Below, in pieces: positions 1 to 48,468 of a DNA stretch of 48,468 nucleotides. Under the pieces are notes generated by a model. The model saw nothing but the letters and a program-made list of their open reading frames with translations. It did not search any database and was not told where the DNA came from. Source of the stretch: Pseudopedobacter sp. (GTDB taxonomy: Bacteria; Bacteroidota; Bacteroidia; Sphingobacteriales; Sphingobacteriaceae); assembly GCA_014378105.1 (NCBI GenBank), contig JACMOI010000071.1:1-48468 (forward strand), written 5' to 3'. The translations under genes and the position numbers were made by a program. Positions within the stretch are counted from its first letter, which is position 1, and the number at the start of each line of letters is the position of its first letter.

Positions 1-873
1 GATTACAAAAAAGATCCAGCTCATGGTAGTGGAAATCATGGTAAAAAACATGAAGACGTAGACCTTTGGGGTAAATTTGATCATCCAGGTCATAATTGGG
101 TAATGGCCATTGATTTAAATGCTTGTACTGGTTGTGGCGCTTGTATTACTGCTTGTAATGTTGAGAACAACGTTCCAGTTGTAGGTAAAGATGAAGTACG
201 TCGTCGTAGAGAAATGCACTGGATTCGTATCGATCGTTATTATACTTTCAACGAAGAAGGAAAAGCAATTACTCAGGAAGATGAATTAGCTCAGGCTGGA
301 GGGAAATTTGAAAATGTTTCTGTTGTTCATCAACCAATGATGTGTCAACATTGTGATCATGCACCTTGTGAAACGGTTTGTCCAGTATTGGCTACTGTTC
401 ACTCTAACGAGGGTTTAAATCACATGGCCTATAACCGTTGTGTAGGCACAAGATATTGCGCAAATAACTGTCCTTACAAAGTACGTCGTTTCAATTGGTT
501 CAACTACTGGAATGATTCTCGTTTCGATAACTATTTAAACAATGAATTCACACAATTAGTACTAAATCCAGATGTTACTACTCGTTTCCGTGGAGTAATG
601 GAGAAATGTTCGATGTGTATTCAAAGGATTCAAGCTGGTAAATTAAAAGCGAAAATAGAAAAAAGAACAATTAAAGACGGTGATATTAAAGTTGCCTGTC
701 AACAAACTTGTCCAGCAAATGCCATTGTATTTGGGGATGCTAATGATCCTAATTCAGCGGTTACAAAAGCATTAACAAACGAAAGAACATATTACGTTTT
801 AGAAGAATTAAATGTACTGCCTGGTGTAGGATATATGACGAAAATCACTAATACAGGATTGCAAGAAGCTTAA
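1..873 (+). CDS. actB: ActB, alternative complex III iron-sulfur subunit (C-terminal part, 5' partial)
   Basis: The frame is open from the first base, so this is the 3' end of a longer gene; in Bacteroidota ActB is a large fusion of a molybdopterin-oxidoreductase-like domain (without cofactor) to a ferredoxin-like domain, and only the latter is visible. Four Cys clusters are seen: [36 protein letters not shown] and CSMC...CQQTC. In the third, the second expected Cys is Thr, which fits one [3Fe-4S] and three [4Fe-4S] clusters as known for alternative complex III. The protein passes electrons from quinol toward cytochrome c at the periplasmic side of the membrane. actC follows after 23 bp. ActA would lie upstream of the window. 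An internal ATG at 103 should not be taken as the start, since homology-like sequence continues before it. Confidence 0.93.
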
Positions 874-896
874 TATTTAAAAATATAATTTAAGAT

Positions 897-2369
897 ATGT
901 CATCTCATCACGAATCAATATTAAGAGAGCCTTTAATTACAGGAAAGAACATCACCTATACTAAAATCACTGATGATGTATTATGGCCTGTAGAAAATAA
1001 ACCAAACAGAGCTTGGTGGATAGGGTTTATTGTGGCAGCAATGGGCGCTTGTCTATGGCTTTTCGCAGTTAGTTATACATTTTGGAATGGAATTGGAGCT
1101 TGGGGTTTGAACAAAACAGTGGGCTGGGCTTGGGATATTACTGGATTTGTTTGGTGGGTAGGTATTGGTCACGCCGGGACATTAATTTCGGCAGTATTAT
1201 TACTTTTCCGTCAAAACTGGAGAAACTCCATCAACCGATCAGCAGAGGCGATGACGATTTTCGCCGTTATCTGTGCTGCTACTTATGTAGTTTCCCACAT
1301 GGGACGCCCTTGGTTAGCTTATTGGCCTTTACCATTGCCAAATCAGTTTGGATCACTTTGGGTTAACTTTAACTCCCCTTTGGTTTGGGACGTTTTTGCT
1401 ATCTCTACTTATTTTTCAGTTTCATTAGTTTTCTGGTATGTAGGTCTGTTACCTGATATTGCAGCTATCAGAGATAGAGCAACAGGTTTAAGAAAGAGGA
1501 TTTATTCAATCCTTTCTTTTGGATGGAATGGGTCAGTAAAAACTTGGCAAAGATTCGAAACTGTGTCTTTAGTTCTTGCAGGTGTAGCAACTCCATTGGT
1601 TTTATCAGTGCACACGATTGTATCTATGGACTTTGCAACTTCATTAGAGCCAGGATGGCATACCACTATTTTTCCTCCTTACTTTGTTGCGGGTGCTATT
1701 TTTTCAGGATTTGCGATGGTTCAAACACTGTTATTAGTTACCCGTAAAGTATTAGGATTAGAGAATTATATCACCATGTTCCATATAGAATCAATGAACA
1801 AAATCATTGTATTAACAGGTTCGATTGTAGGTGTAGCTTATTTATCCGAATTCTTTATCGCTTGGTATTCTGGTGTTGAGGTTGAACAATACACCTTTAT
1901 TCACCGATTCACTGGTCCTTACTGGTGGGCAGGTTGTATGATGTACGGATGTAACGTATTAATGCCGCAACTTTTCTGGTTTAAGAGTATCAGAACTAAC
2001 ATCGCGATTTCATGGTGTCTATCAATTGTAGTAAACATTGGTATGTGGTTCGAACGTTTTGTCATCATTGTACTATCTTTAAATAGAGATTATTTGCCAT
2101 CAAGTTGGGCAATGTTTTATCCAACATGGGTAGATATTTCTGTATTCGTAGGATCTATTGGTGTATTCTTTACTTTATTCTTATTATTCATCAGAGTGTT
2201 ACCGTCCGTTGCGATGGCCGAGGTAAGATTATTAGTAAAAACATCATCCGAGCAATCCAAGAAAAAATTAATAGCAGAAGGAAGAATTAAATCTGAAGAA
2301 GCAGAATATTATGTTGAATCTTTAGAGAAATTTGATAGTGTAGAACAAGCTGATTACGTAAAAATTTAA
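897..2369 (+). CDS. actC: ActC, quinol-binding NrfD-like membrane subunit of alternative complex III
   Basis: 490-residue polytopic membrane protein of the NrfD/PsrC family. It opens with the N-terminal sequence REPLITGKNITYTKITDDV typical of ActC and then shows about ten hydrophobic segments, ending in a charged cytoplasmic tail of about 45 residues. In this complex ActC carries the quinol oxidation site and contacts the Fe-S subunit ActB encoded just upstream. It lies 23 bp after actB and 2 bp before the DUF3341 gene, so it is part of one operon. Length and order agree with the Flavobacterium/Rhodothermus type complex. Confidence 0.94.
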   Translation: MSSHHESILREPLITGKNITYTKITDDVLWPVENKPNRAWWIGFIVAAMGACLWLFAVSYTFWNGIGAWGLNKTVGWAWDITGFVWWVGIGHAGTLISAVLLLFRQNWRNSINRSAEAMTIFAVICAATYVVSHMGRPWLAYWPLPLPNQFGSLWVNFNSPLVWDVFAISTYFSVSLVFWYVGLLPDIAAIRDRATGLRKRIYSILSFGWNGSVKTWQRFETVSLVLAGVATPLVLSVHTIVSMDFATSLEPGWHTTIFPPYFVAGAIFSGFAMVQTLLLVTRKVLGLENYITMFHIESMNKIIVLTGSIVGVAYLSEFFIAWYSGVEVEQYTFIHRFTGPYWWAGCMMYGCNVLMPQLFWFKSIRTNIAISWCLSIVVNIGMWFERFVIIVLSLNRDYLPSSWAMFYPTWVDISVFVGSIGVFFTLFLLFIRVLPSVAMAEVRLLVKTSSEQSKKKLIAEGRIKSEEAEYYVESLEKFDSVEQADYVKI

Positions 2370-2371
2370 CA

Positions 2372-2908
2372 ATGAGTAATATCAAATATATTTTAGGCCT
2401 TTTTGAAGATCCCGATGATATGATGCATGGGATTGACAAGCTTCAAGAAAATAACATTAGTATTTACGATGTTTTTACGCCAATGCCTATTCACGGAATT
2501 GATGCTAAATTAGGTGTTAAGAAAAGCAGGTTAGGTATCGTTGCATTTATATGTGGCATCACAGGAACTTTGACTGCATTTGGGATGATTTACTTTATGA
2601 TGGTACAGGATTGGCCAATGAATGTTGGTGGTAAGCCGAATTTTGCAATACCAGATTTCATTCCAATTACTTTTGAATTAACCGTTCTTTTTTGTGCATT
2701 TGGAATGGTGGGAGCTTTCTTTTTTAGAAATCATCTATTCCCAGGAAGAACACCAAGGGTGATGGAACTTAGAGCTACTGCAGATCGTTTTGTTATTGCA
2801 ATTGATGCAAACAAAGGTTTTGATAGTGAAAAGGTAGATAGTTTATTAAAAGAAGCGGGTGCTATTGAAATTAAGCACAACGATAGAAAATATTTGAGTT
2901 ATGAATAA
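2372..2908 (+). CDS. actD: ActD, DUF3341 subunit of alternative complex III
   Basis: 178-residue protein with a soluble alpha/beta N-terminal domain (ILGLFEDPDDMMHGIDKL), two central transmembrane helices (about residues 52-75 and 103-123) and a short C-terminal soluble part. This is the DUF3341 pattern of ActD, a structural membrane subunit without cofactors. It starts 2 bp after actC, and its last 8 bp overlap the start of the cytochrome gene actE, which suggests translational coupling. Confidence 0.92.
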   Translation: MSNIKYILGLFEDPDDMMHGIDKLQENNISIYDVFTPMPIHGIDAKLGVKKSRLGIVAFICGITGTLTAFGMIYFMMVQDWPMNVGGKPNFAIPDFIPITFELTVLFCAFGMVGAFFFRNHLFPGRTPRVMELRATADRFVIAIDANKGFDSEKVDSLLKEAGAIEIKHNDRKYLSYE

Positions 2909-3485
2909 GACAAATATATTAGGATTGACATTTTTAGCGGTTGCGGTAGTTGCAATTCTAAGTTCATGCCACGATAAGCGTAGCAGAGGCTTGGAGTTTG
3001 CGCCAAACATGTACTATCCAATTGCTTATAATCCCGATCAAAAAAACCCAATTTTTGAAAATGGAATTTCTGCTCAGGTTCCACCAGCTGGAACCACTCC
3101 AATAGGTTTTACAAGGTTTGATGAATATCCAAATACCAATGAAGGTTATTTAGCTGCAAGCTCTGGGATTGTAAGTCCGATTTCAGTGACTAAACAAAAT
3201 TTGGTTGAAGGCCAGCAATTATATATTGCTTTTTGTAGCCCATGTCATGGCGAAAAAGGACAGGGAAATGGTCGTATCGTAGAGTTAGGTAAATATCCAG
3301 CTCCACCTTCGTATTCAAGTGGGAATTCTTCTAGAGGTGGTGCAATGAAGGATTTAACAGATGGTAAGATTTATCATACTATCCAATATGGATTAAATTT
3401 AATGGGGTCTTATGCATCTCAACTATCTCCTGAAGAAAGATGGAAAGTAATCATGTACGTTCACGAATTACAAAAAGGACAATAA
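2901..3485 (+). CDS. actE: ActE, mono-heme cytochrome c lipoprotein of alternative complex III
   Basis: 194 residues with a lipoprotein signal ending in the lipobox LSSC (Cys near residue 23) and one heme-attachment motif CSPCH near residue 113, followed by a Met-containing stretch (LMGSYASQL) that may give the sixth heme ligand. ActE is the membrane-anchored mono-heme cytochrome that takes electrons inside the complex and hands them to the oxidase. The start overlaps actD by 8 bp; no other start leaves the signal peptide intact. Confidence 0.93.
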   Translation: MNKTNILGLTFLAVAVVAILSSCHDKRSRGLEFAPNMYYPIAYNPDQKNPIFENGISAQVPPAGTTPIGFTRFDEYPNTNEGYLAASSGIVSPISVTKQNLVEGQQLYIAFCSPCHGEKGQGNGRIVELGKYPAPPSYSSGNSSRGGAMKDLTDGKIYHTIQYGLNLMGSYASQLSPEERWKVIMYVHELQKGQ

Positions 3486-3501
3486 TAGAATTAATATAAA
3501 T

Positions 3502-4698
3502 ATGGGAGCTCATCAACATTCATATAATTTTTCAGAGCAATTTAATTTTAGTGGTAAAGCTAAAACATTAAGCATTGTTGGTATCATCATAGGTATAGCA
3601 GTAGTAGCCTATGGGTTTTTATCAGGTAATTCTGAGCGTACTTTCCTTAACTTATTATTAATGAGTTATTATTTTACCTGTGTTTGCGCAGCGGGTTTGT
3701 TTTTCTTGGCTATCCAATTTGTAGCACAAGCAGGATGGTCAGCAGCTTTACTTCGTGTTCCACAATCTTTTGCCAAAGTATTACCTTTCGCAAGTATTGT
3801 TTTAGTCATTATAGTGGCAGCGGGTCTATTTTCCCACAATCTTTATCATTGGAATAGTCCTGAAGAAGCAGCGAATTTCACTTCTTCAAAAGCATTTTAT
3901 TTAACGCCATTATTCTTTTTATCAAGATTAGTGATTTTTTTAACGGCTTATAGTGTTTTAGGGATGGTTATTACCAAGCTCTCCACGAATGAGGATTTAC
4001 ACGGGGGCTTAAGTAGTTACAAAAAAAGCATCAAATATTCAGCAATATTTTTAGTAATCTTCGGTTTTACTACTCCATTATGGGCTTTTGATACCATAAT
4101 GTCATTAGAAGCTGAATGGTTTTCCACCATGTTTGGATGGTACAATTTCGCTGCAATGTGGGTTTCTGGCTTAGCTGCCATAACAGTTACCTTAATTCTA
4201 TTAAAAAAGGCAGGTTATTTGGGTTGGATAAATGATAATCATTTTCACAATTTAGGACAATTTGTTTTTGGTTTTTCCATTTTTTGGACTTATATCTGGT
4301 TTGCACAATTCTTACTGATATACTATGCAAACATGCCAGAAGAAACAGTTTATTTCTACAAACGATTGGAAGGTTTCTATATGCCATTATTTTGGTTAAA
4401 TCTGATTATCAATTTCTTGTCACCAGTTTTAATTTTAATGTCAAGAGATGCTAAAAGAAAAACAAATATGCTGTTGGTTGTTTGTATAATATTATTGTGC
4501 GGACATTGGTTAGATTATTATATTATGATTATGCCAGGAACACTCGGAGAGGCAGCAGGATTTGGAATCATTGAAATTGGGACTATAATTGGTTTCGTTG
4601 GGTTGTTTTCATTTTCAGTATTGACTTCTTTAAGTAAGGTTTCATTAGCACCAAAAAACCACCCATTCCTAGAAGAAAGTTTAAACCATCATATATAA
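3502..4698 (+). CDS. actF: ActF, second NrfD-like membrane subunit of alternative complex III
   Basis: 398-residue membrane protein with about ten predicted helices. It is a paralogue-like partner of ActC in the complex and is usually annotated as quinol:cytochrome c oxidoreductase subunit 2. It shows the conserved aromatic segment LYHWNSPE and the long loop AFDTIMSLEAEWFSTMFGWY between helices. It lies 16 bp after actE and 23 bp before the oxidase subunit II gene, so complex III and the aa3 oxidase seem to be made from one transcript, in line with the supercomplex known in Flavobacterium. Confidence 0.92.
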   Translation: MGAHQHSYNFSEQFNFSGKAKTLSIVGIIIGIAVVAYGFLSGNSERTFLNLLLMSYYFTCVCAAGLFFLAIQFVAQAGWSAALLRVPQSFAKVLPFASIVLVIIVAAGLFSHNLYHWNSPEEAANFTSSKAFYLTPLFFLSRLVIFLTAYSVLGMVITKLSTNEDLHGGLSSYKKSIKYSAIFLVIFGFTTPLWAFDTIMSLEAEWFSTMFGWYNFAAMWVSGLAAITVTLILLKKAGYLGWINDNHFHNLGQFVFGFSIFWTYIWFAQFLLIYYANMPEETVYFYKRLEGFYMPLFWLNLIINFLSPVLILMSRDAKRKTNMLLVVCIILLCGHWLDYYIMIMPGTLGEAAGFGIIEIGTIIGFVGLFSFSVLTSLSKVSLAPKNHPFLEESLNHHI

Positions 4699-4721
4699 AC
4701 TAATAAAGATTTAATTTTAAA

Positions 4722-5915
4722 ATGGATATTAAGAGATATTTGAATTTAAAATCATTGCTGGCCTTAACAGGAATTGTTGGATTATCTTTCCAACAAGTAA
4801 TGGCTCAAGCAGCGGGTGTTGCCACTGATACAGTAAGTAAAACAGATGGTTTAGGTAAAACTGTTGGATACTATTTGATATTATTCCTGCTAATTTGTGT
4901 GGTTATTGGCATCATTGGTAAGGTTTTGCAGGTTTATGAATTGACCAAGCAAATTCAAGGGAAAAAGGAAGGTATTGCTTGGAATAAAGTAAACGGTATT
5001 TTATTTGCAGTGACTTTAGTTGTTGGATTATATGGTGCATATTGGTGTTATACCGTTCAAGGAGCTCAAATTCTACCTGAAGCTGCTTCAGAACATGGTC
5101 TAAAAATTGATTCCATGTTTAGAATTACCTTAGTGATCACAACTATCGTATTCGTAATCACTCATATTTTACTTTTTCTTTTCGCTTACAAATACAATTA
5201 TAAGGCTAAACGTAAAGCTTATTATTATCCTCATAACAACACCCTTGAGAAATATTGGACCGTTATTCCAGCTATTGCTTTAACTGTATTGGTATTAATG
5301 GGTTTCTTTACTTGGAGAGGAATAACAAATATTTCGTCCGACCAAATGAAGAGTGCTTTACAAGTTGATGTAACAGCTCATCAGTTTGCATGGGAAGTAA
5401 GATACTCAGGTAAGGATAATGTGAGTGGGCGTAAAAACTATAAGTTAATAGGTAGTTTAGGAGGCTTGAATAATTTAGGATTAGACCTTGCAGACAAGCA
5501 TAACTATGATGATTTAAAGGTCACAGAGATTGTTTTACCAGTAAACAAATCAGTTAGATTTACGTTAACTTCTCAAGATGTTTTGCATAGTTTTTACATG
5601 CCTCATTTTAGAGTACAAATGAACTGTGTTCCAGGGATGTCTACTTTCTTCCAATTTACACCAAGAATAACTACTGCCGAAATGAAAGTGAAAACAAACG
5701 ACCCTGATTTTAAATATCGTTTATATTGTGCCAAAATTTGTGGAGGCTCTCATTATAACATGCAGTTTGCAGTAAGGGTTGTTACTCAAAGAGAGTACGA
5801 CAAATGGGTAAAAGAACAAAAACCTATCGTTACAGACGATATGAAGAAAGAATATCAAATAGCTATGAAAGAAAATGTAGCTAGTAAAGAAAATAAAATT
5901 GCATTAAACAATTAA
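4722..5915 (+). CDS. coxB: Cytochrome c oxidase subunit II (CuA)
   Basis: 397 residues. It begins with a signal-like sequence ending VMAQA, then four hydrophobic segments (about residues 43-70, 88-108, 130-158, 176-198), and then the cupredoxin domain. The CuA site is intact: CAKICGGSHYNM gives Cys336, Cys340, His344 and Met347, with the other His in DVLHSFYMPHF. The aromatic electron-entry segment is HQFAWEVRYSG. The protein accepts electrons from cytochrome c and passes them to heme a. Classical subunit II has two helices; the longer N-terminal part here is common in Bacteroidota. No fused cytochrome c domain is present. Confidence 0.95.
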   Translation: MDIKRYLNLKSLLALTGIVGLSFQQVMAQAAGVATDTVSKTDGLGKTVGYYLILFLLICVVIGIIGKVLQVYELTKQIQGKKEGIAWNKVNGILFAVTLVVGLYGAYWCYTVQGAQILPEAASEHGLKIDSMFRITLVITTIVFVITHILLFLFAYKYNYKAKRKAYYYPHNNTLEKYWTVIPAIALTVLVLMGFFTWRGITNISSDQMKSALQVDVTAHQFAWEVRYSGKDNVSGRKNYKLIGSLGGLNNLGLDLADKHNYDDLKVTEIVLPVNKSVRFTLTSQDVLHSFYMPHFRVQMNCVPGMSTFFQFTPRITTAEMKVKTNDPDFKYRLYCAKICGGSHYNMQFAVRVVTQREYDKWVKEQKPIVTDDMKKEYQIAMKENVASKENKIALNN

Positions 5916-5935
5916 GATAAAAACTGAAGGAGATT

Positions 5936-7831
5936 ATGTCAACAATTGCAATTCCTAACTCAAGTGCAGTACATCATGATGATCACTCTCACGATCATCA
6001 TAAAGAAACCTTCTTAACTAAATATGTATTTAGTCAAGATCACAAAATGATAGCTAAACAATTCCTAATTACAGGAATTATCATGGGCGTAATTGCCATG
6101 GGTTTATCGATTCTATTTAGAATTCAATTAGCTTATCCTGATAAAAGCTTCCCTCTATTAGAAGTTTTGTTAGGTAAATTTGCTCCAGAAGGTAGATTAG
6201 ATCCAAACTTCTATTTGTCTTTAGTTACAATACATGGTACCATTATGGTATTCTTTGTATTAACTGCTGGCCTTAGTGGAACTTTTTCTAACCTTTTAAT
6301 ACCATTACAGTTAGGTGCCAGAGATATGGCATCTCCGTTCATGAACATGCTATCATACTGGTTCTTTTTTACTGCTAGTGCGATTATGTTATCTACGTTC
6401 TTTATCGAATCAGGACCTGCAGGAGCAGGATGGACCATTTATCCCCCACTATCTGCTTTGCCTAAAGCAATGCCAGGTTCTGGATTAGGAATGACACTTT
6501 GGTTAGTTTCCATGGTTTTATTTGTTGCCTCATCATTAATGGGAGGTATCAATTATGTTTCAACCATATTAAACATGCGTACAAAAGGTATGGATTTATG
6601 GAAAATGCCTTTGACAATTTGGGCTTTCTTTTTAACCGCGATACTAGGTATTTTATCTTTCCCAGTTTTGGTAGCAGGAATAGTTCTTTTAATTTTCGAT
6701 CGTAGTTTTGGAACATCATTTTACCTTTCCGACATATACATCGGAGGTCAAGCTTTAGCAAATGAAGGAGGTAGCCCTATTTTGTGGGAACATTTATTTT
6801 GGTTCTTAGGTCACCCAGAAGTGTATATTGTAATTATGCCAGCGATGGGTATTGCTTCGGAAGTAATGTCTGTAAATTCAAGAAAACCAATTTTTGGTTA
6901 TCATGCCATGGTTTATTCTTTAATTGGTATAACGGTACTTTCTTTCGTTGTTTGGGGGCACCACATGTTTGTCACGGGGATGAATCCATTCCTCGGTGGG
7001 GTATTCATGATTACCACCTTAATTATTGCCGTACCTTCAGCAGTTAAAACCTTTAATTGGTTAGCAACGCTATGGAGAGGTAATATCAGATTTACACCTG
7101 CCATGTTATTTGCAATAGGTTTGGTTTCTTTCTTTATTTCTGGTGGTTTAACCGGTATTTGGTTGGGAAATGCTGCTTTAGACATTAATTTACATGACAC
7201 CTATTTCGTAGTAGCTCACTTTCACTTGGTGATGGGCTCAGCAGCTATATTTGGGATGTTAGCAGGTATCTATCATTGGTTCCCTAAAATGTTTGGAAGA
7301 ATGATGAATCCTAAACTAGGTTACTTACATTTCTGGTTAACATTTATCTCTGCTTATTTAGTGTTCTTCCCCATGCACTTTATGGGATTAGATGGAGTTC
7401 CTCGTAGATACTATGCTTTTACAGAATTTGAATCTATGCAAAAATGGTTATCGGTAAACGTATTTATTACTTGGGCAGCCATTTTAGGTGCTGTCGCCCA
7501 GGTTGCCTTCTTATTTAATTTTTTCTATTCTATATTTTTTGGAGAAAAAGCAACTCAAAATCCTTGGCAGGCAAATACTTTAGAGTGGACCACTCCAGTA
7601 GAACGTCTTCATGGCAATTGGCCTGGTGAGATTCCTACTGTTTATCGTTGGGCTTACGATTACAGCAAACCAGGACATGAGGCTGACTTTATTACTCAAA
7701 ACACGCCATTGTCTGAAACAATGAGCTCTAATTTACCTCATGATTTTGAAGGCAATGAAGAAGCAGAAAGAATACAGGAAAGGTGGAATATTGATCATAA
7801 ATCTGTTGATAAAAGAGAAGAAGTTAAATAA
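5936..7831 (+). CDS. coxA: Cytochrome c oxidase subunit I (aa3-type heme-copper oxidase)
   Basis: 631 residues with about 12 helices and all landmarks of an A-type heme-copper oxidase: HGTIMVF (low-spin heme His), LGARDMASPFMN (D-channel side), GHPEVYI (CuB His, proton-gating Glu, cross-linked Tyr), WGHHMF (two CuB His) and VAHFHLVMG (heme a3 and heme a His). It reduces oxygen to water and pumps protons. The N-terminus has a His/Asp-rich stretch (HHDDHSHDHHKE, residues 13-24). The gene follows coxB by 20 bp, with a purine-rich aaggaga before the ATG. A strong hairpin terminator follows it. Confidence 0.97.
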   Translation: MSTIAIPNSSAVHHDDHSHDHHKETFLTKYVFSQDHKMIAKQFLITGIIMGVIAMGLSILFRIQLAYPDKSFPLLEVLLGKFAPEGRLDPNFYLSLVTIHGTIMVFFVLTAGLSGTFSNLLIPLQLGARDMASPFMNMLSYWFFFTASAIMLSTFFIESGPAGAGWTIYPPLSALPKAMPGSGLGMTLWLVSMVLFVASSLMGGINYVSTILNMRTKGMDLWKMPLTIWAFFLTAILGILSFPVLVAGIVLLIFDRSFGTSFYLSDIYIGGQALANEGGSPILWEHLFWFLGHPEVYIVIMPAMGIASEVMSVNSRKPIFGYHAMVYSLIGITVLSFVVWGHHMFVTGMNPFLGGVFMITTLIIAVPSAVKTFNWLATLWRGNIRFTPAMLFAIGLVSFFISGGLTGIWLGNAALDINLHDTYFVVAHFHLVMGSAAIFGMLAGIYHWFPKMFGRMMNPKLGYLHFWLTFISAYLVFFPMHFMGLDGVPRRYYAFTEFESMQKWLSVNVFITWAAILGAVAQVAFLFNFFYSIFFGEKATQNPWQANTLEWTTPVERLHGNWPGEIPTVYRWAYDYSKPGHEADFITQNTPLSETMSSNLPHDFEGNEEAERIQERWNIDHKSVDKREEVK

Positions 7832-7858
7832 ACACGCCTCTTTATATTAATAAAAATA

Positions 7859-7896
7859 GTTAGGGTATCTGTATCATAACAGATACCCTAACTTTT
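7859..7896 (+). terminator. Intrinsic terminator between coxA and ctaA
   Basis: A perfect 14-bp stem, GTTAGGGTATCTGT (7859-7872) against ACAGATACCCTAAC (7879-7892), with a 6-nt loop and then TTTT. It stands 27 bp after the coxA stop and 10 bp before ctaA, so the respiratory complex genes and the heme A/assembly genes may be separate or attenuated transcripts. Confidence 0.8.
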
Positions 7897-7906
7897 ATAA
7901 TAAATA

Positions 7907-8965
7907 ATGTACGCCAAAGCTGAGCAACGATTTTTAAAGTTTAACTTAATCTCTATTGTTTCGCTCTTTTTATTAATTCTCGCAGGAGGAATAGTTAGAA
8001 GTTCAGGTTCGGGCATGGGCTGCCCGGATTGGCCAAAATGTTTTGATCAGTACATACCGCCTACAGATGTTTCTCAATTGCCTCAAGATTATAAAGAGAA
8101 GTATGTTGCAGAGCGTTTGGAGAAGAATGAGAGATTTGCAAAACTTTTAGATAAATCTGGTTATCCTGATTTAGCTAACAAGGTAAGGCATGATGAAAGC
8201 ATCAAGATTCCAGAAGAGTTTAATCCTTTTAAAACCTATACTGAATATATAAATAGATTAATTGGGGCAATTACTGGTATTTTTCTTTTATTCAATTTTA
8301 TTTTCGCTTTCAAGTTATTCAAGAGTAGAAGTAGAGTTTTCTGGTTGAGTTCTTTGAATTTAGTTTTAGTAGCAATTCAAGCTTGGTTAGGCTCAATAGT
8401 AGTGTCTACTAATCTACTAGCTTGGTTAATTACAGTGCATATGTTACTTGCCGTTTTAATTTTGGCAATTACTATATATACTTACTATGATGTGAAATCA
8501 TTATATGAGGAAATTAAAACAAGCCGATCTCTTATTTGGCTTAAGGTAATAGCAGTGATAGCTTTAGTTACCTCGGTTATCCAAATTACTATTGGTACTG
8601 AGGTAAGGGAAACCGTAGATTTTGTAAGTTCTCAATTTCCTGAATTAAAAAGAGGAGAATGGCTTAATGAGGTCGGTAAAATTTTCATGGACCATAGAGA
8701 ATGGGCATTGATTATTGTGATTGTTAATTTGGTGTTATTTTTTATCATCCGAAAGAGATTTAGTGAAATATCGATTCTTAATTCATTTGCATTTTATCTT
8801 TTGATGATTTTAGGTGCTCAAATGATAACAGGTATTGCTCTAAGTTATTTTGATTTGGCAGCATGGGCACAAGCGACTCATGTATTATTTGCTACAATGT
8901 TATTTGGATGCCAGTTTTATTTGTCTTTAATTTTAATGAAAACAAGATCTGTAGTTATTAAATAA
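7907..8965 (+). CDS. ctaA: Heme A synthase (CtaA/COX15 family)
   Basis: 352 residues, eight predicted helices in two similar halves. The N-terminal half has GGIVRSSGSGMGCPDWPKC (Cys pair region) and a long periplasmic loop to about residue 110. CtaA oxidises the C8 methyl of heme O to make heme A for CoxA. His residues on helices are seen in ITVHMLL, MDHREWAL and ATHVLFA; the usual EYxHR motif reads EYINRLIG, so Asn stands where Bacillus CtaA has His. I recall this form in Bacteroidota COX15 proteins, but cannot check it here. It lies 10 bp after the terminator and 6 bp before ctaB. Confidence 0.92.
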   Translation: MYAKAEQRFLKFNLISIVSLFLLILAGGIVRSSGSGMGCPDWPKCFDQYIPPTDVSQLPQDYKEKYVAERLEKNERFAKLLDKSGYPDLANKVRHDESIKIPEEFNPFKTYTEYINRLIGAITGIFLLFNFIFAFKLFKSRSRVFWLSSLNLVLVAIQAWLGSIVVSTNLLAWLITVHMLLAVLILAITIYTYYDVKSLYEEIKTSRSLIWLKVIAVIALVTSVIQITIGTEVRETVDFVSSQFPELKRGEWLNEVGKIFMDHREWALIIVIVNLVLFFIIRKRFSEISILNSFAFYLLMILGAQMITGIALSYFDLAAWAQATHVLFATMLFGCQFYLSLILMKTRSVVIK

Positions 8966-8971
8966 AGAATT

Positions 8972-9829
8972 TTGGGAACCTTTTTAAAAGATTTTAAGAA
9001 TTTAGTTAAGTTGAGACTTACTTTTTTAGTGGTGTTCTCGGCGTCTATTTCCTTTTTAATAGCATCCGAAAGTCAGGAGAGTATTAATTGGTATAATTGG
9101 CTCATATTAATTATTGGAGGCTTTTTGGTAACATCAGCAGCTAACGGATTCAATGAGATTATCGAAAAAGATTTAGATAAATTGATGAAACGTACAATGG
9201 ATCGTCCTTTGCCATCTGGCAGGATGACTAACGGACAAGCCTTAGTTTTGAGTCTGATCATGGGAATTTTTGGAACTTATTTATTAGGAAGTTTAAACCC
9301 AGCGACAGGCTATTTATCAGTTTTTTCAATTTTGTTTTATGCGTTCATATATACACCATTAAAGCAAAAATCTCCTATAGCGGTATTAGTTGGAGCTATA
9401 CCGGGAGCCTTACCACCTTTGATTGGATATGTTGCTGCCCATGGGCAGATAGATAAAATAGCATTAGTGCTTTTTGCTATACAATTTGTTTGGCAATTCC
9501 CTCACTTTTGGGCAATTGCCTGGGTTTTAGACGATGATTATAAAAAGGCAGGTTTTAGGTTGTTACCTACCACAAAAAGAGATAAAACGAGTGCTATTAT
9601 TACTTGGTTATCTACATTAATACTTATTCCAGTAAGTCTATTACCAACCTATTATGGGTTTGGCGGATACGTTATTGGCGGAGTTTCTTTAATTATGGGG
9701 TTGATTTTTTCTTATCAGGCATTAACATTAGTTAGAAAATTAGATGTTAAATCGGCGCAAAGCCTAATGTATGGAAGTTTTATCTATTTACCTGTAGTAC
9801 AATTGGTTTTACTTTTTAATTTAAAATAA
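8972..9829 (+). CDS. ctaB: Protoheme IX farnesyltransferase (heme O synthase)
   Basis: 285-residue UbiA-family membrane prenyltransferase. The Asp-rich, Mg-diphosphate-binding region is NEIIEKDLDKLMKRTMDRPL, with the second site around LDDDYKKAGFRLLPTT. It adds the farnesyl tail to heme b, giving heme O for CtaA, its upstream neighbour. The start is TTG at 8972, 6 bp after the ctaA stop; no ATG gives a full first helix. It ends 1 bp before the next gene. Confidence 0.93.
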   Translation: MGTFLKDFKNLVKLRLTFLVVFSASISFLIASESQESINWYNWLILIIGGFLVTSAANGFNEIIEKDLDKLMKRTMDRPLPSGRMTNGQALVLSLIMGIFGTYLLGSLNPATGYLSVFSILFYAFIYTPLKQKSPIAVLVGAIPGALPPLIGYVAAHGQIDKIALVLFAIQFVWQFPHFWAIAWVLDDDYKKAGFRLLPTTKRDKTSAIITWLSTLILIPVSLLPTYYGFGGYVIGGVSLIMGLIFSYQALTLVRKLDVKSAQSLMYGSFIYLPVVQLVLLFNLK

Positions 9830-9830
9830 G

Positions 9831-10412
9831 ATGGTGCAAAGCAAAGCAAACGAAGTAGATAGGCACAATTTACAGCCTAAGAAATTTATCATGTGGTTAT
9901 TCATGGTTTCTTCAATTATATTTTTTGCAGGTTTAACAAGCGGTTTTATCGTTTATTCTGGTGATGGAGTTGGGAAAACTTTGAACGTACCATTGCCAAA
10001 GATTTTTATGTTTAGTACTGCAATAATCATCGTTAGCAGTTTTACATTACATTATTCTTACCTTCAAGCAAAGCGATTAAAATTTGCAAATCAGAAAATT
10101 GGTCTTTGGATAACATTTTTTCTAGGTCTCGTTTTTATCGGGATGCAGGTTTACGGCTGGTCTGTTTGGACTAATCTTGGTATTTATTTTATCAACAGTA
10201 ACGCCACCATCACGTTTGTGTATGTGTTTACTTTAGCTCATATTATACATATTATTGCAGGATTAATGATCCTTATAACAGCTTTAAAGAGTAGTTATAA
10301 AAAATTACCGAACGTTACTAATCTATTCAGAATGGAAATCGCCTCTATTTTTTGGCATTTTGTAGATATTTTATGGATTTATTTGTACGTTTTCTTACTT
10401 TTGAACCAGTAA
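9831..10412 (+). CDS. Cytochrome c oxidase subunit III, first copy
   Basis: 193 residues, five predicted helices, COX3 family. The last helix has the typical WHFVDILWIYLYVF ending. It is the shorter of two neighbouring subunit III genes and is divergent from the second; both probably join or stabilise the aa3 oxidase. It starts 1 bp after ctaB. It might be named CyoC-like in other annotations; the substrate group is set by context. Confidence 0.9.
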   Translation: MVQSKANEVDRHNLQPKKFIMWLFMVSSIIFFAGLTSGFIVYSGDGVGKTLNVPLPKIFMFSTAIIIVSSFTLHYSYLQAKRLKFANQKIGLWITFFLGLVFIGMQVYGWSVWTNLGIYFINSNATITFVYVFTLAHIIHIIAGLMILITALKSSYKKLPNVTNLFRMEIASIFWHFVDILWIYLYVFLLLNQ

Positions 10413-10446
10413 AGTTTTACAACGAGTTTTCAAGCTATATTATTTA

Positions 10447-11145
10447 ATGGATACAACAGCAAAATTAGACGAAGTTAAAACCACCCCTTGGGCTGGTGGT
10501 CGTTCTCCATTTTCCATAGAATATGGAAAATTGATGATGTGGTTTTTTCTTTTATCAGATGCATTTACATTCTCTGCACTTTTGATTTATTACGGAGCAC
10601 AACGTTTTAGTAAGATGACTTGGCCAGATCCAGATTTGGTTTTTCAATCTTTTCCAGGGATTGCAGATCATGGAGCACCTTTAGTTTTTGTGGGGTTAAT
10701 GACTTTCATCTTAATTGCTAGCTCTGTAACAATGGTATTAGCTGTTGAAGCTGGTCATCGTAACGCTAAGAAAGAAGTAGTTTGGTGGATGGTTGCTACA
10801 ATAATTGGAGGTTTAATGTTTTTAGGCTGCCAAGCTTTAGAGTGGACACACTTACACCATGAAGGTTTTTGGTGGGGAGCTATTCCTAGCGCCGATGTAA
10901 TTAAGGAATTAGGTGCCGATTCTGTAAGTGCACATCAGTTCGCAAATTTGTTTTTTACTATTACGGGTTTCCATGGTTTCCACGTATTCACAGGGGTACT
11001 CATTAATATCATTATTTTAATTATGGTTTTAGCGGGTGTTTTCGAAAAGAGAGGACATTACCTTATGGTTGAAAAAGTTGGTTTATACTGGCACTTTGTT
11101 GATTTAGTTTGGGTATTTGTATTTACCTTCTTTTATTTAGTTTAA
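10447..11145 (+). CDS. coxC: Cytochrome c oxidase subunit III, second copy
   Basis: 232 residues, COX3 family, with conserved SPFSIEYGKLMMWFFLLSDA at the N-terminus, FHGFHVFTG in the middle and YWHFVDLVWVFVFTFFY at the end. It lies 34 bp after the shorter subunit III. Its longer loops make it the better candidate for the main subunit III of the oxidase. Confidence 0.92.
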   Translation: MDTTAKLDEVKTTPWAGGRSPFSIEYGKLMMWFFLLSDAFTFSALLIYYGAQRFSKMTWPDPDLVFQSFPGIADHGAPLVFVGLMTFILIASSVTMVLAVEAGHRNAKKEVVWWMVATIIGGLMFLGCQALEWTHLHHEGFWWGAIPSADVIKELGADSVSAHQFANLFFTITGFHGFHVFTGVLINIIILIMVLAGVFEKRGHYLMVEKVGLYWHFVDLVWVFVFTFFYLV

Positions 11146-11164
11146 TATTTAATAAATTATAAAA

Positions 11165-11506
11165 ATGTCGTCAGATAACACTCATTTAGAACATGCTGAA
11201 GAGCATGAATCAATGACCAAAAAAAAGATTTGGAAAGTTTTTTTTATTCTTTTAGGTATTACTATTGTAGAATTTATTTTAGCATTAGCCATTCCTGAAT
11301 CTATGCTGCCTCAGCATATTAAAAACTTTGCCTATGTTATTTTAACATTAGTAAAAGCATTTTATATTGTGGCGTTCTTTATGCACTTAAGATTTGAGAA
11401 ATATACGCTCATTGTGGGTATTCTGGTTTCCTTTATATTTATCATCTATTTTATTATTCTGATGTTAACTGAAGGAAATTATTTGAATTCTCATATGAAC
11501 TTATGA
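11165..11506 (+). CDS. Cytochrome c oxidase subunit IV (prokaryotic type)
   Basis: 113 residues with a short charged, His-containing N-terminus and three hydrophobic helices (about residues 21-41, 54-76, 81-106). This is the usual size and pattern of the small COX4_pro subunit found after subunit III genes. The motif ILTLVKAFYIVAFFMHLRFE is typical of the family. Its last 4 bp overlap the next start (ATGA), which suggests coupled translation. Confidence 0.88.
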   Translation: MSSDNTHLEHAEEHESMTKKKIWKVFFILLGITIVEFILALAIPESMLPQHIKNFAYVILTLVKAFYIVAFFMHLRFEKYTLIVGILVSFIFIIYFIILMLTEGNYLNSHMNL

Positions 11507-12201
11507 GTAAGAACAAATTCCCCATATTTAAAATATTAATCCTGGTAACTATATTAGCGGTACCGGGATTTTTATATTATTTGCTACAGGAAAAAGGTAA
11601 AAACAGGTATAAGCCACTTCCTATTTTTGGACCTAAAATAGTTGATTCAACTTTTCACACTAAGAAAGGGGTGAAAATTCCAGATACTATTTATCATAAA
11701 ATTCCGGATGTTAATTTTATCACCAATAATGCAGATTCCTTGAATTTGGGATCGGTCAAGAAACAACTTATTTTAGTAAATTTTTTCTATTCAAAAGATC
11801 AACTGTTGACACCTACCATTAACCAAGCCGTTAAAAGTATTTATAAAGAATTTAAAGAAAATAATATCATCAGGTTTATTTCTATTTCTATTGATCCTGA
11901 GCAAGATAGCGTACCAGTTCTTAGAAATTATGCAAAAATGATAGGAGCTAAACCTGGTAAATGGGATTTTGTAACAATGGATTCATCAAAAATACTGAAT
12001 CTTGCGAAAAATCAATTTTTTGTAAATGCAATAAAATCATCCGAAGATAAAGGTCAATACATATTTAGTGATAAGTTAATTTTGTTAGACGCCGATCATA
12101 GAATAAGAGGTTATTATTCTAGTTCTTCTGTTGATGAAATCAGTAAGTTGAGTGATGAGATCAAGGTTTTAATTACCGAAGAGCTAAGAAAAATTAAATA
12201 A
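11503..12201 (+). CDS. SCO1/SenC-like thioredoxin-fold protein lacking the copper ligands
   Basis: 232 residues: an N-terminal membrane anchor (about residues 8-26), then a thioredoxin-like domain. Position in the cox cluster and the pattern LILVNFFY ... FISISIDPEQD ... LILLDADHRIRGYY identify it as SCO family. SCO proteins deliver copper to CuA using a CxxxC pair and a His. Here the CxxxC place reads SKDQLLTP (Lys and Leu instead of Cys; nt 11794-11808), and the expected His region reads YIFSDKLILL. The copper site is therefore absent, and this copy cannot work by the standard mechanism. It may be structural or sensory, or a second active SCO may lie elsewhere. Confidence 0.82.
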   Translation: MSKNKFPIFKILILVTILAVPGFLYYLLQEKGKNRYKPLPIFGPKIVDSTFHTKKGVKIPDTIYHKIPDVNFITNNADSLNLGSVKKQLILVNFFYSKDQLLTPTINQAVKSIYKEFKENNIIRFISISIDPEQDSVPVLRNYAKMIGAKPGKWDFVTMDSSKILNLAKNQFFVNAIKSSEDKGQYIFSDKLILLDADHRIRGYYSSSSVDEISKLSDEIKVLITEELRKIK

Positions 12202-12241
12202 AAATTTTGAAACTGAATGGTTTTAAAAATGTTAATAAATA

Positions 12242-12814
12242 ATGAACGATAAATTAATTTTTAGATTGATAACAGGTGTATCAATCTTTGTTTTTGTTGT
12301 TGTTGTAATCCTGAATAGGAAAATTATTCCAGTTACAATTCCTACTCCTGCTTTCGTTTATAATTTACCAAAACTTAACGCTATTATTAATGGAACTTGT
12401 ACCATTTTATTAATAAGCTCATTATTGGCGATTAAACAAAAAAATATAAGACTTCATAAAAGAATAAATATCATCACTTTTTCATTATCATCATTGTTTT
12501 TGGTTTCCTACATCTTATTTCATTACTTCGCTCCTGAAACTAAGTTTGGAGATGTAAATCATGATGGTGTTTTGAGTGCAAACGAAATTTCAATTGCAGG
12601 TAATCTAAGATACATTTATTACGTTATATTAGTTAGCCATATCATTTTAGCAGCTTCAGTTTTACCATTAATTTTAATGAGTTTTCAAAGAGGCTTACAA
12701 ATGCAAATTGAGAAACATAAAAAATTGGTGCGATGGAGTTTTCCAATTTGGTTATACGTTACAACAACAGGTGTAATAGTATATTTAATGATTTCACCTT
12801 ATTATAATTTTTAA
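12242..12814 (+). CDS. DUF420 family membrane protein with an EF-hand-like loop
   Basis: 190 residues with five predicted helices. DUF420 proteins lie in cytochrome oxidase clusters; the Gram-positive relative CtaM is needed for caa3/aa3 oxidase assembly, so an assembly role is likely here. Between helices 3 and 4 there is a loop DVNHDGVLSANE (about residues 103-114), which fits the canonical 12-residue EF-hand calcium loop at positions 1, 3, 5, 6, 8 and 12. It follows the SCO-like gene by 40 bp and precedes a small CxxC protein by 11 bp. Confidence 0.85.
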   Translation: MNDKLIFRLITGVSIFVFVVVVILNRKIIPVTIPTPAFVYNLPKLNAIINGTCTILLISSLLAIKQKNIRLHKRINIITFSLSSLFLVSYILFHYFAPETKFGDVNHDGVLSANEISIAGNLRYIYYVILVSHIILAASVLPLILMSFQRGLQMQIEKHKKLVRWSFPIWLYVTTTGVIVYLMISPYYNF

Positions 12815-12825
12815 TTTTTTAAAAT

Positions 12826-13101
12826 ATGAGAGTTTTTAGAATACTAGTTGTATTATTTATTTTGATTGCACCAGCAATTATATCAACTTCTGCTAAAGCA
12901 CAATGTGCAATGTGTCAGGCTACTGTTGAGTCTAACCTCAAAGGTGGAGGGTCTACTGGAAAAGGCTTAAACGGAGGCATCATGTATTTACTAGCAGCAC
13001 CTTACATTGCCATGGCCGGTATCGGGTTTTTATGGTATAAAAAGTATAGGAAAAAAAATGTTGCTATAGATATTAGAGAAGAGAAAATTCATTTGAATTA
13101 A
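12826..13101 (+). CDS. Small secreted CxxC membrane protein of the cox cluster, function unknown
   Basis: 91 residues: a signal peptide (cleavage near STSAKA-Q), then directly CAMCQATVES, a Gly-rich stretch, one transmembrane helix (about residues 51-67) and a basic tail. I know no named function. The two Cys right after the signal peptide and the location at the end of the oxidase cluster make a copper or thiol role in oxidase assembly conceivable (inference). It starts 11 bp after the DUF420 gene and is followed by a terminator. Confidence 0.75.
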   Translation: MRVFRILVVLFILIAPAIISTSAKAQCAMCQATVESNLKGGGSTGKGLNGGIMYLLAAPYIAMAGIGFLWYKKYRKKNVAIDIREEKIHLN

Positions 13102-13115
13102 TAACGATTTATACA

Positions 13116-13147
13116 AACCTATCTGATAGAAACAGATGGGTTTTTTT
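13116..13147 (+). terminator. Intrinsic terminator at the end of the cytochrome oxidase cluster
   Basis: AACCTATCTG (13116-13125) pairs with CAGATGGGTT (13133-13142) with one G-U pair and a 7-nt loop, followed by a T run. It closes the respiratory cluster 10 bp before the DUF983 gene. Confidence 0.75.
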
Positions 13148-13157
13148 ATATTTACAC

Positions 13158-13547
13158 ATGGCTAAAACACCTAAAGCAGAAGCAATGCTTCATGCAAAAT
13201 GCCCACGTTGCAGAAGAGGTGATCTTTTCCAAAACACGATGTACGGCTTTTCTTTTCAAAAAATGTTTGAATTTTGTCCCCATTGCAGTTTACGTTACGA
13301 GGTTGAGCCAGGATATTTTTATGCAGCAATGTATGTTGGATATGCGTTAAATGTTGCTTTAGGAGTTTCTGTTGGTATAGCTACCTATGTATTCTCTGGT
13401 GAATTAGAATCTCCTTGGATTTACATTTTTACAATTTTGCTTTTCAGTTTTTTGTTAGCGCCTGTTAATTTTAGATATTCTAGGGTGATTTTATTGTATT
13501 GGCTTTCGCCCAAGATTCATTACGTTGAACATTACGATCATGATTAA
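13158..13547 (+). CDS. DUF983 family membrane protein with zinc-ribbon Cys pairs
   Basis: 129 residues. The N-terminal part carries two CxxC pairs (CPRCRRGDLF and FCPHCSLRYE), which look like a zinc ribbon, followed by two hydrophobic helices and a His-rich end (HYVEHYDHD). This is the DUF983 pattern, and such genes often lie near cytochrome oxidase genes; the biochemical role is unknown. Its stop overlaps the start of the DUF2461 gene. Confidence 0.85.
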   Translation: MAKTPKAEAMLHAKCPRCRRGDLFQNTMYGFSFQKMFEFCPHCSLRYEVEPGYFYAAMYVGYALNVALGVSVGIATYVFSGELESPWIYIFTILLFSFLLAPVNFRYSRVILLYWLSPKIHYVEHYDHD

Positions 13548-14205
13548 AAAAGAAACATTTTCTTTTATTACAGATTTAATTGAAAATAACGATCGAGATT
13601 GGTTTCAGAAAAATAAAGATAGATATTTAGCCTCGAAGGAAAATGTGGACGCTTTTGCCGATGCCATTCTAAGCCAATTTAGAAAAATTGATACATCCAT
13701 TCCTCCTGAATTAACCTCAAAGAAATGCGTGATGCGTATTTATCGTGATGTGAGATTTAGTAAAGATAAATCTCCCTACAAGAATAATTTTGGAATTGGG
13801 ATTTCTTCCAAAGGAAAGGGAAATGATGGGCCAGGTTATTATATCCATATCCAGCCTAGAAATAGTTTTGTTGCTGGTGGTTATTGGATGCCTCAAGCCG
13901 ATCATCTAAAATCCATCAGACAAGAGATTGATTACAATACAAAAGACTTTTTAAATATCATTGAAGATAGAAAGTTTAAATCTTATTTTTCAGATTTAGA
14001 CCAAAATGAAAAGTTGAAAACCTCTCCAAAACGATATGAAGCTGATCATCCATATATTGAGTTACTAAAGCTAAAAAGCTTTACTGTTACGCATTCTTTT
14101 TCAGATGCAGATTTGATGGACGATAAATCGGTTGAAAATGTAATTGAAGGTTTACAGTTAATTTATCCATTTAGTATATTCTTAAATCAAGCAATTTTAT
14201 CATGA
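13540..14205 (+). CDS. DUF2461 domain-containing protein (TIGR02453 family)
   Basis: About 221 residues, soluble. It has the family landmarks NNDRDWFQKNKDRYLASKE near the N-terminus, MRIYRDVRFSKDKSPYKNNF and YYIHIQP in the middle. Function is not established. I prefer the ATG at 13540 to the in-frame TTG at 13525, because the family begins with KKETFSFITDL; the ATG overlaps the DUF983 stop by 8 bp. The 3' end overlaps the next start as ATGA, so three genes are chained. Confidence 0.88.
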   Translation: MIKKETFSFITDLIENNDRDWFQKNKDRYLASKENVDAFADAILSQFRKIDTSIPPELTSKKCVMRIYRDVRFSKDKSPYKNNFGIGISSKGKGNDGPGYYIHIQPRNSFVAGGYWMPQADHLKSIRQEIDYNTKDFLNIIEDRKFKSYFSDLDQNEKLKTSPKRYEADHPYIELLKLKSFTVTHSFSDADLMDDKSVENVIEGLQLIYPFSIFLNQAILS

Positions 14206-15044
14206 TGAAATTAAAATTGAGCTTATTATTTTTTGTAGGGGTATTATTATTCATGAGTTCCTGTGTTGTTCTTTCAAAAAAGAAATACGAGGCCTTATTA
14301 ACGAAAAAAGACTCCTTAAATGTTGGTTGGGACGAGGCTAAAGTCAATGTACAATCTTTAGAAGAAGAGAAAGCAACTTTAAAAGCTGACACAGCTAGTT
14401 TAAATGCTATAATATTAGGTTTAAATAAGCAATTAGAGGCTTTGAATGCAAATTATGATGCGCTGCGCTCTAATAGTTCATCTGAGATTAATAAGCTCTC
14501 TGGTGATTTAAAAAAGCGTGAAGCTAGATTGCAAGAAGTAGAAGAGATATTAAGAAAACGTGATGCTGCTACAAATGCCCTAAAAGAAAAATTGCAAAAA
14601 GCTTTATTAGGTTTCCAAGAAAGTGGATTAACCGTAGAGATTAAAAATGGGAAGGTATATGTTTCATTAACTGATAAACTATTGTTTGATACCGGTTCCA
14701 TTGTTATTGATGATAAAGGGAAACAAGCGTTAAGAGAATTGGCGAAAGTTTTAATTACACAACCTGAAATCAATATCGCAGTGGAAGGACATACCGATAA
14801 TCAGAAAGTTGGAAACTTAGGTCAGATAAAAGACAACTGGGATTTAAGCGTCTTAAGAGCAACTTCTGTAGTGCGTTATTTAACCGATACAGAAAAGATT
14901 GACCCAATAAGAGTAACTGCCACAGGAAAAAGTCAATATCAACTCATAGAAATTGGTAATACACCAGAAGCTAGAAGTAGAAACAGAAGAATTGAGATTG
15001 TACTTTCACCTAAATTAGACGAACTGTATAACTTGATTAAATAG
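14202..15044 (+). CDS. OmpA-family peptidoglycan-binding lipoprotein with a coiled coil
   Basis: 280 residues: a lipoprotein signal with lipobox MSSC (Cys near 21), a long heptad-rich coiled coil (about residues 30-140), then an OmpA-like C-terminal domain. Peptidoglycan-binding features are VEGHTDN and the Asp/Arg pair in NWDLSVLRATSVVRYL, and the family-typical end NRRIEIVLSPKLDEL. It likely tethers the outer membrane to the cell wall. The start is coupled to the DUF2461 stop (ATGA), and two hairpin terminators follow. Confidence 0.9.
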   Translation: MMKLKLSLLFFVGVLLFMSSCVVLSKKKYEALLTKKDSLNVGWDEAKVNVQSLEEEKATLKADTASLNAIILGLNKQLEALNANYDALRSNSSSEINKLSGDLKKREARLQEVEEILRKRDAATNALKEKLQKALLGFQESGLTVEIKNGKVYVSLTDKLLFDTGSIVIDDKGKQALRELAKVLITQPEINIAVEGHTDNQKVGNLGQIKDNWDLSVLRATSVVRYLTDTEKIDPIRVTATGKSQYQLIEIGNTPEARSRNRRIEIVLSPKLDELYNLIK

Positions 15045-15067
15045 ATTTTAACAAAGCATAAAATATA

Positions 15068-15095
15068 AAGCTTGGGTTATACCTGAGCTTTTTTG
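15068..15095 (+). terminator. Intrinsic terminator after the OmpA-family gene
   Basis: AAGCTTGGGT (15068-15077) pairs with ACCTGAGCTT (15081-15090) over a TAT loop with two wobble pairs, followed by TTTT. It lies 24 bp after the stop. Confidence 0.75.
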
Positions 15096-15136
15096 TTTTG
15101 TAGAATTTTCATCTCAATAGGTTTAGGGAGGGAAAG

Positions 15137-15162
15137 AAGTGGAAATACTTGTCCACTTTTTT
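15137..15162. terminator. Second hairpin with T run in the OmpA/BNR spacer
   Basis: AAGTGGA (15137-15143) pairs with TCCACTT (15152-15158), followed by Ts to 15162. It may be a back-up terminator. The GTGGAC-type arms also resemble ends seen in some transposons, but no transposase remnant or partner end is visible. Confidence 0.45.
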
Positions 15163-15221
15163 AGTGATACACCACTCAAATTTTGAAAATATTGACTCTA
15201 ATGCTAAATGTTTAAGCATAA

Positions 15222-15253
15222 AAAAATCTGGATGATTAATCATCCAGATTTTT
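15222..15253. terminator. Perfect 32-nt palindrome, bidirectional terminator
   Basis: AAAAATCTGGATGATT followed at once by its exact reverse complement. With A and T tails on both sides it can end the plus-strand OmpA transcript and, 18 bp after its stop, the minus-strand BNR gene. Confidence 0.8.
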
Positions 15254-15270
15254 GATATAAGCATATTCGT

Positions 15271-18200
15271 TTACTTCACCATAATCAAAGGAACAGCATT
15301 AGATATGATTAAATCATTTAGCTCTTTGATGTCTCTACTTTTTATTTCTACTAGTTTGGCGAGCTGTACATCTATTTGATCGGCTAATTCTTTATACACT
15401 TCTTTAACCTGCTTGCTTGGCTTGGTATACCCTGAAGCAGCTGCATCATAAACGCCAGATATTTTATCATTTAACCTGATAGGAAAATTCAACACATCTT
15501 GACCGCTCTTAGCTTTTGTTTGGTGTAACGTTTCTTCAATAGAGCTAATTTGCTTAACAATTGCTTGGGCTTTGTCTTTAATCACTTTAGGCAAATCTTT
15601 CCCTCTGCTGGTAAAAGTTTCAATCTGTGACCTAATTTTTCTAATATCAGTAATTGCGTTTTGTGTGTCCTCAAACTTTTTCTTCACCATCATCAAGAAA
15701 TCAAATTGCTCCTGATAATCGGCAGCAGAAAGTTTGTAGTTTGGATCAGGTTTAACCGTAAAAGCAACCGTACTGGAATCTGCCTTTGTTTTAACCATTG
15801 CGAAATAGTTCCCTGGAGGTACTTTTGGTCCACTTATATTTCCGTTCCATAAAATCATACCCTCAATTTTTTCTACCGCAGGATAGCTTAAATTCCAAAC
15901 AAATTGATTCATTCCAGCATTTACTTCCAATTTATCATCGGTTTTGCCTTTTGTGCTATAATCTCTTATTTGCTTTTTGTTAGCGTCTAAAATTTTGATA
16001 GATACTTGAGTAGAATCAGTCACGTTTTTTAAGAAATAGTTGACGACCACTCCATTTGGAGGATTCATTCCTGCATTTTTGACTTTTGCACTTTGAAAAC
16101 CATCAGTCCGGTAACTGTCACCTGGCTTAAACACAAACAAATTAGCATTGGCAATGCCTGATTTTAATTGCTGTATCTGACTCAAATCATCTAATACCCA
16201 AAAAGACCTACCCTGTGTAGCAACTATTAAATCATTGTCTTTAATCGTTAAATCGGTAATTGGAACAATCGGTAAATTCAATTGAAATGGTTTCCAGCTT
16301 TCCCCATCGTTATAAGAAATATACATGCCATACTCGGTACCTGCATATAATAATCCTGGTCTTTTTTGATCCGCTCTTACTACTCTTACAAAATGATTAG
16401 AAGGAATTCCATCTGTAATTAATTTCCATGATTGGCCATAATCAGTCGTTTTATAAATGTAAGGTGTAAAATCATCAGACTTATATTTTGTTCCAACTAC
16501 ATAAGCGGTTCCTTTTTGAAATGGATCCGAATCAATACTATTAAACATCATCCATTCGGGCATTCCTTTAGGAGTTACGTTTTGCCAGTTTTTACCTCCG
16601 TCTTTTGTAAGGTATAACAAGCCATCGTCGCTTCCTGTCCAAATTAAATTCTCTTCTAAAGGAGATTCTTGAACGGTGAAAATAGTGCTATAATATTCAA
16701 CACTGGTGTTGTCTTTTGTGATAATTCCTCCGCTAGGTCCTTGTCTTTTCTTATCGTCTCTCGTCAAATCAGGACTGATAGCTTCCCAACTCTGACCTTC
16801 GTTGATGGTTTTGAAAAGAACGTTTCCTGCTGTGTAAAGTACTTTTGGATTATGAGGGGAGAATAAAATAGGGAAATTCCATTGGAAGCGATATTTTAAA
16901 ACATCAGCACCAGAACCCATAGGATTATCAGGCCAAACGGAAATTGCTCTATTCTCACCTGTTTTGTGATCTAATCGAGATAAATAACCTCCGTAATTCC
17001 CACCATAAACAATATCAGGATTTAAAGGGTCGGCAACAACATACCCAGATTCTGCACCAGCAGTAGGCATCCAGTCATCTGTTGTGATTGAGCCACCATT
17101 TGTTCTGGATAAAATTCTTACGGTAGAATTATCTTGTTGAGCACCTAATATTCGATAAGGGAAATGTGTATCCGTACTTACTCTATAAAATTGTGCTGTT
17201 GGTTGATTTTGTAATGAACTCCAGTTCTCACCTCCATCAAAAGAAACCTGAGCGCCACCATCATCGCCTATAATCATCCGATTTGGGTCTTCTGGATCAA
17301 TCCACAAATCATGATGATCTCCGTGAGGTGTTTTAATGGTTTCAAAAGTTTTACCACCATTCCTCGAGCGTAAGAAATTCACATTTAAAACATAAACAGT
17401 ATTTTCATCTTTTGGATCAACAAATACTTTACTATAATACCATGCTCGTTGTCTGATTTCGTTTTGACTATTTACTTTTGTAAAGGTTTTTCCTGCGTCA
17501 TCAGACCTAAAAAGCCCACCTTCCTTAGATTCTATAATGGTGTAAGCACGATCAGGGTTTGATGGGCTGATTGCTACGCCTAAAATTCCTAAAGTATCTT
17601 TTGGTAATCCTTTTGATTTGCTAATATTTTTCCAGTTTTCGCCGCCGTCCTCACTTTTCCATAATCCACTGCCTATTCCACCACTTTCCATACTGTACGG
17701 AGTTCTAATTACTTGCCAAGTAGTAGCAAAAAATACTTTTGGGTTTCCTGGCTCCATCACCAAATCAATGGCGCCAGCTTGGTTATTTGAAAACAATACT
17801 TTTTTCCAAATTTTACCCCCATCTGTTGTTTTATAAACTCCTCTATCGTCACTTGGGCCGAATAAATGACCACTAGCGGCTGCCCAAACTATATCAGAAT
17901 TTTTAGGATCGATAATAATTCTAGTGATATGACGAGTGTTTTTTAGGCCTATGTTTACCCAACTTCGTCCGCCATCCTCACTTTTCCATATTCCATCAAT
18001 ACCTTCACTTACGTTGCCTCGTAAACTATTTTCACCCTCACCAACATAAATAATGCTATTGTCAGATGGAGCAATAGCTATTGCTCCAATTGTACCGCCG
18101 AAATATTTGTCAGATATATTTTTCCAATTGCTACCTCCATCTTGAGTTTTCCAAACTCCACCGCCAGTTGCACCCATATAGAAAGTATTTTTTTCTTTTA

Positions 18201-18387
18201 GATCCCCAACTACAGCGGCACTTCTACCCCCTCTAAATGGACCGATTTCTCGATATTTTAAATTGGTGTATAAAACACTATCGTACTCAAATTTTGGAGA
18301 GCTATTGTTTGTTGATTTAGATTTCTTTTGAGCAAAAATTACTGAAGATAAGGATAGAAGTAAAAGTAGTAGTGAAAATTTCTTCAT
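15271..18387 (-). CDS. Secreted BNR/VPS10 (sortilin-like) beta-propeller protein
   Basis: 1038 residues with a clear signal peptide (LLLLLSLSSVIFAQ). Residues about 40-720 hold many Asp-box (BNR) repeats: SEDGGRSW, TTDGGKIW, SEDGGENW, SDDAGKTF, SRNGGKTF, SFDGGENW, TKDGGKNW, TTDYGQSW and SYNDGESW. This is the WD40/YVTN/VPS10-type propeller often annotated in Bacteroidota as a glycosyl hydrolase. The last ~300 residues form a separate region with a beta-sandwich-like part and a helical end. No type IX sorting domain is evident at the C-terminus. The substrate is unknown; a glycosidase label would be inference only. Confidence 0.88.
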   Translation of the reverse strand: MKKFSLLLLLLSLSSVIFAQKKSKSTNNSSPKFEYDSVLYTNLKYREIGPFRGGRSAAVVGDLKEKNTFYMGATGGGVWKTQDGGSNWKNISDKYFGGTIGAIAIAPSDNSIIYVGEGENSLRGNVSEGIDGIWKSEDGGRSWVNIGLKNTRHITRIIIDPKNSDIVWAAASGHLFGPSDDRGVYKTTDGGKIWKKVLFSNNQAGAIDLVMEPGNPKVFFATTWQVIRTPYSMESGGIGSGLWKSEDGGENWKNISKSKGLPKDTLGILGVAISPSNPDRAYTIIESKEGGLFRSDDAGKTFTKVNSQNEIRQRAWYYSKVFVDPKDENTVYVLNVNFLRSRNGGKTFETIKTPHGDHHDLWIDPEDPNRMIIGDDGGAQVSFDGGENWSSLQNQPTAQFYRVSTDTHFPYRILGAQQDNSTVRILSRTNGGSITTDDWMPTAGAESGYVVADPLNPDIVYGGNYGGYLSRLDHKTGENRAISVWPDNPMGSGADVLKYRFQWNFPILFSPHNPKVLYTAGNVLFKTINEGQSWEAISPDLTRDDKKRQGPSGGIITKDNTSVEYYSTIFTVQESPLEENLIWTGSDDGLLYLTKDGGKNWQNVTPKGMPEWMMFNSIDSDPFQKGTAYVVGTKYKSDDFTPYIYKTTDYGQSWKLITDGIPSNHFVRVVRADQKRPGLLYAGTEYGMYISYNDGESWKPFQLNLPIVPITDLTIKDNDLIVATQGRSFWVLDDLSQIQQLKSGIANANLFVFKPGDSYRTDGFQSAKVKNAGMNPPNGVVVNYFLKNVTDSTQVSIKILDANKKQIRDYSTKGKTDDKLEVNAGMNQFVWNLSYPAVEKIEGMILWNGNISGPKVPPGNYFAMVKTKADSSTVAFTVKPDPNYKLSAADYQEQFDFLMMVKKKFEDTQNAITDIRKIRSQIETFTSRGKDLPKVIKDKAQAIVKQISSIEETLHQTKAKSGQDVLNFPIRLNDKISGVYDAAASGYTKPSKQVKEVYKELADQIDVQLAKLVEIKSRDIKELNDLIISNAVPLIMVK

Positions 18388-18493
18388 CTTAAAGAGAGAT
18401 TAGGTTTGAATTGCAATTTATCGAAATTGAAAAACAAACTCGTTAGTTTATGATAACAATCTTATATCAATGACTAGAAAACGTAAATAAAAG

Positions 18494-19276
18494 TTAAATA
18501 TATCTATGTTTCTTAGGTTTTATTGGTGCAGTGTTAATGGAGGCTTCTTCAGTTTTACTAGAGTTTTCAACCATCTTCATGATGTCATTCAATTCATCTT
18601 TGGATAAGTTACGCCATTTGCCGACTGGAATATTTTTTAAGCTTACATTCATAATACGTATGCGTTTTAGTTTAGTAACTTCATAGTTTAAGTACTCGCA
18701 CATTCTACGTATTTGACGATTTAAGCCTTGGGTAAGGATAATTTTAAAAACAAAATCACTTTCTTTTTGAATAAAGCATTTTTTAGAAATGGTATCCAAA
18801 ACGGGCACCCCATTTCCCATTTTTCGTAAAAAATCTGGATTAATTGGCTTATTTACGGTAACAACATATTCTTTCTCATGATTATTTCCCGCTCTTAAGA
18901 TTTTGTTTACGATGTTTCCATCGCTAGTTAAAAAAATTAAACCTTCAGAGGGTTTATCTAACCTGCCAATTGGGAAAATTCTTTTAGGATGATTGATGAA
19001 TGTAATGATATTGCCTGGAACTTGAGTTTCTGTAGTGCAAGTAATTCCTCTTGGTTTATTAAATGCGATATAAACAGAATCTTCCTGATTTTTAAACTTT
19101 ATTTTTCTGCCATCGACTCTGATATCGTCGCTAGGTATTACTCGGTCACCCAAAATAGCTTCTTTTCCATTGATGGTCACTCGACCTTCCTCGATAACTC
19201 TATCCGCTTCCCTACGAGAGCAAAAACCAGTGTCGCTGATTGCTTTGTTTAACCGTAAAGTTTCTTGTACTGACAA
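18494..19276 (-). CDS. rluF: 23S rRNA pseudouridine synthase, RluF/RsuA family
   Basis: 260 residues. An N-terminal S4 RNA-binding domain ([20 protein letters not shown]) is followed by the RsuA-type catalytic domain with the catalytic Asp in [11 protein letters not shown] and the end motif [13 protein letters not shown]. RluF makes pseudouridine at 23S position 2604 in E. coli; whether the target is the same here is inferred. The start is a TTG one base after the rfbC stop; no ATG precedes the S4 domain, so TTG is needed. Last gene of the TPR-DUF4286-rfbC-rluF run. Confidence 0.88.
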
Positions 19277-19277
19277 A

Positions 19278-19826
19278 TCAAAAGGGACTTTTAAAATTTT
19301 TTAAATTTGGTAAGTCTAAATCTTTTGGGGATAAAATTACTTCATCGGGTTTTAACCCCCAATCAATAGCTAAGACTTTATCATTCCAAATCACACCAAT
19401 TTCAGAATCTTTATCGTACAAATTTGTACACTTATATAGGAATATGGTATCATCTTCTAAAGTAGAAAAGCCATGTAAAAAGCCTGGAGGTACCCAAAGC
19501 ATTCTGAAGTTTTCCGCACTTAATTCAGCACTGAAATGTTGACCATAAGTAGGGGAATCTTTTCTTATATCTACTGCAACATCTAAAACTTTTCCTTGAA
19601 CTACCCGGACTAATTTTCCTTGAGCATGTGGATTTGCTTGGCCGTGAAGTCCTCTTAATGCTCCTTTTTGAGAAAAGGATTGGTTGTCCTGAATAAATTT
19701 TGCATTTATTCCTGCATTCTGAAATGCCTTTTCATTGAAGCTTTCAAAAAAATAACCCCTTTCATCTTTCCAAACTTTTGGCGCTATGATGACAAGATCT
19801 TTTAAAGGGGTTTCTATAATATTCAT
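19278..19826 (-). CDS. rfbC: dTDP-4-dehydrorhamnose 3,5-epimerase
   Basis: 182 residues of the RmlC cupin family. Motifs: [13 protein letters not shown] near the N-terminus, the active-site His in [34 protein letters not shown], and [15 protein letters not shown] with a later Tyr. It epimerises dTDP-4-keto-6-deoxyglucose on the way to dTDP-L-rhamnose. The usual aromatic after the RGLH motif is Gly here (RGLHGQ). The other rhamnose genes (rfbA, B, D) are not adjacent. It starts 0 bp after the DUF4286 stop. Confidence 0.92.
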
Positions 19827-20138
19827 TTATTGAATGGGGCTTATAGATTCTAAAACACTTCTAAAAGAGACATATTTATTTTCGAATCTTTCTTTAAAAT
19901 CTTCTTGAAGTTTTGGCGAATAGGTTTCTCTATAGTCTGAAAGTTTAGTAGAACTATCAGTAAAATATTGAGCGCAATAAGTAATGCCTTCATTTATGGG
20001 TTCTGTTAATCTAAGCAACTGGCAAGAAGTAAATTTACCTGATGCCATTACCTCGGGCATATGAATTTCATTCATAAAGCTTAAATATTCTTCATGAATG
20101 CTTTCTTCAATAATTGTAGTTACGTTGTAAATAATCAT
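19827..20138 (-). CDS. DUF4286 family protein
   Basis: 103-residue small soluble protein of the type seen across Bacteroidota (MIIYNVTTIIEESIHEEYLSFM... HMPEVMASGKF). It has the look of a ferredoxin-like/ABM dimeric fold, but its function is unknown. It lies 27 bp after the TPR gene and abuts rfbC, so the three are probably co-transcribed. Confidence 0.82.
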   Translation of the reverse strand: MIIYNVTTIIEESIHEEYLSFMNEIHMPEVMASGKFTSCQLLRLTEPINEGITYCAQYFTDSSTKLSDYRETYSPKLQEDFKERFENKYVSFRSVLESISPIQ

Positions 20139-20165
20139 ACTTCAAAGTTAGTAAATAGGGGTATA

Positions 20166-21971
20166 TTATAAACTATCACCTCTTAAATTTCTAAATCTTT
20201 TTCGGGCTTCTATCACATATAAACTACCCGGAAATTTTTCTATGAGCTCTTCAAAATGCTTTTGAGCGTTAACTTTATCGTTCAATTGATCCTCTTCTAA
20301 AATAGCTAAGTTGAAAAGCGCATCATCAGCCAAAATACTAAAACTATAGTTTTTGATAAGATCTTTAAAAATATCTGAAGCCTTTGAATATTCGTGATGT
20401 TTTAAATAAATTTTAGATTTTAACATTAAAATATCGTCAGCTAAATCATTCTGAGAATATAGTTTACCCACACTATCTAAAGTAATTAAAGCTAAATCAT
20501 CTTGATTTTTATATTGTAACAAATCTGCTTTAGCATATAATTTTAATGCATTTCCTGTACTATCAAATGCTAAATTATCCTGAATCAAAAGACTTAAATC
20601 TAATGCATCATTAGCGATTAGTTGTGATGTGGATGCTTTTAAAACATCTAATTGAGCTTTAGCCCAGCTAAAATCGCCATTATAAAAGGAAAGCTTAGCA
20701 TTTTTAAATTTAGCTTCCTGACCCAAAGGCTCTCCACTAAAAGTTTTTTCAACTTGGCCGTAAAGCAGAGTAGCTTCCCAACGTTGGTTATCTAAAACAT
20801 AGATGTCTGCCAAGTCTAGTTTTATTTCTGATTGCGTTTCGAGCTTAATATTATTAAAAGCTAAACATTCTTCTAATAATTTTTCAGCATCACGTAATTG
20901 ATTTTGATAGAAAGCTTTTAAATGCGCCAATTCTCTAATGGCAAATATAGTTTGATAGCTTTTTCCGTATTGATTGATTAGTTTTTCATATTCGTTTGCC
21001 AAGCTTTCGACAGCATTGAGGGTGTAATTACCCTCTAATATTTGTTGATTTTTTGAACGCAATAAAGCAACTCTGGATGGAATATAATATGGAGAACCTT
21101 CTCCTTTACTAATCAGGTATTCGTAAGCTCTATTTGCGGCATCGTAAGCTTTATTGTCGCTAAGCATGCTTCCTAAAGAAAACACACGTCCACCACCGTC
21201 ATCCGTTCTTTTATCCAAAGCGATAATTTGTATCAAGGCTAAATCGAATTGTTTTTGTTGTATAAATTGCCAGGCTAGTAAATCAATAAAACTAATATTT
21301 TGAGGAGATTTTTGAATTTTTTTAAGAAGTTGAGTTTTGAGGAAGGTATAATCATCTTCGTTTTCGAAAGTTCTACTGATGTTATTTTTGGCTAATTGTA
21401 AAAACTCGGGATGATTTTCTACCATCTTTAAAATCTCTATAGTTAGACCATCTTTAATTCTTTTAAATCTGTAGAGATTAATCAACTCATAAATGAAAGC
21501 TTCATCGTCTTTTAATAATTTACGGCCGTTTAAAAATGTCTTAATAGCATAATCGTAATTTCCAATTCCATAAAAAGTGTTAGCAGTTTCTGAAATCGCC
21601 AATGTATTTGCTGGCATTTCATCCATTACGGTCTTAAAAATTTTATCAGCTTCTGGAGCTTCCCCTTTTTCTAAAAAAAGTTGACCAAGGTCAATACGAT
21701 TTTTAGGATTTTCTTTGATTTTCTTTTTGATGACTTTTTCGGCCTCATCAAATTTTTTTAATTTCAGAAGGGTGTTAAGATATTCCTTATAAAATATTTG
21801 ATCTCCATTTTTAGCATGATAAAGTTGGTCATATATACTTAGTGCTTTATCATAATCTCCATCTTTAAAATATTGACTAGCTAAATCAGGCCGAGAGCCA
21901 TCTTGAGCCATCATTTTTATAGCGCTAAAAAAAATAAAAGCTAAAAGGAAAGATTTTAAAAAGTTTATCAT
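20166..21971 (-). CDS. Secreted or periplasmic tetratricopeptide repeat protein
   Basis: 601 residues with an N-terminal signal peptide (FLKSFLLAFIFFSAIKMMAQ) and TPR-like helical repeats over most of its length, e.g. YFKDGDYDKALSIYDQLY and GIGNYDYAIKTFLNGRKLL. No enzyme motif is visible. Such proteins act as protein-interaction scaffolds in the periplasm or at the outer membrane. First gene of the minus-strand run ending with rluF. Confidence 0.85.
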   Translation of the reverse strand: MINFLKSFLLAFIFFSAIKMMAQDGSRPDLASQYFKDGDYDKALSIYDQLYHAKNGDQIFYKEYLNTLLKLKKFDEAEKVIKKKIKENPKNRIDLGQLFLEKGEAPEADKIFKTVMDEMPANTLAISETANTFYGIGNYDYAIKTFLNGRKLLKDDEAFIYELINLYRFKRIKDGLTIEILKMVENHPEFLQLAKNNISRTFENEDDYTFLKTQLLKKIQKSPQNISFIDLLAWQFIQQKQFDLALIQIIALDKRTDDGGGRVFSLGSMLSDNKAYDAANRAYEYLISKGEGSPYYIPSRVALLRSKNQQILEGNYTLNAVESLANEYEKLINQYGKSYQTIFAIRELAHLKAFYQNQLRDAEKLLEECLAFNNIKLETQSEIKLDLADIYVLDNQRWEATLLYGQVEKTFSGEPLGQEAKFKNAKLSFYNGDFSWAKAQLDVLKASTSQLIANDALDLSLLIQDNLAFDSTGNALKLYAKADLLQYKNQDDLALITLDSVGKLYSQNDLADDILMLKSKIYLKHHEYSKASDIFKDLIKNYSFSILADDALFNLAILEEDQLNDKVNAQKHFEELIEKFPGSLYVIEARKRFRNLRGDSL

Positions 21972-22034
21972 GAATATTTAAAAGTAAATAAATTAAATAG
22001 ATTTAAGGATCAAGTGATTTGGTCAAAGTTTTAC

Positions 22035-22069
22035 TTGTATTTTAAATGTTACTGATTTTTTAGATTTTG
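22035..22069 (+). promoter_or_regulatory. Possible Bacteroidota-type promoter upstream of the S9-like gene
   Basis: TAGATTTTG at 22061-22069 is close to the Bacteroidota -7 element TAnnTTTG, with TTG at 22035-22037 in the range of the -33 element. Several similar AT-rich boxes occur in this 163-bp spacer, so the match is weak. Confidence 0.22.
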
Positions 22070-22170
22070 GTGTAGTATAATTTGTTATTTTGGGTTGGTC
22101 TAAGAACCTCTACAAGGTTAAATTTAAATAAATAATGTCAACTTATATCTTCTTGAAAAATGTTAATTTG

Positions 22171-24063
22171 ATGAAGGATCTGTGTAAAAAGTACATTTTT
22201 ATTGTTGGTTGTTTGCTACTGTTTAGTTGCGAACAAAACGTTAAAGTAACTAAGATTAGTGCAGACATTTTTTTTAATGAGCCTGAAAAATCATCATTTC
22301 ATATATCGCCAGATGGTAAATTTCTTTCATATTTAAAGCCATTTCAAGGAAAATTGAATCTTTATATTCAATCAATTGATAAAAATGAAACACTCCAAAT
22401 AACTTCCTATCAGGATCAAGGTATTAAATATTATTTCTGGGTAGGAAATAATCGATTGTTTTATGTAAGGGATAAAGATGATAATGATAACTATCAGGCT
22501 TTTGCAGTAAATAGCAATGGGAAGTCCATAAAGGAGTTTAATATTTCTCCTAAGACAAGGATAGAGGTCATTGATGAAATGAAAGCAAATGACAACTTCA
22601 TTTTAATTGCAATGAACGAACGTGTACCTGAAAGCTTTGATGTTTACCAACTAAATGTCAAAACAGGTGAAAAGGTGATGATTATTAAAAATCCAGGAAA
22701 CATAGTTGAGTGGATTTCTGACAATAATGGAAATGTTAAACTGGCCATTGGGAGTGATGGCGTAAACGAAACCTTGTATTTTCGCGAGTCCACGCAAGTA
22801 GAATTTAAACCAATCATTAGCAACAACTTCAAAAATTCATTAAAGCCTCTTTGTTTTACAGAAGAAAAGAATCATATCTATGCCTTATCAAATTTAGGCA
22901 GAGATAAGATGGCGCTAGTTGACTTTGATTGTAGTTCAGCTAAAGAAACTAGATTGATTTATGAAAATCCTGAAGCAGATGTGATGGACGTTGTTTATTC
23001 TAAATCAAAAAAGAAACTTGTTTATTTAACATATGAAATATCAAAAAGAGAAACTCATTTCTTTGATGATAAGGCTAAAGAGATGTACGATAATATTAGT
23101 ACACAGCTGCCAAATCAAGAGCTTAAAATTATTGATAAGGATAAATTAGAAGATAATTTCTTAATAAAAACATATACTGATAAAGATCCTGGAGCTTATT
23201 ATTTGTATAAAGTATCTGATAAAAGCTTAGTTAAATTAAGTGATGTTAATAAAGGAATTGATCCGTCGAATATGTGTTCGATGCAAGCGATAAGTTATAA
23301 AAGTAGAGATGGAATCACTATACATGGATATTTAACTTTACCATTAGAGAAAAATAAAAAGAATTTACCATGTGTTATTATGCCACATGCAGGTCCCTCC
23401 ACACGTAATTTATGGGGATATTCGTCCGAAGTGCAATATTTAGCCAACAAGGGATACGCTGTATTTCAAATGAATTTCAGAGGGTCAACCGGATATGGAA
23501 AAGCTTTTCAAACTGCTGGGTTTAAACAATGGGGTAAGAAAATGCAGAATGATATTACTGATGGCGTTAATTGGTTGATCAAAGAGAAAATTGCAGATCC
23601 TGAAAGAATTGGAATTTACGGATATAGATTTGGTGGTTACGCTGCTTTAAATCAAGTAATCTATCATCCTGAGTTATACAAATGCGCTGTTTCTTATTCT
23701 GGATTTATAAATTTATTTAATTATTTAAAGAGTTTTCCGGCTTATTATAAGCCTTATCAGCAAATGTTAAATGAAATGATTGGTAATCCAGAAAGTGATG
23801 CTGATTATCTGAAATATGCCTCTCCAATTTTTCAATCCGACAAGATTAAAGTACCAATTTTAATAGCGCAAGGTGCCAAAGATCCCGGTGTTAATGTAAA
23901 CGATATGAATCAATTTGTAAAAGAGCTTAGAAAACGACAAATAAGTGTAAATTACATTTTGAAGGATAACGAAAGTCATTATTTCCGAGAGCAAAATAAT
24001 AAAATGGAGTTTTATAAGCAGCTAGGAATTTTCTTGGATAAAAACTTAAACGCTACGAAATAG
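22171..24063 (+). CDS. S9 (prolyl oligopeptidase) family lipoprotein with catalytic Ser replaced by Arg
   Basis: About 630 residues: a lipoprotein signal with lipobox LFSC, a propeller-like N-terminal region, then an alpha/beta hydrolase domain (GYLTLPLEKNKKNLPCVIM, MNFRGSTGYGKAF). The nucleophile elbow, normally GxSxGG, reads GYRFGGY: codon AGA at 23626-23628 puts Arg where Ser should be. The Asp (QGAKDPG) and His (NESHYF) are present 85 and 32 residues further on, the usual S9 spacing. It is thus probably a pseudo-peptidase, unless one base is wrong. I prefer the ATG at 22171 to one at 22135, because it gives a proper signal peptide. The sensor kinase starts 0-6 bp after the stop. Confidence 0.88.
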   Translation: MKDLCKKYIFIVGCLLLFSCEQNVKVTKISADIFFNEPEKSSFHISPDGKFLSYLKPFQGKLNLYIQSIDKNETLQITSYQDQGIKYYFWVGNNRLFYVRDKDDNDNYQAFAVNSNGKSIKEFNISPKTRIEVIDEMKANDNFILIAMNERVPESFDVYQLNVKTGEKVMIIKNPGNIVEWISDNNGNVKLAIGSDGVNETLYFRESTQVEFKPIISNNFKNSLKPLCFTEEKNHIYALSNLGRDKMALVDFDCSSAKETRLIYENPEADVMDVVYSKSKKKLVYLTYEISKRETHFFDDKAKEMYDNISTQLPNQELKIIDKDKLEDNFLIKTYTDKDPGAYYLYKVSDKSLVKLSDVNKGIDPSNMCSMQAISYKSRDGITIHGYLTLPLEKNKKNLPCVIMPHAGPSTRNLWGYSSEVQYLANKGYAVFQMNFRGSTGYGKAFQTAGFKQWGKKMQNDITDGVNWLIKEKIADPERIGIYGYRFGGYAALNQVIYHPELYKCAVSYSGFINLFNYLKSFPAYYKPYQQMLNEMIGNPESDADYLKYASPIFQSDKIKVPILIAQGAKDPGVNVNDMNQFVKELRKRQISVNYILKDNESHYFREQNNKMEFYKQLGIFLDKNLNATK

Positions 24064-24069
24064 GTGCTA

Positions 24070-25740
24070 ATGGAAACCAAGAATAACAGCTATAGGAAAA
24101 ACTTTATGCTGATTATTTCCTTTACGGTTTTGATCACAGTTTCTTTGGTTGTCGCCCAAATTTTAGGGTATAACCTTACCAAAAAGTTTATAGAAAATGA
24201 ATTTGCTTCTCTTAAGATTGATGTATTAGACCAAACTGTAGAGCCTTACAACAAACTTTTTCAAAACAAAATACCTGAACTTTCTTTTTATCAAGGATTT
24301 TTAGACTCGCTTTCTGCAGCCAAGTACGCAGATACCGTTTTTAAAAAATATCCTTTTGTAGAACATATTTTATTTTACGATTCAGATATCAGCAATCATC
24401 CCATTAAAGATGGTTTAAAAGTAAATCGGTTTTCTATTGGATTAAAAACACTATTTAAGTTTGGAAGAAATGTTCCACCAGATTCAATAGTGATTTTTAG
24501 AGAGACTGATTCAGAATTATTGTCACTAAGCACCAGTGATGAATTTAATAAAGTAGGTTTAAAGTTTGCCAGTTTCATCGAAACTGCTGACACTACTAAA
24601 GCGCTTACCAATGATCAGATTTTTAAAATATTCTATAGCGTAGTTCCTGATAAAATCAGCTACATGAATATTCCTAGGCGTGAAGACATCAAAACTTATA
24701 AGGATCTGATGTTTAAACCCCAGCCATCTTCTCCATTATATGATTTAGATATTTTTTCTTTCGAACTAAATCCATATAAGCTCGAGATAAAGAATATTCA
24801 TCCGGCGCTTTATCAAAATATTAGTATCAAACCACTCTCTTATGACTCGATGTTAGAGAAACCAAATCTAATTAGTACTGAGATTGCTTTACCAGGGCCA
24901 TTTACTGATTATAAGATTTACTTTTCTAGTGATCAAAGTTTTTTAAATAGTGAAGTAAACCGCAGGTTTTTACCAATCGCAATTGGAATATTTATCATCT
25001 ATTTAATTCTTGCACTTATTGCGCTACTTATTTATCGCAATCTAAATGTGAATCAGAAGTTATATAGCCTTCAATATGATTTTATTAATAATTTTACACA
25101 CGAGTTTAAAACGCCTGTTTCTGTAATTAAAATTGCAGGAAGTAACATTTTAAATGCAAAGGAATTAAGTGGAAAAGAGCGTTTAAGATATGGACGCATT
25201 TTAGATGAAGAGGCTGATAAGTTGAATGATTTGATGAATAAGTTATTGTCTTTCACACAAATTGAAAACAAAGCAATCACAATTAAACCTCAAGAAATTA
25301 ACTTAGAAATTTTTGCTCAAAATATGATTGACGCTTTTCAATTGAAATATGCTGATTATCATATAGATTTGGAGATTGAAGATGTAGAGAGATTTAATAC
25401 TGATCCAGTTCTTTTAAGCAGTATTTTCCATAATTTGATGGAGAATGCTTATAAATATGCTAATCCTGGTAGTAAAAATTTGGGAATCAAAATTTCAAGA
25501 AATAAGAAGGATATTATTTTTTCTTTCAAGGATACAGGAATTGGGATTGATGCTAATGAATTAAATCACATCTTTAAAAAGTTTTACAGAATACAAAATC
25601 GATATAACCAACAAGGAAGCGTGGGCTTAGGTTTAGCTTTCTGTAAAGAACTAGTTAATTTTATGGATGGTACCATCACAGTAAAAAGCAAACCAAATAT
25701 AGGTTCAGAGTTTGAAGTGATGTTACCTTATGATAACTGA
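24070..25740 (+). CDS. Membrane sensor histidine kinase
   Basis: About 556 residues: one helix near residues 12-34, a ~265-residue periplasmic sensor region of no recognised family, a second helix near 300-325, then HisKA with the phospho-acceptor His in FTHEFKTPVSVIK (near 346) and a HATPase domain with N box NLMENAYKYA, G1 DTGIGI and G2 GSVGLGLAF. No HAMP domain is evident. It directly follows the S9-like lipoprotein (a GTG at 24064 is an alternative start) and precedes its response regulator by 3 bp. It probably senses an envelope signal. Confidence 0.92.
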   Translation: METKNNSYRKNFMLIISFTVLITVSLVVAQILGYNLTKKFIENEFASLKIDVLDQTVEPYNKLFQNKIPELSFYQGFLDSLSAAKYADTVFKKYPFVEHILFYDSDISNHPIKDGLKVNRFSIGLKTLFKFGRNVPPDSIVIFRETDSELLSLSTSDEFNKVGLKFASFIETADTTKALTNDQIFKIFYSVVPDKISYMNIPRREDIKTYKDLMFKPQPSSPLYDLDIFSFELNPYKLEIKNIHPALYQNISIKPLSYDSMLEKPNLISTEIALPGPFTDYKIYFSSDQSFLNSEVNRRFLPIAIGIFIIYLILALIALLIYRNLNVNQKLYSLQYDFINNFTHEFKTPVSVIKIAGSNILNAKELSGKERLRYGRILDEEADKLNDLMNKLLSFTQIENKAITIKPQEINLEIFAQNMIDAFQLKYADYHIDLEIEDVERFNTDPVLLSSIFHNLMENAYKYANPGSKNLGIKISRNKKDIIFSFKDTGIGIDANELNHIFKKFYRIQNRYNQQGSVGLGLAFCKELVNFMDGTITVKSKPNIGSEFEVMLPYDN

Positions 25741-25743
25741 TAA

Positions 25744-26430
25744 ATGCAAAAGGATATAAAAGTTGCAGTAATTGAGGACGATGAAAATCTTAGATTTTTA
25801 GTGACTCATCGTTTAGAAAAAGAGGGTTATAAAGTAGTAGAAACTGGTAACGGTAACCACGCTATTGACTTAATATTAAGTGAGCAACCCGAAATTGTTT
25901 TACTAGACTGGATGTTGCCAGACAAAGAGGGATCTGAAGTTTGCGCTCAGGTGCGAGAAAAAGGTTTTGATAAAATCATTATCATGATGACCGCTAAATC
26001 ACAAGATATTGATAAAATTGATGCTTTTAATTTTGGTGTTTCTGATTATGTAACCAAACCTTTTAATATGGAAGTTTTGGTGGCCATGTTAGAAAGTAAA
26101 GTTAAATATGTGGTGCATGATAAGGATGAGCACAGCAAGTTTGGTGATATGGAGCATCATCCAAATACCCATTCGTTACTCAAAAGCAATAAAAAAATTG
26201 AGCTTACTATTTTAGAAAACCGAATTCTTTTGTATTTCCTCAACAACAAAAATAAAGTTATTTCTCGTGATGATTTGATGATGGAAGTTTGGGGTTACAA
26301 TTCTGATGTGAATACCCGTACTTTAGATATGCACATAGTAAGGTTAAGAAAGAAAATAGAAACCAACCCTGATAGACCAGATTTCTTACAAACGGTTCGT
26401 GGAGTAGGATATCGTTTTACAGAAGATTAA
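25744..26430 (+). CDS. OmpR/PhoB-family response regulator
   Basis: 228 residues. The receiver domain has the acidic pair EDDE (residues 11-14), phospho-acceptor Asp55 in LLDWMLP, and Lys in VTKPF. The C-terminal winged-helix DNA-binding domain ends with DMHIVRLRKKIE and TVRGVGYRF. It is the cognate partner of the kinase 3 bp upstream. Target genes are unknown; the neighbouring S9-like, DUF1345 and GH31-like genes are candidates. Confidence 0.94.
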   Translation: MQKDIKVAVIEDDENLRFLVTHRLEKEGYKVVETGNGNHAIDLILSEQPEIVLLDWMLPDKEGSEVCAQVREKGFDKIIIMMTAKSQDIDKIDAFNFGVSDYVTKPFNMEVLVAMLESKVKYVVHDKDEHSKFGDMEHHPNTHSLLKSNKKIELTILENRILLYFLNNKNKVISRDDLMMEVWGYNSDVNTRTLDMHIVRLRKKIETNPDRPDFLQTVRGVGYRFTED

Positions 26431-26442
26431 CAGTATGATATT

Positions 26443-27120
26443 GTGAAATATTTAAAGCATATCAATAGATTAAATGCTCATCATAGGCTTTATATTTCAT
26501 TAATTTCAGCAACAGTTGTTGCCTCTTACTTTTTTGTATTTATCCAAAAATTTAATGAAAGTTCATTTCTAATTACTTGGTTGGCTTATTCTATCAGCCA
26601 TCTTTTTTTATCTTGGATAACTATTTTGTCTATACATCCCATTGAGGTTAAAAAGCTAGCGCCATCTCAAGATTCAAATAGAACTTTTATATTTATTTTC
26701 GTTATATCAGCATGTCTGATAGGTCTTTTTTCTATTGTTTTAATGTTAAGCACTATTAAAGAACTAAAAGGGAGACAGTTTGCAGAATACTTAATTTTAT
26801 CTATTAGTTCAGTAATTTCTGCTTGGTGGATGCTACATACTGTATTTACGTTCAGGTATGCTCATCTTTACTATTTAAAAAATCCAAAAGTGAAGGGCTC
26901 ATATAAAATGGGTTTATCTTTCCCAGATGAAAAAGAGCCAGATTATCTTGATTTTGCCTATTTCTCTTTTGTTTTGGGAATGACTTTTCAGGTATCCGAT
27001 GTAGAAATTGGTGATCGAATTTTGAGAAGATCAGCTTTGCTCCATGGTTTAATCTCATTTGTATTTAATACTGTTATTATTGCGTTAACCATAAGTATAG
27101 TTTCTAACTTGATAAATTAG
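26443..27120 (+). CDS. DUF1345 family membrane protein
   Basis: 225 residues, five or six predicted helices. The family signature is clear near the C-terminus: PDYLDFAYFSFVLGMTFQVS and a final RRSALLHGLISFVFNT. The function of DUF1345 is not known. The start is GTG at 26443, 12 bp after the response regulator, so it is likely part of the same transcript. Confidence 0.85.
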   Translation: MKYLKHINRLNAHHRLYISLISATVVASYFFVFIQKFNESSFLITWLAYSISHLFLSWITILSIHPIEVKKLAPSQDSNRTFIFIFVISACLIGLFSIVLMLSTIKELKGRQFAEYLILSISSVISAWWMLHTVFTFRYAHLYYLKNPKVKGSYKMGLSFPDEKEPDYLDFAYFSFVLGMTFQVSDVEIGDRILRRSALLHGLISFVFNTVIIALTISIVSNLIN

Positions 27121-27166
27121 GGTTGATTATCTTTTTCAATAAATACAAATATTATAAGTTGGAGTT

Positions 27167-27835
27167 ATGAAGTTAAAAGTATTCCTTTATATCATATTCA
27201 TCTTTTTCTCAAGTATTTTACAATTAAAGGCACAAGTATCTTTTGACCTCAAAGTTTACGATCATAAAAAATTAGAAAATCAAACTTTAAGTGTTTTTTC
27301 TGAGCATGGTGTAGTTAGTTTATATGCCATTAAACCCAATGTGATTAAAGTGAATTTCTCTTCTCTAAAAAACAACGAAAAGCTAGTCCTTAAAGACAAA
27401 AATGATGTTTATGTAAGAGTCACTCAAAATTTGGACGATATATTTATGTTAACAGATTCATTGCTTATCGTGATTAATAAATTTGATTTCTCTATCAAAT
27501 TTGAAAAACGAAATGAGGCCATTTACACAATTAATAATTATGTTTTTCAAAAGGATGATCAATCTGCTTTAACTTTTTCTGTGCAACTTGAAGAGAAATT
27601 TTATAATTCAAAAAAATATTTGAAAGAAGAATTATATCCTAAAAAGACTATACAGCCTATTTATTCAGTAAAAGGTTATGGAATCTTATTCGAAAATAAT
27701 CAATGGGTATATTCTCAAAATAAAGATTTGGCTAAGTTCACTTTCGAAAAATCAGATAAAGAACTATCATTTATATTTTTGTCTGGTTTTCTAGACCCAA
27801 CATCAAAGAGTCTGGCATCTATTTTTAAAGAATAA
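27167..27835 (+). CDS. Secreted protein resembling only the N-terminal domain of GH31 glycosidases
   Basis: 222 residues with a signal peptide (LYIIFIFFSSILQLKAQ). The mature part looks like the N-terminal beta-sandwich of GH31 alpha-glucosidase/xylosidase proteins: an IKVNFSS strand, IQPIYSVKGYGILFENN (compare the GH31 pattern PF-xSS-xGYGLxxDN), then a final strand before LDPTSKSLASIF, where GH31 enzymes enter the catalytic barrel. The protein stops at that point, so no catalytic domain exists. It may be a relic or a stand-alone carbohydrate-binding or sensing protein. It lies 46 bp after the DUF1345 gene and ends 14 bp before convergent nadE. Confidence 0.6.
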   Translation: MKLKVFLYIIFIFFSSILQLKAQVSFDLKVYDHKKLENQTLSVFSEHGVVSLYAIKPNVIKVNFSSLKNNEKLVLKDKNDVYVRVTQNLDDIFMLTDSLLIVINKFDFSIKFEKRNEAIYTINNYVFQKDDQSALTFSVQLEEKFYNSKKYLKEELYPKKTIQPIYSVKGYGILFENNQWVYSQNKDLAKFTFEKSDKELSFIFLSGFLDPTSKSLASIFKE

Positions 27836-27849
27836 ATTTTTTGATGAAC

Positions 27850-29490
27850 TTAAGATAAATATTTCCCTACAATAGGCATTCTTCTTCCCATACCAAAAGC
27901 TTTAGGCGAAACGCGTAAAGTTGGTGGCGTTTGATATCTTTTAAATTCGGCTTTGTTAACTAATTTAATAATTCGATTCACCAATACTTCATCATAACCA
28001 TCTGCAATGATTGCTTTTGAACTTTTCTTCATCTCGATATATTCAAAAAGAATTTTATCTAAAATATTATAATCTGGCAAAGAGTCAGAATCTTTTTGGT
28101 CAGGTCTTAATTCAGCTGATGGGGCTTTCTTGATGGTGTTTATCGGAATGATTTCTCGTTCTCTGTTAATGTATTCGGCCAATTGATAAACCTGCGTTTT
28201 ATAACAATCGCCAATTACAGAAATTGCTCCACACATATCGCCATATAAAGTACCATAACCTACGGCAGACTCACTTTTATTACTAGTGTTCAATAAAATA
28301 TAACCAAACTTATTTGACATAGCCATTAATAAAACCCCTCGTGAACGAGCTTGAATATTCTCTTCGGTAATATTTGCTGCTAACCCTGTAAATTCTTTGG
28401 CTAAAGTTTCATCAAAAACATCGGCAATATTTTTTATGGGAATAGTGGTTTGCTTACAGCCAATATTCTTTGCTAAATCCTCTGCATCTTTAATAGAATG
28501 ATCTGAAGAATATTTGGAAGGCATTAGAACAGCCATGACATTCTCGGCGCCTAAAGCTTCACAGGTTAAAGCGCAAACAACAGCCGAGTCAATTCCATCT
28601 GAGAGCCCAAGAATTGCTTGCTTAAAGCCTGATTTTTTAAAATAATCTTTAATCCCTAAAATTAATGCTTGATAGACTTGTTCGGTATCAGTTTGACGAG
28701 GGCTTTCCTTGCTTAATACAATAGCACTTTGAACTTGTTCAATATCAAAAACTCTCACCTCTTCTTTAAAGTAATCAAACTCCGAGATTAAGTCACCCGC
28801 CCGATCAAAAACCAGAGAGCCACCATCAAAAATTAATTCAGTTTGGGCTCCTACATGGTTGACATAAAAAAGTGGGAGATTATATTTTCTGGAATTTTGT
28901 GAAAGGACAAAAATACGCTCCTCATCATGATTATAGGCAAAAGGAGAGGCTGCAATATTAATCATCAAATCTGGTTCTTCTTTCATCAACTCATCCATTG
29001 GACAAATTTGATATAGAGGATTATCACCTAAATTCCATAAATCTTCGCAGATAGTTAATGCAATTTTGTGTCCTTTGAAATCAACACATTTAAATTCTTT
29101 GGCAGGTTCAAAATAACGATACTCATCAAAAACATCATAAGTTGGCAGCAGCGCCTTCTTTATAATTTGTTTAATCTCACCATCTTCAATAAAAAAAGCG
29201 ACATTAAATAAATCTTTACCTTCAACAACGGGATTAACCATTGGCAATCCAATAATGCAAGCAATTCCTTTAGTTTCTTTAGCAATTTCATCTGCGGAAG
29301 CTTTGCATATTTCTATAAATTCAGGATATTCTAGAAAATCACGAGGTGGATAACCACAAATACATAACTCTGAAAAAACAACTAAATCAACCCCATTTTG
29401 CTTTTGATTATGGATAGTTTGGATTATTTTCTTAGTATTATCTTCGAAGTTACCTATGTGATAATTAAGTTGAGCTAAAGCTATTTTCAT
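27850..29490 (-). CDS. nadE: Glutamine-dependent NAD+ synthase
   Basis: 546 residues in two domains. The N-terminal nitrilase-like glutaminase has catalytic Glu (VVFSELCICGYPPRD), Lys (KALLPTYDVFDEYRYFEP) and Cys (ALTICEDLWNLGDNP). The C-terminal NAD synthase domain has LNTSNKSESAVGYGTLYGD and other family motifs. It makes NAD+ from deamido-NAD, ATP and ammonia. The PP-loop, usually SGGxDS, reads SDGIDS here: Asp298, codon on the complement of 28597-28599. That change sits at the pyrophosphate-binding site and is unexpected. It lies 23 bp after the outer-membrane protein gene on the same strand. Confidence 0.93.
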   Translation of the reverse strand: MKIALAQLNYHIGNFEDNTKKIIQTIHNQKQNGVDLVVFSELCICGYPPRDFLEYPEFIEICKASADEIAKETKGIACIIGLPMVNPVVEGKDLFNVAFFIEDGEIKQIIKKALLPTYDVFDEYRYFEPAKEFKCVDFKGHKIALTICEDLWNLGDNPLYQICPMDELMKEEPDLMINIAASPFAYNHDEERIFVLSQNSRKYNLPLFYVNHVGAQTELIFDGGSLVFDRAGDLISEFDYFKEEVRVFDIEQVQSAIVLSKESPRQTDTEQVYQALILGIKDYFKKSGFKQAILGLSDGIDSAVVCALTCEALGAENVMAVLMPSKYSSDHSIKDAEDLAKNIGCKQTTIPIKNIADVFDETLAKEFTGLAANITEENIQARSRGVLLMAMSNKFGYILLNTSNKSESAVGYGTLYGDMCGAISVIGDCYKTQVYQLAEYINREREIIPINTIKKAPSAELRPDQKDSDSLPDYNILDKILFEYIEMKKSSKAIIADGYDEVLVNRIIKLVNKAEFKRYQTPPTLRVSPKAFGMGRRMPIVGKYLS

Positions 29491-29513
29491 AAAATTGAAG
29501 AGAGAATATGCGA

Positions 29514-30170
29514 TTAAAAAAATACAGCAATATTAAGGCCTAGATAAGAGTTTTTTAATTTACCGCTACCATTAGATTGGATGTTTGTAAATCCATTATC
29601 ATAGGATAACCCGGCTGCTACAGCCGTTTTATCACTTAATTTGATCTCGGCGCCAGCACCAATAATTAATGATGATCTATAAAAGGCAATATCTTTCGAG
29701 ATATCTCTATCCTCAGTAATGATTGTTCCATTATCTCCTTTTTGGTCAAGTTTAGCGCTCACATTAAATCCGTTTCCTAAACCAAATTCACCATAGAATT
29801 TATTTCCTCTAATTTCATTGGTAGTTAATTTAAGCTTAGCAGGAATTTCGATATACTGTAATTTATAAACATTATTTCTTATCGGCTGATTTGCTGGACC
29901 AAAATCAGAAACAGATGTTTGTCCATTAATGGTGCTCAATTTAATTCCGGTGCTGAAAGCATAATTAGGTGAAAAGTAGAAATCACCAATTAGCCCGTAA
30001 CTAAAGCCTGCTCTTAAACCATCATTTTTCACATCTTGTAGATCAGATTTTAACCAACCAAAGGTTGGATGTGCAGTAAGACCTAATTTAAAACGTGGTC
30101 CAGGGTCGTTTTGCGCAAAAATTAATAAAGAACTAAATGTAAATAGAACACTGAATAATATCTTTTTCAT
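29514..30170 (-). CDS. Outer membrane beta-barrel protein (PorT-like)
   Basis: 218 residues with a signal peptide (LFSVLFTFSSLLIFAQ) and alternating beta-strand segments rich in Gly and aromatics, ending in YLGLNIAVFF with a terminal Phe as in barrel proteins. This is the small barrel type common in Bacteroidota; no specific function is visible. Divergent from gldB with only 32 bp between the starts, and probably co-transcribed with nadE. Confidence 0.8.
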   Translation of the reverse strand: MKKILFSVLFTFSSLLIFAQNDPGPRFKLGLTAHPTFGWLKSDLQDVKNDGLRAGFSYGLIGDFYFSPNYAFSTGIKLSTINGQTSVSDFGPANQPIRNNVYKLQYIEIPAKLKLTTNEIRGNKFYGEFGLGNGFNVSAKLDQKGDNGTIITEDRDISKDIAFYRSSLIIGAGAEIKLSDKTAVAAGLSYDNGFTNIQSNGSGKLKNSYLGLNIAVFF

Positions 30171-30202
30171 AACTTCGGATTCAATAAATATGTTTTTCTG
30201 TA

Positions 30203-31255
30203 ATGTATTACCATAAAACTTTCGTCAAAATTACTCTTTTTTTTCTGATATCATTTTTAATGATAGCATGTCATCAAGAACGCAAAATAGATACCAGTAA
30301 CGTTGAAATAGAGCTAAATGTTCTTCGCTTTGATCAAGAGTTATCAAAAATAAATCCTTCTAAATTATCTACCGAACTTCCGGCTCTAAAGAAAAAATAT
30401 GGTTCATTTTATGATGATTATTTTCAAAAGATTTTAAATCTTGTTACTACTCAAGATACGCAATACTATGAGACTTTGCGACAGGTTATTGTAGGCAAGG
30501 CATTTCGGGATTTGCAGCGGGAAACCGATTCTATTTATCCTAATTTGGATGCCCAAAAGCCACATTTAGAAGCCGCATTTAAAAATATTAAAGCATTGTA
30601 TCCTAAATGGAAAGTTCCAAAATTAATTGCTTATATCTCTGGTTTTCAGGTTCAAACTCCAATTGGATCAAGCTATATTGGAATTGGCTTAGATATGTTT
30701 TTGGGAAAAAACTCTAAATTTTATCCAGCTTTAGTAGAAAGCGTTCCGAGGTATATCAGTAGAAGATTTACGCCATCGAATATCACCCCTCGAGTAGTAG
30801 AAGTGGTGACAAGAGAAGATCTTTTTCCAGAATTAGATCAAGATAAAAGTTTACTTTCCAAGATGATTTATAATGGTAAACTATTGTATTTTATGCAACA
30901 AGTTCAGCCTAATGAAGCTGATAGTACGTTGATAGGTTACAGTGAGCAACAGATGAAATGGGCTAATCAATTCGAATCAGACACTTGGGCTTATTTTTTA
31001 GAGCAAAATTTACTTTTCGATACGGACTATATGAAAATTCAAAAATATTTAGCAGAAGCACCATTTACACCAGGTTTAGGAATTCAAAATGATTCGGCAC
31101 CAAAACTGGGCGTTTTTATCGGTTGGCAAATTGTAAAAAGGTATATGGATGAAAATAAGAATATCACGTTAAAAGAGTTAATGTTAGAGAAGGATCCTCA
31201 AAAGATATTACGATTAGCTAAATATCATCCTAGCCAAAAAGAAGACATAAAATAG
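30203..31255 (+). CDS. gldB: Gliding motility lipoprotein GldB-like
   Basis: 350 residues with a lipoprotein signal (LISFLMIAC lipobox) and the GldB-type start of the mature protein, IELNVLRFDQEL, plus YISGFQVQTPIGSSYIGIGLDMFLG in two parts of one central region. GldB is needed for gliding in Flavobacterium and is also found in non-gliding Bacteroidota, so the gene alone does not prove motility. A Zn-protease-like fold has been suggested for relatives, but I see no HExxH. It is followed after 3 bp by the patatin gene. Confidence 0.85.
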   Translation: MYYHKTFVKITLFFLISFLMIACHQERKIDTSNVEIELNVLRFDQELSKINPSKLSTELPALKKKYGSFYDDYFQKILNLVTTQDTQYYETLRQVIVGKAFRDLQRETDSIYPNLDAQKPHLEAAFKNIKALYPKWKVPKLIAYISGFQVQTPIGSSYIGIGLDMFLGKNSKFYPALVESVPRYISRRFTPSNITPRVVEVVTREDLFPELDQDKSLLSKMIYNGKLLYFMQQVQPNEADSTLIGYSEQQMKWANQFESDTWAYFLEQNLLFDTDYMKIQKYLAEAPFTPGLGIQNDSAPKLGVFIGWQIVKRYMDENKNITLKELMLEKDPQKILRLAKYHPSQKEDIK

Positions 31256-31258
31256 CTT

Positions 31259-32044
31259 ATGAAAATTGGAATTGTTTTAAGTGGAGGTGGGATAAGAGGG
31301 ATTGCTCACTTAGGCGTTTTAAAAGCGCTCAAAGAAAAAGCAGTTAAGATAGATATGATTAGCGGGACAAGCGCAGGAGCTATTGTAGGTGCATTATTTG
31401 CAAATGGCATAGAACCTTATGAAGCGTTACAAATTTTTCAGGAAACAAAATTATTAAAGTTTATTAAACCTGCTTTTAGAAAACCTGCGTTCTTAAATTT
31501 CGAAAGTGCAGAATCTCTTTTCAGAAATTATATTCCTCATAATTCTTTTGATAAATTAAAAATTCCTTTAACTATTACCGCTACCGATTTTATGGAAGGG
31601 AAATTGGTTTATTTTAATAGCGGAGAAGTCATTAGAAAAGTTTTAGCATCTAGCTGTATACCCGGTATTTTTAGCCCGATAGAAATAGATGGAAAGTTTT
31701 ATGTAGATGGCGGAGTTTTAAATAATTTTCCGGTCGAGCCACTGATTGGGAATTGTGATTTTATTATTGGTTCGTCTTGTAATCATTTGCCAGTGGTGTC
31801 GCAATTTAGAAACGTAAAACATGTAATAGAACGGGCAGCAATTCTTTCTATTAACCATGATATGGTCGAGAAAAGGAAACTAATAGATGTACTAATAGAG
31901 CCAAAAGGTTTGGGTGAGACAAGTATTTTTGACGTGAAAAAAGCGGAAGAAATTTTTTGGCTGGCACATGAGGAAACTTTAAATCAAATATCTTCTATTA
32001 AAAAAGCAATAGAAAAAGTAGAAAATATAAAGGCATCTAATTAA
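31259..32044 (+). CDS. Patatin-like phospholipase
   Basis: 261 residues, single patatin domain: oxyanion loop SGGGIRGIAHLG near the N-terminus, nucleophile Ser in GTSAGAIVG, catalytic Asp in YVDGGVLNNFP. It is a predicted serine acyl hydrolase acting on lipids. No signal peptide or barrel domain is fused to it, so it is likely cytoplasmic. It starts 3 bp after gldB and ends in a hairpin. Confidence 0.92.
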   Translation: MKIGIVLSGGGIRGIAHLGVLKALKEKAVKIDMISGTSAGAIVGALFANGIEPYEALQIFQETKLLKFIKPAFRKPAFLNFESAESLFRNYIPHNSFDKLKIPLTITATDFMEGKLVYFNSGEVIRKVLASSCIPGIFSPIEIDGKFYVDGGVLNNFPVEPLIGNCDFIIGSSCNHLPVVSQFRNVKHVIERAAILSINHDMVEKRKLIDVLIEPKGLGETSIFDVKKAEEIFWLAHEETLNQISSIKKAIEKVENIKASN

Positions 32045-32056
32045 CCAGATGCCTTT
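32031..32056 (+). terminator. Hairpin overlapping the patatin stop codon
   Basis: AGGCATCT (32031-32038) pairs with AGATGCCT (32047-32054) over an 8-nt loop containing the TAA stop, followed by a short T run. It could serve both the patatin gene and the convergent small gene. Confidence 0.55.
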
Positions 32057-32080
32057 GAAATATAATCCAAATTAGAGAGA

Positions 32081-32266
32081 TTAGTCTTTCAATATTCTCA
32101 TAACACCACTAATGCTAATTGCAGCGCCAATTACAGTTAATGCCCATCCAATTAAATCAACTACCATTGAATGATAAATAAATTGCTTTACAAAGATTCC
32201 AAATAAACCAATGAAAACACCTACGATAATTATTTTATAATGTGATGGGTTGTTAGCGTTTACCAT
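32081..32266 (-). CDS. Small two-helix membrane protein, unknown
   Basis: 61 residues with two hydrophobic helices (about 12-30 and 35-56) and a short basic end. Similar very small membrane proteins are common in Bacteroidota. No function can be given. It stands alone and convergent to the patatin gene. Confidence 0.55.
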   Translation of the reverse strand: MVNANNPSHYKIIIVGVFIGLFGIFVKQFIYHSMVVDLIGWALTVIGAAISISGVMRILKD

Positions 32267-32406
32267 AATTTTTTAATGTTTTATCTGCTGCAAAAATAAG
32301 ACTATTGTTTAAATACGAGGCATCAAATCTTAAAATCTTCAGTAAATTTTGAAATTATGTATCAAGAACGAAATTGAAAGCGTAATACGAGTAAGATTCA
32401 ATTTAA

Positions 32407-32880
32407 ATGAAGTTTAAAATTCTATTCGTAAGCATTTTGATTTTTCTATTAGGATGTAAAGTTGCCTCAGATAATTCAACAAATATTTGTCCACAAGCAG
32501 CACTTTCATGTATCACACCAGTGCAGTTTTTTAAATTAAAATTTGTAGATAAAAGTAATTCGAATTTAGATTTGATATTTGGCAGCAATGCTAAGTATAA
32601 CTATAATGATGTCGTTATTTATAGCATAAGACACAATAATAATTTAAACTTCACTATTGATAGCACAGACAGAACGAATAAATATATTTTATTTTCTACT
32701 CCTGGAACCGATGAATTTAGTATTAGTTTACGCAATCTAAATAAAGATACTTTAATGGCAGAAACGGCTTTTGTAAACTCAGGATGTTGCGGAAGTTTAA
32801 ATATTACGAAACTAACTTTAAATAAAAGCTCTCAACCTTTTTCAAACACAAACCCTACAATTATCTTATTGAAAAAATAG
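32407..32880 (+). CDS. Hypothetical lipoprotein
   Basis: 157 residues with a lipoprotein signal (ILIFLLGC) and a mature part rich in beta-strand-like, Asn/Ser-rich sequence, with Cys at CPQAALSC and SGCCGS. It may be a small immunoglobulin-like or sandwich domain; I recognise no family. It is monocistronic and ends before a bidirectional hairpin. Confidence 0.65.
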   Translation: MKFKILFVSILIFLLGCKVASDNSTNICPQAALSCITPVQFFKLKFVDKSNSNLDLIFGSNAKYNYNDVVIYSIRHNNNLNFTIDSTDRTNKYILFSTPGTDEFSISLRNLNKDTLMAETAFVNSGCCGSLNITKLTLNKSSQPFSNTNPTIILLKK

Positions 32881-32958
32881 TTAACCTTAACAATTAATAC
32901 CTAAACGTTCATGTGCAAAAGCCTTGAGCATTTTTTTATGAAAATTCATTAAAAAATT

Positions 32959-32989
32959 AAGCTTTCACTCTTTTTAGAAGTGAAGGCTT
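32959..32989. terminator. Bidirectional terminator of the atp operon and the upstream lipoprotein gene
   Basis: AAGCTTTCACT (32959-32969) pairs with AGTGAAGGCTT (32979-32989), an 11-bp stem with one G-U pair. A-rich/T-rich tails on both sides allow termination in either direction; it lies 25 bp after the atpG stop on the minus strand. Confidence 0.72.
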
Positions 32990-33014
32990 GATCATTTTTT
33001 CAAATATTTTATTA

Positions 33015-33899
33015 TTAGTTTGATAATGCAGCAGCACCACTCACAATTTCCGAAAGTTCGGTGGTAATTGCCGCTTGACGAGCTTGATTATATGCTAGTT
33101 TAAGCTTCTTCAATAAGTCGCCAGCATTGTCTGTTGCTTTATCCATCGCGGTCATTCTAGCACCATGTTCTGATGCATGTGAATCTAAGACTGCTTTGTA
33201 TAATTGTAATTTAATATTTTTAGGAATCAACTCTTCGACAATTTCTTCTTTTGAAGGCTCCAATATATAATCAACCTGATTGACAGAAACATTTTCTTTT
33301 TTCTCAGCTTTTGGCACAGGTAGTAACTGTTCTGTAGTCAGAATTTGCATAGCTGCATTTTTAAACTGATTATAAATCACCTCTACTTTGTCATATTTGC
33401 TATCTACAAATCCTTGCATAATAGCTTCAGTAATTACAGAAACATTTTCGAAATTTAAAGCATTAAATACCTCGTTGTTGTTACCAATTACATTGTATTT
33501 ACGTTTCTCGAAATAATCCTGAGCTTTTTTACCAATAGCAATTAGGTGTAAATTTCCACTTTTTTGAAAAGAGCTGTACTTCTCGGCTATTAGATTATTG
33601 GCAGTTTTAATAGCATTCATATTGAATGCACCAGCCAAACCACGGTTAGAAGTTATTACAACAACCAACACGTTTTTAATTTCACGCTCCTGTGTAAAAA
33701 CAGATACACCATCATCTTCTAAACTTGCCGAAAGGTTAGCTAAAATTTCTTTTAATTTATTGGCATAAGGACGTAGCTGAACAATTGCATTGGTTGCTCT
33801 TTTTAACTTAGCAGCCGAAACCATTTTCATCGCTTTAGTAATCTGCTGAGTAGAGCTTACTGATGTAATCCTGATTCTTACTTCTTTTAAATTTGCCAT
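33015..33899 (-). CDS. atpG: ATP synthase F1 subunit gamma
   Basis: 294 residues. The N-terminal helix NLKEVRIRITSVSSTQQITKAMKMV and the C-terminal helix with SEHGARMTAMDKATDNAGDL are diagnostic of the central rotor shaft, which couples ring rotation to ATP synthesis. It is the last gene of this atp run; atpD and atpC do not follow. A long inverted repeat fills the spacer to atpA. Confidence 0.95.
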   Translation of the reverse strand: MANLKEVRIRITSVSSTQQITKAMKMVSAAKLKRATNAIVQLRPYANKLKEILANLSASLEDDGVSVFTQEREIKNVLVVVITSNRGLAGAFNMNAIKTANNLIAEKYSSFQKSGNLHLIAIGKKAQDYFEKRKYNVIGNNNEVFNALNFENVSVITEAIMQGFVDSKYDKVEVIYNQFKNAAMQILTTEQLLPVPKAEKKENVSVNQVDYILEPSKEEIVEELIPKNIKLQLYKAVLDSHASEHGARMTAMDKATDNAGDLLKKLKLAYNQARQAAITTELSEIVSGAAALSN

Positions 33900-33922
33900 T
33901 TGGTGTTTAGTATCTAGTAGTT

Positions 33923-33968
33923 AGTATCAAGTATTAAGACCTTATTAAGAGTCTTGATACTTGGTACT
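33923..33968 (-). repeat. Long inverted repeat in the atpA-atpG spacer
   Basis: AGTATCAAGTATTAAGAC (33923-33940) can pair with GTCTTGATACTTGGTACT (33951-33968): 18 bp with two wobble pairs and a 10-nt loop. The flanks repeat the same GTATC/AAGTA words, so the whole spacer is low-complexity and self-similar. Confidence 0.7.
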
Positions 33969-33977
33969 GTTGTCTTG

Positions 33978-35558
33978 CTACTTGGTATATTTATCAGATA
34001 ATTCTTTTGCTACAGTTTCTAAAACACTAGTCAAACTATCATCAAATTTACCAGCTTTTAACGCTGCTAAAACTTCTGGATGACGTTGCTCTAATTGTGT
34101 AGTATATTCTGCTTCAAATTCTCTGATTTTATTTACTGGAACGTTTCTCATTAAATTTTTAGTACCAGCGTAAACAATAGCTACTTGTTTTTCAACAGTA
34201 ACTGGCGAGAACTGACCTTGTTTCAAAATCTCAACGTTTCTTGCACCTTTATCTAAAACTAATTTAGTAGAGGCATCTAAGTCAGACCCGAATTTAGAGA
34301 ATGCCTCTAATTCCCGATATTGTGCCTGATCTAATTTAAGCGTTCCTGCTACTTTCTTCATTGATTTAATCTGAGCGTTGCCACCCACACGAGATACCGA
34401 AATACCCACGTTAATAGCTGGACGAACACCCGCGTTGAATAAGTTAGATTCTAAGAAAATCTGACCATCGGTAATCGAAATTACGTTAGTTGGGATATAA
34501 GCAGAAACGTCACCAGCTTGAGTTTCGATAATTGGTAAAGCAGTTAAAGAACCGCCACCTTTTACTATACTTCTGATTGATTCAGGTAAATCATTCATTT
34601 GTTGAGCAATCGAATCGTTTTGATTGATTTTTGCAGCTCTTTCTAACAAACGACTGTGTAGATAGAAAACGTCACCTGGATAAGCCTCACGACCTGGAGG
34701 ACGTTTCAATAATAATGAAACCTCACGGTAAGCGACAGCTTGCTTAGATAAATCATCATAAACAATTAAAGCTGGTCTTCCTGTATCACGAAAAAATTCA
34801 CCAATTGCTGCACCAGCAAAAGGAGCGTAGAACTGCATTGGAGCAGGTTCTGCCGCAGAAGCAGCAACAACAACTGTATAAGCCATTGCACCTTTTTCTT
34901 CTAAAGCTTTAACAACGTTAGCAACAGTACTTGCTTTTTGCCCGATTGCAACATATATACAGAATACAGGCGCACCTGCGTCGTAAAATTCTTTTTGATT
35001 GATGATAGTATCAATACAAACTGCAGATTTACCAGTTTGACGATCACCAATAACCAACTCACGCTGTCCACGTCCGATTGGAATCATTGCATCAATCGCT
35101 TTTATTCCAGTTTGTAATGGCTCAGTTACTGGTTGACGGTAGATAACGCCTGGAGCTTTACGCTCTAAAGGCATTTCGTAAGTAGTTCCTGCAATTGGTC
35201 CTTTACCATCTATTGGAGCTCCCAAAGTATTTACCACACGACCTAACATACCTTCACCCACGTTAATAGATGCAATACGTTTTGTACGTTTAATGGTATC
35301 ACCTTCTTTGATCTCGTCAGATTGTCCCAACAAAACTACACCCACGTTATCTTCTTCTAAGTTTAATACAATACCTTGTAAGCCTGATTCAAATTCAACC
35401 AGCTCACCAGCTTGTACTTTCGTTAAACCATAAACGCGGGCAATTCCGTCACCCACTTGGAGTACTGTACCTACCTCTTCTAATTCAGTTTCCGACTTAA
35501 AGCCTGATAATTGCTGACGTAAAATCGCCGAAACTTCATCTGGTCTTACTTCTACCAT
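33978..35558 (-). CDS. atpA: ATP synthase F1 subunit alpha
   Basis: 526 residues with the Walker A motif GDRQTGKSA near residue 170, the conserved VSRVGG motif region ([17 protein letters not shown]) and the N-terminal barrel [17 protein letters not shown]. It forms the non-catalytic nucleotide sites of the F1 hexamer. The partner beta subunit (atpD) is not within the window. Confidence 0.97.
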
Positions 35559-35630
35559 CTTTTTTTATTTAAGATTTTATTTTTTGAAAAATTAATTTCT
35601 ATAATTCTTTTGATTCAACTGTTCTGCTAT

Positions 35631-35657
35631 CCAATACTATCTGCTCCAGTAGGATTG
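35631..35657 (-). repeat. Inverted repeat in the atpH-atpA spacer
   Basis: CCAATACTA (35631-35639) pairs with TAGGATTGG (35649-35657) with one mismatch, in the 108-bp spacer between atpH and atpA. No T run follows, so it is more likely a processing or stability element than a terminator. Confidence 0.45.
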
Positions 35658-35666
35658 GCATATAAT

Positions 35667-36215
35667 TTAAGCAATTACCTTTTGGGCAAATTCTTGTTTT
35701 ACTCTACTTAAACTGCTCGCAATACTGCTATCAAACTGTTTATCTCCAACTGTTAAAATAAAACCTCCGATTAAATCAGCATCAACAGATTCATTTAAAA
35801 TTACTTCACCACCTGTTACAGTTTTAACTTTATTGATAATTTCAGCTCTTGCTTTTTCATTCAACGTTGTTGCAGAAACCACTTTTGCAATTACAATGTT
35901 CTTGTATTGGTTATATTGGTTTAAAAATTCTTTAGCTGTAGCATAAATAATCTCTGCTCTGCCTTTATCTACCACGATTTTTAAAAATGCAGCAGTTACT
36001 TTATGAATTTTATCTCCAAAAATCTCTTTTAGTATCGAATTCTTTTTACTTAAAGGAATAATCGGGTTTTTAACTACAGCTTGTAATTCAGAACTCGCTT
36101 TAAGCGTATCTACAAAAAGCTGCATATCTCCTTTAATTTTCTCTAAAGCTTTTTGCTCTAAAGCTAAATCAATTAATGACTTTGCGTATCTCGATGCTAC
36201 TTTAATTTCTGACAT
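35667..36215 (-). CDS. atpH: ATP synthase F1 subunit delta
   Basis: 182 residues, OSCP/delta family: N-terminal helical domain (ASRYAKSLIDLALEQKAL), C-terminal part with GGEVILNESVDADLIGGFIL. It connects the top of F1 with the peripheral stalk b subunit encoded just upstream. Confidence 0.93.
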   Translation of the reverse strand: MSEIKVASRYAKSLIDLALEQKALEKIKGDMQLFVDTLKASSELQAVVKNPIIPLSKKNSILKEIFGDKIHKVTAAFLKIVVDKGRAEIIYATAKEFLNQYNQYKNIVIAKVVSATTLNEKARAEIINKVKTVTGGEVILNESVDADLIGGFILTVGDKQFDSSIASSLSRVKQEFAQKVIA

Positions 36216-36224
36216 ATTTTTTAG

Positions 36225-36273
36225 AGTTGAAAGTTAAGGGTTTAAAGTTTAAAGGCTAAGCCAACTTTTAACT
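36225..36273 (-). repeat. Inverted repeat in the atpF-atpH spacer
   Basis: AGTTGAAAGTT (36225-36235) pairs with AACTTTTAACT (36263-36273) with one G-U pair; the loop has further AAGTTTAAAGG-like words. It fills the 60-bp spacer between atpF and atpH. Confidence 0.5.
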
Positions 36274-36275
36274 TC

Positions 36276-36770
36276 TTAATTCAATTTAACATCCTTCAGC
36301 AAGTCGCTCACTAAAGTTTCTTGTTTTTGTTTATCATCAAATTGCTTACGCAAAACTTTCTCTGCAATATCTAAAGAAAGCTTAGCTACTTGGTTTTTAA
36401 CTTCATCCAAAGCAGCAGCTTTTTGATTGTTAATCTCAACTTTAGCTTTTTCAATCAATTTAGCACCCTCTTCTTGGGCTGAATTTCTAGCTTCAGCAAC
36501 AATCTGATTTTTTAATTCTTTTGCTTCTTTTAAGATTGCATCACGCTCAACTCGAGCTTCTTTTAATAAAGCTTCATTTTCGCTTGATAAACGAGACATT
36601 TCTTCTCTAGCTAATTCTGCTTTGTTTAAAGCATCTTCAATTGAACGTTCACGTTCAAAAATAGCTTCTAAAATTGGCTTCCATGCAAATTTCTTTAACA
36701 AGAACAAAAGAATCAGAAATGAAACTAATGTCCAAAAAATCAGTCCGGGATTTGGTGATACTAAATCCAT
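36276..36770 (-). CDS. atpF: ATP synthase Fo subunit b
   Basis: 164 residues: one N-terminal membrane helix (PGLIFWTLVSFLILLFLL) and then a long charged helix (residues about 35-150) that forms the peripheral stalk. Only one b-type gene is visible, as expected for a homodimeric stalk. It comes after the atpE hairpin. Confidence 0.94.
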   Translation of the reverse strand: MDLVSPNPGLIFWTLVSFLILLFLLKKFAWKPILEAIFERERSIEDALNKAELAREEMSRLSSENEALLKEARVERDAILKEAKELKNQIVAEARNSAQEEGAKLIEKAKVEINNQKAAALDEVKNQVAKLSLDIAEKVLRKQFDDKQKQETLVSDLLKDVKLN

Positions 36771-36805
36771 ATCTATAAATTATTTTTAAGTTTTATAAAA
36801 TCAAA

Positions 36806-36838
36806 AGTAGTGATATGGCCAATCGCTATATCACTACT
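36806..36838 (-). promoter_or_regulatory. Intercistronic hairpin just after atpE
   Basis: AGTAGTGATAT (36806-36816) and ATATCACTACT (36828-36838) make a perfect 11-bp stem with an 11-nt loop, 12 bp after the atpE stop. On the minus strand it is followed by TTTTGATTTT, like a leaky terminator. It could raise the amount of atpB-atpE message over downstream genes. Confidence 0.6.
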
Positions 36839-36850
36839 AATTAAAAATCC

Positions 36851-37096
<246 letters not shown>

Positions 37097-37113
37097 TTAA
37101 AAAGAATTCAAAA

Positions 37114-38232
37114 TTAATGAGCATGTTCCTCAACTGCCATGCCTATAAATAATGCGGCTAGCATAGTAAATATGAACGCTTGTAAAAAACCAACTAAAAG
37201 TTCCAAGACATCCATAAATAATACAAATGCTATAGAAACCGGAGCCATGGCTATGGTTTTGAAAATAAATATTAAAGAGATTAAACTCAACACAATAATG
37301 TGTCCTGCTGTAATATTTGCAAACAAACGTATCAATAAAGCAAAAGGCTTAGAAACTACCCCTATAATCTCAACAATCCACATAATTGGTAATAACCAAA
37401 AAGGAACTTGAGGTTTAAAAATATGCCCCCAATAATATTTATTACCATTTAGATTGGTAACTACTAAAACTATAGCCGCCAATACAAAAGTTACATTTAT
37501 GTTTCCTGAAACATTAGCACCCCCTGGGAAAATTGGAATCAAACCTAAAATGTTATTAAACCAAATAAAGAAGAAGAAAGTCAACAACAAGGGCATAAAT
37601 CTTTCATATTTATAACCTATGTTAGTTTTTGCAATATCATCTCTCACGAAAATAATAATAGGTTCTAAAAAGGATTGAGCGCCTTTCGGGGCTTTTCCAT
37701 GACGTTTTCTATAAGAACCACTAATGGCGATAAATAGCCATAGAATTATTGCCATAGATATAAACATCGAAAAGATATTTTTTGTAATAGAGAAATCCCA
37801 TATTTTGGATGTTGCTAATTCGTCTACTAAGCCATCACTTCCTAATGCCTTAATATGTTCATGGTCATTGAAATAAGTGTAATGAGTACCATTATATTTT
37901 ACAGGCTCATGATGTTCATCCATTAAATTGGATGAAGAGAAAAATTCGATACCCTTATTGGTATATAAAATCACAGGTAAGGGTAATGATAAATGACCCC
38001 ATATATGCCAGCTGTGACTGTCTGCAATATGCTCTAAAACTGTTGCGGTTGGATCAAAGGATTCTTGTTTTTTTGCAAGCTCATGTTGTTCTGTTTTTAC
38101 CTCTGAAGCAAGTGTTTCTGAAGGGTCTTGAAGTGCGGTAGCGAAAGATTTAGAAACAATACAAGTTAATAAAAGTGCGTAAATTACACCTAACTTGATA
38201 TTTTTAAAACTTAAAATGTAGCTAATGTCCAT
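37114..38232 (-). CDS. atpB: ATP synthase Fo subunit a
   Basis: 372 residues, longer than the ~270 of E. coli because of an N-terminal signal-like helix and a soluble region of about 130 residues with His/Glu-rich segments (DEHHEPVKYNGTHYTYF). This long form is usual in Bacteroidota. The essential Arg is in FALLIRLFANITAGH and the last helices are intact. It forms the proton half-channels next to the c ring. Confidence 0.94.
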   Translation of the reverse strand: MDISYILSFKNIKLGVIYALLLTCIVSKSFATALQDPSETLASEVKTEQHELAKKQESFDPTATVLEHIADSHSWHIWGHLSLPLPVILYTNKGIEFFSSSNLMDEHHEPVKYNGTHYTYFNDHEHIKALGSDGLVDELATSKIWDFSITKNIFSMFISMAIILWLFIAISGSYRKRHGKAPKGAQSFLEPIIIFVRDDIAKTNIGYKYERFMPLLLTFFFFIWFNNILGLIPIFPGGANVSGNINVTFVLAAIVLVVTNLNGNKYYWGHIFKPQVPFWLLPIMWIVEIIGVVSKPFALLIRLFANITAGHIIVLSLISLIFIFKTIAMAPVSIAFVLFMDVLELLVGFLQAFIFTMLAALFIGMAVEEHAH

Positions 38233-38245
38233 CTATTGGGCGATT

Positions 38246-38635
38246 TTACTTTTTTGTTTGGTGGCGCAAGATACGTAACAAACTATAAATTTCAAATATA
38301 GTTAATAATAAATAAATAGAAAAAAAATTGGCTATAAACAATACCCCATCCACGCTGTTTTTTTGAAGATAAATCAACACAAATATCATACTTCCTAAAA
38401 AGCGAAAAACGATTGCAGATAGTACTACAAATGCTTGGTTTTTACCATCTATTTTAAATCCTAATACAGAAATTAAATAAACACCTAAAGTAATTGCTGC
38501 CATAAAGCCAAACATGATCCAAAAGTGTGGAATAAGTAAATGGTTATGGAAAAGAAAATTATTCATTAGCCAAAAGGCTAAGCCTATTGAGACGAGGAGC
38601 AAGAGGAAATTAAATAAAAATTTTGCTAATTTCAA
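38246..38635 (-). CDS. AtpI-like membrane protein of the atp operon
   Basis: 129 residues, four predicted helices, no clear enzyme motif. Size and position (between the small AtpZ-like gene and atpB) match the AtpI-type protein often linked to c-ring assembly or Mg2+ supply, but the sequence is too divergent for me to be sure. Its start overlaps the AtpZ-like stop by 4 bp. Confidence 0.7.
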   Translation of the reverse strand: MKLAKFLFNFLLLLVSIGLAFWLMNNFLFHNHLLIPHFWIMFGFMAAITLGVYLISVLGFKIDGKNQAFVVLSAIVFRFLGSMIFVLIYLQKNSVDGVLFIANFFSIYLLLTIFEIYSLLRILRHQTKK

Positions 38636-38862
38636 TTTGTGTTTTTTAAGCCCCTAAAAACAATATACAAAGCTATAACGACACCTAATAAACTCAAAAA
38701 AGCAGTAAATAAGGGTGTTTTAGATTCACGGGATTCATCAATTTTATATCCTGCAAAAGTGAAAACACCTATAATGCCAACCATTTGAAAGCCTAAACCA
38801 GAATATTTAATATAATTATTAAGCTGTGGCTTCTCTTTTTTCAATGATTTCTTCTCGTCCAT
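38632..38862 (-). CDS. AtpZ/AtpI-like small membrane protein (DUF F0F1-ATPase subunit)
   Basis: 76 residues: a charged start and two helices (about 23-42 and 51-70) with GFQMVGIIGVFTFAGYKIDE, the pattern of the AtpZ family, in which a Gly-rich helix is followed by GxxxD. It overlaps the bactofilin gene by 44 bp in another frame. No later Met would keep the first helix, so the overlap looks real. Confidence 0.75.
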   Translation of the reverse strand: MDEKKSLKKEKPQLNNYIKYSGLGFQMVGIIGVFTFAGYKIDESRESKTPLFTAFLSLLGVVIALYIVFRGLKNTN

Positions 38863-39256
38863 CTAACTGGGGTTTTAAAATCGATTTAGTTTGAGAAATG
38901 CCAGTTTGGCAATAGCCAGTAATATTTGCTCCGTTTTCTACTACCAATTTGTTGGCAATAATATCACCTTTAATATTAGCTGTTGCTTTTAGAAATAAAA
39001 GCTCTGATGAGCTAACGTCACCAATGATAATTCCTGATATTTCGGCACTCTCTGAAAAGATATTTCCAATTACTTCTCCAGTAGTTCCAATTACTACTTT
39101 TGCTTTAGAAATAACAGTTCCAGTAATTTTTCCATCAATTCTGATATCTCCTTTGGTGCTTAAATCTCCAACTATTTCTGTGCCAACACCAACAATATTG
39201 ATAGAGCCAGCTTTTTGATCGCCTTGTAGTGAATCGGTTTTTTGCTTTTTAAACAT
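38819..39256 (-). CDS. Bactofilin (polymer-forming cytoskeletal protein)
   Basis: 145 residues. The core (about 20-120) has repeating beta-helix sequence: IRIDGKITGTVISKAKVVIG, TGEVIGNIFSESAEISG and GDVSSSELLFLKATANIKGD. Bactofilins form filaments that localise cell-wall enzymes. It lies 11 bp after the M23 peptidase gene on the same strand, a known bactofilin-peptidase pairing, and overlaps the AtpZ-like gene. Confidence 0.9.
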   Translation of the reverse strand: MFKKQKTDSLQGDQKAGSINIVGVGTEIVGDLSTKGDIRIDGKITGTVISKAKVVIGTTGEVIGNIFSESAEISGIIIGDVSSSELLFLKATANIKGDIIANKLVVENGANITGYCQTGISQTKSILKPQLDGREEIIEKREATA

Positions 39257-39267
39257 TTGATGAGAAA

Positions 39268-40131
39268 TTAAAAAGTCATATAATTTTGAGGGTTAACTGG
39301 TGTGCCGTCAAACCATAGTTCAAAGTGTAAATGAGGGCCTGTAGAATATTCTCCAGTATCTCCTACTACGGCTATAACTTCTCCAGCTCTGACGAAACTA
39401 CCAACTTTTTTCATTAAAACAGAACAATGCTTATAAAAAGAAAGTAAATTATTACCATGTTGAATAGCGATAACATAGCCAGTTTCTGGAGTGAAGTTAG
39501 AAAAAACAACGGTTCCGTCTAAAGTGGCTTTAATATTTTCATTTCTTCTGGTGGCAATATCAATTCCGTAATGTTGCTTTTCAGAGTTGAATGGATCAGT
39601 TATTTTCCCTCTAAGAGGGCTAAAGAAAGCATAGGATGCAATCCCTGATTTATCTTCCTTATTTTCAGCATTTAGATCAAATTTTCCTTCTGATTCAATT
39701 AAGTTTCTTAGCTCTTTTTCTTCCTTAGAAATTTTTTGATTAAGCTTAATGCTGTCGGATGCTTTAGAAATATCTTCTGGCTTTTCTAATTTCTTATTAT
39801 CAACATTTCCATTTATAACGTTTTTTATATTTTTTAAATAAATATCATTTGCCTTAGATATTTGTTCTAAAGAATCAATTTTAGTATAAGCGTCTACAAT
39901 GTCCTTTTTAGATTCGGAGTCAGTAATCCCACTTAAATACTCTCTTAAAGGAGTATATTTAATAGTTGTAATTGTTAAGAATATTAAAATAATTGCAAAC
40001 GCAGTTGTCCCAATGATGAGATACCATAATGAGGCGTTGAATGACGCTTTCTCTTCAAATGTGTCGTCGTTTAATATAACGAGCTTGTATTTTTCCTTTA
40101 ACCTATCTATGAGTTTTTTTCTTTTACTCAT
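39268..40131 (-). CDS. M23 (LytM-type) membrane-anchored peptidase
   Basis: 287 residues: a cytoplasmic start, one helix (about 32-55), a coiled-coil-like linker, then the LytM domain with Zn ligands in HYGIDIATRR and HLHFELWFDG; a further His is in YKHCS. It is predicted to cut peptidoglycan cross-links or to act as an activator. It is the first gene of the minus-strand run that continues into bactofilin and atp genes, divergent from the SprE-like gene. Confidence 0.92.
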   Translation of the reverse strand: MSKRKKLIDRLKEKYKLVILNDDTFEEKASFNASLWYLIIGTTAFAIILIFLTITTIKYTPLREYLSGITDSESKKDIVDAYTKIDSLEQISKANDIYLKNIKNVINGNVDNKKLEKPEDISKASDSIKLNQKISKEEKELRNLIESEGKFDLNAENKEDKSGIASYAFFSPLRGKITDPFNSEKQHYGIDIATRRNENIKATLDGTVVFSNFTPETGYVIAIQHGNNLLSFYKHCSVLMKKVGSFVRAGEVIAVVGDTGEYSTGPHLHFELWFDGTPVNPQNYMTF

Positions 40132-40233
40132 TCTATCTCAAAAATCTTATTCTTATTAATATCTTTATTTCCAGAATATCGGCAATATAAAATAATTTTA
40201 CTCGTATTATTTCAATCATCTAAAAATACAATA

Positions 40234-43056
40234 TTGAAATTTATTTATAAACTTTTCACTAGAGGATTTTTTTTCCTAATTACAGGCACTCTTTTAAGCT
40301 GTTCTTCTCAAAAGGAGGGAAATAAATTGCATTTGATGAAAAATGTAACGGCTCATTATAATGTATATTTTAATGCAAGGGAGCTATTAAGAGAGAGTCA
40401 ATTGAAAATAAGAAGTTCTTATGATGATGATTATAATCAACTTTTAGAATTATCCCCAATTCCGGACGAGCAGTCTTCTTCTAACGAATCAGGAAATCTA
40501 AATCAGGTGATTCAAAAATCAAACACAATTGCATTAGAAAAGTATGAAAGTAATTGGCTAGATGATGCTTACTTATTAATAGCAGATGCGGAGTATTTAA
40601 AAGGTGATTTTTATAATGCGGTTGAATACTATAGTTATGTTGGGATCACTTTTCCTAAAGAAAAGGAGAATAAATTACTCGCATATTTAGGGGAGGTTAA
40701 AAGTTATATTGCTTTAAAAAATTATACCAAGGCCGATTCTTTGATGCAAATGGCCATAAATCTTAAGTATAAATATAGTAAAGATGAAGTTGCTTCATTA
40801 CAGGCAAAATTAGATCTAGAAAAAAAAGATATTAAATCTGCCATATTAAATTTATCAAAGGCGATAGATTTTTCTAAAGATAAGTATCAGAAAATTAGGT
40901 GGAGATATATTTTAGCACAACTTCAAGAATTGAATAATCAAACTGATGATGCCTATACAAATTACTCTAAAATTATAAAAAGTAATGCGGCGTTTGAGAT
41001 GTCATTTAATGCAAATTTATCTAGAATTAGAATCAGTGAAAGTGAAGAAGGAAAACAATTTGATAAAATAGCTACGCTGACTAAGTTGCTTAAGGAGGAT
41101 AAAAATAGAGAATTTAAAGAACAAATATATTATCAGATTGCGATTGCTTACCAAGAGAAAAACGACTTCGATAAAGCGATTACATTTTATAAACAATCTG
41201 CCCATACTATACCTGGCACTGTTAAGCAAAAAGGTTTAAGTTTTTTAAAACTGGCACAACTAAATTTTGAAGATTTAAAGAATTATACTCAAGCGCAATT
41301 ATACTATGATAGTACTTTGCAATATCTACCTAAAACTTATCCTGATTATAAAAACATAGCAATCAAGTCGAATAACCTTCAATATCTTGCGGATAGACTA
41401 ATTCTTATTGATGAAAACAAAAAATCTTTACAATTGGCCACTTTAACTAATGAGGAAATTGACGCTAAGTTTGAGGAGATTTTTAATATCAAGAAAGAAC
41501 AATTAATCAGCAATCAACAAAAAAGTCTTGTCAATTCTACGGAATTGACAAGTATCAGTAGTTTCTCTTCATCAAATAAAACTGGCGGAAATTTTTACTT
41601 TGATAATTCAGCGGCATTAAGCCAAGGATTTGATGAGTTTAAAAGGAGATGGGGAAACAGAAAATTAGCCGATAATTGGAGAACAAGCGCTAATGTCGGT
41701 AATAATGATAACAGAGCCTCATCTACAAATTTGATTTCAAATAATGGCGTTAACGCAGATTTAAAAACGTTCGAAGAAAAAAGAGATTCTTTAAAAGCAG
41801 AGTTTATTGGTAAAATACCGTATAGCCCTGCTGCAAAAGATATTGGATATGCCAATATTGCGAATGCTTTATATGAGATTGCGATCTTTTATAAAGATGT
41901 TTTGAAAGATAATAATAAGTCAATAGAGAGTTTCCAGAATGTTGTCGAAAATTATCCTAATTATGTAGATGCAGCAAATATCAATTATCAACTTTATCGT
42001 TTGTATCAGCCAATTGATGTACAGAAAGCAAACGAGTACAAATATCAACTGATTAAAAAGTATCCAAACTCAATTTATGCAAAGACTTTAAATGATCCAA
42101 ACTTTGGTAAAGAGCAAGAATTATTTAAAGCTCAAATCACTGAGAATTATAAGTTTTTATATCAAATGTATCAGCAAAGAAAATATAATGGTGTTTTGGA
42201 TAGTATAAATGCCTTAAGAAAACATTATAGTTCTTTTGGAGATATGTCAGCTCAGTATGCGTATTTAGAAGCTTTAGCCATTGGTAATACACAAAAGGTC
42301 CCTTCTTTTTTGGTGAGTTTAGATGGGATAATAAAAACCTATCCTGATGATGATCAAATTACGCCTAGGGTAAAGCAACAAATTGATTTTATTGCTAGAA
42401 ATAGAGCAGCATTTGACCTAAGACCTACTGCATTAATTAGTGATGATGAAAATGCACCAATGATAGATGAAAATATAACCTTGATTATTCCCAAAGTCGA
42501 AGAGCCTAAGTCGGTTATAAAAGAAGAGCCAAAAAAGGAAATAATTGCTGAAGTTAAAAAAGAAGAGGTTAAGATTGAGCCTATTAAACCAGCCAATACA
42601 ACTCCAAAGGTGGAGGAATCCAAAAAGGAAATAATTGCTGATGTCAAAAAAAGAGAGGTGAAACCCGAATCCGTAAGGCCAACTGAAATAATTTTTAGTG
42701 AAGATTTAAGCCAGAAACATGTGATTGTCTTTGATTTTACAGATGCTAAACAAAACATATCACAAGTTTTTTCTCGCTTATCTCAGTATTTCTATAAAAA
42801 CTACGATCCATCAACAGTCAAACTATTAATTAGAGGAGTTGGAATAACAGATAAGTTCATCATTATCAGCAATAACTTCTATTCTAAAAAAGAAGCAGCA
42901 ATAATTTTGGATGCTTTAAATGAACAATTACCAAAAATTATGGACGGACAAAGCAATGATTATTTTAAATTTGTGATCTCAGAAAGTAATCTGCAATTGT
43001 TAAACACAAGGGAAGCTGTTGATCAGTATTTAAAATTTAGCTCCGAAAAGAAATAA
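40234..43056 (+). CDS. sprE: Type IX secretion/gliding lipoprotein SprE/PorW-like (TPR)
   Basis: 940 residues: a lipoprotein signal (LITGTLLSC), TPR-like repeats in two blocks (about residues 90-390 and 520-700), a Lys/Glu-rich linker (about 750-825) with an internal duplication, and a C-terminal domain of about 115 residues. The N-terminal NVTAHYNVYFNARELL is typical of SprE/PorW, the lipoprotein linking the PorLM motor and PorKN ring of the type IX secretion system. The start is TTG at 40234, which alone gives the full signal peptide. It is followed after 2 bp by the PBP1A gene. Confidence 0.82.
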   Translation: MKFIYKLFTRGFFFLITGTLLSCSSQKEGNKLHLMKNVTAHYNVYFNARELLRESQLKIRSSYDDDYNQLLELSPIPDEQSSSNESGNLNQVIQKSNTIALEKYESNWLDDAYLLIADAEYLKGDFYNAVEYYSYVGITFPKEKENKLLAYLGEVKSYIALKNYTKADSLMQMAINLKYKYSKDEVASLQAKLDLEKKDIKSAILNLSKAIDFSKDKYQKIRWRYILAQLQELNNQTDDAYTNYSKIIKSNAAFEMSFNANLSRIRISESEEGKQFDKIATLTKLLKEDKNREFKEQIYYQIAIAYQEKNDFDKAITFYKQSAHTIPGTVKQKGLSFLKLAQLNFEDLKNYTQAQLYYDSTLQYLPKTYPDYKNIAIKSNNLQYLADRLILIDENKKSLQLATLTNEEIDAKFEEIFNIKKEQLISNQQKSLVNSTELTSISSFSSSNKTGGNFYFDNSAALSQGFDEFKRRWGNRKLADNWRTSANVGNNDNRASSTNLISNNGVNADLKTFEEKRDSLKAEFIGKIPYSPAAKDIGYANIANALYEIAIFYKDVLKDNNKSIESFQNVVENYPNYVDAANINYQLYRLYQPIDVQKANEYKYQLIKKYPNSIYAKTLNDPNFGKEQELFKAQITENYKFLYQMYQQRKYNGVLDSINALRKHYSSFGDMSAQYAYLEALAIGNTQKVPSFLVSLDGIIKTYPDDDQITPRVKQQIDFIARNRAAFDLRPTALISDDENAPMIDENITLIIPKVEEPKSVIKEEPKKEIIAEVKKEEVKIEPIKPANTTPKVEESKKEIIADVKKREVKPESVRPTEIIFSEDLSQKHVIVFDFTDAKQNISQVFSRLSQYFYKNYDPSTVKLLIRGVGITDKFIIISNNFYSKKEAAIILDALNEQLPKIMDGQSNDYFKFVISESNLQLLNTREAVDQYLKFSSEKK

Positions 43057-43058
43057 AA

Positions 43059-45293
43059 ATGCAAAAAAAAGAAACACTCAATAAGAGCGATATCAATAAA
43101 TATAACGGAGTCTTTTGGAAATTCATCATTGGCTTTGTGCTTTTAATCACCATTATTATTGTGGCTACATCATTTGGGCTTTTTGGAGAATTACCCTCTT
43201 TTCGCGATTTAGAAAACCCCAAAAGTAATCAGGCATCAATAATATATACAAAAGACAAAGTAGAATTAGGAAATTATTTTGTTCAAAATAGATCAAGCAT
43301 AAGGTTTCAGGATATTTCTCCAAATGTGATAAATGCGCTGATAGCGACAGAAGATGAACGATTTAGAGAACACTCAGGAATAGATTTTAAACGTACTTTT
43401 ACCATTATTTTATATAATTTGATTGGTAGAAAACAAGGAGCTAGCACCATTACGCAACAATTAGCGCTCAATCTTTTTTCAGATGAAGCAAGAGCGAAGT
43501 CTGTTTGGGCAAGGTTACCTCAAAAATTAAGAGAATTAATTGTAGCGGTTAAACTAGAAAGAAATTATACGAAAGAGGAAATCATCACGATGTACTTAAA
43601 TACGGTAGATTTTGGAAATAACTCCTTTGGCATTAAAGCAGCTGCTCGTACTTATTTTAATACCACTGCAAATAAATTAACAGCTGCTCAAGCTGCAACG
43701 CTCATTGGAATTTTGAAAGGGGTTACTTTATATTCTCCAACTCGAAATCCAGAAAGATCTTTAGGTCGTAGAAACTTGATTTTGAGTAAAATGCGTGAAG
43801 CAGAGTATTTATCAGATGATGAATATGCTAAAGAAAAAACAGATAGTTTGAATCTTCATTTTAGACCAACTAATCATAATGAAGGCTTGGCAACTTATTT
43901 TAGAGCCATCTTAAAACAGGACATTCAAAAAACATTAAAGGATCTATCTATTAGCAAAGCCGATGGAAGTTCTTACGATTTAGACAGAGATGGATTAAGA
44001 ATTTACACAACTATTGATTCTAAAATGCAGCGTTATGCCGAAGAAGCACAACGAGAGTATATGAAAGATTTGCAGCAGCAATTTAATCAACATTGGAAAG
44101 GAATGAATCCTTTTAAGGGGAACGAAAACTTATTGATCCAAGGGATGCATCGCTCTGATAGATATATCGCGTTAAAAGAGAATGGTAAGTCTGATGAGGA
44201 AATTAAAAAAGACTTCAATACCCCAACCAAAATGGAAATCTTTAGTTGGAAAGGAAATATAGATACTACCATGACGCCAATGGATTCAATAAAATATTAT
44301 AAAATGTTTTTAAGAAATTCTATGATGGCGATGGATCCATCGAACGGAGAAGTGAGAGCATGGGTAGGAGGGATTGATTTTGAACATTTTAAATATGATC
44401 AGGTAAAAATGGGAACTCGTCAAGTGGGTTCCACAGCAAAGCCATTTACTTACACTGTTGGTATCGAACAAGGCCTTTCTCCTTGCTATAAAGTAAATAA
44501 TGTGCCATTTACAGTAAAAGGTTATGGTGAAGATTGGACACCAAGAGGTTACGGCTCAATTCCAGGGTACCTTACCTTGCGTACTGCGTTGGCAAAATCA
44601 CAAAATTATATAACAGCTTGGGTGATGCAACAAGTTGGCCCAACTCAAGTGGCTACTTTAATTAAAAGAATGGGAATCACTACTCCTGTCCCTCCCTATC
44701 CATCTATTGCTTTAGGTTCTTTCGAGGCATCAGTTTATGACATGACGGGTGCTTATAGCGCTTTTGTTAATCATGGGGTTTGGAATGAGCCTATTTATTT
44801 GACAAGGGTAGAAGATAAAAATGGGAACTTGTTGTTTGAGCGTAAATCAAAAGTGGTTCAAGCTTTAAATGAAGAAACTGCTTATGTTATGACTTATATG
44901 TTAAAAGGAGTTGTAGAGCAAGGAACGGGTGTTAGATTGAGATATAAATACGGATTAAATAATCCTATTGGCGGTAAAACCGGAACTACAAACGACAACT
45001 CTGATGGATGGTTTATGGGAATTACACCGCAGCTGGTTTCTGGTGTTTGGACTGGTTGCGAGGATAGAGCAATTCATTTTAGATCTACAAATCTGGGAGA
45101 GGGAGCCAATACTGCTTTGCCGATTTTTGCATTATTCATAAAGAAAGTTTATGCCGATCCTTCATTGGGGATTAAGAAAGGAGACTTTTCTCCACCAAAA
45201 GGAGGGTCTACAATAACATTGGATTGTGATCAATATCAAAATCAAGAAAAATCTGACCCGGCAACTAAATTAGATGAACGTTTAGGATTTTAA
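43059..45293 (+). CDS. Penicillin-binding protein 1A (bifunctional glycosyltransferase/transpeptidase)
   Basis: 744 residues: one membrane helix near the N-terminus (FIIGFVLLITIIIVATSFGL), a GT51 domain with the catalytic Glu in ATEDERFREHSG and GASTITQQLALNLF, then a transpeptidase domain with Ser in GSTAKPF, SQN in AKSQNYI and KTGTT. It polymerises and cross-links peptidoglycan on the outer face of the membrane. It is 2 bp after sprE, so likely co-transcribed. Confidence 0.94.
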   Translation: MQKKETLNKSDINKYNGVFWKFIIGFVLLITIIIVATSFGLFGELPSFRDLENPKSNQASIIYTKDKVELGNYFVQNRSSIRFQDISPNVINALIATEDERFREHSGIDFKRTFTIILYNLIGRKQGASTITQQLALNLFSDEARAKSVWARLPQKLRELIVAVKLERNYTKEEIITMYLNTVDFGNNSFGIKAAARTYFNTTANKLTAAQAATLIGILKGVTLYSPTRNPERSLGRRNLILSKMREAEYLSDDEYAKEKTDSLNLHFRPTNHNEGLATYFRAILKQDIQKTLKDLSISKADGSSYDLDRDGLRIYTTIDSKMQRYAEEAQREYMKDLQQQFNQHWKGMNPFKGNENLLIQGMHRSDRYIALKENGKSDEEIKKDFNTPTKMEIFSWKGNIDTTMTPMDSIKYYKMFLRNSMMAMDPSNGEVRAWVGGIDFEHFKYDQVKMGTRQVGSTAKPFTYTVGIEQGLSPCYKVNNVPFTVKGYGEDWTPRGYGSIPGYLTLRTALAKSQNYITAWVMQQVGPTQVATLIKRMGITTPVPPYPSIALGSFEASVYDMTGAYSAFVNHGVWNEPIYLTRVEDKNGNLLFERKSKVVQALNEETAYVMTYMLKGVVEQGTGVRLRYKYGLNNPIGGKTGTTNDNSDGWFMGITPQLVSGVWTGCEDRAIHFRSTNLGEGANTALPIFALFIKKVYADPSLGIKKGDFSPPKGGSTITLDCDQYQNQEKSDPATKLDERLGF

Positions 45294-45303
45294 ACTAATA
45301 ATT

Positions 45304-45390
45304 AGACGGTCACGATAGCTCTAGGATTACATGCTATCCGCTACATCTTTATGTCCAGAAAAAGGACATAAAGTATACCGTCATTATCGT
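45304..45390. repeat. Compact structured intergenic element between the PBP1A gene and uvrC
   Basis: Three or four inverted repeats are packed in 87 bp: GATAGC (45314-45319) with GCTATC (45333-45338); CTTTATGTCC (45347-45356) with GGACATAAAG (45364-45373); GACGGT (45305-45310) with ACCGTC (45377-45382); and ACGATA (45312-45317) with TATCGT (45385-45390), which crosses the previous pair. There is no T run. It resembles dispersed palindromic elements that I recall from Pedobacter-like genomes (not checkable here). Confidence 0.55.
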
Positions 45391-45429
45391 TAACACCAAA
45401 TCAACAGAAATCAGAATTCCCTTATTATA

Positions 45430-47235
45430 ATGATGTTCGATTATAAATCAGCTTTAAAAAATATACCACATAAACCGGGTGTTTATCAATATTATGATAA
45501 ACATGAGGAGTTGATTTATATTGGAAAGGCAAAAGATTTAAAAAATCGAGTATCCTCCTATTTCAATAAGGATGGTCATAAAGTAAATGCTAAAACCCGT
45601 GTTTTAGTTAGCAAAATCAATAATATAACGTTTACCATAGTTGATACCGAGATTGATGCTTGGCTATTAGAAAATAGCTTAATTAAAAAGCATCAACCCA
45701 GATACAATGTCATGCTTAAAGATGACAAGACATACCCGTGGATTGTCATCAAGAATGAAAAGTTCCCACGTATTCAATGGACTAGAAGGTTGGTGAAAGA
45801 TGGTTCAAAATATTTAGGACCTTATCCATCAGTATCTATGATGCATTCTATTTTAGGATTAATTAAAGATACTTATCAATTAAGAACCTGTAACCTTCCC
45901 TTAACAAAACCTAATATCGAGGCTGGTAAGTTTAGAGTATGTTTAGAATATCAAATAGGTAATTGCAAAGGTCCTTGCGAAGGTTTACAGAAGGAAGATG
46001 ATTACAACCTTTCTATAGAGGAAATTAAAGATATATTAAACGGAAAAATTAGTGCTGTTCTTAAAATTTTAAAAGATCAAATACAGGGGGAAGCAATACA
46101 ATTAAATTTCGAGGCAGCCCATCGTTTACAAAGAAAATACGAGCTATTAGAACGTTATCAGAGTAAGTCAACCATCGTTAACTCGTCTATAACTGAGGTG
46201 GACGTTTTTAGTATAGCTTCTGATGATAAAATTGCTTTTGTCAATTATCTGAAAGTAATGCATGGCACTATTATCCAAACGCAAACGATAGAAATTAAAA
46301 AGAAACTAGATGAATCTGATGAAGAGCTTTTAACAATTGCCATTTCCGAGTTTCGAACAAGGTTTCAAAGTGAATCTAAAGAAATTATTGTTCCTTTTGA
46401 AATAGAATTAGATGATGAATTTGTAAAGTTTACTGTTCCAAAACAGGGCGAGAAGAAGAAATTGCTAGAGCTTTCACAAAAGAATGTGCTATTCTTTAGG
46501 AAGGATAAATTAGAACAATATGAAAAGTTAAATCCAGAGTTTAGATCAGAGCGTTTGCTTACGCAGATGCAAAAAGATTTGCGTTTGAAAGAATTACCTC
46601 GGCACATTGAATGTTTTGATAACTCTAACTTTCAAGGGAAATATCCAGTATCTGCGATTGTAGTATTTAGAGATGGAAAACCATCGAAAAAAGATTATCG
46701 GCATTTTAATGTGAAAACAGTGGAAGGACCAAATGATTTTGCGACAATGGAAGAAGCCGTTTATCGACGATATAAACGACTTTTGGAAGAAGGTCAAGAA
46801 TTGCCGCAGTTAATAGTCATAGACGGCGGAAAAGGACAGCTGTCTTCTTCCGTAAAGAGTTTAAAAAAACTAGGTATTTTTGACCAATTAACAGTAATTG
46901 GAATAGCTAAAAGATTAGAAGAATTGTATTATCCTGGCGATCAATACCCAATTTATCTAGATAAAAAATCAGAAACTTTAAAAATTATTCAGCAATTAAG
47001 AGATGAGGCACACAGATTTGGCATCACCTTTCATAGAAAAAAGCGAGATCAAGGAACCTTACAAACCGAGTTAGAATTAATTGAGGGAATTGGTAAAATC
47101 TCTGCTCAAAATTTATTGCGGCAGTTCAAATCAGTAAAAAGAATAAAGAAAGCCGCTGAACAAGATTTACTGCAAGTGGTAAATACAAAGCAGGCCAAAG
47201 CGATTATAAATTTTTTCCAAATAGAAAAGCCCTGA
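45430..47235 (+). CDS. uvrC: Excinuclease ABC subunit C
   Basis: 601 residues: a GIY-YIG nuclease domain at the N-terminus (PGVYQYYDKHEELIYIGKAK), the UvrC Cys set (RTC ... RVCLEYQIGNCKGPC, four Cys for an Fe-S cluster), the RNase H-like endonuclease domain (HIECFDNSNFQG, VIDGGKGQL) and a C-terminal helix-hairpin-helix (ELIEGIGKISAQNLL). It makes the two incisions in nucleotide excision repair. Two ATGs in tandem at 45430 and 45433 are both possible starts. The stop lies inside the terminator palindrome. Confidence 0.96.
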   Translation: MMFDYKSALKNIPHKPGVYQYYDKHEELIYIGKAKDLKNRVSSYFNKDGHKVNAKTRVLVSKINNITFTIVDTEIDAWLLENSLIKKHQPRYNVMLKDDKTYPWIVIKNEKFPRIQWTRRLVKDGSKYLGPYPSVSMMHSILGLIKDTYQLRTCNLPLTKPNIEAGKFRVCLEYQIGNCKGPCEGLQKEDDYNLSIEEIKDILNGKISAVLKILKDQIQGEAIQLNFEAAHRLQRKYELLERYQSKSTIVNSSITEVDVFSIASDDKIAFVNYLKVMHGTIIQTQTIEIKKKLDESDEELLTIAISEFRTRFQSESKEIIVPFEIELDDEFVKFTVPKQGEKKKLLELSQKNVLFFRKDKLEQYEKLNPEFRSERLLTQMQKDLRLKELPRHIECFDNSNFQGKYPVSAIVVFRDGKPSKKDYRHFNVKTVEGPNDFATMEEAVYRRYKRLLEEGQELPQLIVIDGGKGQLSSSVKSLKKLGIFDQLTVIGIAKRLEELYYPGDQYPIYLDKKSETLKIIQQLRDEAHRFGITFHRKKRDQGTLQTELELIEGIGKISAQNLLRQFKSVKRIKKAAEQDLLQVVNTKQAKAIINFFQIEKP

Positions 47236-47252
47236 ATTAATTCAGGGCTTTT
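47225..47252 (+). terminator. uvrC terminator, perfect 28-nt palindrome
   Basis: AAAAGCCCTGAATT is followed by its exact reverse complement, ending in TTTT. The uvrC stop codon lies inside the left arm. The foreign GC-rich sequence begins within about 10 bp of the right arm. Confidence 0.82.
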
Positions 47253-47262
47253 CTGTAGAGTC
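47253..47262. other. Abrupt composition break: probable chimeric junction
   Basis: Left of this point the sequence is AT-rich Bacteroidota DNA ending in the uvrC terminator; right of it the sequence is GC-rich and begins inside the coding frame of alanine dehydrogenase (codons GTC GTG GGG GCC from 47260 match the VVGA of the Rossmann loop). No repeat, integrase or attachment site is seen. An assembly or amplification chimera is the simplest explanation. Confidence 0.78.
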
Positions 47263-47838
47263 GTGGGGGCCAATGCCGCCAAACTTGCGGCGGGGCTTGG
47301 TGCCGCTGTCACGCTTTTCGATGTCAATCTGGAGCGATTACGCTTTTTGAGCGAGGTTTTGCCGCCCAACGTTGAAACCCTGTTCTCGCAACCTGCGACC
47401 ATCCGAGACCATTTGACGCGCGCTGATGTTGTAATTGGCTCGATACTTTTGCCCGGCAAACTCGCGCCCAAACTAGTGCGTCGCCAAGACCTAAAAACCA
47501 TGCAGCCTGGCGCTGTGATGGTCGATGTGGCTATCGATCAGGGCGGCTGTTTCGAGACCTCGCGTCCAACTACCCATGATGCGCCAACTTTTGTCGAAGA
47601 AGGCATTATTCATTACTGCGTCACCAATATGCCAGGCGCGGTGCCACGCACCTCGACACTTGCTCTCACCAACGCCACCCTACCCTTCGTGCGCCAGGTA
47701 GCGGCTCAAGGTTGGAAAGTTGCCTGCGACCAAAACGAGAGTTTGAGGCGCGGCCTCAACATCGTGAATGGCGAAATTTTTCATCCCGGTGTTGCCGAAG
47801 CCTTTCCGGTGTCAAATTCTGCTCCCGCAGCAGCATAA
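47260..47838 (+). pseudogene. ald: Alanine dehydrogenase, C-terminal half only (5' truncated at the junction)
   Basis: About 193 residues that match the second half of alanine dehydrogenase: the end of the NAD-binding loop (VVGANAAKLAAGLGA), the ribose-binding Asp in TLFDVNLERL, VIGSILLPGKLAPKLV, MVDVAIDQGGCFETSRPTTH and HYCVTNMPGAVPRTSTLALT. Substrate-binding Lys/His residues of the N-terminal half are missing, so this fragment cannot be an active enzyme. Composition differs from all upstream genes. The GTG at 47263 is not a true start. The source organism is not Bacteroidota by composition; I cannot name it. A hairpin follows the stop. Confidence 0.88.
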
Positions 47839-47844
47839 ATTCAA

Positions 47845-47879
47845 GCGGTGCGCCCCTCTAAAAAGAATTGGCACACCGC
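47845..47879 (+). terminator. Hairpin after the ald fragment
   Basis: GCGGTGCGCC (47845-47854) pairs with GGCACACCGC (47870-47879) with one mismatch, followed by TTCTT. It is a likely terminator of ald in the source genome. Confidence 0.6.
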
Positions 47880-47907
47880 CTTCTTAACGAGCCAAAAGAT
47901 GGAATGT

Positions 47908-47934
47908 TTGAAAATAGACTCTTATGGGTATAAT
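47908..47934 (+). promoter_or_regulatory. Sigma-70-like promoter of the LacI-family gene
   Basis: TTGAAA (47908-47913) and TATAAT (47929-47934) with a 15-bp spacer, somewhat short but with a perfect -10 box. This is the E. coli-type pattern, unlike the Bacteroidota TAnnTTTG element. Confidence 0.5.
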
Positions 47935-47956
47935 TTGGTGTAGCGGTAAACCAAAT
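47933..47956. promoter_or_regulatory. Candidate LacI-family operator (24-bp palindrome with central CG)
   Basis: ATTTGGT (47933-47939) and ACCAAAT (47950-47956) are perfect arms, and the exact centre of the palindrome falls between C47944 and G47945. LacI-family operators typically have a central CG. It overlaps the -10 box and the upstream ATG, so autorepression is plausible. Confidence 0.5.
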
Positions 47957-48468
47957 GCCTGAGCAAGACACTTTCTCTCCTTCCATGGCGCGCGATGCGA
48001 TCACGATGCAGGATGTGGCGCGCGAAGTGGGTGTGAGCAAAATGACGGTTTCTTATGCTCTGAACGGCACGGGACGCATGTCGGAAAAAACCCGTCAGGC
48101 GGTTCTGGAGGCAGCGCAGCGGTTGGGTTTCGAGCGCAATCCACACGCACAGCGTCTTTCCAATGGGCGCAGCAACAACACTGTCGGGTTATTTTCGTTG
48201 TGGTTCGATTTCGGCGTCGGCACCCAAAAGATGCAGTTGATTCAAAACACGCTCAACGAACGCGGCTTCGACGTGCCCATCTATGGTGCAGGACTACGCG
48301 ACTGCCGTGAGGCCAATGCCCAAGCGGCAGCCTTATCGGTGATTCGGCGCCAGAAACCTGATGCTTTGGTGTGTTCAACCGCCGGATTGCACGAAAAAGC
48401 GCTCGAAGAGTTGAGGCGTTACCAAAACGAGGGCGGAGTTTTGGTTTGCTACGACCATCCAGTCGATA
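47955..48468 (+). CDS. LacI-family transcriptional regulator (3' partial, runs off the window)
   Basis: The open frame has no stop before the window end. It contains the LacI helix-turn-helix: ITMQDVAREVGVSKMTVSYA, then LNGTGRMSEKTRQAVLEAAQ and RLGFERNPHAQRL, and the first part of the periplasmic-binding-like sensor domain (NNTVGLFSLW ... KPDALVC). The first ATG is 47955; the ATG at 47985 would also give a full DNA-binding domain and would leave the operator-like palindrome untranslated. It is foreign to the rest of the contig in composition. The ligand is unknown; no sugar genes are visible nearby. Confidence 0.88.
   Translation, partial: MPEQDTFSPSMARDAITMQDVAREVGVSKMTVSYALNGTGRMSEKTRQAVLEAAQRLGFERNPHAQRLSNGRSNNTVGLFSLWFDFGVGTQKMQLIQNTLNERGFDVPIYGAGLRDCREANAQAAALSVIRRQKPDALVCSTAGLHEKALEELRRYQNEGGVLVCYDHPVD

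Follow-up and report, generated by a model that had tools for sequence, protein, structure and literature searches.

A foreign alanine dehydrogenase fragment behind uvrC: a contig end that is very probably an artefact

The window, that is the whole stretch of 48,468 bases analysed here, corresponds to a complete contig (C103) of the host genome G000, an assembly of 3.35 Mb in 191 contigs rated 96.68% complete and 6.38% contaminated. Its last 1.2 kb raise the question of whether an abrupt change of base composition marks a native GC-rich region, a DNA segment recently received from another organism, or an erroneous join. The GC content rises from 33% (47161-47220) to 55% (47281-47340), and our recomputation returned the same values as the initial annotation, which had read the contig end as a chimera. 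Over longer distances the step is equally clear, with 33.1% for positions 1-47257 against 54.5% for the tail 47258-48468. The third-position GC is 27% in the host uvrC, 57% in the alanine dehydrogenase (ald) fragment of the tail and 63% in the tail gene of the lacI family. Scanning up to 20 kb from the start of 118 of the other 190 contigs (1.41 of 3.35 Mb, 600-base windows), we found no window above 50% GC among 6,745; ten of these 118 contigs consist of N throughout and were entered as GC 0. No further GC-rich piece was seen in the 118 sampled contigs, so that no wider contamination by this donor is visible, which counts against an artefact. The start of contig C43 reaches a GC of 0.48 and, by its letters alone, looks like an istA/istB-type insertion sequence.

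The position of the break could be fixed from both sides. The last genuine gene of the contig is uvrC (45430-47235, plus strand, 601 aa; TIGR00194, 499.3 bits), with 99% amino acid sequence identity to its counterpart in G006, a genome of the same genus. Contig C120 of G006 aligns with positions 37129-47257 of the window over 10,131 columns (97.2%), and the match ends at 47257. The last 57 bases of this match (47201-47257) are identical in both genomes, and divergence begins at 47258. The foreign sequence had been proposed to start at 47225; the comparison with G006 moves this start to 47258 and returns 47225-47257 to the host. From the other side, the alignment of the window with a metagenome-assembled genome (MAG) of Abditibacterium starts at 47261. 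The two sides of this sharp boundary thus match different lineages, G006 up to 47257 and Abditibacterium-family ald sequences from 47258/47261. The ald codon that straddles the junction (47257-47259) reads AGA in the window, and is a glycine codon in 82 of 82 ald loci (the best 80 of 487 relatives of the ald tail, plus two additional donor-family loci). Its first base, the A at 47257, agrees with the host and disagrees with ald. The non-glycine codon therefore limits the overlap between host and donor sequences at the joint to 0 to 1 base. The foreign part amounts to 1,211 bases (2.5% of the contig) and runs up to the contig end, so that its far side is out of view.

The first gene piece behind the junction is the 3' half of an ald gene (47258-47838, plus strand), the 5' half of which is missing. 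As had been noticed from the letters, it begins within the NAD-binding (Rossmann) loop: it enters the TIGR00518 model at position 179 of 370, matching positions 179-365, and the Pfam domain AlaDh_PNT_C at position 40 of 214. Among the best 80 of 487 relatives, the closest sequence is that of the Abditibacterium MAG (JAUJNG010000003.1) with 85% amino acid identity, followed by a runner-up at 62%. Searching the tail at the DNA level against 201 genomes of the phylum of this MAG gave matches in 77 of them, and the three highest scores (79, 71 and 67% identity) belong to exactly the three Abditibacterium-family genomes of the set. At the amino acid level the same three genomes show 85, 76 and 64% identity to the tail ald, whereas three genomes of the host genus, each represented by its best ald, reach 52-54%. 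A complete ald of the host itself lies on contig C72 of G000 and is 52% identical to the tail fragment. G000 shows a further, weaker match to the ald family at 25726-26814 of contig C29, interrupted by one TAA, and a second, more distant ald relative is likewise present in each of the three host-genus genomes. Judged from these similarities, the source of the tail appears to be a member or a close relative of the Abditibacterium family.

The second gene of the tail (47955-48468, plus strand) encodes the beginning of a regulator of the lacI family (PF00356) and is cut by the contig end, in agreement with the earlier description of the new sequence as running to the window edge. We compared it with two genomes, namely G041, the genome of the Abditibacterium MAG, and G006. 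The former gave 19 matches (best 53% amino acid identity) and the latter two (best 37%, over a shorter stretch). As this basis consists of two genomes and the base composition, the lineage of the lacI part is less firmly placed than that of ald. The 19 matches in G041 also indicate a large set of regulators of this type. The initial annotation had suggested looking in another phylum for a contig with intact ald and lacI genes. Another phylum does contain a complete ald of this lineage, but the lacI neighbour does not follow it: the intact pair was not found in the donor family, and another gene stands behind ald in the Abditibacterium MAG.

What should stand behind uvrC is indicated by the relatives of the host. 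Past the point corresponding to the junction, G006 stays AT-rich (31-36% GC per 250 bases) and encodes gldN, convergent to uvrC, followed by gldM and gldL. The gene beyond these three, which has only an FGE-sulfatase domain match in Pfam, we take to be gldK. In 14 of 16 other uvrC loci of the genus, uvrC is immediately followed by a gldN match, a count that leaves aside the seventeenth genome, G015, where uvrC gave no match; the two loci examined from other genera of the family are arranged alike. The exceptions within the genus are G010, with gldN about 5.8 kb from uvrC on one contig, and G008, with gldN on a separate contig; a rearrangement at this spot is possible in both. A search of 21 genomes for the protein GldN found it in 20, and G000 is the sole one without it. 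The 9.9 kb of G006 past the joint gave no DNA match in G000 among the 40 of 152 first-look candidates that were scored, a search that shows little without a positive control, and a 1.6-kb query spanning the joint matched on the host side only. Given the negative protein and DNA searches, the expected continuation is therefore missing from the G000 assembly as searched; its absence could be a true loss. The join itself was found in none of the 17 other genomes of the genus; the same junction in another isolate was one of the findings that had been named as overturning the chimera reading. Five of the 17 (G002, G004, G007, G015 and G016) had no DNA match to the query; four of these carry gldN directly behind uvrC, and G015 is uninformative.

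Between uvrC and the junction lies a perfect 32-nt palindrome (47223-47254), which overlaps and follows the end of uvrC and has a predicted folding energy of -24.2 kcal/mol (z = -7.1). Its length had been given as 28 nt. The break had been located within 10 bp of it, and the joint in fact lies three bases behind it. A hairpin, sometimes imperfect, occupies the matching place in all nine same-genus loci inspected by eye. As gldN follows uvrC in most relatives, the hairpin is most likely an ordinary shared terminator, probably a bidirectional one serving uvrC and the convergent gldN. A scan for consensus terminators did not list it. Two further structures of the contig, a perfect 32-nt palindrome at 15222-15253 and, at 7858-7893, a hairpin whose stem measures 15 bp, are probably ordinary terminators as well. 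Comparable hairpins are scarce (99 in 1.38 Mb of G000), and it is unlikely by chance that a joint would fall three bases behind one of them, though this was judged after the fact. We also asked whether hairpins bring about contig ends in general. The evidence for such an effect is weak, with hairpins at 4 of 185 contig ends of G000 against about 1.3 expected, and this slight enrichment leaves the role of the hairpin at the joint suggestive only.

These observations make it very probable that the contig end at 47258-48468 is an artefact, probably produced when a chimeric molecule or read was used to extend a broken end. The comparisons show the breakpoint, the lineage to which the ald side belongs, how a near-identical relative continues, and no trace of the join in the rest of the genus. 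The chimera proposed at the outset is supported by an intact ald of the tail's lineage in another phylum, by the continuation into gldN in the relatives, and by a join found in no other genome searched of the genus. In the sequence of events that we envisage, the host sequence would have broken off at 47257, three bases past the hairpin between uvrC and gldN, where coverage may have failed, perhaps as a result of the strong hairpin. A chimeric molecule or read, arising by ligation or amplification, or a join made by the assembler without any overlap, would then have connected the Abditibacterium-like fragment. The contig would stop 1.2 kb later where nothing supported a further extension.

A different kind of error had also been suggested, in which the palindrome itself misled the assembly graph through k-mers of the hairpin or its flank common to host and donor. 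The part of this suggestion that holds is the adjacency of joint and palindrome, to which the scarcity of comparable hairpins lends some weight. The part that finds no support is the shared sequence: the donor side of the joint is ald coding sequence, six words taken from the hairpin and joint were all absent from both strands of four ald loci of three Abditibacterium-family genomes (the donor strain itself not being among them), and host and donor overlap by 0 to 1 base where they meet. A repeat search and the word check on both strands likewise disclosed no repeat or word shared at the joint. Because the donor-family ald loci contain none of the tested words, it is unlikely that the palindrome alone joined the two genomes, and we regard this explanation as improbable. 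With the six words absent, a shared k-mer is a less likely cause than a chimeric molecule or read or a join made without overlap.

We consider a very recent and real transfer to be highly improbable. Here Abditibacterium-like DNA would have entered behind the uvrC terminator by illegitimate recombination, and would have displaced or deleted gldN, at one end of the gliding/type IX secretion gene cluster. A site downstream of a terminator would tolerate an insertion, and the G000 assembly does lack gldN although its rated completeness is high. Against this, the foreign sequence is entered in the middle of a gene. We saw no start, no border repeat, no tRNA at the border of the foreign part and no mobile gene among the listed ORFs, which bears out the earlier remark that start, repeat and integrase are all missing there. 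Moreover, the foreign part reaches the contig end after only 1.2 kb, its composition is unlike that of the host, and G000 already has an ald of its own. That the join was found in none of the 17 other genomes of the genus, and the presence of gldN at this place in 14 of their 16 uvrC loci, also speak against a transfer. As for a native host sequence with locally higher GC, its probability is close to nil: nothing was found in its favour, and the ald lineage, the comparison with G006, the base composition and the usual gldN neighbour all speak against it.

An erroneous join of this kind has parallels among known artefacts. Chimeric contigs are described as a known class of error in metagenome-assembled genomes, relatively rare compared with mis-binning (PMC8201837). 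The contig studied here resembles those discussed there in that two distant lineages occur on one contig, and differs from them in that its foreign part is a single short end (2.5%) situated behind a hairpin. For chimeras formed during amplification (MDA), another report (PMC1855051) states that, when the joined segments lie more than 10 kb apart, only 34.8% of inverted and 27.6% of direct joins have at least two shared bases. The likeness to our junction is that the molecules joined are unrelated and have few or no bases in common. The MDA chimeras of that report differ in being mostly inverted joins (406 of 475; PMC1855051).

The ald/lacI fragment itself is probably genuine, a short stretch from a lineage that has been little sampled (three family genomes), and perhaps comes from the same sample as the host. 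Taken at face value, the contig end would wrongly suggest a transfer between phyla and would misstate the gene order behind uvrC. Bases 47258-48468 should for this reason be trimmed from the contig, and the tail holds no biological interest beyond that.
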